Shown here: positions 1-64,000 of the stretch, piece after piece
Position numbering within the stretch: position 1 is the first letter of the stretch
Layout of the letters: each line of letters opens with the position of its first letter
Source: Prochlorococcus sp. AG-436-M02
GTDB taxonomy: Bacteria > Cyanobacteriota > Cyanobacteriia > PCC-6307 > Cyanobiaceae
Length of the DNA stretch: 64,000 nucleotides
Reading direction: 5' to 3'
Assembly: GCA_003212515.1 (NCBI GenBank)
Contig: QCPL01000002.1
Span: 1-64,000 of the forward strand
Translations under genes and position numbers: made by a program
The notes under the pieces: generated by a model
The model's database searches: none
What the model saw: only the letters and a program-made list of their open reading frames with translations
What the model was told of the DNA's origin: nothing

Positions 1-1494
1 AGATAATTCATCCTTAATGCTACCTCCTGGTTGAATAACAGCACTTACACCATGCTTTGCAGCTAGTCTAATGGTGTCGTCAAATGGGAAAAAACCATCA
101 CTTGCTAAAACTGATTGATTTGCTTTTTCTCCGGCAGCTTCTAGAGCTATTTTGGCTGATCCAATCCTGTTCATTTGACCAGCACCAATACCATGAGTTT
201 GACCGGAGGATGCAATGACTATGGCATTCGAACGTACATGCCTAACTACTTTCCAAGCAAAAGAAATATCTTCTTTTTGATTATCAGTTGGGTGCATATT
301 AGTGACAATTTTCCATTTGCTTTCATCGACAATCAAGTCATCACTTTCTTGTATAATTACTCCTCCTAGAATACTTCGAATAGTTTTTCTTTCTGCAGTC
401 TTTATAAAGCTCTTATTGAGTTCAATAAGCCTTAAATTCTTTTTCTCTGCAAGGAGCAATTTAGCTTCTTCACTAAATTTTGGTGCTACAACACATTCTA
501 AAAAAAGACCCTTCAATTCTACTGCTGCTTTTATATCAACATCGCAATTTAGTGCAACTATCCCACCAAAAGCACTTGTTCTGTCTGCATCTAATGCTTT
601 TTTTAAAGCAGATGAAATAGAGTTCCCTATTGCAACTCCACATGGATTAGTATGTTTAACAACTACGGCTGCATATTTAAATAGTCTATTATTAGATTTC
701 TCCCCATAATTAAAATCTCTTATTGTAGATAATGCTGCTTCTAAATCTAACAAATTATTAGTACTGATTTCCTTGCCTTGAAGCTTATTTGCACCTCCCC
801 ATCCTTGATTATCTGAACTATACCAAGCTGCTTTTTGATGAGGGTTTTCACCATACCTGAGTGTTTGTTTTTTTGGAAGTACCTCAATCCATTCAGACTC
901 TTCTCCCGAGATTTCCTTCTTAATCCATTTGCTAATAGCAGCATCATAGCTTGCTGTATGTTCAAAAGCTTCAAGAGCTAATTTAGATCTAAAAGATTCA
1001 GTAATAGATCCTTTACTTAGCTCTTCTAGGAATAGATCATATTGTTTTGGACTAGTTAAGATTGAAACTGAAGAATGATTTTTAGCAGCTGCTCTAACCA
1101 TTGCTGGCCCACCAATATCAATATTTTCAATTGCAGATTCCCAGCTTACATTCGGATCTTTAATTGTTTCCTTAAATGGGTATAGATTAACAATTACTAG
1201 ATCAATATGATTGATATTTGCTTCTTGTAGATCATTTTGATGTGTTGGATCTTCCCTTTTTGCAAGTATTCCACCATGGACTTTTGGGTGCAGAGTTTTT
1301 ACTCTCCCTCCAAGTATTTCTGGAGCACCTGTATAGTCTGCAACTCGAATAACTGGAATTGATTCTTCTTCAAGTGCTTTGGCCGTTCCTCCACTGGAAA
1401 TAATTTGATAGCCGTACTCATTGCTTAGAGTTTTGGCAATTGGAATTAATCCCTGCTTGTTTGAAACGCTTATTAATGCAATAGGTGCCACCAT
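1..1494 (-). CDS. purH: Bifunctional AICAR transformylase / IMP cyclohydrolase, 3' end cut by window edge
   Basis: PurH catalyses the last two steps of IMP synthesis: formylation of AICAR by 10-formyl-THF, then ring closure. The ATG at 1494 gives an N-terminus [16 protein letters not shown], followed by the cyclohydrolase signature [14 protein letters not shown]. At the left edge the same frame still reads [15 protein letters not shown], which is typical of the PurH C-terminus. The frame therefore stays open over about 498 codons and only roughly the last 20 residues lie outside the window. It is divergent from the esterase gene, about 60 bp away. Family assignment is firm. Confidence 0.95.
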
Positions 1495-1554
1495 AAGACA
1501 AGAAATAAATCCATTCCAACAGTTAACTTAAGCATTAAATACGCCATTTGTTTG

Positions 1555-2166
1555 ATGGAAGAAGAACTCTTTTGTGTTCCTTCTCAAATTGCTAGTCACA
1601 GATTGATTTTGCTTCATGGATGGGGAGCTGATGCTGAAGACCTTATGCCGTTAGGTGAATGCTTGGTTAATTCACTTGAGGAATTAAAGATCGAATTGGT
1701 CTCTCTTCGTGCTCCTAAGATCCATCCTGAAGGGGTAGGAAGGCAATGGTATGGTCTTTTCCCTGCTGAGTGGGATGAGGCACTTGAAGCGGTTAATTCT
1801 TTGAATAGTAGATTGCAAAACTTAGTTTCCTCTCAGCTGCCATTGGAGAAAACTATTTTGCTGGGGTTTTCTCAAGGTGGCGCAATGGCTATAAATGCTG
1901 GGTCAAATTTACCGTTAGCAGGAATAGTTGGGTGCAGTGCTTATCCTCATCCAGGTTTTAGTCCGAAATTGTTATCACCACCTGTTTTATTAATTCATGG
2001 GACTCAAGACCCGATAGTGCCAGTGAGTGCTTCAAAAAAACTTTTAGCTTTATTTAAAGAGAAGTCTATCTCTTCAAAAATCCATCTTTTTGAAGGAGGT
2101 CATGAAATACCTCCAAATATGTATGAACCAATTAAGACTTTTATTGAAAGTTGTTTCTATGTTTGA
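1555..2166 (+). CDS. Alpha/beta-hydrolase, phospholipase/carboxylesterase family
   Basis: A 203-residue serine hydrolase of the small cytosolic carboxylesterase / acyl-protein thioesterase-like family. The nucleophile elbow GFSQGG is near residue 105, the acid is probably the Asp in GTQDPIVPV, and the base is the His in GGHEIPPN near the C-terminus, so the catalytic triad is complete. An N-terminal LLHGWGAD matches the oxyanion-hole strand. A TTG lies one codon upstream, but the ATG at 1555 is preferred. The substrate cannot be read from the sequence. Confidence 0.85.
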   Translation: MEEELFCVPSQIASHRLILLHGWGADAEDLMPLGECLVNSLEELKIELVSLRAPKIHPEGVGRQWYGLFPAEWDEALEAVNSLNSRLQNLVSSQLPLEKTILLGFSQGGAMAINAGSNLPLAGIVGCSAYPHPGFSPKLLSPPVLLIHGTQDPIVPVSASKKLLALFKEKSISSKIHLFEGGHEIPPNMYEPIKTFIESCFYV

Positions 2167-2193
2167 GTTTAACTATCTATTTTAAAAAGCTAA

Positions 2194-2562
2194 TTAAACA
2201 AAAGCGTATTCATACTCTTCTATTTCTTCCCAATCATCGGCAGTTAATTCTAGGCCTTCAAACATATTATGTTCTCCTACTGCTTCTACAATTGTTCTTA
2301 ATGAGGGGAAAAGAAAATGATTTTCTTCGGCATATTGAGCACTAAATAATCCTTTTTCACCCCAAAAAAATCTATCAGTAGTGTGTTCGTTTCTTCGAAC
2401 ATTAACTACCGCAGGAGCATTAATTGCAGTTTCAGCGATATAGCGCCTAGCAGCAGTTACTGGCTTATATTCACCAGTCTCAAGATGAAAAGTTGGGACA
2501 TGGGCCATAACTCGTTGACCAGCCAAGCGTCTGCGGCTAATCCTCTTTCGCTTTTTTGACAT
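2194..2562 (-). CDS. DUF3155-type conserved cyanobacterial protein
   Basis: A 122-residue protein with a very basic start (MSKKRKRISRRRLAGQRVM) and a strongly acidic tail (DDWEEIEEYEYAFV). This charge layout resembles the cyanobacteria-specific DUF3155 family, whose function is not established to my knowledge. No membrane segment or enzyme motif is visible. The basic N-terminus suggests nucleic-acid or ribosome contact, which is only inference. It is convergent with the esterase gene, about 27 bp apart. Confidence 0.75.
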   Translation of the reverse strand: MSKKRKRISRRRLAGQRVMAHVPTFHLETGEYKPVTAARRYIAETAINAPAVVNVRRNEHTTDRFFWGEKGLFSAQYAEENHFLFPSLRTIVEAVGEHNMFEGLELTADDWEEIEEYEYAFV

Positions 2563-2699
2563 GAGATAACGACCCCTGAAAAATAACTAAGAAAAGTGAA
2601 TTAAACCAAGATGAAACGGCTAAAACTAAAATGAAGACGCCACGCAAAAAAATCGCTTAAAATGTGGAGAATTCGTGGTAAAAGCTTAAAGAAAATTAG

Positions 2700-2921
2700 T
2701 TTCCAAAAGACTTTTACACAAGTTTAGTAAGACTTATTTCAGGGGACCCATCTACCTCTGATATAGCCTTAATAGCTCGCTTTTTTGGAATTGTGATAAA
2801 TAGACCATTAAGTGAGTCTCTTGTAAAGTCTCTTAAATGGCCTTTCAATATCTTAATACTTTTTTCTGAATTTTCAAGCTTTTCGCTTTTTGATCAAGTC
2901 CTCGAGGTTTTAAAAAAATAA
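2700..2921 (+). pseudogene. Start-less open frame before the sensor kinase gene; possible gene remnant or unusual start
   Basis: This frame is open for 73 codons from just after a TAG (2697-2699) to a TAA (2919-2921), and it reads like protein (DPSTSDIALIARFFGIVINR, then SLKWPFNILILFSEFSSF). It contains no ATG or TTG. The only usual start is a GTG at 2793, which would give 42 residues and discard the N-terminal half. It ends 2 bp before the kinase ATG, as in a translationally coupled pair. The 2563-2923 gap holds nothing else I can recognise. It may be a decayed gene, a gene with a rare start, or chance. Confidence 0.35.
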
Positions 2922-2923
2922 TC

Positions 2924-4042
2924 ATGCAGTTCTCTAATCGATTTTTAAATCTCGTTGATCAGCAGCTAAGTAGCTTTGAGTTTGATCCTGAACTTGAGGC
3001 TGTTGTGGCTTATGTTGCAAAAACCAGTGAAACAGATTCTCCAACTTTAGAAGTTGTAGGACAGAGACCAAAGCAAATTATCAAGAAACTAGGTTCTATC
3101 GAGAATGATCCAGATCTGAGAGTGCCTTCCTCTAATCGTCGTTGGTATCCATTGCAGGAGGGTTCCATCTTGTTAGGCGTACTTAGGGCAGAAAGACACC
3201 CTTCAGACAGCCAGTGGCCTGATTCTCTTGATATACGACTGCAGGGTAGTGCCTCAGCTTTAGCGAATTGTTTGAGCTTAGAGCTTGACCGAGAAAAGCT
3301 TTTAAATGAATTAAGTGAACAAAAAGAACAGATTGGGGTATTGATACATCAGCTAAGAAATCCGATAGCAGCTTTGAGAACTTATGCTCAGCTGCTTTTG
3401 AGAAAGTTAGGACCAGAGAGTAGTCAGAGGAATTTAGTCGAGGGATTATTGAGCGAGCAGAAACAGGTTGATAAATATCTAGTGGCTTTAGACAAGCTTT
3501 CGCAACCTAAGCTTGATCCTAAATCCAGTGCTCCTGTCAGATTACTGCTACCTCCATTAATTCAAACTGAAAAACCTTTGGATCTCTTGGAATTGCTTAA
3601 TCCTTTGATGGAACGAGCAAAAGCAAGGGCAAAACTGCAAGGCAGGTCATGGAATGGACCAAACTATTTGCCTGATTGGATTAAGGACTTAAGGCCAGCT
3701 GCTGAAGGTGTTATTGCTGAAATCGTTGCCAATCTTTTGGAAAATGCTTTTCGATATTCTTCCTTATCAGCTTCTATCGGAATTGCAATTAATGAAAAAG
3801 GTATTTGTGTTTGGGATAGTGGAACACCAATCCCTATATCTGAAAGAGAGAAGATCTTCTCTAGTGGTTTTCGAAGTCCTAAAAGCAAAGAGTTTCAAGG
3901 CTCAGGATTAGGCTTAAGCCTTGGGAAACAATTAGCTAATCAATTTGGCGGAGAATTAAAGCTAATTGTCAATCCATCTAATTTTGAAGAGTCACTTCCT
4001 AAAGAAGGAAATGCGTTTGTAATTACTTTACCGGCAAGATAA
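2924..4042 (+). CDS. Soluble sensor histidine kinase, Hik2/CSK-like
   Basis: A 372-residue histidine kinase without membrane segments. Residues 1-125 form a GAF-like sensor region. The H-box LIHQLRNPIAALRTYAQ (phospho-acceptor His142) closely resembles cyanobacterial Hik2 and the chloroplast sensor kinase CSK, which link photosynthetic redox state to gene expression. The ATP-binding domain shows the N-box (VANLLENAFRYS), a G1 box (VWDSGTPI) and a G2 box (GSGLGLSLGKQLA). The N-terminal cysteine reported to hold an Fe-S cluster in Hik2 is not seen; the only Cys in the sensor half is residue 116. Its 3' end overlaps convergent cobS by 20 bp. The Hik2 identity is a strong inference. Confidence 0.85.
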   Translation: MQFSNRFLNLVDQQLSSFEFDPELEAVVAYVAKTSETDSPTLEVVGQRPKQIIKKLGSIENDPDLRVPSSNRRWYPLQEGSILLGVLRAERHPSDSQWPDSLDIRLQGSASALANCLSLELDREKLLNELSEQKEQIGVLIHQLRNPIAALRTYAQLLLRKLGPESSQRNLVEGLLSEQKQVDKYLVALDKLSQPKLDPKSSAPVRLLLPPLIQTEKPLDLLELLNPLMERAKARAKLQGRSWNGPNYLPDWIKDLRPAAEGVIAEIVANLLENAFRYSSLSASIGIAINEKGICVWDSGTPIPISEREKIFSSGFRSPKSKEFQGSGLGLSLGKQLANQFGGELKLIVNPSNFEESLPKEGNAFVITLPAR

Positions 4043-4808
4043 TAGCTAAGATTATTAAAGTAAGTGTTTCTACTAGAACGACAGAAGCCCCATAGGAGTC
4101 TCCAGATTGACCACCAATTCTTTTCGCTAGAAAATATGGAATAATTAAAGAAGGTATAAATCCTATTAGGGAAGCTATAATTAGATATATTTTGAAGTAA
4201 TAGCTTAGATCAATAACTGATAGAGTAAATAATAGAATTAGGATAACAATAAATGATGGAACAGATTCAACTAGATTGCCTTTCCAATTATCTCGATGAA
4301 AGTCTGAAGAACTTTTTTCTTGTATAGAAGGGTAATTACCTATTGCTATTAATTGAGAGTACCTTCCCCAAAAATAAGCTATTGGAAGTGCAAAGAAGTA
4401 AAGATAATCAAGTTTAATTAAAGCTGCTATTTGCAGGGCAAGATTGATAGTTAATGCAATTACTCCGCTGGCTCCAACTCTGCTATCTTTCATTGCCTCT
4501 AGACGTTTTTCAGGACCTGCTGAAATACCGTCTGCAGTATCAATTAATCCATCGAAATGCAGGCCTCCTGTAATCCACAAGTTAAAAGCAATACCTATAA
4601 AAGGTAATGAAAATTTTGGCCATTGAAGAAAGAAAAGAATTAGTAGGAGTAATACTTGTAATACCCCTATTAAGAGCCCTATTATGGGAGCGAAACGAGC
4701 AATCCTTTTGAATTTCGGAGTAATGCCTCTCCAGTGAGGTAGAACAGTGTAAAAAACCCATGCTCCAGAAAGCTCTTTTAACCAATTTGGTGAATTTAGA
4801 ATGGAAAT
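4023..4808 (-). CDS. cobS: Adenosylcobinamide-GDP ribazoletransferase (cobalamin synthase), start codon unresolved
   Basis: CobS joins adenosylcobinamide-GDP to alpha-ribazole in the membrane, late in (pseudo)cobalamin synthesis. The diagnostic motif LWITGGLHFDGLIDTADG is present, followed by several hydrophobic helices. Upstream of it the same frame encodes the family's N-terminus (ELSGAWVFYTVLPHWRG, then a basic RIARFAPIIG and a hydrophobic helix). That frame has no ATG, GTG or TTG between an upstream TAA and the TTG at 4580, which would remove the first helices. Candidate ATT codons lie at 4808 and 4802. The 5' boundary given here is a guess; the rest is secure. Confidence 0.85.
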   Translation of the reverse strand: MSILNSPNWLKELSGAWVFYTVLPHWRGITPKFKRIARFAPIIGLLIGVLQVLLLLILFFLQWPKFSLPFIGIAFNLWITGGLHFDGLIDTADGISAGPEKRLEAMKDSRVGASGVIALTINLALQIAALIKLDYLYFFALPIAYFWGRYSQLIAIGNYPSIQEKSSSDFHRDNWKGNLVESVPSFIVILILLFTLSVIDLSYYFKIYLIIASLIGFIPSLIIPYFLAKRIGGQSGDSYGASVVLVETLTLIILAIILPVK

Positions 4809-4894
4809 TTTTTGAAGAGGAGTGAATTGACCACGTAGGTTGTAAGAGTACTCACTGTTACCAACGCTTGTGGTTGTTTTTTATAGATTTGAAT

Positions 4895-6013
4895 ATGTTT
4901 GATTTTCAGATTCATTCAAAATGTCCTAATACTGGTGCAAGAGTGGGAAGTTTTTCAACTCCACATGGAAATTTAAATACACCACAATTTATGCCAGTTG
5001 GGACGCTAGGCACAGTTAAAGGTATAACCGCAAAACAGTTGAACGAGTTGAATGCTCAAATGATCCTTGCCAATACTTTTCATTTGCATATTCAACCAGG
5101 TGAAGAGATTGTTAAGAATGCAGGAGGATTGCATGATTTTATGGGTTGGGATCAACCAATTCTTACTGATTCTGGAGGATACCAAGTTTTTAGCTTGAGC
5201 AAGCTAAGCAAAATAGATGACCAAGGTGTTTCGTTTAAGAACCCGCGTAATGGAAGAAATATTGAGTTGACTCCTGAAAAAGCAATACAAATTCAAATGG
5301 ACTTAGGCGCTGATGTTGCAATGGCTTTTGATCAATGTCCCCCATACCCAGCTACGGAGTTCGAAGTTGAGACTGCTTCCATAAGGACCCATCATTGGCT
5401 AGAGAGATGTGTGAAGGCCCATACGAGAAAAGATCAGGCTTTGTTTGGGATTGTCCAAGGAGGTTGTTATCCACATTTAAGAGAAGAAAGCATCCGTCGT
5501 GTGGTTAGTTTTGATTTGCCTGGTATAGCTATTGGTGGAGTTAGTGTTGGAGAACCCCCTTCGGAGATTCATAAGATAGTTCGTCATTTGCATCCTCTTT
5601 TGCCTGAAAATTTACCCAGGTATTTAATGGGAATTGGAACAGTTCGAGAAATGGCCATAGCTGTTGCAAATGGAATTGATCTTTTTGATTGTGTTCTTCC
5701 TACAAGATTGGGTCGTCATGGCAGTGCTTTGGTAAGAGGTGAACGTTGGAATTTGCGTAATGCTTGCTTTAAAAATGATTATCAGCCTTTAGACATATCT
5801 TGCGCTTGTGAAACTTGTCTTACTTACAGCAGAGCATACCTGCATCATTTAATTCGTAACGATGAATTGCTTGGCCTTACTCTTCTTAGCTTGCATAACC
5901 TCAGTCATTTAATACGTTTTTCGCGTTCAATGACCCTTGCAATTAAAGATGGATGTTTTTCAGAGGATTTCGCTCCGTGGCAGAAAGACTCTATTGCGCG
6001 CCACACGTGGTAG
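4895..6013 (+). CDS. tgt: Queuine tRNA-ribosyltransferase (tRNA-guanine transglycosylase)
   Basis: Tgt exchanges guanine 34 for a deazaguanine base in tRNAs with GUN anticodons. The 372-residue product shows the substrate-binding segment [25 protein letters not shown], the nucleophile region [17 protein letters not shown], and a zinc site CACETC followed by a downstream His. The ATG at 4895 is preferred over an in-frame TTG at 4868 because it gives the usual short N-terminus before [17 protein letters not shown]. It is divergent from cobS, and psbK follows 18 bp downstream on the same strand. Confidence 0.96.
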
Positions 6014-6031
6014 CGTCTCTTGCAAACGTCA

Positions 6032-6190
6032 ATGAATTATTTAGGGATGGCACCGCTTACCCTCGCTTTACTTGCTCAGTTGCCTGAGGCTTATCAAATT
6101 TATGCTCCAACGGTTGATGTGCTTCCGTTGATACCATTGCTTTTCTTTTTGCTTGTTTTTGTTTGGCAAGCAGCAGTTGGCTTTCGTTAA
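6032..6190 (+). CDS. psbK: Photosystem II reaction center protein K precursor
   Basis: A 52-residue small photosystem II subunit. A short presequence ([15 protein letters not shown]) precedes the mature-type sequence [20 protein letters not shown] and a single transmembrane helix ending VWQAAVGFR, which is the PsbK hallmark. It starts 18 bp after tgt on the same strand and may be co-transcribed with it. PsbK sits at the edge of the PSII core near CP43. Confidence 0.95.
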
Positions 6191-6264
6191 CTCTCTTTAT
6201 CTAGTTATTTTTTAATCGCTAGGTAATTTTAGGGGCTTTCATTCTGGTAAGAAGCCAGATTGGG

Positions 6265-6310
6265 TATAGAATTATCTCTCTTTTCATTTATAAAGAGAGA
6301 TAATTCTATA
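6265..6310. terminator. Long perfect hairpin between convergent psbK and oxidoreductase genes
   Basis: Arms 6265-6283 and 6292-6310 are a perfect 19-bp inverted repeat with an 8-nt loop. The minus-strand gene's stop codon (6306-6308) lies inside the right arm. There is no long T-run on either side, but the position between two convergent gene ends suggests a bidirectional terminator or 3'-end-protecting stem. Confidence 0.6.
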
Positions 6311-7310
6311 TTGGCTTGTCAAGGGTTATGCCTTCACCAGGCTCTTCTACGGCTTTTTCAATCAAATCAGCAAGAAATAATGCTCTTGATGCTTGTGGAC
6401 CATCTACAGCAGGGACTTCTAGACCTCTTACGCATTGAAGAAAGTGTTCAAGTTCTGCATAAAGGGGTTCAATTGAGGTAGTGCTAACTTCTTCAACAAA
6501 GCCGTCTGTGCGATAGAGCAATTCCCCATGATCTGCTGAGTACCATTCATGAGTTTTTCTGTGTATATGAAGTGTGTGATTTAAAAAATCTGTTTCCACC
6601 AAACTTTTTTTACAGTGGGCACTTAAAGTTCGTATTTTTCTATGACTCATTTTGCTTGCAGTTAGGCTTGCAATTACTCCATTTGTAAATCCAAGTGTTG
6701 CATTTACATAATCTATTGGACCATTGAGGCTACAGCCTCCAACTGCAGCAAGTCTTGTAACAGGAGCATTGGCTAGTTCTAGAACCAGATCTAAATCATG
6801 GATCATTAGGTCAAGTACTACTGAAACATCATTTGCTCTATCAGGGTGTGGACTGTGTCTTCTAGCTTCGAGTACTAAAACTTCTTCTTCGGTAACAACC
6901 TTTGTAAGTTCTTTGAAGGCAGGGTTAAATCTTTCAATATGACCTACTTGTAATAATCTGTTCGCATTATTTGATGCATCAATAAGCTCAGTTGCCTCTT
7001 TTTGACTCGCTGCAATTGGCTTTTCTATTAAAATATGTTTTCCAGCTTGCAAGCAATTAATCCCAACTTGGTGATGAAACAAAGTTGGTACAGCTATACA
7101 AACTGCTTCAACTTTTGGAAGTAGATCTTTGTAGTTTTCGAACCACAAGCAATTGAACTGATTTTTTGCCAACTCTCCCCGATTGGAGTCCAGGTCTGCG
7201 ACGCCAACAAGTTCAGCGTCTTTTAGAAGACTTAAAACTCTTGCATGGTGCCAGCCCATGTTGCCTATTCCAATTACACCAACCTTCACCGGAACAATGG
7301 CGGAGGTCAT
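6306..7310 (-). CDS. Gfo/Idh/MocA-family NAD(P)-dependent oxidoreductase
   Basis: A 334-residue sugar-type dehydrogenase. The Rossmann motif VGVIGIGNMGWHHARVL lies at residues 10-26, the family's EKP motif (HILIEKPIA) near residue 95, and a catalytic-region segment GHIERFNPAF near residue 125. Relatives oxidise or reduce nucleotide or amino sugars, and several act in cell-surface polysaccharide synthesis. The substrate cannot be told here because no sugar-biosynthesis gene is adjacent. It lies 35 bp downstream of the CorC-like gene on the same strand and is probably co-transcribed. Confidence 0.85.
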   Translation of the reverse strand: MTSAIVPVKVGVIGIGNMGWHHARVLSLLKDAELVGVADLDSNRGELAKNQFNCLWFENYKDLLPKVEAVCIAVPTLFHHQVGINCLQAGKHILIEKPIAASQKEATELIDASNNANRLLQVGHIERFNPAFKELTKVVTEEEVLVLEARRHSPHPDRANDVSVVLDLMIHDLDLVLELANAPVTRLAAVGGCSLNGPIDYVNATLGFTNGVIASLTASKMSHRKIRTLSAHCKKSLVETDFLNHTLHIHRKTHEWYSADHGELLYRTDGFVEEVSTTSIEPLYAELEHFLQCVRGLEVPAVDGPQASRALFLADLIEKAVEEPGEGITLDKPI

Positions 7311-7345
7311 TTTAAAATCACCGTATTATTCACTGAGAATATCCT

Positions 7346-8629
7346 TTATTCATCTTCTTTTGAAGTTTTTACATGCAAAATTACTTTTACAGTTTCAATT
7401 CTAGGGCCTTTCATTGAGATTACTTCGAAATCTATTTCATTATCTAATAGAGAATCCCCTTTTGAAGGAACTTGCTGGAATTTCTCTAGAAGAAAACCTG
7501 CCAGTGTGTGGTAATCATTGGATTCAGGTAGATCGATATTGAGTTGACGATTGATCTCAATAATTTCCACATCCCCTGCTGAAAGCCATGTCTCAGGAAT
7601 TATTTTTATTTGCTTTAGCAAAGGATCTTTCACTGAGTCAATCTCATCACCAACTATTTCCCCAGTTAGGTCTGCAGAAGTAATCAATCCTTCAGTCCCC
7701 CCATGTTCATCAACTACTAGCAGAAAAGGGTTGCCATTTTTTATTAATGGGAGAATTTTATCTAAGGTGCAAGTTTCAAGAACTTTAGGAACTGATTGAA
7801 CATAGTCTTTTAGTTGTGTATCAAGTTGCATTGTTCCTTTTGATATAGGATCTGCAAGCTGACGAAGATCTAATACTCCTAAAACATCATCGAGGGATTT
7901 ATTAGTAACTAAGAAGCGAGCATGTCTGCTTAAATGAACTTCTTTCATTAATTGTGAGAAATTTACATTACTAGGGAGTGTGACCATGCCAGAGCGGGGA
8001 ACCATTATCTCCCTTACTTGTGTATCGCGTAAGGCAAAGACTCCTTCCAAAATATTTTTCTCATCAGGTCTTAATCCAGTTACGCCTCCTCTCTCGATGA
8101 GAGTTTCTAATTCTCCTGCAGAAAGTGCAGATACAAGTGAATCCCATCTGCTGTTTAGACCTACTAATTTTAAAAGAGATGATGAAATTTTTTCTAATAA
8201 AAATATTATTGGAGCAATTCCTCTTATCAGTAATTCAAGAAACGGGGAAAGATTCAGGGCTGCTTTCTCCGTTCTGCTAAGAACCAATGCTTTTGGGACA
8301 AAACCTCCTAGGAGAGTAAGGAGTATCACAAAAGCTACAAACAGTATTAGTTCAGGAATAGGGTTGGATTGATTCTCAGAGCCCCACCAATTTTGAGAAA
8401 GGTTTTTTATAACCCATCCAGTTGCTACTAATGAAAGGGTAGTTCCTAATTGTGTTCCCATTAGAAGCATCCTGAGTTTTCGCTGTAACCGATTAAGAGA
8501 ATTTGCTCCAGATTGACTTTCTTCTAGAAGTGTTTCTACACGACTTGGTCGTAAACGAAGAACTGCAAGCTCTCCGGCAGCGAAAAAAGCTGATAAGGCA
8601 ATTAATATGCCTAGTAGAAGAACTTGCAT
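7346..8629 (-). CDS. CNNM/CorC (DUF21-CBS) membrane transporter-like protein
   Basis: A 427-residue protein with the CNNM/hemolysin-C architecture. An N-terminal DUF21 membrane region (hydrophobic segments from residues 1 to about 155) is followed by a pair of CBS modules around residues 200-330 (VREIMVPRSGMVTL and LLVVDEHGGTEGLIT) and a C-terminal CorC-type domain. The family is linked to Mg2+/Co2+ export or Na+/Mg2+ exchange; the older name hemolysin is misleading. The ion is not determinable from sequence. The tRNA gene at 8644-8716 lies immediately upstream. Confidence 0.85.
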   Translation of the reverse strand: MQVLLLGILIALSAFFAAGELAVLRLRPSRVETLLEESQSGANSLNRLQRKLRMLLMGTQLGTTLSLVATGWVIKNLSQNWWGSENQSNPIPELILFVAFVILLTLLGGFVPKALVLSRTEKAALNLSPFLELLIRGIAPIIFLLEKISSSLLKLVGLNSRWDSLVSALSAGELETLIERGGVTGLRPDEKNILEGVFALRDTQVREIMVPRSGMVTLPSNVNFSQLMKEVHLSRHARFLVTNKSLDDVLGVLDLRQLADPISKGTMQLDTQLKDYVQSVPKVLETCTLDKILPLIKNGNPFLLVVDEHGGTEGLITSADLTGEIVGDEIDSVKDPLLKQIKIIPETWLSAGDVEIIEINRQLNIDLPESNDYHTLAGFLLEKFQQVPSKGDSLLDNEIDFEVISMKGPRIETVKVILHVKTSKEDE

Positions 8630-8643
8630 TAATGAAATTGAAA

Positions 8644-8716
8644 TGGGGGTGGCGAGGATCGAACTCGCCTAAGGCGAATTATGAGTTCGCTGCATTCACC
8701 AGATTGCTACACCCCC
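8644..8716 (-). tRNA. tRNA with CAU anticodon, probably elongator tRNA-Met
   Basis: The reverse strand folds as a 73-nt cloverleaf. The acceptor GGGGGTG pairs with CACCCCC plus discriminator A, the anticodon stem GCGAA/TTCGC encloses loop CTCATAA, and the T-arm is GGCGAGTTCGATCCTCGCC. CAU fits Met or lysidine-modified Ile2. A fully paired position 1-72 argues against initiator fMet. CCA is not encoded. Confidence 0.9.
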
Positions 8717-8829
8717 TACATAACGGTTTTTTAAAATGGTCTTTGGTGAATTTGAAGACCTTTAGAGGAATAATAATTAGAAGCTAAGCCTATGAAGTAA
8801 GGCATTGCTCTAAAGATTTAATTTTCCTA

Positions 8830-9414
8830 ATGAATTTACCTTTTGAATCTAGACAAACTTCTAGAGAAAAGCTCCTAACTCTTTTGGTTTCCAAGGCATA
8901 CCGATATGGAACCTTCACTTTGTCTTCAGGAAGGAAGAGTAATCATTATGTGAATTGTAAGCCCGTCAGCCTAAGTGGGGAGGGTTTAGTCTTGCTAGGA
9001 AGAATGTTATTGGAAAAGGTTGAACCAGAAGCCCATGCTGTAGCTGGGATGACTCTTGGGGGTGATCCATTGGTAAGTGCAGTTGCTATGGCGGCAGCCC
9101 AGTTAGGAAGACCTTTAGATGCATTGATAGTTAGAAAAGAGGCAAAAGGATATGGAACAGCTGCTTGGTTAGAAGGCCCTCTTCCTCAAAAAGGTTCCTT
9201 AATTACAGTCTTAGAGGATGTAGTCACAACAGGTGGTTCTTCGCTGAAAGCAGTAAATCAACTTATAGATGCTGGCTATAAGGTTGAAACTATTATTACT
9301 ATCGTAGATAGACAAGAAGGTGGTGAAATGGCAATTAAGAAAGCGGGACTAACTTTAAAAAGTCTTTATTTACTTGATGAAGTCTCTAAAGAATACAATT
9401 CAGTTGAACCATGA
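8830..9414 (+). CDS. pyrE: Orotate phosphoribosyltransferase
   Basis: PyrE makes OMP from orotate and PRPP in pyrimidine synthesis. The 194-residue protein has the N-terminal [19 protein letters not shown], a KEAKGYGT loop and the PRPP-binding signature [12 protein letters not shown] near residue 130. Its ATGA overlaps the start of the ygfZ-like gene, indicating translational coupling. Confidence 0.95.
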
Positions 9415-10253
9415 ATTATTTGAATAATTATTGCTGGGATACATCTTTACCCTTATTTAAATTAGAAGGACAAGGTTGTAAAAACTTCTTAAATAGCCAG
9501 ACAACTTTCGATGTTTTGGGAATTAAGGAAGGAAATCTTTTTCGTACTTGTTGGTTATCTCCTATAGGAAGATTTAAAGCTTTACTGGAAGCTAAAGTTG
9601 TAGGTCAATATATTTACTTTGTTGTATTAATAGGAGATCCTAAGGAGTTAATTGATGGTTTAAACAAAGTCATATTCCCTCTTGACAGAGTTGAAATTTA
9701 TCCCTGCGATCAGATTAGAAGATTGCAGATAATTTCCATGCATGAGTCTTGGAAAGAAAGTGAGACTCAATGGCTCCCAAAAGAAAGTAAGATGCCTGAA
9801 AAATTTATTGGCCTCAAAACTGGAGATCAAAAGTTCATCCAACAATGGAAAACCAAGCAAGGCTTCCCCGATGATGTAAATAAGATACTTATAAAGTTTA
9901 ATCCTTTTGAAATTGGCTTTTCTGACTTTGTTAACCTTGAGAAAGGTTGCTACTTAGGACAAGAAAGCTTATCTAAATTGAAGAATATTGGAAGGCTAAA
10001 ATATCATCTAAGGTTCTTTGAGTCTGATAAGAAATTAAATCCTGGAGATAAAATAAATCTTCCAGATACATATATTTCAGATACTTTGAATAAGAATGTT
10101 GGTGTTATTTATTCTTCAATTCCATCTGGAAAAGGAAATACAGCTGGATTAGCTTTTATAAGGTCTAGATTTTCTTCTACTGAAAATCTAACTTTAGATG
10201 ATGATGGTGGTAATCTTAACTTAAAAATACCAATAGGATTTAAAGAATTTTGA
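9411..10253 (+). CDS. ygfZ: YgfZ/GcvT-like folate-dependent Fe-S maturation protein
   Basis: A 280-residue member of the YgfZ (IBA57) family, relatives of the glycine-cleavage T protein that help assemble or repair certain Fe-S enzymes using folate. The family signature KGCYLGQE is present ([14 protein letters not shown], near residue 178). The fold starts with the expected pattern [21 protein letters not shown]. It overlaps pyrE by 4 bp. The specific targets are unknown. Confidence 0.87.
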
Positions 10254-10264
10254 CGATATGAATT

Positions 10265-11734
10265 CTAACTTTTATTTTTATTAAATGCTAACCATTCAGC
10301 TATTTTCCATGTTGCAATGCAATCATCTTCATTATATTTGAGGATCCAATCTAATTTATTTGATTCTTTATGCCTAATTTCTATTGATCTTTTCCATTGA
10401 CGCCAACAAAGCAAGGCTTTAGCTCCATTACTTCTTTTATATTTCCATTGGAACCTTAACCATTGAGAAACATTTTTTAGGCTGTAATTTGACACTGGAA
10501 GAAGCCATCCTTCTCTCAACCTTGCATGAATATCTATAAAGTTAGCTGTCATATTTTTAATTTCCTTGTCACTTTCACCTTGTCTTCTAGCTAATTTTGT
10601 AATAGAAAGTAACTCTGTCTCTCCATAGTGAAGTATTGGTAAACCATTGAAAGCTTTTAATCGATATTTAATTTTCCTCCAAGTGACTTTCTCGTTGTCA
10701 TTCTCTATGTTCAAAATAGGTTTGTATTTAGCATCATCTAAAGACCACTTCCCACTTTTCCGTCTTTGAATATATGTAAAACCATGCAGAAAGTCATGCT
10801 TTTGATCTGGATCTGACTCAATATCATAAATTAAAATATATGGAGCAAATTCCAGCTCAGGCATAATTTTGTTTTTGCCTAAAAATTTTGGTCTTAGGTT
10901 GATCTGAACTCTTGCTTGGTTGATAAGCTTAGATGCAATTCTTTCATGAGCTTCTCCATATTTTCTTAATTTCTTACTTAAATCAATGGATCTAGATGAT
11001 GCAAGATCTTTAAGATTTTGTATACCGATTTCTTGAAGCATATTCTTTCTTTTTGCACCAATACCATTTACTTCACTTAAATCACCTTCTTGATTAGCTT
11101 TTTTGTCGCAGAGCTTCTTCCAGGAGCAGAGAGTGCATTTTTTTCTATCAGCTATAAGAGCAGGTTCCTCCTCCTTGTATATATCTTTATTGAGTCTTTT
11201 TAATGAGTCAAATAATTCAGTCCTTATTTTTTTTGTTAATAGAATTTTTTGAACTTCTAAACCATTGCTTGCTGTAGAAATTGTAAGACCATATTTTACT
11301 TCTATGTTTTGCAATTGCTCAAGTAAATAACCCCAGAAGGCTAGAGATAGAAGGTTTTCTCTTGTAACTCTATGACCTTGACGAACGGTTATTGGGATAT
11401 AGGAGAACTTTCCCAAGCAGCTTTCCTTATTTATTTTTTGAAGTAGAAGAGGGTGACCCTCAATGCTTAAGCCTAAAGGTGTAAAACCTTTTAGACGTAA
11501 GCCAACTATATGGTCGGAGCCTTCTTTTAATGCTTTAAGCCCTTTTTGTGGAACATTATTTAGAAACTGTTCAAGGCTTTTATATTGGTGATCAAGTTGA
11601 AGTGCTCTATGCGCTGACCAAATTTTTCTTTGATGGTTTTCATTTATATCCAACCAGGCTTTTCTTTTGCAACGAATCCAGCTGCACAAAATGCGATCAG
11701 TTATTGCTTTAGTTCCTAATATGTGAGAAGTCAT
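10265..11734 (-). CDS. TM0106-family RecB-like nuclease with RNase H-like domain
   Basis: A 489-residue protein with the TM0106 layout. It has a RecB-like N-terminal region, a cysteine cluster CTLCSWKKLCDKK near residues 200-212, a helix-hairpin-helix-like stretch (VNGIGAKRKNMLQEIGIQNL), then an exonuclease-like domain opening with LIYDIESDPDQKHDFLHGFT and ending with a conserved acidic segment (YNEDDCIATWKIAEWL). The four-cysteine pattern of Fe-S RecB nucleases is not complete around the visible cluster. The DNA-processing role is inferred from family membership. It is convergent with ygfZ, 11 bp apart. Confidence 0.78.
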   Translation of the reverse strand: MTSHILGTKAITDRILCSWIRCKRKAWLDINENHQRKIWSAHRALQLDHQYKSLEQFLNNVPQKGLKALKEGSDHIVGLRLKGFTPLGLSIEGHPLLLQKINKESCLGKFSYIPITVRQGHRVTRENLLSLAFWGYLLEQLQNIEVKYGLTISTASNGLEVQKILLTKKIRTELFDSLKRLNKDIYKEEEPALIADRKKCTLCSWKKLCDKKANQEGDLSEVNGIGAKRKNMLQEIGIQNLKDLASSRSIDLSKKLRKYGEAHERIASKLINQARVQINLRPKFLGKNKIMPELEFAPYILIYDIESDPDQKHDFLHGFTYIQRRKSGKWSLDDAKYKPILNIENDNEKVTWRKIKYRLKAFNGLPILHYGETELLSITKLARRQGESDKEIKNMTANFIDIHARLREGWLLPVSNYSLKNVSQWLRFQWKYKRSNGAKALLCWRQWKRSIEIRHKESNKLDWILKYNEDDCIATWKIAEWLAFNKNKS

Positions 11735-11801
11735 ATATTTAGGTTAATTTGATTTTTGTAAAAACTTTTCTAAATGATTTTATTGAATGTTTTAGCAAAC
11801 T

Positions 11802-13244
11802 ATGAAATTGGAAGCATCGCCAATTCAATTTGGCACTGATGGCTGGAGAGGCTTACTCGGTGTTGATGTAACTATTGAAAGACTTCTTTTAGTTGCATTG
11901 GCGGCTACTGAGGAGATGGTTTTTAGAAATAAGGGTGATCTTTCTAAGAAAGTAATCATTGGCTATGACAGGAGATTTTTAGCACCTGAATTTGCTGAGG
12001 CTATAGCTGCATCAGTAAGAGCATGCAAGTTGGAGCCATTGTTAGCCGATGTCCCAGTAACTACTCCTGCATGCAGTTGGGCTGTAGTTGAAAATAATGC
12101 TTTGGGGGCATTAATTATTACTGCTAGTCATAACCCTCCAGAGTGGCTGGGATTGAAAATCAAGAGTCCTAGAGGTGCCTCTGTTGATCAAGACTTTACA
12201 AGAGCTGTTGAAAAAAGAATTCTTTTAAAAAGGAGAATCTCTCCCGTTGTTGATCAAACTCAAAGATTTTGTTGTCGTAAGAATCACTTAATTGGATTAA
12301 AGAGGAAATTTGATATTCCAGCGCTTGTGAAGGGAATAAAAAAATTGGGATTACAAATTACAGTTGATGCAATGCATGGTTCAGCAGCTGGTTGTATTCA
12401 AGAACTACTTGGCAGTGATTCAGACGGATTTCTAAAAGAAATACACACAACTCGTGATCCATTATTTGGTGGCAATGCTCCTGAACCTTTGGAGAAGAAT
12501 TTAAGTGAACTTATTCTTGCTACGAGAACAGCCGCCAAATCGGGGCGACCTGCTTTAGGGTTGGCTTTTGATGGCGATGGCGATCGAATAGCAGTTATTG
12601 ATGAATCAGGGAGATTTTGTAGCACTCAGGTATTGATACCTCTTTTTATTGAGCATTTAGCTAAAGCTAGGAATTGTCCTGGTTGTGTGATTAAAACAGT
12701 TAGTGGTTCTGATTGCATAATTGCAATAGCTGAAAGGTTTAATAGGGAAGTGATTGAATGCCCAGTAGGCTTTAAATATATTGCAAAAGAAATGCTTCGA
12801 AAAAACGTCTTGATTGGAGGAGAGGAGTCTGGAGGTATAGGTTTTGGTAATCATTTACCTGAAAGAGATGCATTATATGCCGCTTTACTTTTGCTTGAAG
12901 CAATTGTTCAAGGGATGCAGTCTTTAGGAGTTCGATTAAATAATTTGGCAAATTATATAGGTTCTAGTTTTTATGATCGTATTGATCTTTTACTTGCTGA
13001 TAATAAAACTAGATTAAGATTTGAAGAGTTTTTGAGAAGAGATCCGCCATCAATAATTGGAAGCAAAAAAGTGCGGCAAGTAATTCTTATTGATGGATGC
13101 AAGCTAAAGTTTGGTGAAAGAGATTGGCTTATGTTTCGTTTTTCCGGGACTGAGCCTTTGTTAAGAATTTATTGTGAAGCTCCAACAATTAATGATCTTC
13201 AAAGAACTCTTGGATGGGCTAAAGAGTTAGTTTTATCAATATGA
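11802..13244 (+). CDS. Phosphoglucomutase/phosphomannomutase family protein
   Basis: A 480-residue alpha-D-phosphohexomutase. The phosphoserine loop is ITASHNPPEWLG (near residue 107), the metal loop is AFDGDGDRIAV (near residue 254), the sugar-binding loop is GGEESGGIGF, and the C-terminal phosphate-binding loop is RFSGTEPLLRIY. All four functional loops are present, so it should be active. Whether it prefers glucose, mannose or glucosamine phosphate is not clear. The last 4 bp overlap rdgB, implying co-translation. Confidence 0.9.
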   Translation: MKLEASPIQFGTDGWRGLLGVDVTIERLLLVALAATEEMVFRNKGDLSKKVIIGYDRRFLAPEFAEAIAASVRACKLEPLLADVPVTTPACSWAVVENNALGALIITASHNPPEWLGLKIKSPRGASVDQDFTRAVEKRILLKRRISPVVDQTQRFCCRKNHLIGLKRKFDIPALVKGIKKLGLQITVDAMHGSAAGCIQELLGSDSDGFLKEIHTTRDPLFGGNAPEPLEKNLSELILATRTAAKSGRPALGLAFDGDGDRIAVIDESGRFCSTQVLIPLFIEHLAKARNCPGCVIKTVSGSDCIIAIAERFNREVIECPVGFKYIAKEMLRKNVLIGGEESGGIGFGNHLPERDALYAALLLLEAIVQGMQSLGVRLNNLANYIGSSFYDRIDLLLADNKTRLRFEEFLRRDPPSIIGSKKVRQVILIDGCKLKFGERDWLMFRFSGTEPLLRIYCEAPTINDLQRTLGWAKELVLSI

Positions 13245-13846
13245 ATTTGAATATTGAGCGAAGTGCCTTTCGCACTCTTGTCATTGGGAGTAGTAATAAA
13301 GGTAAGGTTAACGAATTTAAAACACTTTTATCAAATTATCCATTATTAATTTGCGCTCAACCTGATGGATTGGATGTCGAAGAAACTGGAAAAGACTTTA
13401 TTGAAAATGCTCGTTTAAAAGCAATTGCTGCGGCTAGATATACAGGAGAAATAGCTCTTGCAGATGATTCCGGATTATGCGTTCAAGCTTTAGGGGGTGC
13501 ACCAGGAGTTTATTCTTCAAGATATGCAAGTACTGATCGAGAGAGGATTGCCAGATTGCTAAGAGAGTTGAAAAATTTTTCTAATAGGAGTGCTTTCTTT
13601 TTGGCAGCTTTATGCGTTTCTTCTCCAAATGGGGAAGTTTTGCTAGAAGTGGAAGGTCGTTGTGATGGCTTTATTGCAAGTGAGCCAAAAGGTAATGGAG
13701 GATTTGGATATGATCCAATTTTTAAGGACAAAGCTACTGGATTGACTTTTTCAGAAATGGGTATAAATCAAAAACAAAAAATTAGTCATCGAGCTCTTGC
13801 GTTTAAAGCATTGGAGCCTGGGTTGAAAAAAATTCTAAATTGTTAG
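13241..13846 (+). CDS. rdgB: Non-canonical purine NTP pyrophosphatase (RdgB/HAM1)
   Basis: This enzyme hydrolyses ITP, dITP and XTP to monophosphates, keeping deaminated purines out of nucleic acids. The 201-residue product has the family motifs GSSNKGKVNEFKTLL, ALADDSGLCVQALGGAPGVYSSRYA (split here only by reading position), and GNGGFGYDPIF. The start ATG lies inside the end of the phosphohexomutase gene with a 4-bp overlap. Confidence 0.94.
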   Translation: MNLNIERSAFRTLVIGSSNKGKVNEFKTLLSNYPLLICAQPDGLDVEETGKDFIENARLKAIAAARYTGEIALADDSGLCVQALGGAPGVYSSRYASTDRERIARLLRELKNFSNRSAFFLAALCVSSPNGEVLLEVEGRCDGFIASEPKGNGGFGYDPIFKDKATGLTFSEMGINQKQKISHRALAFKALEPGLKKILNC

Positions 13847-13869
13847 TTTGTAAGAATGAAATCTCAAAT

Positions 13870-15369
13870 TTATAATTCTTTTGAATCGACCCAGCTCCCA
13901 TGTAATCCATACGGAATTTTTATAGGTAGTTTCAGTGTTGCTTGATGGCTAAGGTCTTCGGCATTTAGAACTACTAGTTCATTTTCTTGTAATGCTCCAT
14001 TCCAAGTTAAGACCAATACCCACCCATGATCTTCTTCTTTAGAAGAACTCCTGGGAATCATTAGGGGTTCACTCACAAAGCCTCTTGGTGCAATACTCCA
14101 AGTGTGAAATGTTCCATTATTTAAATCTAATTTTTTGATTGCTTGTAGCGGACCGTTCCCAGTCTTCTTCTCTGCAGTAGCCATCCAACCATATTTTGCT
14201 TCGAGTCCTAGTTTAAGAGGATTCACCATGGCAAACTCACAGCATTGGTTGCTTAATGTTTGTTCTTCAACTGATTCGGTTAATAGATTAATTTTGCATC
14301 TTTTCAAAATTCCTTCGGGAAGATTATCAAAGTTGATTTTCTTAAAATCTTGATTTGGTTCAATTGAAGGGAAGTCTTTATAAAAAATACTTTCTACAAA
14401 TAGGTCATTATTTTTTTCCCAAGCATTTAGATGATGAAAAACAAAACCATTTGGAGCATCAATTATTCGAGGAGCGGTTTTTGAAAATGCTCCATGATCT
14501 CTTGGGATTAACCAGAATTTACTTTTTCTAGTGAAGTTAGACTTTAAGCATTGAGCTGCGCCTTTTTGACCTAATAGAAAAGGTATAGGGTTGAAATCTA
14601 TGGCGTTTTGAAGAAAAATTGCCCAATTAGGTGTTATTGCAAAGTCATGAAGAAACGCAAAACCATCAAAGCTATCCTTCCTTTCTGTAATCAAGCAGCC
14701 AGTATTTTTTCCTTTGGCTGCAAATTCCATTAGTCGAATTGTACTTTTTGGACCAGTTTTGACGCCAAAGGTTACCATCCTTGAATCGTCGTCATAGTGA
14801 CCTGGATCAAAGTGAGGGTGAGCACTAAATGCTTCATTAGATGAGAGTGCTCCTTTTAAATTAGATAATCCATTGGTTTCTAAAGTTTCTGGGTCTAAGC
14901 TATGTGGGCTTCCTGCTTCCCATAGTGCAAGAAGTTCTCCTCCAAGTTTGATTACGTTCGTATTAGCAATGTTTTTCAAACGAAGATCGAAGGCATTGGA
15001 TAAAAATAAACCTGATTTCTTGGTTCCAAATACGCCTCTGTATAGAAATTTTCCTGATTTTTCTTCTTCTTCCCATGCTTTTGTTCTTACAAAACGATTG
15101 CTGAATGTGACTATTCCATCTATGAATTGCATTGATGTGATCATTCCATCACCATCAAAAGGGTGGTGAACCCAGTCTCCTTTCCTTTCTAGTCTTCCTG
15201 GTCCATTTCTATAAAAAGTTCCATGAAGCGCTTTTGGAACTTCACCTTTAATTAGTTTTAATGTGGCATTCTTATATTCTTTTTCTACATTGCAGTAGGC
15301 ACTAGACCAGTCCTCTTGAGTAAATTCTTCTGACGGTTTTGTTTTTTTTAACTTTATTTCTGGATTCAT
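13870..15369 (-). CDS. Carotenoid oxygenase (carotenoid cleavage dioxygenase family)
   Basis: A 499-residue seven-bladed-propeller non-haem iron oxygenase. Family features include the N-terminal GTFYRNGPGRLER with HHPFDGDGMI (residues 51-75), and the iron-ligand histidines expected in AHPHFDP, LHDFAITPNWAIFL, VFHHLNAWE and the C-terminal YGLHGSWV. All four histidine contexts are present. Relatives cleave carotenoids or apocarotenoids; the substrate here is unknown. Convergent with rdgB. Confidence 0.9.
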   Translation of the reverse strand: MNPEIKLKKTKPSEEFTQEDWSSAYCNVEKEYKNATLKLIKGEVPKALHGTFYRNGPGRLERKGDWVHHPFDGDGMITSMQFIDGIVTFSNRFVRTKAWEEEEKSGKFLYRGVFGTKKSGLFLSNAFDLRLKNIANTNVIKLGGELLALWEAGSPHSLDPETLETNGLSNLKGALSSNEAFSAHPHFDPGHYDDDSRMVTFGVKTGPKSTIRLMEFAAKGKNTGCLITERKDSFDGFAFLHDFAITPNWAIFLQNAIDFNPIPFLLGQKGAAQCLKSNFTRKSKFWLIPRDHGAFSKTAPRIIDAPNGFVFHHLNAWEKNNDLFVESIFYKDFPSIEPNQDFKKINFDNLPEGILKRCKINLLTESVEEQTLSNQCCEFAMVNPLKLGLEAKYGWMATAEKKTGNGPLQAIKKLDLNNGTFHTWSIAPRGFVSEPLMIPRSSSKEEDHGWVLVLTWNGALQENELVVLNAEDLSHQATLKLPIKIPYGLHGSWVDSKEL

Positions 15370-15451
15370 CGTACAAATTGATTTTTCAAACCAATTAATC
15401 TTCGCGCAAATAGTTGGAAAACGCGAGAGAAAATTATTTAGGAATTAGAGA

Positions 15452-16069
15452 TTACTTTTCTTTGCCTGCTTGTTCAAGAACCCCTTTACTACTAGGTACT
15501 TTATCTAACCGTCTAGGATCAAATTCGATGGCCATTCTTAGCGCTTTAGCAAAAGCTTTAAAGCATGCTTCAACTATATGGTGTGAATTGCTTCCACTAA
15601 GTTGGCGTATATGTAAAGTCAAGCCACTGTTATTTGCAATTGCTACAAAAAACTCTTTCACTAGTTCTGTGTCATAGCTGCCAATTTTCTGAGTTGGGAT
15701 ATTTAATTCATAATTGATATGTGGGCGGCCTGAACAATCCAAAACAACTTGAACCAGAGCTTCGTCTAAGGGCGCAGTAAATTGACCAAATCTGTATATT
15801 CCGCTTCTGTTCCCCAAAGCTTTTGATAAGGCTTGCCCAAGAGCAATCCCTACATCTTCATTAGTATGGTGATCGTCTATGTGAGTGTCACCCGTTGCGA
15901 TTACTTCTAAATTAATAAGCCCATGACTAGAAAGTTGATGAAGCATATGATCTAGGAAAGCAATTCCACAAGAAATGTTGCTTTTCCCAGAACCATCCAG
16001 TTCCAATCGAACATTGACATCTGTTTCGTTTGTGACCCGATGAATTACTCCTTCCCTTTGATTATTCAT
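15452..16069 (-). CDS. hisB: Imidazoleglycerol-phosphate dehydratase
   Basis: HisB dehydrates imidazole-glycerol phosphate in histidine synthesis. The 205-residue form starting at ATG 16069 ([18 protein letters not shown]) matches the normal family length. The metal-binding motifs are present: [28 protein letters not shown] and [15 protein letters not shown] longer reading from 16141 would overlap fabI by about 29 bp and add an unconserved stretch, so it is not chosen. It is cyanobacterial mono-functional HisB, with no phosphatase domain. Confidence 0.94.
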
Positions 16070-16112
16070 ATAACTAATAACTTGTTCAACTAAATCTATG
16101 TTGCCACTAAAA

Positions 16113-16895
16113 CTACATTCCGTTAATACAATATCCAGCATCTACGTAAATAGTTTGACCTGAGATACCACTAGAGAGGTCACTAAGAAGAAAAGCTGCA
16201 GTATTGCCTACTTCTGTTTGAGTAACTGTTCTTCGCAGGGGTGCTTTCTCTTCAACATTGTGGATCATGTCAAGTATCCCACCAATTGCTGAACTGGCTA
16301 AAGTCCTTATGGGCCCTGCACTTATGGCATTTACTCGTACTTGTTTATCAGGGCCTAACTCTGCAGATAAATAGCGCACGGATGCTTCAAGTGCTGCTTT
16401 CGCTACTCCCATAACGTTGTAATTAGGGATTGCTCTTTCGGCACCTAAATAAGTCAAAGTAACAACACCTGCTTTTTCACTAAATAGTGGCTTTGCATAT
16501 TTGCAAAGTGGAGCCAATGAATATGCACTGATATCTAGAGCGCGGGTAAATCCTTCTGATGTAGTAGCGCTGTAATTCCCAATTAACTCTTCTTTCCCTG
16601 CAAAAGCTAGGCAATGTACTAGGCCATCTAATTGTCCCCATTTATTCTTGATTTCATTGAAAACCTCTTCAATTTGAGAATTGCTTTGAACATTAAGAGG
16701 TAAAAAAAGGCTTGGTTTTAATGGCTCTGTCAGCTCACGAACTTTTCCTTCGAATCGTCCTTTTTCGTCTGGTAGATAAGTAATGCCAAGTTCAGCTCCC
16801 GCTGCATGAAGTTGTTGGGCTATACCCCATGCAATGGAACGATTGTTAGCTATTCCTGTTACAAGGATTTTTTTGTTACTTAGATTTAGGAGCAT
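16113..16895 (-). CDS. fabI: Enoyl-[acyl-carrier-protein] reductase (NADH)
   Basis: FabI performs the last reduction of each fatty-acid elongation cycle. The 260-residue SDR protein has the nucleotide-binding start [28 protein letters not shown] near residue 92, and the catalytic Tyr-x6-Lys as [12 protein letters not shown] near residue 157. The C-terminal [19 protein letters not shown] is typical of FabI. It lies just upstream of hisB on the same strand, 43 bp apart. Confidence 0.96.
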
Positions 16896-17005
16896 CTTTC
16901 CGATAATCTTTAGAAGGTTTTTCTAATTCTCTCTTACAAAGGGTGCATTCAGGGAGATAAATAAGAAACTATTTTTATGATATCTCTCTAAGTATCTTTG
17001 AAATT

Positions 17006-17626
17006 ATGGTTAGGACTGCATCAACAATGTTGCCTTTAGGGTCTTCGTTACCTTCATTTGATTTGCCTTTGCTTGGTCCTAATTGGCAAAGAAAAGACGA
17101 CTCTGGTAAAGCTCTTAATCGTATGAATAACCATATGCTTAGTCAGAAGCCAGTCTTGGTAATGATTCTTTGTGCACATTGCCCATTCGTAAAACATATT
17201 GAAGAAGAACTGACAAAATTGGATTTTGATTTTTGTAATGATATACAAATGCTAGCGGTAGCAAGTAATTGTATAGATACTCATCCTGAAGATGGACCTG
17301 AATTCTTGGTTCAACAGATACAGCAGAATGGCTGGACTTTCCCTTATTTGCTTGATTCAGATCAGGAATTTGCGAAGTCATTAATGGCTGCATGTACCCC
17401 TGACTTCTTTTTCTTTTCTGCTTCAGTTAAGGGCAAAAATCATTTGATTTATCGTGGGCAAATGGATGGAAGTCGACCAGGGAATGGAATTGTTCCGAGT
17501 GCTAAAGATTTAAGGGCTGCAATAGAAGCTACTTTGAATTCGCAATTAGTTTCAAAGGATCAGAAGCCTTCAATTGGATGCAATATTAAGTGGAAGCTAG
17601 GCTCTGAACCATCTTGGTTTTCCTGA
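17006..17626 (+). CDS. Thioredoxin-fold (AhpC/TSA-like) protein
   Basis: A 206-residue redox-type protein of a family often annotated as thioredoxin-like or AhpC/TSA family. It carries a CxxC-type motif AHCPFVKHIEEEL preceded by another Cys (LCAHCPF, near residues 56-59), a cis-Pro-like ACTPDFFFF, and the C-terminal signature SIGCNIKWK. These fit peroxiredoxin-like redoxins common in cyanobacteria; the reducing partner and substrate are not known. Starts at ATG 17006, with an in-frame ATG 7 codons later as an alternative. Confidence 0.82.
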   Translation: MVRTASTMLPLGSSLPSFDLPLLGPNWQRKDDSGKALNRMNNHMLSQKPVLVMILCAHCPFVKHIEEELTKLDFDFCNDIQMLAVASNCIDTHPEDGPEFLVQQIQQNGWTFPYLLDSDQEFAKSLMAACTPDFFFFSASVKGKNHLIYRGQMDGSRPGNGIVPSAKDLRAAIEATLNSQLVSKDQKPSIGCNIKWKLGSEPSWFS

Positions 17627-17688
17627 AGAGCAAATCAAGATAATTCGATACTGGATAAGCTGCTACTCAAAGCTTTAAGCTGCCATCT

Positions 17689-18885
17689 ATGCAGGTACCT
17701 CCTTTTAGTCTTCAAAAACAATTGTCTGAAATTGGACAGGAACTTGATTCTGCTGTCTGCAGAGTTATCAATAGTGGCCATTTTATAGGCGGTGAAGAAG
17801 TGAAAAACTTTGAGGCATCTTTCGCAGAGGCCTGCAATGTTCGTTATTCAATTGGATGTAATAGTGGAACTGATGCATTGGTGCTTGCTTTAAGAGCGCT
17901 TGATATTGGTCCAGGGGATGAAGTTATTACTACTTCCTTTAGCTTTTTTGCAACGGCTGAGGCTATCAGTAATGTTGGAGCTAAACCTGTTTTTGTGGAT
18001 GTAGATCCAAATAACTACCTTTTAGACCTTAAGTTAATTAAACAATCAATTAATTCTTCTACAAAAGCAATTTTGCCAGTACATCTTTTTGGTTGTCCCA
18101 TAAATATGACTGAATTAGTTTCTTTAGCCAAGGAAAAGGGATTAAGGATCATAGAAGATTGTGCCCAAGCTGCTGGTTCAAGTTGGTGTGGCAAGTCAGT
18201 TGGAAGTATGGGAGATGTTGGTTGCTTTAGTTTTTTCCCAACGAAGAACTTAGGCGCTGGTGGAGATGGTGGTGCCGTAACCACAAATGACCCTGATATC
18301 GCTAAACGGATTAGAGAGCTAGCTGTTCATGGAATGCCTCAGAGATATTTTCACACTGAACTTGGATATAACAGCAGGTTGGATTCAATTCAAGCTGCGA
18401 TCCTTAATGTAAAACTACCCCTTTTGCCTAAATGGATAAGGAAGAGGCAGCAAATTGCTGAAAAATATCATGATTTGTTGGATGGATTAGAAGGTCTAGA
18501 GTTGCCATTCTCTTCTTTAGAGAGTGATCAAATTCACTCATGGAATCAATATGTAATTAGAGTCAAAGACGATCTTAAATTTGATCAAATTAAAGAAGAG
18601 AACAGTGATCTAGAAATGCAAAATCCCTTTTTTAATTTACCTAATAGTAAAACCAGAGACTTGCTTAAGAAAAAACTTTATGAAAAGGGTGTTAATACAA
18701 TTATTTATTACCCAATACCAATACATCTCCAACCTGCATATAAAGAACTTAATTATATTTCAAAATCTCTCCCTCATACTGAAAACCTATGTAGTCAAGT
18801 ATTGAGCTTGCCAATTTTCCCTGAGCTAAGTATAGAAGAGCAAGAGTATGTTGCAAATTCAATTAAACAATTATTAGAAAGATAA
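17689..18885 (+). CDS. DegT/DnrJ/EryC1/StrS-family PLP aminotransferase
   Basis: A 398-residue sugar-type aminotransferase. Motifs are GCNSGTDALVLALRALDIGPGD (near residues 60-81), EDCAQAAGS (near 160), and the PLP lysine in FFPTKNLGAGGDGGAV (near 187). Relatives transaminate nucleotide-linked ketosugars for cell-surface glycans. An extra hydrophilic stretch of about 25 residues (around 295-320) sits before the GVNTIIYYPIPIHLQPAY segment where many relatives are shorter. No sugar operon is adjacent. Confidence 0.87.
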   Translation: MQVPPFSLQKQLSEIGQELDSAVCRVINSGHFIGGEEVKNFEASFAEACNVRYSIGCNSGTDALVLALRALDIGPGDEVITTSFSFFATAEAISNVGAKPVFVDVDPNNYLLDLKLIKQSINSSTKAILPVHLFGCPINMTELVSLAKEKGLRIIEDCAQAAGSSWCGKSVGSMGDVGCFSFFPTKNLGAGGDGGAVTTNDPDIAKRIRELAVHGMPQRYFHTELGYNSRLDSIQAAILNVKLPLLPKWIRKRQQIAEKYHDLLDGLEGLELPFSSLESDQIHSWNQYVIRVKDDLKFDQIKEENSDLEMQNPFFNLPNSKTRDLLKKKLYEKGVNTIIYYPIPIHLQPAYKELNYISKSLPHTENLCSQVLSLPIFPELSIEEQEYVANSIKQLLER

Positions 18886-18919
18886 TAGTTAATAAATATC
18901 AAATCTTTTTATAGATAAT

Positions 18920-19480
18920 TTAAAGATTTAAGAATTGACAAGCTTGATGCCAAGCTGTGATGCTTTTACCATCAAGAGCTTCATCCCCGCTTGCAATAGC
19001 ATCATCTAGCTCATTTTTTGACATTTCTAGAACTTCGATGTCTTCGTCTTCATCGCCTTCTGGCTTGGTAGACAAAGTTTCAATACCTCTAGCTAGGAAT
19101 AAATGAATAATTTCATCTGAATACCCTGGGCAAGGGAGCATTACACCTAAAGGATCCCATTGATTAGCTTTAAAACCAGTTTCTTCTTGAAGCTCTCTCT
19201 TAATTGAAGTTAGAGGATCTTCACTTTTTTCGAGAGTGCCTGCTGGGAATTCCAATATTCTTCTTGAAACTGCAAATCTATATTGTCTTAAAATGATTAT
19301 CTTCCCATCTTCTTTTATTGGAACGGCTAAGGCTGCGCCTGGATGGTGGATGATCCCGAAAGTCCCTTCAACCCCAACTGGAAGAGCTAATTTTTTAACT
19401 TCAAAACTGATTTTTTTAGCATTTACGGATTTAATTTTCTCTAAAACTTTAGATGGCTCTATTGGTGATAATGGAGACAT
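18920..19480 (-). CDS. Nudix hydrolase, ADP-ribose pyrophosphatase-like
   Basis: A 186-residue Nudix protein. The complete Nudix box lies at about residues 80-102: G in PAGTLEKSEDP, then REL and the catalytic QEETGF. The upstream FPAG and IILRQYRFAV segments resemble ADP-ribose/ADP-glucose pyrophosphatases. Substrate assignment is by resemblance only. Located between the aminotransferase (convergent) and folK (same strand). Confidence 0.85.
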   Translation of the reverse strand: MSPLSPIEPSKVLEKIKSVNAKKISFEVKKLALPVGVEGTFGIIHHPGAALAVPIKEDGKIIILRQYRFAVSRRILEFPAGTLEKSEDPLTSIKRELQEETGFKANQWDPLGVMLPCPGYSDEIIHLFLARGIETLSTKPEGDEDEDIEVLEMSKNELDDAIASGDEALDGKSITAWHQACQFLNL

Positions 19481-19545
19481 GACTAAATCTGAGCTATAAA
19501 AATTATGCCTCTATTATCCTTCTCTTAGGGTGGTTTTTCTTTTTC

Positions 19546-20127
19546 TTACTCTTTCCATCCTTGTTGAGGGGGTAACTTAATTGGAGGGTCGGAATTTTTC
19601 TTAAGTGCTTCAGCTAGTGGAATTACAACGAAATCTCTTTGGATGGCACGAGGATGAGGCAGTGTTATATCGGAGTTATTTATTTGAAGTCCTCCCCATG
19701 CCAAGAGGTCTATATCAAGAGACCTTGGGCCCCATCGTATAGATTTGCTAGTTCTATCTCTACCGAAATCTTTTTCTATTAATAAGAATCTTTTTAATAG
19801 AGCTTTAGCTAATTCTTTAGAAGGGGTTAAATCTATAAAATTTCCTCCACGTACAACTAATACAGCATTGACAAAATTTGGTTGGCCTGCTGGCCCTCCT
19901 ATAGGTTTTGTTTGATATAAAGGGGACCAAAGGAACTCGCTTTTTGAAGCTATAGAATTGTTCCCTTTGCTTGCGTTGAGATGGTAATTGATCCATTCTT
20001 CAATCTCTTTCTCAATGAGAGCTCTAGCAAGGATTAGTGTCGATTCTGGTGACCCTGCAGGACTATCAGTATTTGCTCCTAATCCAATTGCAAGAGTTTG
20101 CGGTATTGAATTGTTAAAAGATGACAT
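19546..20127 (-). CDS. folK: 2-amino-4-hydroxy-6-hydroxymethyldihydropteridine pyrophosphokinase
   Basis: FolK transfers pyrophosphate from ATP to the pterin in folate synthesis. The 193-residue protein has LGLGANTDSPAGSPE at the N-terminus, PNFVNAVLVV, and the signature RWGPRSLDIDLLAWGG with the metal-binding DIDLL near residue 138. DITLPHPRAIQRDFVVIPL is the conserved C-terminal segment. Divergent from chlD. Confidence 0.93.
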   Translation of the reverse strand: MSSFNNSIPQTLAIGLGANTDSPAGSPESTLILARALIEKEIEEWINYHLNASKGNNSIASKSEFLWSPLYQTKPIGGPAGQPNFVNAVLVVRGGNFIDLTPSKELAKALLKRFLLIEKDFGRDRTSKSIRWGPRSLDIDLLAWGGLQINNSDITLPHPRAIQRDFVVIPLAEALKKNSDPPIKLPPQQGWKE

Positions 20128-20215
20128 GCTCTAATTTGGCAAACTGATGCGAAAATGATTTGGGTTGGGAGATTCGATGGTTTCTACTAGCACACAACCA
20201 AAGAACATTATTTAA

Positions 20216-22297
20216 ATGCTTTCTTCTCTGGATCAATCAAATCGAGCTTTCCCTTTGGCTGCTGTTACTGGTCATGGGACTTTGAAGTTAGCTTTGATGC
20301 TGGCTGCAGTTGACCCAGGACTAGGTGGAGTCATTATTGCCGGCGGAAGAGGCACAGGGAAATCTGTACTAGCAAGAGGTTTGCATGCTCTTTTGCCACC
20401 GATTGAAGTCCTTGATATTGATTTCCCAGAAGATTTTAATGGATCTCGCCCATATGGAAGAAATCTTGACCCCAATATTCCTGAAGAGTGGGATGAGGCT
20501 ACAAATAAATTAATTGAACAAAAAGACTTCCTTTTGCCAGATGGCAATGGGAGAGAGCTTCCTAAAAAAGTTGTTCAAGCTCCATTTGTTCAGGTCCCTC
20601 TTGGTATTACAGAGGATCGTCTTGTTGGATCGGTTGATGTAACTGCTTCGCTAGATAGCGGCAGTGCTGTGTTTCAACCTGGCTTATTAGCAGAATCACA
20701 TAGAGGAGTTCTTTACATCGATGAACTTAACTTGCTTGATGATGGAATTGTCAATCTTATGTTGGCTTCTGTCGGTTCAGGTGAGAATTTAGTTGAACGT
20801 GAAGGCTTAAGTCTTAGTCATCCGTGCCGACCCCTTTTGATTGCTACTTACAATCCTGAGGAAGGTGCTGTTCGTGACCACCTATTAGATCGTTTCGCAA
20901 TTGTTTTATCGGCAGATCAGATTGTTTCTAATGAGCAAAGAGTAGAAATTACACAATCTGCAATTGCCTTTGGTCAAAGCACTGAAAGCTTCGCTAAAAA
21001 GTGGGAAGAGGCAACCGAAGCATTGTCTACACAATTGCTATTAGCTAGGCAATGGCTCCCTGATGTAGTTATTGCTAAGGAACAGATTCAGTATTTGGTC
21101 AATGAAGCAATTCGAGGTGGAGTCGAGGGACATCGCTCTGAGTTATATGCTGCTCGCGTGGCGAAGGCTCACGCTGCATTGTCTGGACGAGATAAGGTTG
21201 ATGCTGAAGATTTGCAAGTAGCTGTTCGCCTTGTTATCGCTCCAAGGGCAATGCAGTTACCACCTGATGAGGAGCAAATGGAACCACCTGCACCAGAAGA
21301 CCAACAACAACCGCCACCACCACCTGAAGAGTCGGAGGATGATCGTTCAGAAGAAGATAATAATGATGATGATACTCCTGATGAAGATTCTGCCCCCCCT
21401 ATACCAGAGGAGTTCATGTTAGATCCTGAGGCTTGTGCTATTGATCCAGACTTGTTGTTATTTTCTGCTGCTAAATCAAAGAGCGGAAGTAGTGGTAGTA
21501 GATCAGCAGTTTTTAGCGATAGTAGAGGGAGATATGTTAAACCAATCATTCCTCGTGGACCGGTTACAAGAATTGCAGTTGACGCAACCCTAAGGGCAGC
21601 AGCTCCTTATCAAAAAGCAAGGAGGGAAAGAGAACCTAACAGAAAGGTCATTGTAGAGGAAGGCGATTTGCGCGCGAAACTCCTTCAAAAGAAAGCAGGC
21701 TCTTTAGTTATTTTCTTGGTTGATGCAAGTGGCTCAATGGCACTTAATCGGATGCAAAGCGCTAAAGGAGCTTTGATTAGATTGTTAACTGAAGCTTATG
21801 AGAGTAGAGACGAAGTTTCTCTTATTCCATTTAGAGGAGAGCAGGCGGAAGTATTGCTGCCACCTACTAGATCTATTACGGCTGCAAAACGGAGATTGGA
21901 GACAATGCCATGTGGTGGAGGATCTCCATTAGCTCATGGTTTAACGCAGGCTGCAAGAGTTGGCGCAAATGCTCTTGCTACTGGCGACCTTGGCCAGGTT
22001 GTAGTTGTTGCGATAACTGATGGAAGAGGAAACATACCTTTAAGCAAATCTTTGGGACAACCTGAAATGGACGGGGATATTCCAGTTGATTTAAAGCAAG
22101 AAGTGCTAGATGTTGCTTCAAGATATCGTACGTTAGGTATCAAATTATTAGTGATAGATACTGAAAGAAAGTTTATAGCCAGTGGAATTGGCAAGGATTT
22201 AGCTGATGCTGCAGCTGGTAAATATGTTCAACTTCCAAAGGCAACCGATCAAGCACTGGCTTCTATCGCTATGGATGCAATAAATACAGTGAAGTAA
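20216..22297 (+). CDS. chlD: Magnesium chelatase subunit D
   Basis: ChlD, with ChlI and ChlH, inserts Mg2+ into protoporphyrin IX, the first committed step of chlorophyll synthesis. The 693-residue protein has an AAA+ module starting with GGRGTGKS at residues 43-50, a proline-rich then acidic linker (about 350-395; [17 protein letters not shown]), and a C-terminal von Willebrand A domain with the MIDAS motif DASGSM near residue 503. Its stop codon directly abuts the stop of the convergent MCE gene. Confidence 0.96.
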
Positions 22298-23146
22298 TCA
22301 ATTTTTGTATATATCATTGAAAAGTTTTCCTACTCCTATAGCAGCATCTTTTAATGCATTCCTTAAATCATCATCATTAACTATCTCTTCTACTTTATCA
22401 CTTATTTTATCCATCTTAGCAGTAAAAGATTTAATAGAACTTGTGCTTGATTTGATGTCTTGTAGAACTTCTGGATCATCAATTGAACTAAGAATATTAT
22501 TGATGTGACTAGCTGATCTCTTTAAATCATTAATAATTGGCTTGGCTTTATATAATTCTAATTTTGTTAACCTGATTAATTCATCTAGATTTTCCTGGGT
22601 GCTATCGAATTGTTCAATAGAAGAAACCATCTTGCTGATAATCTTCTTATTCTCAGCATCATTAATGAATTTATTTAGATCTCCAGTTAATTTAGAAATA
22701 TTTGTCAGGTCATTACCTTTTATAGAATCACCCTTGCAAAGAATTACTTTCTGCATACAGTCCTTATCAGTTGGAAGTATTTTTAAAGTTTCAATGGGAT
22801 CACCTTCGCTAATTAATGAGACTTGAGCATCTCCACCTAATAATGAATTCGTTTCAATTTTTGCTTTGATCGGTTTGAATAAAACAAGATCATTTTTGTT
22901 AATTCTAATTTTGGCTTGTACATCTTTTGCTGAGAAAGTGATTGTTTGTACATTTCCTATTTGAATACCCCTGAATGTAACGGGTGTCCCTTCTGATAAG
23001 CCTGTCGCATCAGTAAAGTTAGCTGTAATAGCCCATGTTTCTCTACTGAGTTTTAACCCTTTCAACCAAAAAGTTAGCCCTGAAAAGATTACTACTCCTC
23101 CTAAAAGGGAAAATCCAACAATGGCATCACGATAACTGCGACGCAT
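22298..23146 (-). CDS. MCE/MlaD-family substrate-binding protein of a lipid ABC transporter
   Basis: A 282-residue protein with one N-terminal transmembrane anchor (IVGFSLLGGVVIFSGLTFWL, residues 10-29) and an MCE domain (DATGLSEGTPVTFRGIQIG near residues 46-64), followed by a long predicted-helical tail. In cyanobacteria and plastids (TGD2) such proteins carry lipids between membranes. The ATPase gene lies 5 bp upstream on the same strand; the permease (MlaE/TGD1 type) is not in the window. Confidence 0.85.
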   Translation of the reverse strand: MRRSYRDAIVGFSLLGGVVIFSGLTFWLKGLKLSRETWAITANFTDATGLSEGTPVTFRGIQIGNVQTITFSAKDVQAKIRINKNDLVLFKPIKAKIETNSLLGGDAQVSLISEGDPIETLKILPTDKDCMQKVILCKGDSIKGNDLTNISKLTGDLNKFINDAENKKIISKMVSSIEQFDSTQENLDELIRLTKLELYKAKPIINDLKRSASHINNILSSIDDPEVLQDIKSSTSSIKSFTAKMDKISDKVEEIVNDDDLRNALKDAAIGVGKLFNDIYKN

Positions 23147-23151
23147 AGGAA

Positions 23152-24018
23152 TTAAATCTCTTTGGGTTTCATAGGCCCTTCAAGACTACCTGTTCTGAAC
23201 TGTTTAATGAAGGGGTTTTCAGTTTTTTTGAAATCTTCTATAGAGCCATCCCATTGAAATTGTCCTCCATATAACATCACAACTCTTTCGGCTGCTCTTT
23301 CGATGGTACTAAGAACATGGCTGACTACGATTGAACATCCTTTTGCCAAAGTGGTTGTCTTAACTATTAGATCTTCGATTCTAGTACTAGCAACAGGATC
23401 TAAGCCAGCTGTAGGTTCATCAAAAAGCAAAAGCGGCATTGACGAGGAATCATTGATTGGGTCATTGATCAAAGCTCTTGCAAAACTTACTCTTTTTTGC
23501 ATTCCCCCACTTAATTGTCCTGGGAACTTCTCAGCAATATCGTACAGACCAACTTCTTCAAGGCAGGAAATAACAATTTCTTTGATTTCTTGAGCTCCAA
23601 TTTGTGAATTTTTTTTTAATAAAAAACCTACATTCTCCTCAACAGTGAGAGAGCCTATTAAGGCAGGGTTTTGAAAAACTAAGCGAACGTCAGGAGGAAT
23701 ATTTTGGTCTAGGCGTAAGTATTGTTGGATAGTCCCAAATAACTTTAATCCTCCACTTGACGGAAGTAATAAGCCTGCAAGCAATCTCAATACTGTTGAT
23801 TTCCCTGATCCAGAAGGACCAATTATTGCAATTCTTTCACCAGGCTTCATTGTTAGGTTGACTTTATTTAAAACGGAATTTTCCCCCCATTTCATTGACA
23901 AGTCTTCCATCTCAACTACTGGAGAGATTTGGCTGAGTAAAGTTTTAGATGATAAATCTTTCATATCAATATTTATTTTATCGGACTGTAAAGTAGTGTC
24001 CTTTAGTGCTCTCTTCAT
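23152..24018 (-). CDS. ABC transporter ATP-binding protein, MlaF/TGD3-like
   Basis: A 288-residue ABC ATPase. Walker A is GPSGSGKST (near residue 75), the Q-loop is in LVFQNPALIGSLTVEENV, the signature is LSGGMQKRVSFARAL, and Walker B is LLLFDEPTAGLDP. Similarity to MlaF and the adjacent MCE gene indicate the energising subunit of a lipid importer. The roughly 30 residues before the domain are hydrophilic and atypical. Confidence 0.9.
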   Translation of the reverse strand: MKRALKDTTLQSDKINIDMKDLSSKTLLSQISPVVEMEDLSMKWGENSVLNKVNLTMKPGERIAIIGPSGSGKSTVLRLLAGLLLPSSGGLKLFGTIQQYLRLDQNIPPDVRLVFQNPALIGSLTVEENVGFLLKKNSQIGAQEIKEIVISCLEEVGLYDIAEKFPGQLSGGMQKRVSFARALINDPINDSSSMPLLLFDEPTAGLDPVASTRIEDLIVKTTTLAKGCSIVVSHVLSTIERAAERVVMLYGGQFQWDGSIEDFKKTENPFIKQFRTGSLEGPMKPKEI

Positions 24019-24060
24019 TTAGACCCTTAGTTGTTTTAAAGTGCATGTTCGAGTAAGCCA

Positions 24061-25467
24061 TTGAAAGAAAGGATTCCTAGTAGGCGCAAATCTTTACGAT
24101 GGCGTAAAAAGAGTTTGAAAAGAACTCATAGATTTGATTTGTTTGGACGATTACAAAGAGCGCTTAGCTGGCTTTTGCCTGGATTGGTAGTTAAAAGATG
24201 GATGCTTATATCAGGTTTTGGATTGATAGTAGCGCTTTTTGGCGTGAGTATATGGGCTGATTTGAGGCCAATTTATTGGGGAATAGAAGTAATGTTTTCC
24301 CTTATTGGCTTGATTACTAAGTTTCTGCCATCCAGCATTATGGGACCAATCGTATTGTTTATTGGAATTGCACTTTTGATTTGGGGACAGAATAAAAGCT
24401 TTAAATCAATTCAAAAGGCAGTTGCTCCAGACAAAGATGATATTCTTATTAACGCTTTGCGAGCAAAAAGTAAATTAAATCGAGGGCCTAATATTGTTGC
24501 TATTGGAGGTGGGACAGGCCTTTCGACTCTTCTCAAGGGATTAAAAAGATATAGCAACCGAATTACAGCAGTGGTCACGGTTGCTGATGATGGAGGAAGT
24601 AGCGGAATTTTAAGAAGAGAATTAGGAGTGCAACCTCCAGGAGATATTAGAAATTGTTTAGCAGCCTTGTCTACTGAAGAATCGTTGATAACGCGTCTTT
24701 TTCAATATCGATTCTCTTCTGGAACAGGACTTGTAGGTCATAGTTTTGGGAATCTGTTTTTGTCTGCATTAACTTCGATTACTGGGAATCTAGAAACAGC
24801 GATTACTGCTTCAAGTCGAGTTTTGGATGTCCGAGGCCAAGTTGTACCAGCCACTAATGCAGATGTTCGTTTATGGGCAGAACTTCAGAATGGGGATCGA
24901 ATTGAAGGTGAATCTGCAATAAGTCATGTCCAGTGTCCAATCGTAAGAATTGGATGCATGCCTGAAAACCCTCCTGCATTGCCTAGTGCTATTGAGGCTA
25001 TTGAGAATGCTGAATTAATTGTTTTAGGCCCTGGGAGTCTATATACATCTCTCTTGCCTAACCTGTTGATACCTCAAATTGTTGAAGCAATTCAAAGGAG
25101 TAAAGCAACAAAGCTTTATGTATGTAATTTGATGACGCAACCTGGAGAAACTGATGGACTGGATGCAACAGGACATGTAAGAGCTATTGAGGCACAACTC
25201 GCTAGCTTTGGGATTACAAAAAGAATGTTCAACACAATAATTGCTCAGAAGGATTTCCCTCCTTCAGGCTTACTTGATTACTATCTTTCTAAAGGGGCTG
25301 AGCCAGTTCAATGCGATATTAATAGTCTTACAGTGAAAGGCTATAAGGTTTTCAAAGCATCACTGGGATCCCTTAATAAGAGAACTTCGGCAGTCTTAAG
25401 ACACGATCCTAAAAGACTATCTTTAGCTGTTATGAGGGCTTTTAAGAATGACAAAAGAGATATTTAG
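24061..25467 (+). CDS. YvcK/CofD-like protein with N-terminal membrane segments
   Basis: A 468-residue protein of the YvcK (gluconeogenesis factor) / CofD-like superfamily. Two hydrophobic segments lie in residues 40-120 ([19 protein letters not shown] and [17 protein letters not shown]), then the nucleotide-binding start [20 protein letters not shown] near residue 145 and [19 protein letters not shown]. YvcK proteins bind UDP-sugars and affect central carbon and cell-wall metabolism in Bacillus; the cyanobacterial role is unclear. The start is a TTG at 24061, kept because the basic N-terminus precedes the first helix. The 3' end overlaps convergent ndhJ by 4 bp. Confidence 0.82.
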
Positions 25468-26009
25468 TAAGCGTCTTGCATTTCGTAAAAATCAGGTTGA
25501 ACATAGTCTTTCCTTAATGGCCATCCTTTCCAATCTTCAGGCATTAATAGTCTTTTGGGATGAGGATGCCCAACAAAATTGACTCCAAACATATCGTAGG
25601 TTTCACGTTCCTGCCAATCAGAACCTCTGAAAATCTTGTAAAGAGATGGAACTTGCAGATCTCCTTCTCTATCAAGATATACTTTTAAACGAACTTCCTC
25701 TGGCTTAGAACCATGTTTATATTCTTTAATTGATATTAAATGGTAAAAACAAACTATCTTTTTCCCAGGGCCTTCATCATAGCCCCCTTGACATTGTAAA
25801 TAGTTAAAACCATGCTTTTTTAAACTGGAAACGATTTGCAGAAGTAAATCAGGCTTGACATTGATAACTTCAATCCCAATATGATCAGGCTCATTACAAG
25901 TATGATCTAAACCTTCATTAAAAAGTAATTGACTGATTGCTCCTCTTTCGGGTGATATTTCTTTTTCAATTTGAGCATCTTGGCTCAGGTCATTCTGATC
26001 TTTATTCAT
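25464..26009 (-). CDS. ndhJ: NAD(P)H-quinone oxidoreductase subunit J
   Basis: A 181-residue peripheral-arm subunit of the photosynthetic NDH-1 complex, which moves electrons from ferredoxin to plastoquinone in cyclic flow and respiration. It contains the 30-kDa subunit signature [20 protein letters not shown] and ends [20 protein letters not shown]. Third gene of an ndhC-ndhK-ndhJ operon, 11 bp after ndhK. Confidence 0.96.
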
Positions 26010-26020
26010 GACAAAAAAAG

Positions 26021-26779
26021 TTAGTTAACATTAGTTCCTTCTAGTAGCTCTTCTGATTTTATTTTCACTTCTTCTCCAGCTTCTAATGCCCTTTTCTGAC
26101 TCTCTGCTTTTAAGTATGAACCAGTGACTAGTGGATCAATTCTTTTCATTTTGTGCCCAACAGTAAAGTAACGATGCGTTGGCGCTACTTTTGAACGTTC
26201 AGTAAATGATTCATTGCCGACTTTCTTGCGAAGTTTAATGACAGCATCAAAAATTGCTTCTGGTCTAGGAGGACATCCAGGTAAATAAAGATCAACAGGT
26301 ATGAGTTTGTCTACTCCACGAACAGCTGTGGTTGAGTCTGCACTAAACATTCCGCCAGTAATAGTGCAAGCTCCCATTGCTATTACATATTTTGGATCTG
26401 GCATTTGTTCATAAAGTCTTACAAGAGCAGGAGCCATTTTCATTGTGACAGTACCTGCAACTATTAATAGATCAGCTTGTCTAGGAGAGCTTCTCGGGAC
26501 AAGCCCAAAGCGATCAAAATCAAATCGAGAACCAATTAATGCTGCAAATTCAATAAAACAGCAAGCAGTCCCATATAGCAAAGGCCATAGACTGCTCAAC
26601 CTAGCCCAGTTATGCAAATCATCCAGACTAGTCAGAATTATATTTTCACTTAAATCGGTCGTAATTGTTGGTTCAGCGACTGGACCGCATGTTGCTGATC
26701 GAATGTCTCTAACGGATTTTGCTGAAGAAAAATTATTCAAAGATCTAACTCCATTCAAGTGCACCTTTGCGCCATGCAT
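26021..26779 (-). CDS. ndhK: NAD(P)H-quinone oxidoreductase subunit K
   Basis: NdhK carries the N2 [4Fe-4S] cluster at the quinone site of NDH-1. The cluster cysteines are visible in [23 protein letters not shown] and LPGCPPRPE. The ATG at 26779 lies inside ndhC (35-bp overlap); in-frame GTG 26764, TTG 26758 and TTG 26740 are alternatives that shorten an unconserved N-terminus. The conserved core begins about residue 45. Confidence 0.94.
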
Positions 26780-27107
26780 ATGCTAGTGCAACTATAAGAA
26801 TTGAAATGAAAATAAGTGCTTCTATAAATGCTAGTAAACCAAGTTTGTGAAAAGCTACTGCCCATGGATACAGAAAAACTGTTTCAACATCGAAAATAAC
26901 AAATACAAGTGCAAACATGTAATACCTGATATTGAATTGAATCCAGGCTCCGCCTATAGGCTCCATACCAGATTCATAAGTGAGCTCTCTTTCCCCAGGC
27001 TTGCTTGTTGGCGAAATTAGCTTATTTGTTACGAGAGCAAGAACTGGCACTGCAGCCGATATCAATAGAAAACCAAGGAATGCGTCGTAACCCTCAAGAG
27101 CAAACAT
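26745..27107 (-). CDS. ndhC: NAD(P)H-quinone oxidoreductase subunit 3
   Basis: A 120-residue membrane subunit of NDH-1 with three hydrophobic helices. The conserved loop [26 protein letters not shown] (read in two pieces here) and [18 protein letters not shown] are hallmarks of the NuoA/NdhC family. First gene of the ndhCKJ operon; divergent from rubA across a 70-bp gap that must hold both promoters. Confidence 0.96.
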
Positions 27108-27177
27108 GATGCATTAAATACTTGATTATTAGTTTGGCACTCACTTAAGCGCACTTTCCTCGATAGAGTTAGGTTGT

Positions 27178-27624
27178 GTGAAAGTGCAAACGGTGAGCGA
27201 TGAACAAAAATCTGCATTAGATAAGGCAAAAGCCAATACATTTGGCAATACTCCTATTGATGCAGATAAAACATCAGATCAGAAACTTCCAGCCCTAGAA
27301 GAGGATTTGAGCCAAAATAGGTTTGAATGTTCTGAATGTGGTTATGTGTATGACCCAAAGGAAGGTCTGCGGAAATATCAAATTCTCCCAGGAACTTCTT
27401 TTTTGGAAATAGATCAGGAAAAGTTTCGTTGCCCAGTTTGCAGAGCACGATATGGTGCTTACAAAGATATAGGGGCTAAATTTGTACCTACTGATGGTTT
27501 TGAAGAGAACGTTGTGTATGGATTTGGTTTCAATAATCTTCCCCCAGGTCAGAAAAATGTCCTTATTTTCGGTGGTTTAGCTTTTGCCGCTGCTTGCTTT
27601 TTATCTCTTTACTCCTTGCATTAA
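27178..27624 (+). CDS. rubA: Membrane-anchored rubredoxin
   Basis: A 148-residue rubredoxin with one C-terminal transmembrane helix (VLIFGGLAFAAACFLSLYSL). The iron site is formed by CSECGYVYDP (near residue 52) and CPVCRARYG (near residue 85). Thylakoid-bound RubA of this type is required for assembly of photosystem II (and possibly PSI). The start is a GTG at 27178. It lies directly upstream of ycf48 (6-bp gap), as in other cyanobacteria, which supports the role. Confidence 0.93.
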   Translation: MKVQTVSDEQKSALDKAKANTFGNTPIDADKTSDQKLPALEEDLSQNRFECSECGYVYDPKEGLRKYQILPGTSFLEIDQEKFRCPVCRARYGAYKDIGAKFVPTDGFEENVVYGFGFNNLPPGQKNVLIFGGLAFAAACFLSLYSLH

Positions 27625-27630
27625 GCTTTC

Positions 27631-28650
27631 ATGAATCGCTTCATCAACTATTCAATTAATTTAATTTTAATTCTTTCTCTTGGGCTTGTTTTGACTAGTT
27701 GTGTGACCACTACTCGGTTACCAGTTGAACCTATTAGTCCTTGGGAAGAAATTGAATTAGCAAATGATGATAACCCTCTTGATATAGCATTTGTTGATGA
27801 AAACCATGGCTTCTTAGTGGGAGCTAATAGGTTGATACTTGAAACGAATGATGGAGGATTAACTTGGCAGGAGAGGAGCTTGGAAATCCCTAGTGAGGAG
27901 AACTTTAGATTAATTAGTATTGACTTTAAAGGTGATGAAGGATGGATCGTTGGCCAACCAAGCCTTGTTATGCATAGTGAAGATGCAGGGAAGAATTGGA
28001 CACGTTTGTCGCTAGGTAATCAATTGCCTGGAGATCCATATTTGATAACAACGCTGGATAAAGATTCAGCTGAATTAGCAACCACTGCTGGGGCTGTATA
28101 CCGTACAAATGATGCAGGTCAGAATTGGGAAGGAAGGGTTGCAGAAGCTTCAGGTGGTGTTCGAGATTTGCGAAGAAGAGAAGACGGTACTTATGTAAGC
28201 GTAAGTAGTTTAGGTAACTTTTTCGTGACTTTAGATAGTGGTGATCAAGCTTGGGAATCGCATCAAAGAGCAAGTAGCAAAAGGGTTCAAACATTAGGCT
28301 TTAAGCCTGATGGTCAATTATGGATGCTTTCACGAGGTGCTGAAATTCGCCTTAATGATGAACCTGGTGATTTTGAAAGTTGGACTAAGCCAATCGTTCC
28401 TTTGGTAAATGGATACAACTATATGGATATGGCATGGGACCCTAATGGTGGAATTTGGGCTGGTGGAGGCAATGGAACTCTTTTAGTTAGTAAAGATGAT
28501 GGAAAAACTTGGAAAAAAGATCCAATTGGTTACGCAACTCCAACAAATTTTATTCGAATACTTTTTTTAGAAAATTGGCAGAGCAATTCTCCTAAAGGCT
28601 TTGCACTAGGGGAAAGAGGGCATGTTTTACGCTGGATTGGCTACACATAA
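27631..28650 (+). CDS. ycf48: Photosystem II assembly factor Ycf48 (HCF136)
   Basis: Ycf48 binds precursor D1 and helps build the PSII reaction centre on the lumenal side. The 339-residue protein has a lipoprotein-type signal (hydrophobic stretch ending LVLTSC, residues 12-24) and repeated beta-propeller motifs ([47 protein letters not shown]). Located between rubA and psbE in the usual assembly operon. Confidence 0.95.
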
Positions 28651-28749
28651 TTGACTCCAAATGCACAACGCTCTGTAACCATGCTGATACACCTGCCCAT
28701 ACTTTTAGATAGTCCCTTGTAGGATCTAGCAGATAATACGCGTGAGGCT

Positions 28750-28998
28750 ATGGCTGCCGGCTCCACCGGGGAACGCCCGTTTTTTGAGATCATTACCAGT
28801 GTCCGTTATTGGATTATCCATGCCGTGACTCTGCCCGCGATCTTTATCGCAGGATTCTTATTTGTGTCTACAGGACTTGCCTATGACGCATTTGGGACTC
28901 CCAGACCAGACACCTATTTTCAGGCTTCTGAAACTAAGGCTCCAGTAGTGTCACAACGCTTTGAATCCAAAGCTCAACTTGACCTGCGCCTGAAATAA
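28750..28998 (+). CDS. psbE: Cytochrome b559 alpha subunit
   Basis: An 82-residue PSII subunit with one transmembrane helix. The haem-ligating His is in [20 protein letters not shown] (near residue 23), followed by [15 protein letters not shown] on the lumenal side. First of the psbE-F-L-J run, with 4 bp to psbF. Confidence 0.97.
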
Positions 28999-29002
28999 CC
29001 TA

Positions 29003-29149
29003 ATGACAAACTCTTCTTCTCCCTTACAGGCTGTTGAAGTCCGTACCTATCCAATCTTTACGGTGCGTTGGCTTGCAGTTCATGCATTGGCTATCCCAAC
29101 AGTATTTTTCTTGGGTGCTATTGCAGCAATGCAGTTCATCCGTCGTTGA
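29003..29149 (+). CDS. psbF: Cytochrome b559 beta subunit
   Basis: A 48-residue protein, [19 protein letters not shown] at the N-terminus, then [19 protein letters not shown], whose His supplies the second haem ligand of cytochrome b559. The ATG is at 29003, 4 bp after psbE. The sequence is complete and typical. Confidence 0.97.
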
Positions 29150-29170
29150 TTTACGACTTATTTTTTAGCC

Positions 29171-29290
29171 ATGCAAGTTAATCCAAATCCAAACAAGCTT
29201 TCGGTTGAGCTGAACCGAACAAGCCTTTATTTAGGGCTTTTGCTTGTTTTTGTTCTCGGGATTTTGTTCTCAAGCTATTTCTTTAATTAA
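29171..29290 (+). CDS. psbL: Photosystem II protein L
   Basis: A 39-residue single-helix PSII subunit ([19 protein letters not shown], then a hydrophobic helix ending SSYFFN), one of the most conserved small PSII proteins. It stabilises the QA-side of the reaction centre dimer. Located 21 bp after psbF. Confidence 0.96.
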
Positions 29291-29304
29291 ATTCTTCTTT
29301 AATC

Positions 29305-29502
29305 ATGAGCGCTAAATTAAAGGGTCCAGATGGTCGTCTTCCAGATAGACTTCCAGATGGACGTCCAGCTGTTTCGTGGGAACGACGTTGGACTGAGGGT
29401 CAGTTGCCTTTGTGGTTAGTTGCCACTGCTGGCGGAATTGCAGTTATTTTTGTTTTAGGAATTTTCTTCTATGGTTCCTACACAGGTGTTGGATCAGCTT
29501 AA
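29305..29502 (+). CDS. psbJ: Photosystem II protein J
   Basis: A 65-residue PSII subunit that affects electron transfer from QA to plastoquinone. A hydrophilic N-terminus ([19 protein letters not shown]) precedes one helix [20 protein letters not shown] and the conserved [10 protein letters not shown]. Last gene of the psbEFLJ unit. Confidence 0.96.
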
Positions 29503-29529
29503 TTCCCTCAACTGGTTTTAAATATTCTT

Positions 29530-30474
29530 TTATTTATTGAACTTACCCCAGTAATTTTCAGTAAATAGATTTATTTTTTCACGAGTTCGTGCTGATACCT
29601 TTTCCTTTGAAGTCATAAGACTGTTTTTTAGTGCTTTGTGGGCTTCACTTTGAGGCCTTAAATCTGAGATTCTCCTTGCTATTGCCTCAATTATTTTTGT
29701 GGCTAGCTTTGCATTGATTGAGAGATTTTCTATGACCATATCTACTGTTACATTCCCAAATCCTTCATGCCAGCAGTCGTAGTCGGTGACCATTGATAGT
29801 GATGAATAAGCTATCTCTGCTTCTCTGGCTAATCTTGCTTCAGTATGGTTAGTCATACCTATTACATTGCAACCCCAACTTCTATAGAGCCTTGATTCTG
29901 CACGAGTTGAGAATGCAGGCCCTTCCATTGCAAGGTATGTGCCTTCTCTATGCAGTTGACGACCTTCAGGCATTAATTGCTCTCCTTCTTCAGCAACTAA
30001 TCTTGATAATGTTGGGCAAAAAGGATCTGCCATTGTCACGTGAGCGACTGCACCATCTCCAAAAAAGGTGAGAGGTCTTTGATGAGTTCTATCAATAAAT
30101 TGATCTGGAACCACTAAATCCAGTGGTCTTACTTGTTCTTGTAATGATCCAACTGCTGATGGGGAAAGAATCCATCTAACATTTAGTGACCTTAAAGCCC
30201 ATATATTTGCTCTGTAAGGAATGTCTGTTGGGGTAAAAGTATGATGTCTCCCGTGACGAGCTAAGAAAATAACCTCCATTCCTCCTAGATTGCCAATACG
30301 TAAACTGTCAGAAGGTTTCCCATAGGGTGTGTCTATGTCCACTTCTTTTACATTCTTCAGGCTCGCTATTGAATAGAGCCCACTACCTCCTAGAACTCCC
30401 AGTCGTGCATTTTCTAAGAACTCAGAATTTGAATCTTTTTCAAGAATTTTGGAAGAAAAATGTTGGTTGATCAT
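29530..30474 (-). CDS. mtnP: 5'-methylthioadenosine phosphorylase
   Basis: A 314-residue purine nucleoside phosphorylase of the MTAP type, cleaving methylthioadenosine for methionine and adenine salvage. Motifs: LGVLGGSGLYS near residue 27, LARHGRHHTFTPTDIPYRAN, and the substrate-site EGPAFSTRAESR. Its only usable ATG (30474) overlaps the start of the divergent SelD-fusion gene by 15 bp. Relaxed specificity for other purine nucleosides cannot be excluded. Confidence 0.92.
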   Translation of the reverse strand: MINQHFSSKILEKDSNSEFLENARLGVLGGSGLYSIASLKNVKEVDIDTPYGKPSDSLRIGNLGGMEVIFLARHGRHHTFTPTDIPYRANIWALRSLNVRWILSPSAVGSLQEQVRPLDLVVPDQFIDRTHQRPLTFFGDGAVAHVTMADPFCPTLSRLVAEEGEQLMPEGRQLHREGTYLAMEGPAFSTRAESRLYRSWGCNVIGMTNHTEARLAREAEIAYSSLSMVTDYDCWHEGFGNVTVDMVIENLSINAKLATKIIEAIARRISDLRPQSEAHKALKNSLMTSKEKVSARTREKINLFTENYWGKFNK

Positions 30475-32646
30475 CTTGTATTAGCAGGGGGTGGTCACAC
30501 TCATGCACTTATTTTGCTGCGATGGGCAATGAATCCTCGATTAAGACCAAAGTGTTTAATTACTTTGATAAATCGAGATAGCTCAATGCTTTACTCAGGA
30601 ATGTTCCCTGGTCTTATCTCTGGTCTTTATCAATTAGATGAGGCCTCAATAGATTTAAGGAGCCTTACTGATAAAGCAGGAGTCTCATTAGTTGTTGGTG
30701 AAATTGAATCATTAAACCTCTCACAGAATAGATTGTTTTTACAAAATCGACCTTCTATAGAATTTTCTCGATTAAGTTTGGATGTTGGCTCTGAAATTTT
30801 TGTAGATTATGGAACTTCAGAAGTAATTAAAAATAAAAGCCTTGCAATTCCTATTAAGCCTTTTGAAAAATCTTTGGAATGGATAAAAGCTATTGATGAA
30901 AGTTCTTTAGCAGCAAGTCCCGACCCCTTAACAGTTATCGGGTCGGGACTTGCTGCTTTGGAAATGGTTTTTGCATTTAGGCGAAGATGGCCTTCAAGAA
31001 AATTAAGATTGCAGGCTTTTGAAGAAAAGCTGAGTAGAAGTTTCAAGCAGCACCTTTTTTTAGCAAATATTGAAATCACTCATCCTAGCGAGTTTATATA
31101 TGGACCTGTTTTAATTTGTACAGGTAGTAAAGCACCGAAGTGGTTAGAAAAAAGTGGTTTAGATGTAAATGCTTTTGGAAGAGTGATAACAGATTCAACA
31201 TTTTTGACTCCAGGTCGTTTCGATATTTTTGCTGTAGGTGACTGTGGCTTACTTGCTAAACATAATTCACCAGCATCTGGTGTTTGGGCTGTGCGAGCAG
31301 CAATTCCTTTGGCCAAAAATATTGAAAGATCTTTATCTAATCTGCCACTTTTATCTTGGCGACCACAGAAAAATGCTTTGCATCTAGTTGGAGCTATTAG
31401 GGACGTAAATACGCCTATTGGTTGGATGATTTGGGGTCCTTTAATTATTGGACCTTATCGTATTTTTTGGGAATGGAAGAAAAGAATTGATAGGCGTTTT
31501 ATTCAGAAATTTATTAATTTTCAAGGAATGTATGAGCGGAAGAATAAGAAGCTATCTTGCAGAGGTTGTGCTGCAAAATTGTCTTTTCAACCTTTGCAGA
31601 GTGCTTTAAGAGAAGCTGAACTTTCGCATTTAAGTCAATACCCCGAAGATGCTGCTTTGGTTAGAGCTTCTCTAAAAGAAGGCTCTTGGATTCAAAGTGT
31701 TGACGGGTTCCCTGCTTTAGTTAGCGATCCTTGGTTGAATGCTCGACTTACGACTTTGCATGCATGTTCTGATATGTGGGCTAGAGGTGTATATGTCGAT
31801 TCTGCACAAGCTGTTATTAATATTCCTTCAGTGGGTGGATTTTTGCAGAAAGAAATCTTGAAGCAATGTCTTTTGGGAATTAAGTCAGCATTAACACCTC
31901 AAGGAGCTCAATTGATAGGCGGGCATACCTTTGAATCAAGGTCAGAATTGGACAACAATATTAATTTGGGGATTGAAATTTCTCTTTCAGTCAATGGTTT
32001 CTTGCCTTCGGATTCTTTGATTTGGAATAAAGGAGGTCTTTGCCCTGGCGACTCTATTCTTCTTAGTAGAGGAATTGGTAGTGGTGTGATTTTTGCTTCT
32101 GCAATGCAAGGATCTTCTTCTCTTTTTCATGTTGATGAGGCATTGTCAAAACTTTCTAAAAGTCAACATTCATTGATCGAAGATCTTCATGACAAAGCTA
32201 GAGATTTATTAAATCCAAACTTGGTTCATGCATGCACTGATGTAACAGGTTTCGGGCTGATAGGCCATTTAGGCGAGATGATTAATGCTACTAATATTAA
32301 AAGATTGGAGTTAAAACTACCGCTAATTAAAGTTGATATTATTGGAGAAGCAATACCAACCTTAAGCGGAGTAAAAACTCTTTTAGAAAATGGTTTTGAA
32401 AGTACACTCTCTCCTTCAAATAGAATTTTCTTGAATTTATTAAATTCAAGAAATCAATCTCCAGCCTATATAAGTTTAATTTCGGAAAGTGGAGCTTTAG
32501 AAAATTCCGAATTAGAGCTAACTAAGAAACTATTAATAGACCCTCAAACTTGCGGCCCTTTAATGATTGCTTGTGATTCTGTTGTTGCTAAAGAACTTGT
32601 TGAGCATTCATCTTGGCATCGAATTGGATTAGTTGATTTTGTCTAA
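30460..32646 (+). CDS. selD: NADH-dehydrogenase-like domain fused to selenide, water dikinase
   Basis: A 728-residue fusion. Residues 1-355 form a type II NADH-dehydrogenase/disulfide-oxidoreductase-like domain: FAD motif LAGGGHTHAL at 8-17, NAD motif VIGSGLAALE near 163, and a GDCG FAD-phosphate segment near 260. Residues 360-728 are SelD, which makes selenophosphate from selenide and ATP; its active-site loop is CRGCAAK near 366-372, with cysteine where some relatives use selenocysteine. Such fusions are known in cyanobacteria and suggest coupled redox delivery of selenide. The start at 30460 is fixed by the FAD motif. A perfect inverted repeat lies in the coding region. Confidence 0.93.
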   Translation: MLVDHLVLAGGGHTHALILLRWAMNPRLRPKCLITLINRDSSMLYSGMFPGLISGLYQLDEASIDLRSLTDKAGVSLVVGEIESLNLSQNRLFLQNRPSIEFSRLSLDVGSEIFVDYGTSEVIKNKSLAIPIKPFEKSLEWIKAIDESSLAASPDPLTVIGSGLAALEMVFAFRRRWPSRKLRLQAFEEKLSRSFKQHLFLANIEITHPSEFIYGPVLICTGSKAPKWLEKSGLDVNAFGRVITDSTFLTPGRFDIFAVGDCGLLAKHNSPASGVWAVRAAIPLAKNIERSLSNLPLLSWRPQKNALHLVGAIRDVNTPIGWMIWGPLIIGPYRIFWEWKKRIDRRFIQKFINFQGMYERKNKKLSCRGCAAKLSFQPLQSALREAELSHLSQYPEDAALVRASLKEGSWIQSVDGFPALVSDPWLNARLTTLHACSDMWARGVYVDSAQAVINIPSVGGFLQKEILKQCLLGIKSALTPQGAQLIGGHTFESRSELDNNINLGIEISLSVNGFLPSDSLIWNKGGLCPGDSILLSRGIGSGVIFASAMQGSSSLFHVDEALSKLSKSQHSLIEDLHDKARDLLNPNLVHACTDVTGFGLIGHLGEMINATNIKRLELKLPLIKVDIIGEAIPTLSGVKTLLENGFESTLSPSNRIFLNLLNSRNQSPAYISLISESGALENSELELTKKLLIDPQTCGPLMIACDSVVAKELVEHSSWHRIGLVDFV
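30909..30957. repeat. 18-bp perfect inverted repeat inside the SelD-fusion coding region
   Basis: Arms 30909-30926 (AGCAGCAAGTCCCGACCC) and 30940-30957 are exact reverse complements separated by 13 bases. They encode AASPDP before and GSGLAA within the NAD-binding motif. Because of the symmetry, the opposite strand encodes the same two peptides. The arms are markedly more GC-rich than the surrounding gene. Confidence 0.9.
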
Positions 32647-32658
32647 ATAGATCAAAGA

Positions 32659-33921
32659 TTACCTATCCTTTGTATATTTTATAAGCTCTATTTCTCTAAG
32701 TCTCTTTAACTCTCTTCCAAGAGCTGGACCTTGCTCCCACCCTCGACTTAAAAGTTCTTTGGCTGTTGTCTTTGATTGAATTAGACGCCATCTACCCCAC
32801 CATCTTAGCAATGATTTCCATAGTGGATTCCTTAGACATATTGCTATTGCTATTGAGGTTGGCTTCCAATTTGCTGATTCGATTTCATTGCACCATTGTT
32901 GAGCATCCCAAGTTTCAGTTTCTTTTGAGAAATAGAGTGAAAGAAAATGTTTATTTATTTGAGTACTTTCCATTAAAAACTTTTGATCAGAGTGAGGTAA
33001 ATCTAATCTTTTTGCAAGATCAACTGGATTAGGAACAGTTGCAATAAAAGCAGTCAATGGATTAACACCTAATCTAAATGCAGAATTTAACCTTCGCTCC
33101 CATTTCCTATCATCTTGAATACTTTGATCGATTAAAGTTAATGCTCCCCATTCTTGAAGATATTCAGTTGCTAAGCACCAATTCTCTTCTCTCTCTAGTA
33201 AGACTCTTAGCTCCATTTGAAGTCTTGTCGAAAGAGCTGGAGGAAAATATTTGGAGTTATTCTTTTGAGATTTTACCCACGGCCAAAGCTTTATAGTTGA
33301 CTTTATTTGATTTAATGATTCTGAAGTTAGATTGAATTTTAATCTTGCTGCATAACGAGCAGCTCTAATGATTCGAGTTGGATCCTCGGCTGCACTTTCT
33401 GAGTGAATAAATTGTATTTTTCGATTGACTATTGATTCCCTTCCATGTAAACAATCGATCAGCTTATGTGTCCGAAGATCTAAGGCTATTGAATTTAAGG
33501 TGAAGTCTCTTCTACATAGATCTTCCTCAATAGAAGTTGGTTTGATATTTGGATTTGCACCAAGCATCGGATAACTTTCTTTTCTTGCTCTGGCAATATC
33601 TATATGAAAACCATCTATCTTTAATTCCACTGTTTGATAAATTTGATTATATCTAGTTATATTTACTCTGGAGGGGCCTAAAAGACTCCTTATTTTTTCA
33701 GCTAGCTTTCTGGGTGAGTCTTCAATAATTAGATCAATATCATAGAATTTATTTTGTGATTGTTTAAAAGTGATATTAATTAAATGATCTCTTACGATTC
33801 CTCCGACAAGGGCAATTCTATCAATCCCTGCTTGATCTGCAGCTTCAACTAAGTTCTTTAAAAGAGCTTCAGTTAAAACTGGAAAATTATTTGTCAACTC
33901 CCGATTCATCGGGACGATCAT
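32659..33921 (-). CDS. tRNA nucleotidyltransferase / poly(A) polymerase family protein (CCA-adding type)
   Basis: A 420-residue class II nucleotidyltransferase. The head domain has ALVGGIVRDHLI near residue 37 and the catalytic DIDLIIED near residue 62, then DFTLNSIALDL and RIIRAARYAARLKF, which are class II signatures. The tRNA genes in this window lack encoded CCA, so a CCA-adding enzyme is needed. A shorter start at ATG 33909 is equally possible. Confidence 0.9.
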   Translation of the reverse strand: MIVPMNRELTNNFPVLTEALLKNLVEAADQAGIDRIALVGGIVRDHLINITFKQSQNKFYDIDLIIEDSPRKLAEKIRSLLGPSRVNITRYNQIYQTVELKIDGFHIDIARARKESYPMLGANPNIKPTSIEEDLCRRDFTLNSIALDLRTHKLIDCLHGRESIVNRKIQFIHSESAAEDPTRIIRAARYAARLKFNLTSESLNQIKSTIKLWPWVKSQKNNSKYFPPALSTRLQMELRVLLEREENWCLATEYLQEWGALTLIDQSIQDDRKWERRLNSAFRLGVNPLTAFIATVPNPVDLAKRLDLPHSDQKFLMESTQINKHFLSLYFSKETETWDAQQWCNEIESANWKPTSIAIAICLRNPLWKSLLRWWGRWRLIQSKTTAKELLSRGWEQGPALGRELKRLREIELIKYTKDR

Positions 33922-33975
33922 GGCTTTAAAAAATAGAATGTTCTTGATTCATTTCTAATACTAATTGGTTTAGTT

Positions 33976-36402
33976 TTAAATATCTTCTATTTGTTTTATT
34001 GGTGCTAAACGTGGATCTAAAATTTTTGGACTCATTGAGTTGAATTTAACTGCAATTGATATTTTTTCCCCACTTCCAAAAATGTGTGTAATTTCCCCTT
34101 GGCCAAAGCTTGAATGGATGACTAGATCACCTACAGCCCATTTCTTGTTGGGCGAAGGACCAGAGTTCAATCTTCTTACTGAGTTGGTAGGACTTTCTTG
34201 AGAAAGTATCGAAGGATTTGAAATTTGGGAAGGTCTGTCTATTCGTGTTAAGCGGTCAAGGTGCCTATCTCTTCTTATTGCTGTCCCACCAGACAAGGGA
34301 ATGTCGCCTTCAATTAATTCAGAAGGAATTTCAGACAAAAATATTGAGGCAATAGCAGGTTCTCTAATCCCTCCCCACAATCTTCTTTCATTAGCATGAA
34401 AAAGGAATAATTTTTCTTTGGCTCTTGTTAGTCCTACATAGCAAAGCCTTCTCTCTTCCTCTAAAGAGGCAGGATCGTCAAGAGAACGATAACTTGGGAA
34501 AAGACCTTGCTCCATTCCGACAAGGCAAACTATAGGAAATTCAAGCCCTTTGCTGCTGTGTAAGGTCATTAGAGTTATTCGGTCAAGAGAGCTTTCCTTG
34601 TTGTCTGCATCGCTAGCAAGAGCAGCTGAAGCTAGAAAGCCTTCCAAATCCCCAGCTTCACTTTCTTCTTGATATTGCAGAGCAGCATTGACTAATTCTT
34701 GAAGGTTTCTCCTTCGTTCTTCGGCTTCATCAGTTGCTGTGGCGATAAGTTCTTTAATGTATCCAGTGTTTTCTAGGACTAGTTGAATGATTTCAGATGG
34801 ATTTGACAGATTTAATTTATCTTGCAAGTTCTGAATTATTTCTCTGAATTCCAACAACCCTTTTGCAGATCTACCACCTAGAGATCGAATGGCTTCTGGG
34901 TCTGTGACTATTTCCCATAATGGTATGCCTAATTGACTTGCTGCATCCGTGAAATTCTGAACAGTTTTTTTCCCGATTCCTCTTTTGGGAACATTTAGAA
35001 CTCGCAGTAGACTGACACTATCCGATGGATTAATTAATAACTTTAAATATGCCAAAATATCTTTTATTTCTCTTCTGTCATAGAACCTCAAACCACCAAC
35101 TACTACATATGGAATGTTCCAACGAACTAGAGATTCTTCTATAACTCTTGACTGGGCATTTGTTCTATATAGTATTGCAATATCTCCCCACCTTAAGTTG
35201 CGCTCTGCTGCATTAGTAATTCTAAGCCTGTGAACCAAGGCTTCAGCTTCTGATATCTCATCATCACATCTCGTGACCTTTATTAGATCACCGCTACTTC
35301 GTGTTGCTTTTAAAATCTTGTCTATTCTTTCTTTATTATTAGAGATAAGCTTATTTGCTGCTTCCAATATAGTTGAAGTTGAACGATAGTTTTCTTCAAG
35401 TTTAACAATATTTGAGACATTGCTTGCTTCTATTTTATTGCTAAAGTCTTCTTGAAAACCCATTAAAATTCTAAAATCAGCCGCTCTAAAACTATATATA
35501 CTTTGATCTGCATCACCTACTACAAAAATAGACCTGTCTTTCCATTTGTTAAAACGTGAAGGGCTTTCTCCATTTGTTACTAATAGTTTAATTAACTCGT
35601 ACTGGGTCCAATTTGTATCTTGGTATTCATCAACAAGTAAATGTTTAAATCTATTGTGCCAGTAGGATCTGGTCTCTTTACTTTGTTGAAGAAGTTGAAC
35701 AGGAAGCAAAAGCAGATCATCGAAATCCAAAGCATTATTTGCTGCTAGTGCTTTTCTATAAATCCTATAAGCTTGAGCAGTTAATCTACCTCTTTTCCCA
35801 TCAGCTTTTGACTCTAATGTGTCAGGTAAAATACCCTTGTTTTTTGCATTACTTATTGCCCAACGAATCTTTTTAGGTTCAACTCTTTTAGGATCAAGTT
35901 GTAAGTCTTGAGTTACGATTTCTTTAATTAAACTTTGAGCATCTGTTTCATCATAGATAGTGAAGTGCTTGTTCCATCTTAAGCCTTCTTTGTCAATATA
36001 TTTTTCAATATCAAAACGAAGTAACCTGGCAAATAATGAATGGAATGTACCTATCCATAGATCCTTTGTGACTTCTCTATATATGCGCGTACGAAGTTCA
36101 TTTTGAACTGACAAATGTAATGTACTTAGCGGTTGCCCTAAATCATTTTCAGCTAGTTTTTTTGCCAACAATATTTCTAATCTATCTTTCATCTCCCTTG
36201 CCGCTTTATTTGTAAAAGTTACTGCGAGAATCTCAGAAGGATCAACCTTATAGTCTGAAATTAAATGAGCTATTCTATGAGTTAAAGCTTTTGTTTTACC
36301 ACTGCCTGCTCCTGCAATAACGAGAAGTGGACCTTCGTAATGATTAACCGCTTTTGATTGATGATGATTAAGTCCTTGAAGGAAGGTGCTTTTATTTTTC
36401 AT
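33976..36402 (-). CDS. UvrD/PcrA-type superfamily 1 DNA helicase
   Basis: An 808-residue 3'-5' helicase of the UvrD/Rep/PcrA group, acting in nucleotide-excision and replication-fork repair. Motifs seen: I (IAGAGSGKTKALTHR, near 30), Ia (AVTFTNKAAREMKDR), II (LLVDEYQDTNWTQYELI), III (VVGDADQSIYSFRAA), IV (EENYRSTSTILEAAN), V (TLMTLHSSKGLEFPIV) and VI (YVGLTRAKEKL). The C-terminus carries a small Tudor-like segment (WAVGDLVIHSSFGQGEIT) as in PcrA. Complete. Confidence 0.93.
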   Translation of the reverse strand: MKNKSTFLQGLNHHQSKAVNHYEGPLLVIAGAGSGKTKALTHRIAHLISDYKVDPSEILAVTFTNKAAREMKDRLEILLAKKLAENDLGQPLSTLHLSVQNELRTRIYREVTKDLWIGTFHSLFARLLRFDIEKYIDKEGLRWNKHFTIYDETDAQSLIKEIVTQDLQLDPKRVEPKKIRWAISNAKNKGILPDTLESKADGKRGRLTAQAYRIYRKALAANNALDFDDLLLLPVQLLQQSKETRSYWHNRFKHLLVDEYQDTNWTQYELIKLLVTNGESPSRFNKWKDRSIFVVGDADQSIYSFRAADFRILMGFQEDFSNKIEASNVSNIVKLEENYRSTSTILEAANKLISNNKERIDKILKATRSSGDLIKVTRCDDEISEAEALVHRLRITNAAERNLRWGDIAILYRTNAQSRVIEESLVRWNIPYVVVGGLRFYDRREIKDILAYLKLLINPSDSVSLLRVLNVPKRGIGKKTVQNFTDAASQLGIPLWEIVTDPEAIRSLGGRSAKGLLEFREIIQNLQDKLNLSNPSEIIQLVLENTGYIKELIATATDEAEERRRNLQELVNAALQYQEESEAGDLEGFLASAALASDADNKESSLDRITLMTLHSSKGLEFPIVCLVGMEQGLFPSYRSLDDPASLEEERRLCYVGLTRAKEKLFLFHANERRLWGGIREPAIASIFLSEIPSELIEGDIPLSGGTAIRRDRHLDRLTRIDRPSQISNPSILSQESPTNSVRRLNSGPSPNKKWAVGDLVIHSSFGQGEITHIFGSGEKISIAVKFNSMSPKILDPRLAPIKQIEDI

Positions 36403-36457
36403 AAGATTTATATTAAATTAGTTATAAATCGAAAGCGATTTATTTAGTAAATTTGAT

Positions 36458-36685
36458 TTATAAATTATTGTCATATAATTGGTTATCCCTTTTTCTAACT
36501 AGATTCTCAAGTAACTTATCTATACTCTTTAACTCACTATTATCATTTAATTCTACTTCAATTTTAGATTGTGATATGCGTAATTTTTGGGACATGTTTA
36601 TAATTTCTTCACGTAGTCTTTTCCTGTAAGTTTGTAATTCCTCTATAGAGTCATTAAGTTCCTTTGAAGAGGCTTGCAAGATCAT
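36458..36685 (-). CDS. Small coiled-coil protein next to the phycoerythrin cluster
   Basis: A 75-residue, highly charged protein with heptad-like spacing (SIEELQTYRKRLREEIINM, then SKIEVELNDNSELKSIDKLL), predicted to be a short coiled coil. No membrane segment, cysteine or enzyme motif is present. It lies between the helicase gene and the divergent cpeB. I do not recognise a family; it could be a scaffold or a helicase-operon product. Its proximity to cpeB gives no firm link to pigment. Confidence 0.55.
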   Translation of the reverse strand: MILQASSKELNDSIEELQTYRKRLREEIINMSQKLRISQSKIEVELNDNSELKSIDKLLENLVRKRDNQLYDNNL

Positions 36686-36893
36686 TTATATAAATCAATT
36701 TAGAGGTTAGCTCAAAAAAGTGATAAGTTTCTGATAATTGATTTTTTAGTCAGAAAATATCTGGTATTTACCCCACAGTCTTGGAACTTCAGTTAAGAAG
36801 AGTTGCAGAGTGAGATTAGCTTGTCTGAACTTTGCGGGATTTAGAGTTAGGTTAGATATCGGTGCTTTTCCATACCAGTAAGAGGCACTTTGA

Positions 36894-37475
<582 letters not shown>

Positions 37476-37521
37476 GGATTATTCTTTCAAAGGCTTTATT
37501 TTCTTATTCTGGAGCATTAAA

Positions 37522-37989
37522 ATGAAATCGGCAGTTACTACGGTTATTTCTTCAGCAGATGCTTCAGGAAGGTTTCCTACACTAAGTGACATTGAGTCTG
37601 TCAAGGGCTCTTTTGATAGAGCTTCTGCAAGGTTAGAATCAGCAGAAACGCTTGCAGCTAATATAGATAGATTTACATCCGAATCTTTAGACTATGTTTA
37701 TGGAAATAACTCTTATGATCAGGCTAATAAAGACAAATGTTCCAGAGATATTAATCACTATTTGAGGTTGATTAACTATTGTTTAGTAACTGGAGGCACT
37801 GGTCCTTTGGATGAATGGGGCATTGCTGGTATGCGCGAAGTAATTAGAGCCCAGCAGCTTCCTACGGTGGCTTATATAGAAGCTTTAACATTTATTAGAG
37901 ATAAAGTAAATGTTCCTGGAGAGATGAGTCAGCAGGCTGCTACTGAGTTTAAAAGTCTCCTAGATTATTTAATAAATGCGCTAGCCTAA
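37522..37989 (+). CDS. cpeA: Phycoerythrin alpha subunit (class III), reduced chromophore set
   Basis: A 155-residue alpha chain, shorter than the usual 164 or so. The bilin-binding Cys73 in NKDKCSRDINHYLRLINY corresponds to alpha-82. The segment before it is about nine residues shorter than in typical CpeA. At the alpha-139 position (family context RNRGCAPRDMS) this protein reads IRDKVNVPGEMS, so that cysteine is gone; Cys87 is in a helix and is not a known site. The subunit probably carries a single bilin. GGTGPLDEWGIAG is fully conserved. Confidence 0.95.
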   Translation: MKSAVTTVISSADASGRFPTLSDIESVKGSFDRASARLESAETLAANIDRFTSESLDYVYGNNSYDQANKDKCSRDINHYLRLINYCLVTGGTGPLDEWGIAGMREVIRAQQLPTVAYIEALTFIRDKVNVPGEMSQQAATEFKSLLDYLINALA

Positions 37990-38020
37990 TAAATATACTT
38001 CTAAGATTTACTAGCAAACT

Positions 38021-38626
38021 TTGAATTTGAATAAAAATATACCCACAATAAATGATGTCTTAGCCGATTTCGATCACCCTAATCCGAATATAAATAGATG
38101 TGCATTTAAAAATATGAAAGAGTTTTGGCCTAGGGAATCTATCGTAATATTAATTAGAAACTTAGATAGTAGAAATATCCCACTAAGAAGGAAATCAGTT
38201 AAAGCACTTGGTTATTTTGGTATAAGTATAGTTAAGGATATTATTCAACTATATTTCTCAAGTAAGGATAATATTTTAAAAGTAAGTTGTTTAAAAGTGT
38301 TAGTTATAGTTGCATCGAATTATTGTCTCAATGATTTTAAAGAAGAGATGAAGAAAGTAATAGATGCTGCAATTAAAGATCAGTCTGTGGAAATCATTCT
38401 TAGTACAATTTCTTTACTTCGACAAATTGGGGAAGAATCCCTTCCATACTTGAAAGCCTTATGCCGAGATAAAAATGTTCTAAAAGCCAAAGCAGCAATT
38501 ACAGCTATATCCGAGATTCCTGAAATGTCAGTAGATCCTTTTCTTAAATCAATTATTAGTGATAGCTCTTTAGATAATCTTGTAAGGGAGAGTGCCTATG
38601 AGGCATTAAACTTTAAAGTTAATTAA
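38021..38626 (+). CDS. cpeZ: CpeZ, HEAT-repeat partner of bilin lyase CpeY
   Basis: A 201-residue all-helical protein with HEAT/PBS-lyase repeats (for example RRKSVKALGYFGISIVKDII and VRESAYEALNFKVN). CpeZ assists CpeY in attaching phycoerythrobilin to phycoerythrin and acts as a chaperone-like factor. Length and position (32 bp after cpeA) match CpeZ. The start is a TTG at 38021; the next in-frame ATG would remove 31 residues including the first repeat. Confidence 0.87.
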   Translation: MNLNKNIPTINDVLADFDHPNPNINRCAFKNMKEFWPRESIVILIRNLDSRNIPLRRKSVKALGYFGISIVKDIIQLYFSSKDNILKVSCLKVLVIVASNYCLNDFKEEMKKVIDAAIKDQSVEIILSTISLLRQIGEESLPYLKALCRDKNVLKAKAAITAISEIPEMSVDPFLKSIISDSSLDNLVRESAYEALNFKVN

Positions 38627-38647
38627 TCTATAAGAATTTCGATTTTG

Positions 38648-39539
38648 TTAAGATTTAATTTTCTTTAGACTTAGATTAAAAACTCTAATTACTTCTTGAT
38701 CTTTTTCATTCAGAAGTGCTTCCTTAACTTTTTGCTTTTGGCTAATAGCATTTAATTTCATTAGAGAAAGTGCTGCTTGTTTTCTAATTAGTGGATTCTT
38801 TGCTTTTAATTTTTCTGCTAAAAGTTCAAAATTCCAATTTTCGTCAACTAGCAGTCCCATTAATTTAATAGCTTCTATTTGTACTTCATCTGATGAATCA
38901 TCGATTGAATTAGTAAGAATATCTTTTGCATCAGTATCATTCAATAATTGAATTTGCTCTCCAAGAGCTGCAATTGAAGATGCGCGAACTTTTTCGTTAT
39001 GTGAAAGTACGCCTCTTTTCAAAACCTTTGCGCCCTTCAATCCTATAAATGAAAGCGCCCAGCTTGCCAATCCACATTGCATTTCTGAACTGTTGGGATT
39101 AGCAAGTACATCAAGTAATTTTTCAGCAGCATCTTCTCCAAATATTGCTATTGCTCCTACTGCTGAGCCTTGAACAACAGGATCTTCATCAGTTAACAGA
39201 GCACTTAATAGATCAGGCAGAGCTGCTGGATCCCCTACTAGCTTAAGTGTTTTTGCAGCAGCCCTTCTTACAGTTACATTTTTACTATTTAATAAGGCTT
39301 CGCGAAGCTCAGGTAGGGCAGCCCCCCCCAATCATCCCAAGGCTTTCTGCAAAGGTTCTTCGTAAGAGACCTCTTTTGTCACCTAGCCCAGTAATAAGTT
39401 TTTTAATTAGATTTATATCTGCTTCGGGCTTTCCCCCTCCCTTTAGTGTTTCTTTTAATTCAGCAGCTAATTTTGCAGCTTCTTCTGAACTAAGAGCTGC
39501 ACCCTCTGTGAAAATAGTCCGCGGGGATTCTTCTTGCAA
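38648..39539 (-). pseudogene. mpeX: HEAT-repeat bilin lyase (MpeX / CpeF-MpeV type), interrupted by a one-base frameshift
   Basis: The two parts form one protein of about 296 residues. Part 1 (39539 down to the G-tract) reads EESPRTIFTEGAALSSEEAA and ends in SLGMIGG; part 2 continues AALPELREALLNSKNVTVRRA in the next frame, with five or more HEAT repeats to 38648. The frames meet at an eight-base tract (C8 at 39322-39329, G8 on the coding strand); seven bases would restore one continuous frame. Length and repeats fit the E/F-type lyases (MpeX of Prochlorococcus; CpeF/MpeV). No other defect is seen, so it may be a sequencing error, a slippery/phase-variable tract, or a recent inactivation. The start is a TTG at 39539. 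The symbol is tentative. Confidence 0.75.
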
Positions 39540-39618
39540 TTGTTTTTGGGAAGGAGGGAGTCAAGATAAAAACTTGATTTTAATTATATATTTATAACAG
39601 GCTTTCTTTTGATAACTG

Positions 39619-40953
39619 ATGAATCCAGGGCCTTTTGATAATCTTCCCCCTTTAACTAAGAGCGATGCTTTAAGAATTTTAAACACTCCTGTAAAAGAAT
39701 TAGCTTTATCAAGCGATTATTATAAAGCTGTTTTTCACCTTGCTAAATTCCAATGTCCTGAATCTGAAGAAGCTCTAATTAACTTAGTTAAATCTCACTC
39801 TAAAGAACCAGAAATTCTTCTTGCAAAGCGTAAAGCAATTGAAGTATTAGGCAGAATGAAATCTAAAAAAGCAATTCCTTATATAGGGAAGAATTTGCAA
39901 AGTGATGATCCTTATATTGTTGAAAACTCTGCTTTGGCATTGCAAGAAATTGGTTGCAAAAATATAAAATTTCAAAATATTATAGGATCATTGCTTGATA
40001 ATCCTAACCATAACCGTCGAGCCCTAATTCAAAGCTTGGCTAAGATGGGAGCAATTACAGAACTTTCAAAAATACAAAAAATTTGTTGTCAAGAAAATGT
40101 ATCTCCTGGAATAAAAGGAGCATCTATAGCAGCCATAAAGATTTTGACAGGTGAATTACATGATCGTAATATTTTAAGAGAATATTTAGATCTTGATAAT
40201 CAAAATAATAGACAATCTGCGGTACAAGATATTATTGATTGCAATTCATATGAGTTGTTAGGAGACGTTATTAATACACCTATATCTCCTTTCTTTAGAT
40301 TAAGAGCACTTGATTTAATTTGGCCTAAGATTGAGAGTAAAGTTCTAGAATTTAGTATTTTAGATGCTATAGATTTTGTTTTATTAGATGATCCTAGGAA
40401 GATAAGATTAATTGATAAGCAAACATCATTTGACGATTCTAAAACTTTAATTAATGAACTATTTAGTACAGATTTTAACCAATGTTATCTTTCATTAGCT
40501 AAACTTATAAAGACTTCACCGCATGATATATTGATGTCTGTAAAAGATAATTGGGATAGGTTTAAAAAAGATTATGGCGCAGTTTATTTTCTGGTGATTC
40601 TATTTAGGTATTTGAACGTACCTTTGCAAAACATTGAAAAATTAGGAATGAAATTAGTTAAACATTGCTTAGATGACTCTTGGCCTCCATATATGAAATT
40701 TAAATCTCAGGCTATTCTTTTATCATATAAACTTGATCTTAGTTTTTTTGAGAATCATATTATAACTTGGTTGGATGATGAATTAACCCCTAATTGGAAC
40801 TGCCGCTATGCAGCTTTACTTTGTCTTGATAATCTAATAGACAATAATCAATTCGCTTTAAACGTTGAAGAAATCTTGGCAGGAAAAAATGATTCTAATC
40901 AATTTGTTCGACTAAAAACAACTAATATATTGTCAAATTTGATAGCTAAGTAG
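39619..40953 (+). CDS. cpeY: Phycoerythrobilin lyase CpeY
   Basis: A 444-residue HEAT-repeat lyase. CpeY, with CpeZ, attaches phycoerythrobilin to the alpha-82-type cysteine of phycoerythrin, and that cysteine is the one CpeA here keeps. Repeats occur in the N-terminal half (KRKAIEVLGRMKSKKAIPYI, ENSALALQEIGC) and at the C-terminus (CRYAALLCLDNLIDNNQ). It lies on the plus strand between two minus-strand genes, so it needs its own promoter in the 79-bp gap at 39540-39618. It is convergent with cpeT, 5 bp apart. Confidence 0.9.
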   Translation: MNPGPFDNLPPLTKSDALRILNTPVKELALSSDYYKAVFHLAKFQCPESEEALINLVKSHSKEPEILLAKRKAIEVLGRMKSKKAIPYIGKNLQSDDPYIVENSALALQEIGCKNIKFQNIIGSLLDNPNHNRRALIQSLAKMGAITELSKIQKICCQENVSPGIKGASIAAIKILTGELHDRNILREYLDLDNQNNRQSAVQDIIDCNSYELLGDVINTPISPFFRLRALDLIWPKIESKVLEFSILDAIDFVLLDDPRKIRLIDKQTSFDDSKTLINELFSTDFNQCYLSLAKLIKTSPHDILMSVKDNWDRFKKDYGAVYFLVILFRYLNVPLQNIEKLGMKLVKHCLDDSWPPYMKFKSQAILLSYKLDLSFFENHIITWLDDELTPNWNCRYAALLCLDNLIDNNQFALNVEEILAGKNDSNQFVRLKTTNILSNLIAK

Positions 40954-40958
40954 TGGAT

Positions 40959-41546
40959 CTATTTAAGAGTTTCATATACTTTCTGGAATTCAAAGTACCC
41001 ATTTTCTGAGCCCCAGACTTTTTCTGCAGTTTTAATATCAATGCCTTCATCTATACTTATAAATTTGTTTTTGTCAAACTCAACCTTGCTTACAAGGTAA
41101 GTTTTCCTACCATCCCTTTCAACAATGTATTTATGATCTTGTTTTAACTCTCCTTTATATGAAGCTTTGCCAGATTTATAAAAAATCATTTCACAGTTTT
41201 CTCTTCTGGATAGGTTTTGTTCTTTTATTGTTGAGAGTATTTGTTCATCAAATCCAGAACCGGCAAATCTATATGCACTTTCTAGCTTGTAATTTTCCAT
41301 TATCAAATTATTCCCATCTATTTGAATTTTATTTACAGATTGACGATATGGGGACCATGGAGAATGTTCATAACTTTGTTCTGAGTAAATGCTTACTCCC
41401 TTTAGTAATGACCAAGGTAAAAGCCTAAAATAGATATTAATATGAGCATATAATTTAGGGTTTTTTTTAGCTTGTAATGTATTACTATACTTACCACAAA
41501 TTGTATTAATAAAGATTGATTTCTCTTGTAAGTAATATTCATTCAT
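40959..41546 (-). CDS. cpeT: T-type phycobilin lyase CpeT
   Basis: A 195-residue member of the CpeT/CpcT family, which attaches a bilin to the beta-153/165-type cysteine (Cys163 of the CpeB here). Family features are the RLLPWSLLKGVSIYSEQSY segment and YRQSVNKIQIDGNNLIMENY. The ATG at 41546 is preferred over an in-frame TTG at 41555 because the latter overlaps the end of cpeS too closely; the gap to cpeS is then 9 bp. Last gene of the minus-strand part of the cluster. Confidence 0.9.
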   Translation of the reverse strand: MNEYYLQEKSIFINTICGKYSNTLQAKKNPKLYAHINIYFRLLPWSLLKGVSIYSEQSYEHSPWSPYRQSVNKIQIDGNNLIMENYKLESAYRFAGSGFDEQILSTIKEQNLSRRENCEMIFYKSGKASYKGELKQDHKYIVERDGRKTYLVSKVEFDKNKFISIDEGIDIKTAEKVWGSENGYFEFQKVYETLK

Positions 41547-41555
41547 TTTATACAA

Positions 41556-42092
41556 TTATTGCTTTAATTTCCTTATTTCAGAGGCAAATGATGTTTGAAG
41601 AATTGCATTCATTTCTTTAGATTTGATTACAGAGGAACGGCACCTTACATTTTGATGAATAAACCAAATACGTTCTTCTGTACTTGTTTTCTCATAGGTA
41701 GTTAAAAAAATTATCGTGCCATCAGATAAAATCTGATAGCTTGATTTTGCTTCTCTTGCCTCTGTATACCCTTTACTTCTTAAAATGATTCCTGAATTAC
41801 TTGATTGTTTTATAGGAATTAATAAACTTTGGCCTCTTAGTTTATCTTTTATCTCTCCAGTTTCTTCCCAGTTCGAATGTCCCTCCCACTCTATTTCGAA
41901 AGGCGAAACTGCTTGATCTTCTGAATATCCAGTCGAAGTTATAAAATCTCGGAATTTCGGGTCATTTTGGCTTATAAGCTTAATTTTAATGTCACTAACT
42001 ATTTCCTCGAAGTGTTTGAAAGCCAATGAGTGGCCACTCCTCATTGAGCTCCATTCACCTAGACTTTTTCTTACAAATTCCTCAATCTCCAT
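41556..42092 (-). CDS. cpeS: S-type phycobilin lyase CpeS
   Basis: A 178-residue lipocalin-fold lyase of the CpcS/CpeS family. CpeS attaches phycoerythrobilin to the beta-82-type cysteine of phycoerythrin. The N-terminal MEIEEFVRKSLGEWSSMRSG and the C-terminal ERIWFIHQNVRCRSSVI match the family. The central Trp-rich stretch (IEWEGHSNWEETGE) lies in the beta-barrel. It is co-directional with the 54-aa protein upstream (13-bp gap) and cpeT downstream. Confidence 0.92.
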   Translation of the reverse strand: MEIEEFVRKSLGEWSSMRSGHSLAFKHFEEIVSDIKIKLISQNDPKFRDFITSTGYSEDQAVSPFEIEWEGHSNWEETGEIKDKLRGQSLLIPIKQSSNSGIILRSKGYTEAREAKSSYQILSDGTIIFLTTYEKTSTEERIWFIHQNVRCRSSVIKSKEMNAILQTSFASEIRKLKQ

Positions 42093-42105
42093 TTGGAGCC
42101 TTAGA

Positions 42106-42270
42106 TTATTCTTCTGAATCTAAGTCGGATTGATTGACGCTACCATTCTGAATCATCCTTACCATTGAGTCGACCATCATTGACATAGCCATTGGGACCT
42201 TCTTCCCAGAAGGAGTTTCCGAAGATTGATTCCCAGGCCTTTGATTTGAAGATGGTTTTTTAATCGTCAT
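42106..42270 (-). CDS. 54-residue conserved-position protein between ppeC and cpeS
   Basis: ATG at 42270 directly abuts the ppeC stop (42271), and the stop is 13 bp before cpeS. The product is hydrophilic at the N-terminus (MTIKKPSSNQRPGNQSSETP), then Met-rich (VPMAMSMMVDSMVRMIQNG) and acidic at the end (DLDSEE). There is no Cys and no clear membrane helix. Tight spacing with both neighbours strongly suggests it is translated with the phycoerythrin lyase and linker genes. I do not recognise a family; a role in phycoerythrin assembly is inferred from position only. Confidence 0.65.
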   Translation of the reverse strand: MTIKKPSSNQRPGNQSSETPSGKKVPMAMSMMVDSMVRMIQNGSVNQSDLDSEE

Positions 42271-43083
42271 TTAATTTTCAAGCCCTTCTTGATAAATTAC
42301 GTTATCACTAGTTGCAGTGCCCTTCCTAAAGTTTGCTGTATTGATAAAGCTTGATGTAGTTGCCCCGCAAGGCGAATTCCAAAATCTTTGGAATGGGACT
42401 ATATCTTCTCCAAAGACTTCTTCATACTCTAAGGAATCAACCAAAGAATCAACATGCCCAGCGAAACCTTGTTCCGTAATAAGCCGGATATTATCTTGCA
42501 GCTCTTTTTGCTTAATTAATGGGCGTCCTAAGAGATGCATGAAATTCAGTTCTATACATTTTTTCTGAGAGACAGTTTCAACAAAATGATGTCGATAGAA
42601 ATCTGACTTACTTATTTCTCGAATAAATTCTCTAATGGGAATATCGCCATTCCTTAATCTTCTTTCTATTTCAAAAGAGCATTCGCTTGCCATAGGACGT
42701 AAATTCCCAAAAACTTGTTTATATGCAGCATTTATGGCCACCAATAGAGAATCGTCGCAATGAGGCTGAAACCTTTGGTAAGTAAATAACTCTCTGGAAT
42801 TAGTTGTAAGCTTCATTCCCATTACATTTTTGTAATTTAAATATTTTTCTTTTTTAAATGCTGAACTGATTCTCAACATATTTTCATTTGTTATTTCTTT
42901 AGGCTTAGTTTTTGAATTTATTGTAAATAGATTAATCTGGCCAGGCATAGATATACTTCTACAATGCATAATATATGTAATTAGTCTGCTTCCTGCTATT
43001 CGTTGTTTGCCATAAGCTATATAAGGTGTTTGAGCAATCTCTGAGAGCTTAATTTCTAGGCGATGTTTTAATGCTAGATTCAT
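42271..43083 (-). CDS. ppeC: Phycoerythrin-associated linker polypeptide PpeC
   Basis: A 270-residue linker. The phycobilisome linker domain occupies about residues 108-240 (DDSLLVAINAAYKQVFGN, REFIREISKSDFYRHHFVE, LNFMHLLGRPLIKQKELQ, VDSLEYEEVFGEDIVPFQR). The first 100 residues are basic and not linker-like, which might serve to hold phycoerythrin at the thylakoid surface, as proposed for Prochlorococcus; that part is inference. First gene of a minus-strand unit ppeC - 54-aa gene - cpeS - cpeT, whose promoter must lie in 43084-43260. Confidence 0.92.
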   Translation of the reverse strand: MNLALKHRLEIKLSEIAQTPYIAYGKQRIAGSRLITYIMHCRSISMPGQINLFTINSKTKPKEITNENMLRISSAFKKEKYLNYKNVMGMKLTTNSRELFTYQRFQPHCDDSLLVAINAAYKQVFGNLRPMASECSFEIERRLRNGDIPIREFIREISKSDFYRHHFVETVSQKKCIELNFMHLLGRPLIKQKELQDNIRLITEQGFAGHVDSLVDSLEYEEVFGEDIVPFQRFWNSPCGATTSSFINTANFRKGTATSDNVIYQEGLEN

Positions 43084-43570
43084 TTTTTAGTTTTTTCATA
43101 ATTTCTTCCTAGAGAAGATCTTATGAAATTTCTTTATTTCACATCCTATTATTGCGGCAGATTTCCATTATTATATTATTATTGAAATTAAAATTATAAT
43201 AGCTCTGATTGAATAGAAAATATAATTAGGAAGCGTATCAACTAGATGCAATAATTTTCTGATATGACTATTGCTAATACTGTCGATGCTTTTAATTACT
43301 TGACGATGGCCTCAAATGCTTACATTTTTTCTAATAAGCTTGTAAAAAGGTTGTTTAAAGAAACCTTGCTATGAAAACCATGCTATTTCTCTTTTTATTG
43401 GAAATAGCTTCTAATTGTTTCCAAATATCAATACAACAATTAAATTTGCCCTTTACTTGATTTGCGCATTATGAGAGCTCTATAGTTGTTTTTATATATT
43501 AAACTCTTTTCTAAACATTAATTGATTTACTCCAGGTACCGAAGATGAAAAGTGACCGAGGGATTTAAAA
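43084..43570. other. AT-rich gene-poor gap upstream of ppeC
   Basis: This 487-bp stretch separates ppeC from the TVP38-type gene and must hold the divergent promoters. It contains a candidate 36-codon gene (43264-43374) and an 8-bp hairpin (43382-43389 with 43401-43408). There are runs of TTAT near 43165. I see no RNA family that I can name. Confidence 0.6.
43264..43374 (+). CDS. Candidate 36-residue protein
   Basis: ATG at 43264 to TGA at 43374 encodes MTIANTVDAFNYLTMASNAY followed by IFSNKLVKRLFKETLL. Composition is protein-like and amphipathic, and it is the longest ATG-initiated frame I found in this gap. A possible stem (43382-43408) lies just downstream. Nothing else supports expression, so this is a weak call. 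Confidence 0.3.
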   Translation: MTIANTVDAFNYLTMASNAYIFSNKLVKRLFKETLL

Positions 43571-44209
43571 ATGAAGAAGTTTCGTAAATTTCTTTCTATT
43601 ACTTTAATAGTCGGATTAGTAGTTTTATTAGTATCCCTTATCCAGACATATGGGATTGATCCTCTTCGTAGTGCTGTTGAAGAAATGGGCATCTGGGCCC
43701 CTTTTGGAATACTTATGCTTAGAGGGATTAGCGTAATTCTTCCTGCTTTACCAAGTTCTGTATATTCTCTTTTAGCAGGCTCTTTGCTTGGATTTAAAAC
43801 AGGATATTTAACAATTGTTTTATCAGACCTGATTTTTTGCCAAATGGCATTTTTTATAGCCAGAAAATTTGGCCGGGGACCTGTCAGAAGTTTGGTTGGA
43901 GTTAAGGCAATGAGGCGAATAGAAGGTTTTAACCAAAATCAATTAGAAGGCAATTTCTTCTTAATGACGGGACTTTTAATGACAGGACTTTTTGATTTCC
44001 TTAGCTATGCCTTAGGCATTGGAGGGACTCGCTGGAGACTTTTCACTCCCGCTTTAATTATTAGCCTATTAATTAGTGATTCTATTATTGTTGCTGTAGG
44101 TGCTGGCGTGAGCCAGGGCGCTGGTTTGATGCTTGGAGCTGCCTTACTTGGTATGTTCGCTCTCGCAACTATCACTGGTTTTAATAAAAACAAGAAATCT
44201 ACTGTCTGA
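43571..44209 (+). CDS. TVP38/TMEM64 (DedA-like, SNARE-associated domain) membrane protein
   Basis: A 212-residue inner-membrane protein with four to five hydrophobic segments. The family core is ISVILPALPSSVYSLLAGSL, then FKTGYLTIVLSDLIFCQMAF, FFIARKFGRGPVRSL and a C-terminal pair of helices. TVP38/DedA-like proteins are linked to lipid scrambling and membrane homeostasis. The short N-terminal helix (ITLIVGLVVLLVSLIQ) acts as an anchor. The substrate is not known. Confidence 0.85.
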   Translation: MKKFRKFLSITLIVGLVVLLVSLIQTYGIDPLRSAVEEMGIWAPFGILMLRGISVILPALPSSVYSLLAGSLLGFKTGYLTIVLSDLIFCQMAFFIARKFGRGPVRSLVGVKAMRRIEGFNQNQLEGNFFLMTGLLMTGLFDFLSYALGIGGTRWRLFTPALIISLLISDSIIVAVGAGVSQGAGLMLGAALLGMFALATITGFNKNKKSTV

Positions 44210-44470
44210 TTAATGAATATTTGTTAGTTATAGGAAAATTTCATGTCATATTTTTCTTGATTTTCTATGTAGTTTTACTTTAGATAGAAGTACTGGATTT
44301 ATTTAACTTTAGTAGATTATATTATCTTCATTGGATTAAACCCTTACTTTACTAATCCTAATAAGTTTAATTTGAAAAGCAGTGAAGGTTTTAAAAGCTG
44401 AGATAAAGGAGTCTTTAAATAATTATTTGAATGATAGATTAATTTTCTAGCTATATTGGTGGATTTTTTA

Positions 44471-44692
44471 TTACTCTAGCTGCAAAAGTCTTAAACGAAA
44501 TTTTGCAACACTTTTTGCTTGAGCAGGGGAGTGTTTTATAAAGGGATGTTCTTTATTATCTTGAAGTATCTTATCTATCTTTTGTTCATTCGATAAGACA
44601 TTTTCTTTATTAAAATTATGTTTTTTCCAAGCTTCATCAAAAATCATAGCAAAGCTATCTGCATTGTTATAGGCATTACTATGATCTTGCAT
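44471..44692 (-). CDS. Small hypothetical protein, 73 residues
   Basis: A hydrophilic 73-residue protein (MQDHSNAYNNADSFAMIFDE, then AWKKHNFNKENVLSNEQKID) with a basic C-terminus (SVAKFRLRLLQLE). No cysteines or hydrophobic helix. It looks coding by composition and stands alone between the TVP38-like gene and tRNA-Phe. I recognise no family. Confidence 0.5.
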   Translation of the reverse strand: MQDHSNAYNNADSFAMIFDEAWKKHNFNKENVLSNEQKIDKILQDNKEHPFIKHSPAQAKSVAKFRLRLLQLE

Positions 44693-44757
44693 TAAATTAA
44701 GAATCTTTTTAAGAGGATAACATTAGATTATCAAATCCAATCTATTCAAATATTAAT

Positions 44758-44826
44758 ATGAAAATAAATATTTTGCTTAAGGCTTTAGTAGGGTGGTTTT
44801 TAAGTGCTTATTTTTATAAACGTTGA
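44758..44826 (+). CDS. Candidate 22-residue hydrophobic peptide
   Basis: ATG at 44758 encodes MKINILLKALVGWFLSAYFY plus KR before TGA. It resembles a single membrane helix with a basic end. It is too short to be certain and no supporting signal was found. Confidence 0.2.
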   Translation: MKINILLKALVGWFLSAYFYKR

Positions 44827-44848
44827 TTAATCTAGAAACATTCAATTT

Positions 44849-44926
44849 ATGGATCGAGATCTAGCTTGGCTCCAATTAAAAAATCTTTCACTAGAAGCCC
44901 TTTTTTATTTAAATAATAATTATTAG
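44849..44926 (+). CDS. Candidate 25-residue peptide
   Basis: ATG at 44849 encodes MDRDLAWLQLKNLSLEALFY followed by LNNNY and TAG. The amphipathic, Leu-spaced pattern looks protein-like, and it lies 22 bp after the preceding small frame. Very short, so this is only a candidate. Confidence 0.3.
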   Translation: MDRDLAWLQLKNLSLEALFYLNNNY

Positions 44927-44991
44927 GACATCAGTTGGAGGATTTTTTTTGATTTTTTAGCGACCTCATTTACTTCAACTTCCAATAATGG

Positions 44992-45064
44992 TGCCAGGAC
45001 GCAGATTTGAACTGCGGACACGGCGATTTTCAGTCGCCTGCTCTACCAACTGAGCTATCCCGGC
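44992..45064 (-). tRNA. tRNA-Phe (GAA)
   Basis: The 73-nt cloverleaf on the reverse strand has acceptor GCCGGGA pairing with TCCTGGC (one G-U), D-arm GCTCAGTTGGTAGAGC, anticodon stem GGCGA/TCGCC around loop CTGAAAA (anticodon GAA), and T-arm with GTTCAAATC. Discriminator A; CCA not encoded. Confidence 0.97.
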
Positions 45065-45196
45065 TTTTAACGCTACTAAAACAAATAGCATCTATTATCT
45101 TATATCAACGCTATTTACTATTTGGCAATTTCTTTGATTTCTGAATCGAGGATTAATGAAATCAGGATTGACTGAATTGGATTAATAGTGAATGAA

Positions 45197-46414
45197 TTAT
45201 CCAACGAGGGCTTCTAAAGCAAGTCTAGCAACTCCTTCAGCAGCTTGATTTGAGCAGGTTTTGATTGGAATCCCTATTAGTCTTTCTCTAATTCTTCTCC
45301 ATTGTGGATTCCTCGCTCCACCTCCAATAGTGATGATTTTTTTTGGAATTTCAATATTCAAAGATTTGAATTTTTCCCAACCCTGGGCTTCGATTCGAGA
45401 TAGTCCTTCAAGTAGACCATGTAGGTATAAAGAATCACTAACGGGTCTTGGCTCAAGGATGGGCTCTAAGTCCGGATCATAAATAGGAAATCTTTCGCCT
45501 TGAAATGCAAGAGGTCGCAGCATTAGACCACTGTCTGATTCAGGATCAATTTGCCTGCTGAGCTCAGTTAAGTAATTGTCATTGAAGAATTTTTTTAGAA
45601 CAGCACAGCCTGCATTAGAAGCACCTCCGCATAGCCAGCGATCCCCAATGCGATGATTTGTAATGCCTAAGTAATTTATTGGTCCTTTTGTAAAAGTTTT
45701 AATCACGATAGTGCTACCTAAAACAGCAACTCCGGCAGATTTATCGGCACCTGTTGCAAGTACACATGCATTCGAGTCAGTAGTACCAGCAATAATTCTA
45801 AGATCTTTGGGAAGATTTAATTCTTCTGCCCTACTAGGGTCAATTTTCCCAAATGATTGGCCGCTGGGAAGAATCTTTGGCAGGGCTTTAAACCAGCTCA
45901 GCTTTTCAATTTCTTTAGGCCATGCTCTTTCTACAATGTTCCATCCAAGTTTGATATTGTTTCCTTCTTCTCCGAATGTCCAATCATTCAATAACCAACC
46001 ACTAATCCAGTCTGCTTGATGTCTTAGAAGTATGTTTGATCCAAATTTATTAATTAATTTTGATGCACGGCCAAAACTACTTGAATTGGATGGGATTCTA
46101 TATTTTTCGAGAAAAGCTCTTTGTTCGTTGATGCATGTGCTGAAGTAAGGCAAGGCATCCCCAAGTGGCGAACCACTGTAATCACAGCACATTAATGTCC
46201 CAGAAGTTCCATCAATTGAACATGCGATTATCCTTTCTTTCTTCTCAGAAGGTATATTTTTTATAAGCTTGCTGCAAATATTTTTCCAATCTTCACATTT
46301 TTGCAATCCTATTGAATATTCACTGGATGAGAAATGTACAAGCTCATAATTCATATTAATCAAAGCTATTCGAACACCACTTGTGCCAAGATCTATCCCA
46401 AGTGCTAAGGGTTT
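45197..46414 (-). CDS. FGGY-family carbohydrate kinase, start codon unresolved
   Basis: A roughly 405-residue sugar kinase. The first phosphate-binding loop is LALGIDLGTSGVRIAL, followed by CSIDGTSGTLMCCD, AGTTDSNACVLATGA (adenosine region) and ITIGGGARNPQWRRIRERL near the C-terminus. The first canonical start (TTG 46363) lies downstream of the LGIDLGTSGVR loop, so the true start must be upstream; yet the frame has no ATG, GTG or TTG back to a TGA at 46469-46471. An eight-base A-tract (46412-46419) sits at the boundary. The 5' end shown marks where family similarity begins. Sugar substrate unknown. Confidence 0.82.
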   Translation of the reverse strand, partial: KPLALGIDLGTSGVRIALINMNYELVHFSSSEYSIGLQKCEDWKNICSKLIKNIPSEKKERIIACSIDGTSGTLMCCDYSGSPLGDALPYFSTCINEQRAFLEKYRIPSNSSSFGRASKLINKFGSNILLRHQADWISGWLLNDWTFGEEGNNIKLGWNIVERAWPKEIEKLSWFKALPKILPSGQSFGKIDPSRAEELNLPKDLRIIAGTTDSNACVLATGADKSAGVAVLGSTIVIKTFTKGPINYLGITNHRIGDRWLCGGASNAGCAVLKKFFNDNYLTELSRQIDPESDSGLMLRPLAFQGERFPIYDPDLEPILEPRPVSDSLYLHGLLEGLSRIEAQGWEKFKSLNIEIPKKIITIGGGARNPQWRRIRERLIGIPIKTCSNQAAEGVARLALEALVG

Positions 46415-46434
46415 TTTTTGTGTTGATTCTATTT

Positions 46435-47667
46435 TTATATTTGCACCTTTCGTAATTCTTTTGCTTTCTCATCTACATCTTCCCAAGGAAGTTGTAAATC
46501 TGGCCTCCCAAAATGACCATATGCTGCAATGTCTCTATAAAAACGACCTTTTCGCTTGCCTGGCAGTTCTCTAAGTTCAAATTGACTAATAATTGCAGCT
46601 GGTCTTAGATCGAAACTTTTTTTCACCAAATCAGTTAATTCTTCGTTTGAAAGTTTCCCAGTCCCAAACGTTTCTACCAAAATTGAGACTGGATTTGCAA
46701 CCCCAATTGCATAACTCAGTTGGACTTCTGCACGAGTTGCTAAATCAGCTGCTACAAGAGCTTTGGCTACAAATCTTGCTGCATATGCTGCAGAGCGATC
46801 TACTTTTGTAGGGTCTTTGCCTGAGAAAGCACCACCGCCATGTCGAGCATATCCGCCATATGTATCAACAATGATTTTTCGACCTGTCAAACCAGCATCT
46901 CCTTGAGGCCCACCCACTACAAATTTTCCAGTTGGGTTAACTAAGAATCGAGTTTTGTCTTTAATAGGTTTAATTGGAAGGTCTTTTGTTGCAGGCTTAA
47001 CCACAAAATTCCATAGGTCTTCACTTATTTGTTCTCTAATTCCATCTTCATTAGATATCCCTCTCACTTTCTCCGTGTGTTGTGTTGAAATTACTATAGT
47101 GTCAATTGCGATTGGCTCATTGTTTTCATAAAGGACACTTACTTGGGTTTTACCATCGGGTAAAAGGTATTCTAAATTCCCTTCATGTCTTACTTTTGCA
47201 AGCCTTCTTGAAAGTCGATGAGCAATACTTATTGGCAGAGGCATTAATTCGGGAGTTTCATTGCAAGCGAAGCCAAACATGATCCCTTGATCTCCGGCAC
47301 CTATTTTGTCGAAAGGGTTTCCACTTCGATCATCGGCTTCATCAACACCTTGAGCGATATCAGGAGATTGTTGATCTAATCCCACAAGTACTGAACAACT
47401 GTTGGCATCAAAGCCACCTGCTTTAGCATCTGAATATCCAATTTCTTTAATTACTTTTCTTACCAAATCGATGAAATCCACTTTTGCCTTCGAGGTTACT
47501 TCTCCAGTAATTAGACACAATCCTGTGTTGACAACTGTCTCACATGCAACCCTGCTACATGGATCTTGTTCTAATAGGCTATCTAATATTGCATCACTAA
47601 CTTGATCACAAATTTTGTCAGGATGCCCTTCTGTCACTGACTCGGACGTGAAAACAAAATTGCTCAA
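46435..47667 (-). CDS. metK: S-adenosylmethionine synthase
   Basis: A 410-residue MetK, making S-adenosylmethionine from methionine and ATP. Motifs: [18 protein letters not shown] at the N-terminus, the hexapeptide region [13 protein letters not shown], and [19 protein letters not shown]. Its 3' end lies about 20 bp from where the FGGY kinase must begin. mtnP, which recycles methylthioadenosine derived from SAM, lies in the same window but not adjacent. Confidence 0.97.
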
Positions 47668-47702
47668 GGTTGTTAACTTACTTATTATTTTATTTTATAA
47701 GA

Positions 47703-48482
47703 TCATTGGAAACTTAACTCATTCCAATGACTAATTAGATGGTCATGTTCATATAGCAAGGGCAGCTTTTTCCAGCCAGCAGTGTATCCAATAGCAACGG
47801 CTGAGCCAGCCATTTTTGCCATTTTCAGATCAGTGTCAGAGTCACCAATTAGAGCACACTCTGAAATATTTAAATTTATTATTTTGCATAGCTGCTTTAT
47901 TGCGTTTGGATTTGGCTTTGGAGGGATGTCTTCTGAGCTCCAATAAAAAGAAAATTGATCCACAAGCTTATTAATTTCTAAAAATTTTTGAATACCATCC
48001 CTCGAGTCATTGCTAATAATGCCTAGTTTCATTTTTCTTTTTTTAGACTCTTTTAGAAATTCAACTATTCCTGGAAGAAGGTCTTCTCCATTCTCTTCAG
48101 TAGGATTCATTAGAAATGATTGTTTTGACACTTGATCAAAAATTTCACTCGCTAAGGCCACTGATTTAGACCAACTTTTACCTAGAAGGCAGAATATAGT
48201 TGCAGTAGAAATTAAGTTATTGCTTCTTGATGCTATTGCTATCGAGCCATTTGGATCTATACAATCATCTACTAATCCATATGCTTTTGATAAAAGTTTA
48301 TCGAGCATAGTGACATCAGAAGGTGTGTACTTTTCTTGCTGGAAGAATTTCTTCGCCAGTTCTTTCCTTGACTTAGCTAACATCAATAACCTGGGCTCAC
48401 TATTGATTAAAGTGCCATCTTTGTCGAATAAAATACCACTAACCTTACAAATATGTCTTCCCTTTATTAGAAGTTGATGCAT
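47703..48482 (-). CDS. HAD-superfamily phosphatase (phosphoglycolate phosphatase-like)
   Basis: A 259-residue HAD hydrolase. Motif I is LFDKDGTLINSEPR near residue 18 (nucleophile and acid Asp), motif II is in KLGIISNDSRDG, and motif IV is LIGDSDTDLKMAKMAG. The long helical cap between residues 30 and 130 fits type C1. A phosphoglycolate phosphatase or related role is likely but not proven. Located between rpsA and metK on the same strand. Confidence 0.82.
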   Translation of the reverse strand: MHQLLIKGRHICKVSGILFDKDGTLINSEPRLLMLAKSRKELAKKFFQQEKYTPSDVTMLDKLLSKAYGLVDDCIDPNGSIAIASRSNNLISTATIFCLLGKSWSKSVALASEIFDQVSKQSFLMNPTEENGEDLLPGIVEFLKESKKRKMKLGIISNDSRDGIQKFLEINKLVDQFSFYWSSEDIPPKPNPNAIKQLCKIINLNISECALIGDSDTDLKMAKMAGSAVAIGYTAGWKKLPLLYEHDHLISHWNELSFQ

Positions 48483-48496
48483 TTTTATTGCATTCT

Positions 48497-49603
48497 CTAG
48501 ACTTCCATAGAAACTATTGGATCTTCTCCTTCCTCAGCCTGCTCTAGGAGCATTTCTTTATACTTAGCAGCCATTTCCTCAGCTTTATCGAATACTTTTT
48601 GAGGATCAGTTAACATGTCTCCTGGTTCGGGCTCTAACGCTTTTGTTGAGAGGGAAATACGACCTCTTTCTGCATCTAGATCAATGATCATTACCTTCAT
48701 TTGATCGTTAACATTTAGTACAGAGTGAGGAGTCTCAATATGCTCGTGGCTTATTTCTGAGATGTGCAGTAATCCACTTACTCCTCCTATATCTATAAAT
48801 GCTCCATATGGTTTGATCCCTCGAACAGCCCCAACAACAACTTCTCCTACCTCTAAACGATTCATCTTTCTTTCGACTAGTGCTCTGCGATGGCTCAGTA
48901 CAAGTCTGTTTCTTTCTTCATCTACTTCTAGGAATTTTAGAGGTAAGAAGTCTGCAACAAGCTCTTCCTTTGCTTTTCTAGTGCTGATATGAGAACCAGG
49001 TATAAATCCTCTCAATCCTTCTACGCGAACTAAAGCACCACCCCTATTAGTTGCAAAAACTTCTGAATAGATAGTGGCATCTTCTTTTTGCAGCTGTCTT
49101 ACCCTTTCCCATGCTCTTTGATATTCAATTCTTCGTATGGAGAGGGATAATTGACCATCTTCATTCTCTTCACTCATTATAAAAAATTGTCTTATCTCGG
49201 AAGGTTGCAGGACATCGCTCAGACCTTCTACACGGTTAATTGAAACCTCTTGCATTGGCATGAAAGCAGCCGTCTTTGCCCCAATGTCAATCATTGCTCC
49301 TTTTGTCTCTAGTGCAAAGACGGTCCCATTTACAATATCTCCAGGTTTGAAATTGTAGTCATATTTTCCCAACAGAGAGTCAAACTCTTCTAAAGAAAAA
49401 CCAGCACCATCAAAATCGTATTTCTTGACTCTGCTATCTGAATCATCTGCAGTAGGAACATCTTCTGGTATTAATGTTTCTTGGGCTATAGCTTCTTCAG
49501 CGACTAAATCAGCATTTTTATTTGTCTCAGCTTGATCTTTCAGATCAGAGCCCTCATTTTCTACTTCTAATTCTGGAACTGGTGTAGAGGAGTTGTCAGA
49601 CAT
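48497..49603 (-). CDS. rpsA: 30S ribosomal protein S1
   Basis: A 368-residue cyanobacterial-type S1, shorter than the 557-residue E. coli form. After an acidic N-terminus (residues 1-60) come three S1 RNA-binding domains near 87-158, 175-242 and 256-326 (for example GDIVNGTVFALETKGAMIDI and VGAVRGIKPYGAFIDIGG). The C-terminus is acidic. S1 unfolds mRNA leaders during initiation. Confidence 0.95.
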   Translation of the reverse strand: MSDNSSTPVPELEVENEGSDLKDQAETNKNADLVAEEAIAQETLIPEDVPTADDSDSRVKKYDFDGAGFSLEEFDSLLGKYDYNFKPGDIVNGTVFALETKGAMIDIGAKTAAFMPMQEVSINRVEGLSDVLQPSEIRQFFIMSEENEDGQLSLSIRRIEYQRAWERVRQLQKEDATIYSEVFATNRGGALVRVEGLRGFIPGSHISTRKAKEELVADFLPLKFLEVDEERNRLVLSHRRALVERKMNRLEVGEVVVGAVRGIKPYGAFIDIGGVSGLLHISEISHEHIETPHSVLNVNDQMKVMIIDLDAERGRISLSTKALEPEPGDMLTDPQKVFDKAEEMAAKYKEMLLEQAEEGEDPIVSMEV

Positions 49604-49698
49604 GTGTTTTTAGCAGTATGCCTAAAAGGCAATGCGAGATTTAGAACTTTAGACCTGCCAATCTAAAGGAACTGATACACCACTCTACACCTCAGCTA

Positions 49699-50172
49699 TT
49701 AGACTATTGTCGCAAATTTCTTAGATGGTTTAAAACTTTCTAAAGTGTCAATAAAATCATTGATGCCATTAAATTGACGATAAACGGAAGCAAAACGAAT
49801 ATATGCAACTTCATTGATTTCTTTTAAATGGAGTAAAATCATTTCTCCTAAGTCTGCACTACTAATCTCTTTTTGATTACGTTGCTGCAATTGATTTTCA
49901 ATTTCTTCAACTATCAGTTCGATTTTTTGATTATTAATAGTGGTTTTTTCGCAAGCTCTTGTGATTCCATTAATTAGCTTGTTTCTGCAGAAGGTTTCTT
50001 TTGTATTGTTTCTTTTAATAACACTAATAGGAACATTTTCTACCCTTTCATAGGTAGTAAAACGAAAATCGCAGTTTAGACACTCCCTGCGTCTTCTGAC
50101 ACATTTACCAGAATCTGCTGATCTAGATTCCAGCACTCTGCTATCTGTATTTTGGCAAGAGGGGCATTGCAT
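49699..50172 (-). CDS. nrdR: Transcriptional repressor NrdR
   Basis: NrdR represses ribonucleotide-reductase genes in response to ATP/dATP. The 157-residue protein has a zinc ribbon ([15 protein letters not shown] with [15 protein letters not shown]) followed by an ATP-cone ([20 protein letters not shown]). No nrd gene is in the window. Located downstream of psbB-psbT, separated by a terminator. Confidence 0.96.
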
Positions 50173-50304
50173 GCTGCCCGAGAGATTGGGTGAGACTTAC
50201 ATTAACTTTAGACCTCTTTTTTGCTAATGAGAAGCCCTAAAGTTAATTAAATCAAAGAAATTTGTTTTTTAGCTGATTTTCAGTTGTTCATTTTGCTTTA
50301 AACC

Positions 50305-50340
50305 AAAAAAAAGTCCCGCCTTATAAAGCGGGACTTTTTT
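50305..50340 (-). terminator. Rho-independent terminator after psbB-psbT
   Basis: AGTCCCGC (50312-50319) pairs with GCGGGACT (50328-50335) around an 8-nt loop, with A-runs before and a T-run after. Read on the minus strand it ends the psbB-psbT transcript just after the psbT stop (50346). The flanking A/T runs would also let it work in the plus direction. Confidence 0.85.
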
Positions 50341-50345
50341 GGCAT

Positions 50346-50444
50346 TTATTTTTTATCAAACTTCGGCGGATCGCGAAATGCGACTGCGAAGAATAATGTC
50401 ACTACTGCCAAAGTGAGAATAAGGACGTAGGAGAAAGCTTCCAT
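50346..50444 (-). CDS. psbT: Photosystem II protein T
   Basis: A 32-residue subunit, [20 protein letters not shown] then [12 protein letters not shown], the classic PsbT sequence; it helps PSII dimerisation and repair. Starts 35 bp after psbB on the same strand and is followed by a terminator. Confidence 0.96.
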
Positions 50445-50479
50445 AGGGATTTTAGATAGTGGCTAAAGATTCCTTGCGA

Positions 50480-52033
50480 TTAAGCACGCCCAGGGACGCG
50501 ACGGGTGGTTTCATCTCCAAGTTTCTTGAAGAGACCAAACTCAACCTGATCGCCAATATCTGGATCAACACCAGTAAAGGTATCACGGTAAAGAGTTCTG
50601 GCGGCATGCCACCAATGTCCGAATAAGTAGAGCAATCCAAAACATGCATGAGCATATGTGAACCAGGCTCTTGGTGAGCTTCTAAACACACCGTCAGACT
50701 TGTAGCGATCTCGATCAAACTTAAAGGATTCACCAAGTTGAGCCTTACGCGCTAAACGTTTAACCACAACTGGATCAGAGAAAGTCTGCCCATTTAATTC
50801 GCCACCGTATACCGTTGCGGTAATGCCAGTTTGTTCAAAGGAGTACTTTGCTTCTGCACGACGGAAAGGAATGTCAGCACGAACATTGCCTTCTTTATCT
50901 TCAAGAATTACTGGGAAGTTCTCAAAGAAATTAGGCATTCTTCTTACTTCTAGTTCATTACCTTCTTTGTCGGTAAAGGAAACATGACCTTGCCAACCAG
51001 TAGGAACGCCATCACCATTAACTAGTGCTCCGGCTCTGAATAGTCCTCCTTTAGCAGGGCTATTCCCTACATAGTCATAGAAGGCTAGTTTTTCAGGTAT
51101 AGCAGAATAAGCTTCTGCTTTAGTTGCACCGTCGTTAACAGCTGCTTCAACTCTCCGATTGATCTCAGTTTGGAAATAATTAGAATCCCACTGATATCTG
51201 GTTGGACCAAATAGTTCGATTGGAGTTGTTGCAGAGCCATACCACATGGTTCCTGAAACAACAAAAGATACAAACAGCACTGCTGCCAAAGCACTAGCAA
51301 GAACTCCTTCAAGACTTCCCATCCTGAGGTTTCTATAAAGCCTTTCGCCTGGCCTGTTTGTTATATGGAATACTCCACCAATAATTCCTATTAGACCTGC
51401 GCCTATGTGGTTAGCGACTATTCCACCTGCATTAAAAGGATTGAAACCAGCGGCTCCCCACACTGGGGCAACTTTCTCGACATGTCCAGAAAGTCCATAT
51501 GGATCAGATACCCACATTCCTACAGAGGAAAGTGAAACACCAAAACCAAAGCAGGCAAGCCCTGCAAGTAAAAGGTGGATTCCGAAAATTCTTGGAAGGT
51601 CTAAAGCTGGTTCTCCAGTACGAGAATCTTCCCAGAGTTCAAGATCCCAGTAAGTCCAATGCCAGATAGCGGCCAGCATCATAAGACCACTGAACAGGAT
51701 ATGGGCTGCTGCAACGCCTTCAAAAGTTGAATACGGAAGAGCTTTTCCCCAGAACCCTAATGAATCAAAGTCAAATGAGCCAACACCTCCAGTGAGGTCC
51801 CAGCCATTCCAACTGCTTGTTACTCCTAAGCGGGCCATGAAAGGCATGACATACATGCCTTGGCGCCACATTGGATTCAATACTGGATCACTAGGATCGA
51901 ATATGGCCAATTCATATAGGGCCATGGAGCCGGCCCAGCCGGCTAGCAAAGCTGTGTGCATGAGGTGCACGGCCAAGAGTCGGCCAGGGTCGTTAATTAC
52001 GACTGTGTGCACCCGATACCAGGGCAATCCCAT
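50480..52033 (-). CDS. psbB: Photosystem II chlorophyll-binding protein CP47
   Basis: A 517-residue core-antenna protein with six transmembrane helices and a long lumenal loop before the last helix. N-terminus [20 protein letters not shown] is invariant in CP47; many helix histidines for chlorophyll (for example [28 protein letters not shown]) are present. Transcribed with psbT; divergent from the 2Fe-2S ferredoxin gene across a gap of about 240 bp with no small gene seen. Confidence 0.97.
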
Positions 52034-52276
52034 GGGTAAAGGTTTCGAATAACGAAGCTGCTTTAATGCAGCTAGACCCGATGATCGTAGAGGTTCTTCT
52101 CTCTAAGACGGGGCAGGTTGTGGACACCTGCAACGACTGTTGATAATCCAGAGATATAGAAAACTGATTTTAGAAGCTAGAAAAAACAGTTAAAATGTTC
52201 CTTTTGGCAGTTATTTAGCCACGTTTGGCAAGAATAGGAGTCAGAATTGAATCGAAGATTTGTAACTTTTGAAACC

Positions 52277-52639
52277 ATGCCAATTGTTCGATTTGTTAGA
52301 GAAGCAAGAGATGTTAGGTGTCAATATGGTGAAAATTTACGAGAAATTGCTCTAAGAGAAGGAATGCAGCTTTATGGATTTAAAGGCGCTATAGGTAATT
52401 GTGGTGGTTGTGGTCAATGCATAACTTGTTTTGTCTCTGTTGAAAGCGAAAATTTAGGAGCATTGTCCCAGCGTACTGAAGTAGAGAAGACTAAATTGAG
52501 AAATCGACCAGATAAATGGAGATTGGCTTGTCAAGCATCAGTTAAATCATCATTAGTTGTTCTTACTAAACCTCAATCGCCCCCTCCTAACAGCCAGCAA
52601 CTGATAGAGGAAGCTTTGTCGAAAGTACTTCCTAAATAA
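52277..52639 (+). CDS. 2Fe-2S ferredoxin-like protein
   Basis: A 120-residue plant-type-like ferredoxin of the adrenodoxin/FdxB kind. Cluster ligands are in GAIGNCGGCGQCITC (near residue 50) and the last Cys in WRLACQASV (near residue 90). The pattern differs from photosynthetic PetF. The ATG at 52277 (MPIVRFVREARDVRCQYGEN) is preferred over TTG 52247. Sits between divergent psbB and downstream psbM, hinting at a photosynthesis role that remains unproven. Confidence 0.86.
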   Translation: MPIVRFVREARDVRCQYGENLREIALREGMQLYGFKGAIGNCGGCGQCITCFVSVESENLGALSQRTEVEKTKLRNRPDKWRLACQASVKSSLVVLTKPQSPPPNSQQLIEEALSKVLPK

Positions 52640-52780
52640 ATTTTTTCAAGAGATTAGCGTTTGCATTTCAATTGATTCTCGTTACAACATCTAATCGTTC
52701 ATGCCCTTTCTCTGGGAGTTGGGGGTTATCCATTTATAGTCTGATTAATTACTTATTTCGTCTAGCGGCTTCTTGAGTTC

Positions 52781-52933
52781 ATGGAAACCACCAATTTCGG
52801 TTTTATTATCAGCTTGCTTTTCGTTGGCATCCCAACGATCTTTCTAGTAGGTCTATATATCTCCACCAGCGATGGAGAGAAATCAAGCTTTTTCTCAGAT
52901 TCAGGTAAGGGCAAGCTTGGACCAAAGAATTAA
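52781..52933 (+). CDS. psbM: Photosystem II protein M
   Basis: A 50-residue subunit, METTNFGFIISLLFVGIPTI then FLVGLYISTSDGEKSSFF, matching PsbM, which sits at the PSII dimer interface. The C-terminal tail (SDSGKGKLGPKN) is longer than in many cyanobacteria, as in marine picocyanobacteria. No coding sequence lies between it and the ferredoxin gene. Confidence 0.93.
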   Translation: METTNFGFIISLLFVGIPTIFLVGLYISTSDGEKSSFFSDSGKGKLGPKN

Positions 52934-52964
52934 TTGAGTGTTCTACATTTAATAGGACTTATAT

Positions 52965-52999
52965 AGAGCAATCATTGAGGCTTTCCCCTTGATCGCTCT
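52965..52999. terminator. Imperfect hairpin downstream of psbM
   Basis: AGAGCAATCA (52965-52974) and TGATCGCTCT (52990-52999) form a 10-bp stem with one mismatch around a 15-nt loop, followed by TCTT. It could end the psbM transcript. The stem is modest, so this is a tentative call. Confidence 0.4.
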
Positions 53000-53082
53000 T
53001 CTTATAGCCTTGTATTTATTTTTAAGTGCTAATTGCGTTCTGAATTTGAAAAGAATAGGACTTTTCTTAGAGCCTAGAGCTT

Positions 53083-53529
53083 ATGGATGATTGTGTTTCG
53101 GCCTCTCCTTGGTTGCTAAAAAAGATTGTTTTGCCTCAGCACACAGATCATGCTGGTGTTATGTGGCATGGTTCATATTTTTCATTATTAGAAGAAGCAC
53201 GAATTAAAGCTCTTTCAGAGGTTGGATTGTCTTATGGAGATTTGTCGAAAGAAGGTTATGAATTACCAGTGGTTGAATTGCAAATTAAGTATTTGGAGCC
53301 TCTCTTACATGGGGATAATTTTCTTTTGCAAAGTTGGGTAGTAAAAGGTAAAGGACCTAGATGGCAATGGGAGTCTAAATTTCTAAAGGATTCTCAAAAC
53401 CTAGTGGCTTTTTCTAAAGTTGAATTAGTTTTGATAAAAAGGGATACCTCTGGGTTGAATCTGCTTAGAAAAGGTCCAGATTATATTTCCAAAGCTCTTA
53501 TCAGTCTTACAAATGGTCCAGGTTTTTAG
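53083..53529 (+). CDS. 4HBT-family acyl-CoA thioesterase
   Basis: A 148-residue hotdog-fold thioesterase. The catalytic-region motif is HTDHAGVMWHGSYFSLLEEA (near residues 21-40) with the Asp of TDHAG. It resembles cyanobacterial YbgC/DHNA-CoA-type thioesterases of phylloquinone synthesis, but several substrates are possible. Ends 3 bp before prmC, suggesting co-transcription. Confidence 0.83.
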   Translation: MDDCVSASPWLLKKIVLPQHTDHAGVMWHGSYFSLLEEARIKALSEVGLSYGDLSKEGYELPVVELQIKYLEPLLHGDNFLLQSWVVKGKGPRWQWESKFLKDSQNLVAFSKVELVLIKRDTSGLNLLRKGPDYISKALISLTNGPGF

Positions 53530-53532
53530 AAA

Positions 53533-54414
53533 ATGACTTTGGATAATTCTTTCTCTGGAGAAGAAATTTTAACTTGGAGAAGGTTTCAACTGTCTAAAGG
53601 TGGTAGATCTGTGGATCTTGATTGGTTACTAGATATTGGAGGTGGGTTGTCTTGGGGTGATTTGCAGATGATGAAAATATTTGAAGAAACTAATTATCAA
53701 CTTGATTTATCTCTAGTAGAGCTATCGGTAATTTGGATGAGGTTTTTAAACCAAAAAATACCCCTGCAATATCAAGTAGGTAGATGTCCTTGGAGAGATT
53801 TTGAATTAGAAGTCAATCCTTCAGTTTTGATACCTAGGCATGAAACAGAGTTGATGATCGATCTGGCTATAAAAAAATTAAAACCTATTGAAAAGAGAAG
53901 AGGGAGGTGGGTTGATCTAGGGACTGGTTCAGGTGCTTTAGCTATTGCCCTATCAAGATCGTTCCCTCAATGGATGGGACATGCAGTTGATTGCAGTGAA
54001 AAAGCACTTTCGATAGCGCAAAAAAATATAGAAAAACTAGCTTCTAATTCGACAATTGATATGCATTTAGGTAATTGGTGGGATCCTTTAAAGAATTGGC
54101 TTGGCACTTTTGATTTGGCAATTGCGAACCCTCCATATATTCCTAAATCTCATTTTGAAAAACTTGATTCAATAGTTAGGGATAATGAGCCGCATTTAGC
54201 ACTTTTTGGAGGAAAGGATGGTTTGGATTGTTGTCGCGAAATTATTCATGGCTCAATGAAGGGTCTTCGTGGAGGTGGATGGCTTATTATTGAGCATCAT
54301 TTTGATCAAAGTGAAAGAGTTTTGGGTATTTTGAAGAAGAATGGTTTCCTCGACGTTCAGTTTGAAAATGATTTGGAAGGTATTCGCCGTTTTGCGTTAG
54401 GTCGCCATCCATAA
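53533..54414 (+). CDS. prmC: Release factor glutamine N5-methyltransferase
   Basis: PrmC (HemK) methylates the GGQ glutamine of release factors RF1/RF2. The 293-residue protein has an N-terminal helical recognition region, then SAM motif I VDLGTGSGALAIALSRSFP and the signature ANPPYIPKSHF near residue 198. PSVLIPRHETELMIDLAI is the usual linker motif. Complete and typical. Confidence 0.94.
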   Translation: MTLDNSFSGEEILTWRRFQLSKGGRSVDLDWLLDIGGGLSWGDLQMMKIFEETNYQLDLSLVELSVIWMRFLNQKIPLQYQVGRCPWRDFELEVNPSVLIPRHETELMIDLAIKKLKPIEKRRGRWVDLGTGSGALAIALSRSFPQWMGHAVDCSEKALSIAQKNIEKLASNSTIDMHLGNWWDPLKNWLGTFDLAIANPPYIPKSHFEKLDSIVRDNEPHLALFGGKDGLDCCREIIHGSMKGLRGGGWLIIEHHFDQSERVLGILKKNGFLDVQFENDLEGIRRFALGRHP

Positions 54415-54430
54415 AGTATAGAAATTATTT

Positions 54431-55006
54431 ATGTCAATTTCGCTCTTTAATTCAGACGATTTAGTTCTTTTGCTTAAAGAAGGCTCCCCAGCTTTATTTC
54501 CAACAGATACTTTACCTGCGTTGGCTGTAATCCCTGAGCATGCTAATGATTTATGGAGTTTAAAAAAAAGGCCAAGAACTAAGCCATTTATTCTCATGGC
54601 ATCTTCGTCGGCAGAATTATTTGATTTTGTTTTGCCGGAGGCTTTAAAAGATGCTTGGGAGATAGGGTCTGCTTATTGGCCAGGTGCCTTGACTTTGGTT
54701 TTACCTGCTAAAGGATCTGCAGTCAAATTTCTCAACCCTTTTGGCTCAACTATTGGGATGAGAGTCCCAGCATGCGATCTTGCAATAGATTTGCTAAAGA
54801 AAAGTGGACCTTTAGCTACAACAAGTGCAAATTTATCTGGTCTTGAACCTTTGGTTTCCGTAATGGAGCTGTCAAAAACTTTTCCTAAAGTACCTTTGTT
54901 GGGACCACTCCCTTGGCCTAAACTATCTGGCTTGGCAAGTACGTTGATTAAATGGAATGGTGAAGGGAAATGGGAAATGTTAAGACAAGGTAGTGTTTAC
55001 CTTTAG
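54431..55006 (+). CDS. Sua5/YciO/YrdC-family protein (threonylcarbamoyl-AMP synthase-like)
   Basis: A 191-residue member of the family that makes threonylcarbamoyl-AMP for tRNA t6A37. Conserved points: FPTDTLPALAVIPEHA, LKKRPRTKPFILMASS, and TTSANLSGLEP near residue 137. A member of the YciO branch with a different role cannot be excluded. It lies 16 bp after prmC; a tRNA-Thr gene lies about 200 bp downstream. Confidence 0.87.
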   Translation: MSISLFNSDDLVLLLKEGSPALFPTDTLPALAVIPEHANDLWSLKKRPRTKPFILMASSSAELFDFVLPEALKDAWEIGSAYWPGALTLVLPAKGSAVKFLNPFGSTIGMRVPACDLAIDLLKKSGPLATTSANLSGLEPLVSVMELSKTFPKVPLLGPLPWPKLSGLASTLIKWNGEGKWEMLRQGSVYL

Positions 55007-55017
55007 ATCTTTAAGGA

Positions 55018-55191
55018 ATGATTTGGATATTTGTCTTAGCTCTAACTCTGCAGGCAGGATTCTTTTGGATTTTAAATCCTTTAATAGTTTTTAGTAGCAA
55101 GTATTTATTTGACTTTCAGATTCTGAATGTATTAATTGTTTTGACGCTTCTTTGGATCTTTTCAGGTAGAGAGAAAATTGAGAGGCATTAA
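55018..55191 (+). CDS. Small two-helix membrane protein, 57 residues
   Basis: ATG at 55018, 11 bp after the Sua5-like gene, encodes two hydrophobic segments (MIWIFVLALTLQAGFFWILN and FQILNVLIVLTLLWIFSG) and ends REKIERH. Spacing suggests co-translation with the upstream gene. No family recognised. It is too short to have been captured by a length cut, but composition and position support it. Confidence 0.6.
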   Translation: MIWIFVLALTLQAGFFWILNPLIVFSSKYLFDFQILNVLIVLTLLWIFSGREKIERH

Positions 55192-55212
55192 AAAATGACT
55201 TTTTTAACTTTA

Positions 55213-55284
55213 TGCCGGCTAACAGATTTGAACTGATGACCTTCGCTTTACAAAAGCGCTGCTCTACCGCTGAGCTAAGCCGGC
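55213..55284 (-). tRNA. tRNA-Thr (TGT)
   Basis: A 72-nt cloverleaf on the reverse strand. Acceptor GCCGGCT pairs with AGCCGGC, discriminator A; anticodon stem GCGCT/AGCGA (one terminal G-A mismatch) encloses TTTGTAA, anticodon TGT; T-arm has GTTCAAATC. CCA not encoded. Confidence 0.94.
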
Positions 55285-55424
55285 GTTATTAAGAAACCAC
55301 CCTAAATTGAATAGTGCAGATTTTCAATGAATTGTAGATTTTCCCTCAATAAATTTTTTAGAGTTAAACTTTTTTTTGGAATATATTTTCTTTTATAAGC
55401 TTGCTTGTATAGAAACTTAAATTG

Positions 55425-55757
55425 CTATTCTGAAGCTTCTTCAGCGACTGATGTAATAGTTTCTTGTGTTGACTGTTCTTTAATTTTTATTTCCCCAGAA
55501 AGTGTTCTTTTAATTGGTAGATTTGCTACTAACGCGGTCATCCTATCTTCTGTTTCTAGGCTAACTGCTCCTCCCTCAAGATCAATCTCTACATATTTAG
55601 CTACGACTTTCAGAATCTCTTCTCTCATTTGATCTAAAAGATCTGGACTCAAATCTGTCCGGTCATGGGCAAGCACTAATTGAAGCCTTTCTCTAGCTTT
55701 TGCAGCACTTGCAGGTTGTCTCCCTAGCAATTTGTTAAGGATGTCTCTTAGTGTCAT
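55425..55757 (-). CDS. minE: Cell division topological specificity factor MinE
   Basis: A 110-residue MinE, which drives pole-to-pole movement of MinD-MinC. The N-terminal [13 protein letters not shown] is the membrane- and MinD-binding region, and [20 protein letters not shown] is conserved. The C-terminal 25 residues are Glu/Ser/Thr-rich and longer than in E. coli MinE. Last gene of the minC-minD-minE unit, 4 bp after minD. Confidence 0.94.
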
Positions 55758-55761
55758 AGTT

Positions 55762-56577
55762 TTAGAAAATTTTTGTTTGCATCAATCGACGAAATTTTTC
55801 TCTAAGCCCAGAGCCCTCTTTTGCAGGATCAATAAGTGGTATTTCTTCTCCTTGTAGACGTCCAGCAATATTTGAATAGCATCTTGCTGCTGGGGACTGA
55901 CTTCCAATGAGAGTCAGAGGTTCTCCTCTATTAGTACTTACGATTACTTGCTCATCTTCTAGTACAAGGCCTAATAAAGGCAGCGCAAGTATGTCTGTGA
56001 CATCCTCTATTGATAACATCTCTTGGCTTTCCATCATCTTTGGCCGAACTCTATTGAGCACTAATTGCACAGGTTTTACGCCATGAGTGTTAAGAAGACC
56101 AATAACTCTATCAGCGTCTCTAACTGCAGATACCTCTGGATTAGTTACGATAATTGCCTCTTTTGACGCTGCTACAGCATTTCTAAAACCATCTTCAACT
56201 CCTGCAGGACAATCAATAAGAACATATTCAAATTGCTGACTAAGCATATCTACGATTTTTACCATATCTTCAGGTTTCAGCCAATCGAGCATTCTTGGAT
56301 TCCCGGCAGGCAATAAAGAAAGGTTTGGCTCTTGTTTATGTTTGACTAAGGCTTGATCAAGACGACAACTCTCTTCTAAAACTTCTTGAGCTGTATAAAC
56401 AATTCGATTCTCTAAACCCAATAGAAGATCCAAATTCCTTAAACCAAAATCTGCATCTAAAACCGCAGTGGGAGAACCTTTCCTGGCTAGTGAAATGCCT
56501 AAATTTGCTGTAAGAGTTGTTTTACCAACTCCACCCTTGCCTGAGCAGATAAGGATCACTCGTGTATTTAATGTCAC
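55762..56577 (-). CDS. minD: Septum-site determining ATPase MinD
   Basis: A 271-residue ParA-type ATPase. Deviant Walker A is [17 protein letters not shown] near residue 11, followed by [14 protein letters not shown] and [13 protein letters not shown]. The C-terminal amphipathic tail ([14 protein letters not shown]) should bind membrane. With MinC and MinE it places the division site. Confidence 0.97.
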
Positions 56578-56706
56578 GGACCTCTTCTAATTTGAATAAT
56601 TTTAATTGCATTTGATCTAATAACAATCTTATAAAAATAGAGAAATTGAGATTTGATTGTTTTTTCTAGAATTTACAAGCATTTTCCTGGGGATCAATTT
56701 TTTGTT

Positions 56707-57375
56707 TCAGCTGGTTCTTGCGGGTTTTATAACAATTAAATCTTTTTCGATGCTTGCTTCTTCAGTTAAACCTTCTTCCGGTTTTTCTTGAGGACCCCTT
56801 GCAATTATGTTCGCGATTCGCAATTGGACTGGACGTAGTTGGAGGGCTGTGATTTTGGAATTGCTATTTCCACTTTTACCTGCATGCGCAATGCCAAGAA
56901 GCCTGCCCCAAATCATCACATCACCTCCAGCTAAAACTTTTGCACCTGGATTAACGTCACCGAGAATTAAAACGTTGTTTATTGCCTCTAAAACTTCTCC
57001 TGCTCTTAGTGTCCCAATATGAAATAATATATCTGATTCGGATGTTTTAGTTGAAGGGATATTACCTGAAATTAACTGATCATCATTTTGATCAACTTCG
57101 TTATCATTTAAATTCATTAATGTATGTATACCTAAACATGATGCGCTTATGATGCTTTCTATCTTGCTTGATTCAATATGAGTTATTTTTAGTTTTCTTC
57201 TTTCACAAATTTGTTCAATAAAACTTATATCTTTGCAATTTAGATTCCATGTCCCAATATCTAAATAGACTTTGGAATTCTTATAGTCTTTTATAATTGA
57301 ATCAAATTGTTCGCGCCAATTTTTTGTAAAAGATTTCGGGAATATAATCTTTTCTTCTTGAATGGAAAATTTCAT
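56707..57375 (-). CDS. minC: Septum-site determining protein MinC
   Basis: A 222-residue FtsZ inhibitor. The C-terminal beta-helix domain is clear (GTLRAGEVLEAINNVLILGD, VNPGAKVLAGGDVMIWGRLL, GIAHAGKSGN) from residue 110. The N-terminal domain is divergent, as usual in the family. A gap of about 129 bp separates it from minD. Confidence 0.92.
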   Translation of the reverse strand: MKFSIQEEKIIFPKSFTKNWREQFDSIIKDYKNSKVYLDIGTWNLNCKDISFIEQICERRKLKITHIESSKIESIISASCLGIHTLMNLNDNEVDQNDDQLISGNIPSTKTSESDILFHIGTLRAGEVLEAINNVLILGDVNPGAKVLAGGDVMIWGRLLGIAHAGKSGNSNSKITALQLRPVQLRIANIIARGPQEKPEEGLTEEASIEKDLIVIKPARTS

Positions 57376-57389
57376 AATATTCTTGAGAA

Positions 57390-58655
57390 TTAATTATACT
57401 TTTGTGATTGTCTTAAATTGAAAAGTTTACGACTTAGATCTATGTGTATTTCTTTTGGATAAATTAACCAAGCTGTTTTAGATGGACTTATTAATCTATC
57501 TATTAATGATGAAGAGTTCTCAATAGCTTTTAACTCAGAACCATCCCAGATTCTAAGCCCACTTTTATAAGGCTGGTATCCAACGAATTTATTATGACGA
57601 AGACCGCAGCACAAGGAAGGATCTTTTCCTAAATTCTCCGCCAGTGTTCTTGCAATAACAAGAGCTTCTAGTTGTATTTCTGTTGCTAGATCATCAATAT
57701 TAGTAGCTTTAAGTAGCTTTCTATTTAGGAAATCTTCGCATAGGGTTCTTAATGGCTCTGGTGCTTCATCTTTCCATCTCCCAATATGATAAAGAGTTCT
57801 AATATCATCATTAGCTAGAAATAAATCTAAATTTATATTTTCTGGTTCCCATACCCATCTAGATAAACAATTGTCAATCCATATTTTTTTGGGACTTAGA
57901 TCTCTAGCTTTCTCAATTATCTTTTCTAATAGCCAGTTTGAAACTTCATTTAACCTATGATTATAAATCGTCCTATACATAAGATTACGGACTACTAAAT
58001 AGTGTTCTACTGCCATTAAACCCTTTGGATCGATAGCAAGATCGCCATCTGGTGCAAGTGTTAAGGCAGAGAGAATTCTTTCTAAATCTATTTGTCCATA
58101 ATTAGTACCAATGCTATTGCTATCTCTCATTAGATAATCTAAGCGATCACAATCTAATTGGCTGCTAACCAAGCTTTTAATTAGAGTATACTGTTTGTCT
58201 TTGCCTTCTATTAGATTGGAAACTTTTAGGCTTAGTTCATTATCTAAATTATTCAGTTCTTTTGAAATAAGAGGATGTTCTCTAATTATTGTCGCTGACC
58301 ACTCCTCATGCTTTAGGCCGAACATTGCTTCACTTGTATGACTTAATGGACCATGCCCAATGTCATGTAATAAAGCCGATGCATATAGTAATGCTCGATA
58401 TTTTGTTAATTTTGAGTTTATTTTTAGAAGCTTATTAAAGGCTAGGCGCGCAATATGAAATACACCAATTGAGTGGCTAAATCTACTCGACTCTGCACCA
58501 TGGAATGTTAGATATGCTGGCCCAAGTTGTTTGATCCTTCTTAGTCTTTGAAAGGGAGATGAGTCGATTAAACTTATGACCATTTTCTCTTCTGGTACTT
58601 TGTCATCAAGTGCAATTCCTTTATGGAGAGGATCGTAATAAGTCCGAATTGCCAT
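57390..58655 (-). CDS. HD-domain phosphohydrolase (SAMHD1/dGTPase-like)
   Basis: A 421-residue HD phosphohydrolase. Conserved points are SFQRLRRIKQLGPAYLTF, ESSRFSHSIGVFHIARLAF (first His) and the HD pair in ALLHDIGHGPLSHTSEA near residue 93, then QLDCDRLDYLMRDS. The layout matches SAMHD1/dNTPase-like enzymes, though the substrate is not determinable. Start codon abuts the CtpA stop. Confidence 0.86.
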   Translation of the reverse strand: MAIRTYYDPLHKGIALDDKVPEEKMVISLIDSSPFQRLRRIKQLGPAYLTFHGAESSRFSHSIGVFHIARLAFNKLLKINSKLTKYRALLYASALLHDIGHGPLSHTSEAMFGLKHEEWSATIIREHPLISKELNNLDNELSLKVSNLIEGKDKQYTLIKSLVSSQLDCDRLDYLMRDSNSIGTNYGQIDLERILSALTLAPDGDLAIDPKGLMAVEHYLVVRNLMYRTIYNHRLNEVSNWLLEKIIEKARDLSPKKIWIDNCLSRWVWEPENINLDLFLANDDIRTLYHIGRWKDEAPEPLRTLCEDFLNRKLLKATNIDDLATEIQLEALVIARTLAENLGKDPSLCCGLRHNKFVGYQPYKSGLRIWDGSELKAIENSSSLIDRLISPSKTAWLIYPKEIHIDLSRKLFNLRQSQKYN

Positions 58656-59959
58656 TAGTTATTGTCTTTTACTTCTGCAGGGCCTGAATCTTCTGAGGGA
58701 ATTTCATGATCTTCAAGACTCTGCAGATCCAAATTGGCTTCCATGACAAGTTCTGCATCTTGGAGCCATCGGTCTTCAGGACCACCAGGATTTAGAGGCT
58801 CAGGTATTTCTAGATTTCTGTCAGGCTCTATTCCTAGATTTTGAATATCTCTCCCCGAGGGTGTTAGGTAGCTTGCTACCGTTACTGCAAGGCCACTGCC
58901 ATCACTGAGGTTTGTCAGGGATTGGATTAACCCTTTGCCAAAAGTACGTGTACCTAATAGTAGCGATCTCTTATTGTCTTGAAGAGCACCTGCAAGAATT
59001 TCACTTGCACTGGCTGTTCCACCGTTTACGAGTGTGACTAAAGGACCATCATAAAGAGTTTCTTTATTTGCTGGAATAGGATCATTGATTTCATTTCTGT
59101 TTTTTGTTTCAACAATTGGTTGATCACTTAGAAAAGCATTTGCGACTGCAAGTCCAGAGCTGACTAGTCCTCCAGAGTTGTTCCTCAAATCTAATACGAT
59201 CCCTTCGACTTCTTTTTCGGAAAGTTCATTTAATGCCTCTTTAACTTTTTCTGGAACCCCTTCACTAAATTGTGTAATACGAAGATATCCCAGAGTGTGA
59301 TTTTCATTTCTGATCCTTCTCGTTCGTACTGGCCTTAAATCAACGCTTCTTCTTTCTAAAGTGATTTCCTTAATTTCTTCATCTGGCGTTTGAATAGTGA
59401 TCAATACCTTGGAACCTGTCTCTCCCCTTAATTTTGAAGCTGTTGCCTCTAATCCAAGCTTTTTAGGGGAATCACTATCTACCTTCAACAGAATAGAGCC
59501 ACTAACTATTTCTGCATCTGCCGCAGGAGAACCTTCAAGCGGAGCTATAACAACAATCTCTCCATCCTCATTCCTTGCGCCCAATTGAAGTCCTACTCCA
59601 TTTATCTCACTTCCGATATTGCTTCCTTTTAAAGCTGCAAAATCATCAGGTCGTAAAAGTCTTGTATATGGATCCCCTAAAGGCAAAAGCATTTTTTCAA
59701 TAGCTGAATATGCTTCATCAGAAGTTGTAATTTCTTTTTCTACAGCTTGTTGCCTGAGTCGTTTCCATTGAACCTCATCAAATTTGTCAGGATTTAAAAA
59801 TCCTTCATTTACGAGATTCCAAGTTTCTAGAACTAGCTGCTGACCATCATTTAGAGCGAAAAGAGGCTCTGTACCTATTAGAAAAATAAGCGCAACACTG
59901 ATTATTCCAGCAATAAATCTCTGGAAATTTTTTGAACAGGTTTTTACATTTGGGAGCAT
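58655..59959 (-). CDS. Carboxyl-terminal processing protease (CtpA/B-like)
   Basis: A 434-residue S41 serine protease. An N-terminal export signal (FIAGIISVALIFLIGTEPLFA) precedes a PDZ domain (near residues 100-190), then the catalytic domain with GGTASASEILAGALQ (nucleophile Ser) and RTFGKGLIQS (Lys). CtpA removes the C-terminal extension of D1; paralogues CtpB/C act on other targets, so the exact copy is unclear. Starts at ATG 59959 in preference to GTG 59977. Confidence 0.88.
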   Translation of the reverse strand: MLPNVKTCSKNFQRFIAGIISVALIFLIGTEPLFALNDGQQLVLETWNLVNEGFLNPDKFDEVQWKRLRQQAVEKEITTSDEAYSAIEKMLLPLGDPYTRLLRPDDFAALKGSNIGSEINGVGLQLGARNEDGEIVVIAPLEGSPAADAEIVSGSILLKVDSDSPKKLGLEATASKLRGETGSKVLITIQTPDEEIKEITLERRSVDLRPVRTRRIRNENHTLGYLRITQFSEGVPEKVKEALNELSEKEVEGIVLDLRNNSGGLVSSGLAVANAFLSDQPIVETKNRNEINDPIPANKETLYDGPLVTLVNGGTASASEILAGALQDNKRSLLLGTRTFGKGLIQSLTNLSDGSGLAVTVASYLTPSGRDIQNLGIEPDRNLEIPEPLNPGGPEDRWLQDAELVMEANLDLQSLEDHEIPSEDSGPAEVKDNN

Positions 59960-60035
59960 TGGATTAACTAATTGCACGAACCATGGGGCACATTCAGTAG
60001 ACTGTTTTTATTAATTATCAAGTCATCTGATTTAA

Positions 60036-60692
60036 ATGGCGAACTCCTCACCTGTCTACGACTGGTTCCAGGAACGGCTTGAAATACAAGACATCGCAGA
60101 TGATGTCACTTCAAAATACGTACCTCCACATGTAAACATCTTTTATTGTCTTGGAGGCATCACACTTGTCTGCTTCTTGATTCAATTTGCAACGGGTTTT
60201 GCAATGACTTTTTATTACAAGCCCACTGTGACAGAGGCATACAACTCTGTCAGTTATTTGATGACTGATGTGAGTTTTGGTTGGTTGATTAGATCAGTGC
60301 ATCGATGGAGTGCATCGATGATGGTCTTAATGCTGATTTTGCATGTTTTTAGGGTGTATTTGACTGGAGGCTTTAAAAGACCCAGGGAGCTTACTTGGGT
60401 CACTGGTGTAGTAATGGCTGTAATTACTGTTGCCTTTGGTGTGACTGGTTATTCTTTGCCATGGGATCAAGTGGGTTATTGGGCTGTAAAGATTGTTTCA
60501 GGTGTCCCTGCTGCTATTCCAGTAGTAGGAGACTTTATGGTTGAACTTTTAAGAGGGGGCGAAAGTGTAGGCCAGACAACTCTTACTCGCTTTTATAGCT
60601 TGCATACTTTTGTACTCCCTTGGTCTCTTGCTGTGTTTATGCTTATGCACTTTCTTATGATTAGAAAGCAAGGGATATCAGGGCCCTTGTAA
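60036..60692 (+). CDS. petB: Cytochrome b6
   Basis: A 218-residue core subunit of cytochrome b6f with four transmembrane helices. Cys38 in NIFYCLGG holds haem c-prime; His ligands appear in [20 protein letters not shown] and later [40 protein letters not shown] is the quinone-site region. petD follows 64 bp downstream. Confidence 0.98.
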
Positions 60693-60756
60693 TTCAGATA
60701 ACAAAACAAAGCAATTATTTTTTTAATTGACCTTTCCCCAAATTTAATCATCAGTT

Positions 60757-61239
60757 ATGTCGACTCTTAAAAAACCTGACTTATCCGACCCAAAGCTAAG
60801 GGCAAAACTTTCAAAAGGCATGGGCCATAATTATTATGGAGAGCCGGCTTGGCCCAATGATTTACTTTATATATTTCCAGTTGTAATTCTTGGAACTATT
60901 GCATGTGTAGTAGGTCTTGCAGTCCTAGACCCAGCATTCCTTGGTGATAAAGCTAATCCATTTGCGACGCCTTTAGAAATACTTCCAGAATGGTATTTGT
61001 ATCCAGTTTTCCAGATTCTTCGAGTTGTTCCAAATAAACTTCTAGGGATTGCTTTGCAAACACTTATCCCTCTTGGCTTGATGTTGATTCCTTTTATCGA
61101 GAATGTAAATAAATTTTCTAATCCTTTTAGGAGACCTATTGCTATGGGTTTCTTTTTGTTTGGGACTGCTCTGACTATCTATTTAGGCATAGGGGCTTGT
61201 CTACCTATCGATAAGTCATTGACTTTGGGCCTTTTCTAA
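60757..61239 (+). CDS. petD: Cytochrome b6f complex subunit IV
   Basis: A 160-residue membrane protein with three helices. N-terminal [20 protein letters not shown] and the PEWY motif in [20 protein letters not shown] are hallmarks of subunit IV, which completes the quinol-oxidising site with cytochrome b6. Convergent with the invertase gene 6 bp away. Confidence 0.98.
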
Positions 61240-61245
61240 AGATTT

Positions 61246-62694
61246 CTATTTCTGATTCAAGTTCATCATTGATACATCTTTAGGATCGACTTTTAAAAAG
61301 TGATGCATTAGAAGAAAACCAACAATTGTCCATGTTTGATAGGTTCTTGATTGTTGGCCAACCCAAGTTCCTGTTGGGCCATCAAAGTACTCTGCCCATT
61401 TTTGTTTAGGGAGTTGGTTCAGTTGACTCCAGTAACATTCTTCTAACAAAGATCTCATTTGCCCCATTAATAAGACATCAGCTTTGGGATACCTTTGCTC
61501 ATGTAAAAGAATAGAAGCACCAAAGAACCAAAGAATGCTTGGCCAATGTCCTCCATTGTGATAACTCCAGGGCCAGTTTTTGGGATCTGAGCCGGTTTTG
61601 TTTTGCCATTCATCTACTTCCATCGGAGGGTGGCAAATTCGCATTGGCATTTGCGCCATTAAATGGGATCGATTGTGAAGAACTAATCTAAAAAGAGCCC
61701 TTTGTTGGGGGGCTGTTAAGACTCCAAACATGCATGCAAGAGAATTCCCTAGACTGTAAAAACGGAAATCTGGTCTCCCAGTTCGAATATTTCCAATAAG
61801 ATACCCGCCTCTATTCTCAAGCCAATCTTGTAGCCAAGAAGGCACTATTTGAGGTTGTACGTTGAATTCATTTTGGTGCTGATCTTCTCCATATTGTTCA
61901 GTAGGTCTTCTCCTAAGCACTTGCATTGTTTTACTTGTTACCCAGTAGTGCTTGAGGAGAAATTGCCGGAGGTCATGAACCCATTGTCTTGTTAGTAAAA
62001 GCCTTTGATCTAGTAGTCGACTTACCTGATGCTTACTGCTTAAATCCATTAGTTCAATGCAACTACTTAGAGATGCATAAAGCAGTACTTCTACTTCTAA
62101 GGGTGCACCCCATACATCCATAGGGCGATCAATCATGAAAGAGCAGTCCGGTACAAAAAGCACTGGTGTACCTTCAAAAGTAGGGTGCAAAACTAGATCC
62201 AATAAAAGTTGGATTCCTCTTTGAACTTTTTGACTAATGCCGAATGTTGTATCTTTACTCTTTCTTACGTATAGCCAGCAAAGGATTGGCCACCACAAGC
62301 TTGCATCAGCTGAGGTTATCCTCCCTATTGATCTTTGTCCGTAATCCGCGATAAGTTCATTTTTCTCTTCCACAAAACTTGTAGGGAAGACGCCTCTTGT
62401 TTGGTAACTAGTACTTTGCAGATCAAGACATACAGTTAAGAATTTTTTAACAATGTCATAACGCTTTTGAGTTAAAAGGTAAATCATTACAGGGACATTG
62501 TCCCTTAAGAAAATTTCTCCATAGTTAAGTGCATCATTATTTGCAGGATGTTCAAGAGCTGCAACACTTCCAGCTAATTGGCCATCAATTTTTATTAAAG
62601 AGCGCTCGAAATGTTCTTTAGCCCTTTTAATGACTGCCTCTTCATTGGAATTGGGGCGTACCCTTTGCCGTTGTTGACTAAATCGTTCTGCCAT
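61246..62694 (-). CDS. Alkaline/neutral invertase (GH100)
   Basis: A 482-residue glycoside hydrolase of family 100 that splits sucrose into glucose and fructose. Motifs: NYGEIFLRDNVPVMIYLL (catalytic Asp region, near residue 56), ADYGQRSIGRITSADASLWWPI, and PWSYHNGGHWPSILW (near residue 390). Marine picocyanobacteria make sucrose as a compatible solute, so this can recycle it. Divergent from the rRNA leader. Confidence 0.93.
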   Translation of the reverse strand: MAERFSQQRQRVRPNSNEEAVIKRAKEHFERSLIKIDGQLAGSVAALEHPANNDALNYGEIFLRDNVPVMIYLLTQKRYDIVKKFLTVCLDLQSTSYQTRGVFPTSFVEEKNELIADYGQRSIGRITSADASLWWPILCWLYVRKSKDTTFGISQKVQRGIQLLLDLVLHPTFEGTPVLFVPDCSFMIDRPMDVWGAPLEVEVLLYASLSSCIELMDLSSKHQVSRLLDQRLLLTRQWVHDLRQFLLKHYWVTSKTMQVLRRRPTEQYGEDQHQNEFNVQPQIVPSWLQDWLENRGGYLIGNIRTGRPDFRFYSLGNSLACMFGVLTAPQQRALFRLVLHNRSHLMAQMPMRICHPPMEVDEWQNKTGSDPKNWPWSYHNGGHWPSILWFFGASILLHEQRYPKADVLLMGQMRSLLEECYWSQLNQLPKQKWAEYFDGPTGTWVGQQSRTYQTWTIVGFLLMHHFLKVDPKDVSMMNLNQK

Positions 62695-63379
62695 TTATGT
62701 TGTTTTTGATGCAATTCTCAAAGGCTTGTTGTAGCAAGCTCTTTCTATAATAGATAAGAAAAAGAAGATCATCTAAAAGAAGTTTTCTTCTTTTAGATGT
62801 TGCGCATAAATGGCTTTGTGGTCTAAAATTGAGGACTGGATGTGAATCGGTATCAAACCGTTTCATGGCTCTCAAATGAACGCTTGTTTATCAACGTTTT
62901 GTTAGTAGGCCCTTACATCAGCAAAGGAGAAATCCACTCGTTGATGTAGGTTTCTAGGGTGATCTTTTGATCACATGCTAAGGCTCCTTATGAAAGTTTG
63001 AGAGTCGAAGCAGAACCTGGACAACTTAAAAGTTTAGGAACTGACGCTTTTGTCGCGTTCACAGTGCTTTTGTGCTTGTGAATGAAAATGCGATATAAAG
63101 TGTGAGGTCCCGTCAAAAATTTAATTGTTAAATCAGCCTAGTTTTTTAGAGTTGGAGATCACGTCCAATCTTTAGAAAATTCAGATTGGTTATAACAATG
63201 ACCGGATCTGAGATCTCGGAAAGTCACAAGGAAATATTTCTTAGTGCACTCTTTGAACCCTTAAATAAATTTAAGGAGGCTAAAACAAATCTTTAGTGCG
63301 CCAGTGCTAGGGATCTGGATAAAGCAAGTCAGACTGAATTGAAAGCTTTTATAAAGCTTTTGATAATAGGGTTTGATCT
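62695..63379 (+). promoter_or_regulatory. Long gene-free rRNA operon leader
   Basis: The 685-bp stretch between the invertase start and mature 16S holds no convincing gene. It contains a 13-bp perfect hairpin with a TTTT loop (62770-62782 and 62787-62799), a GTGATC-TTTT-GATCAC stem near 62959, and a possible sigma-70 promoter (TTGTGC at 63070 and TATAAA at 63094, 18-bp spacing). It probably carries the rRNA promoter and the pre-16S leader used for RNase III processing and antitermination. Confidence 0.6.
63070..63099 (+). promoter_or_regulatory. rrn: Possible sigma-70 promoter of the rRNA operon
   Basis: TTGTGC (63070-63075) and TATAAA (63094-63099) are spaced by 18 bp, with a purine-rich GTGTGAGG region after it. 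It lies about 280 bp upstream of mature 16S. Other pairs exist, so this is one candidate. Confidence 0.35.

Positions 63380-64000
<621 letters not shown>

Follow-up and report, generated by a model that had tools for sequence, protein, structure and literature searches.

A one-base split in the putative bilin lyase gene mpeX of a Prochlorococcus draft genome, most probably of technical origin

The bilin lyases CpeF and MpeV attach a doubly linked bilin at Cys50/61 of CpeB (PMC7948978). In low-light Prochlorococcus, this family is represented by MpeX, a putative bilin lyase that is still uncharacterised (PMC7948978, citing Hess 1999). Single-cell amplified genomes (SAGs) form the second point of reference for the present locus. 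In the data set to which the SAGs named below belong, MDA or WGA-X served to amplify the cells and Illumina to sequence them, and benchmark assemblies of the SAG workflow contained 3.0 indels per 100 kbp (PMC6122165). The sister genomes G001, G003, G005, G006, G007, G009, and G010 are Prochlorococcus SAGs. Judging from these relatives and from its draft state, the genome analyzed here, from Prochlorococcus sp. AG-436-M02, is in all likelihood a SAG as well.

A split lyase gene in the phycoerythrin cluster

The window, that is, the whole stretch of 64,000 nucleotides that was analyzed, carries on its minus strand (39539 to 38648) the coding sequence of a single HEAT-repeat protein of about 300 residues, the frame of which is broken where a run of eight G (C8 on the plus strand) holds one base too many. 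The positions of this gene, of its two pieces and of the neighboring genes are listed in Table 1. The frame of the N-terminal piece is closed by the TGA at 39311-39309. Both halves align, at a net offset of +1 nt, to successive portions of the same protein, and their identity to relatives of the SS120 group is 61-80% for the N-terminal half and 64-76% for the C-terminal half. At the site itself, the closest sister reads ATT GGA AAA GCT GCT, while the present sequence reads ATT GGG GGG GGC TGC C, a surplus of one base relative to the sister's codons. Unique sequences flank the tract, for instance GAAAGCCTTGGGATGATT and GCTGCCCTACCTGAG. A sequence-only reading of this stretch had already located the extra base in the G8 run at 39322-39329, splitting a phycoerythrin (PE) bilin-lyase-family gene at about residue 72; these coordinates are correct, as is the breakpoint.

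Table 1. Features of the split gene and its surroundings (positions in the window)
Feature	Position	Strand	Evidence or remark
cpeB (PE beta), with Cys50/Cys61/Cys82	36927..37475	+	Pfam PF00502; Cys positions
cpeA (PE alpha)	37522..37989	+	Pfam PF00502
cpeZ-like HEAT protein	38021..38626	+	Pfam HEAT_2; in most relatives examined, also located between cpeA and mpeX
mpeX, CpeF/MpeV/MpeU-family HEAT-repeat bilin lyase, +1-shifted in the assembly	38648..39539	-	Homologues, tree, Pfam HEAT_2 in the C-terminal half
C-terminal piece, 227 aa open frame	38648..39331	-	Family frame from the tract to the stop
N-terminal piece, 76 aa	39309..39539	-	Family frame to about residue 70, then TGA
G8 run with the extra base	39322..39329	-	At most 4 G in a row here in 77 distinct homologous sequences
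cpeY-like lyase	39619..40953	+	NCBIfam CpeY below cut-off, E 1.9e-67; syntenic

We identify the split gene as mpeX, which forms the branch of low-light Prochlorococcus within the CpeF/MpeV/MpeU family of bilin lyases. With both frames combined, it encodes a HEAT-repeat protein of about 300 residues that is homologous to the family along its full length. In a 98-row tree, the window protein falls inside a 53-row Prochlorococcus (MpeX) clade with support 100/95, next to AG-363-B11 and the AG-436-K22/AG-412-P08/AG-402-G10 group, and apart from WH7803 CpeF and both RCC307 copies. The family assignment of the sequence-only reading stands and is refined by the tree and the literature (PMC7948978), which place the gene as MpeX and not as CpeF or MpeV.

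The genomic context is that of the family: mpeX lies in the PE cluster with cpeBA, cpeZ, and cpeY, and the order cpeB-cpeA-cpeZ-mpeX(-)-cpeY is common to the SS120-like finished genome G002 and most loci examined. CpeB has Cys50, Cys61, and Cys82 in the loci where these residues were scored, and the Cys positions in the window confirm the earlier statement that Cys50/Cys61 are retained here. Near the cluster, a protein with a phycobilisome rod-core-linker domain (42271-43083, minus strand; CpcG-like, below cut-off) is probably a PE-associated linker of Prochlorococcus.

In genomes of the same family, the mpeX homologue consists of one uninterrupted frame of roughly 290-375 codons, with two exceptions, and its halves are not separate genes, an arrangement that the sequence-only reading had considered. 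In G014, a frame of 228 codons was taken as a candidate shift and rejected, since the gene is truncated by a contig end. In G011 (contig C8), mpeX carries a +1 split at a G9 run at another site, around residue 171 (locus stretch L136, ~2513-2521), about 100 residues downstream of the break described here. Among the loci examined, G011 is the only other one with a broken mpeX, again at a long poly-G run and again in a draft.

Uniqueness of the tract and selection on mpeX

Poly-G tracts of such length are classic contingency loci in other bacteria, and the gene had been suggested from its sequence to be phase variable. Under this explanation, the G run would be a contingency tract toggling MpeX via replication slippage, which is in line with the general occurrence of such tracts and with the presence of a second genus member, G011, likewise split at a poly-G run of mpeX. 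However, comparison of tract length among siblings, as the sequence-only reading had advised, revealed that the site holds at most four consecutive G in any of the 77 distinct homologous sequences (108 loci). The G8 run is unique to this genome and the tract is not conserved at the site among relatives. Moreover, the two split copies do not share a site, and their number is close to what the background frameshift rate of drafts predicts (see below). A literature search yielded no report of phase variation in Prochlorococcus. A phase-variable switch is therefore extremely improbable.

Selection on mpeX was evaluated from dN/dS. Between this genome and its sister G010, dN/dS is 0.152/0.74 (~0.21), compared with 0.138/0.62 and 0.141/0.64 for intact pairs. 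Both halves are alike in this respect, indicating purifying selection as in intact sisters. Relaxed selection and additional lesions, as expected of a pseudogene, are not seen, and both halves are open to their ends. A pattern scan for viral contigs and a phage search found nothing.

These data bear on the possibility that mpeX was truly inactivated, in this cell or its lineage, by a very recent slippage mutation of +1. In that case, Cys50/Cys61 of CpeB would be left unfilled or filled by another lyase, and a PE bilin site would be dispensable in a low-light cell. Slippage at a G8 run is plausible, the break in the frame is clear, and no second copy of mpeX was found in a search of the whole draft genome (1.50 Mb in 53 contigs, 82.8% complete). 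On the other hand, there is no further decay, both halves being constrained like their intact sisters, the only other broken mpeX examined is also split at a long poly-G run in a draft, and the same +1 defect strikes genes that a living cell should not lack (see below). Recent loss, one of the options of the sequence-only reading, is thus not demonstrated, and we regard a true mutation as rather unlikely, although it ranks next after a technical error; at the mpeX locus itself, a single cell truly carrying a fresh mutation would look identical.

Frameshifts at homopolymers in drafts and finished relatives

To place the split in a genome-wide context, 576 kb of this genome were scanned against G002, covering ~497 kb of conserved coding sequence. 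A same-diagonal filter was used, as BLAST alignments otherwise run through the mpeX shift. Three credible shifts were obtained, each consisting of one extra G/C: in mpeX (G8), in metA (C9), and in a protein on contig C12 (C5). For the conserved coding sequence, this amounts to a background rate of ~0.6 shifts per 100 kb. In metA, located outside the window (C1:56831-56839), the extra C is found near the 3' end, and the sequence either side of the run has 87% identity to a finished relative. The C12 gene (around position 5250) encodes a conserved protein of ~211 residues that has no NCBIfam match. Within the same 576 kb, none of 89 conserved coding A/T runs of at least 8 was shifted, as opposed to two of five testable G/C runs (p = 0.002).

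Several further candidates did not survive scrutiny. Those at the petF leader (C27:7268), the mnmH/selU start, and the cobS start were set aside, the apparent shift being located upstream of what is likely the true start codon in each case. The petF-type ferredoxin gene has a poly-C run directly upstream of its start (C27:7268-7275), with eight C here, nine in G008, and 12 in G010; this homopolymer, which is kept but variable in length, may be either technical or a regulatory feature of the leader. An apparent upward shift of G/C run lengths relative to G002 was likewise rejected, as contigs C12 and C27 had been picked for their runs. Genome-wide, G/C runs of at least 8 number eight in 1.50 Mb here versus six in 1.75 Mb in G002, without a clear difference.

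The comparison was extended to G/C runs of at least 8 from 11 drafts (this genome and ten of the same genus) and seven finished or near-finished relatives, with the frame tested on both sides of each run against G002 proteins. Out-of-frame runs made up 9 of 43 testable coding runs in the drafts (petF-leader runs excluded) and 0 of 23 in the finished relatives. This contrast (Fisher one-sided p = 0.015; p = 0.024 without G002, the source of the reference proteins) is moderately strong only, and run lengths are lumped in it. All nine shifts equal +1 modulo 3. They affect mpeX in this genome and in G011, as well as metA, rodA, prs, queC, icd, gmk, and pstS. The majority of the long G/C runs of the draft genomes stay in frame, meaning that a long run need not lead to the error. 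The same poly-G run of icd is in frame as G9 in G007, whereas the close sister G009 has it as G10, out of frame. Very long coding runs that are in frame also occur in drafts (14 in G005 and 12 in G010); in the finished relatives that were examined, no G/C run exceeded 10.

Isocitrate dehydrogenase, guanylate kinase, and PRPP synthetase are enzymes that one would expect every living photoautotroph to possess, and icd, gmk, prs, rodA, and metA should all be indispensable. The same lesion is thus found in unrelated, indispensable genes of this and sister drafts and is absent from the finished genomes.

Slippage rescue of poly-A tracts has been described in insect endosymbionts, and a comparable situation could be envisaged here, in which mpeX is truly shifted by +1 and yet yields its protein through slippage in transcription or a +1 ribosomal frameshift at the G run. 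The unidirectionality of all nine draft shifts, indispensable genes included, is what a general rescue would permit, and purifying selection on both mpeX halves agrees with an expressed product. However, no shift is present among the 23 testable coding runs of finished relatives, three of which belong to the same genus, and the shifts, rather than being inherited, occur here and there in different genes and at different sites. Rescue of mpeX by slippage is consequently very unlikely, and we give equally little credence to the wider proposal that some low-light Prochlorococcus cells carry real +1 poly-G errors in many genes, indispensable ones among them, and express these through transcriptional or translational slippage.

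Origin of the surplus base and comparison with known systems

Taken together, the mpeX split is most probably an error of the draft, presumably a SAG, and not a property of the organism. That the error is technical is the most probable explanation because the same one-extra-G lesion breaks indispensable genes in this and sister drafts. Accordingly, a misread base, which the sequence-only reading had named among its options, is the best supported of these, with the +1 defect recurring at G/C runs of indispensable genes in sister SAGs. The second split, in G011, does not make mpeX special, since the background rate predicts it: at ~0.6 shifts per 100 kb, about one further mpeX split is expected among the ~100 loci examined.

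Under the technical explanation, whole-genome amplification, sequencing or assembly would have placed one surplus G in the long G run. In the living cell, mpeX would then be a single intact frame, the product of which, by family resemblance, would be expected to join bilin to Cys50/Cys61 of CpeB. The data are explained most economically by a systematic gain of one base at G/C runs in drafts from amplified single cells.

As biology, the split is probably of little consequence, as the lyase is most likely intact. As a property of these Prochlorococcus drafts, it is of wider relevance, as a one-base, one-direction error at long G/C runs affects about one fifth of the testable coding cases. Therefore, claims of pseudogenes or phase variation made from such drafts need support at the level of reads.

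The proposed origin finds its closest parallel in the homopolymer indel errors of draft SAGs, as other genes, in this genome and in its sisters, show the same +1 pattern at G/C runs. Resemblance to the poly-G contingency genes of other bacteria is limited to the long G run inside a coding frame; unlike in those genes, the tract of mpeX is not conserved, and mpeX is not a surface or restriction gene. Poly-G slippage in Prochlorococcus, as proposed above, would be the counterpart of the poly-A rescue of insect endosymbionts. As for the enzyme, CpeF of Fremyella and MpeV of Synechococcus RS9916 belong to the same protein family (PMC7948978), and their target pair Cys50/Cys61 is present in the CpeB encoded here; they differ in belonging to another subfamily than MpeX, the activity of which is putative. 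With MpeX of low-light Prochlorococcus, finally, the gene shares its clade, its HEAT repeats, and its opposite-strand place between cpeZ and cpeY, the difference being the extra G that splits the copy in this assembly.
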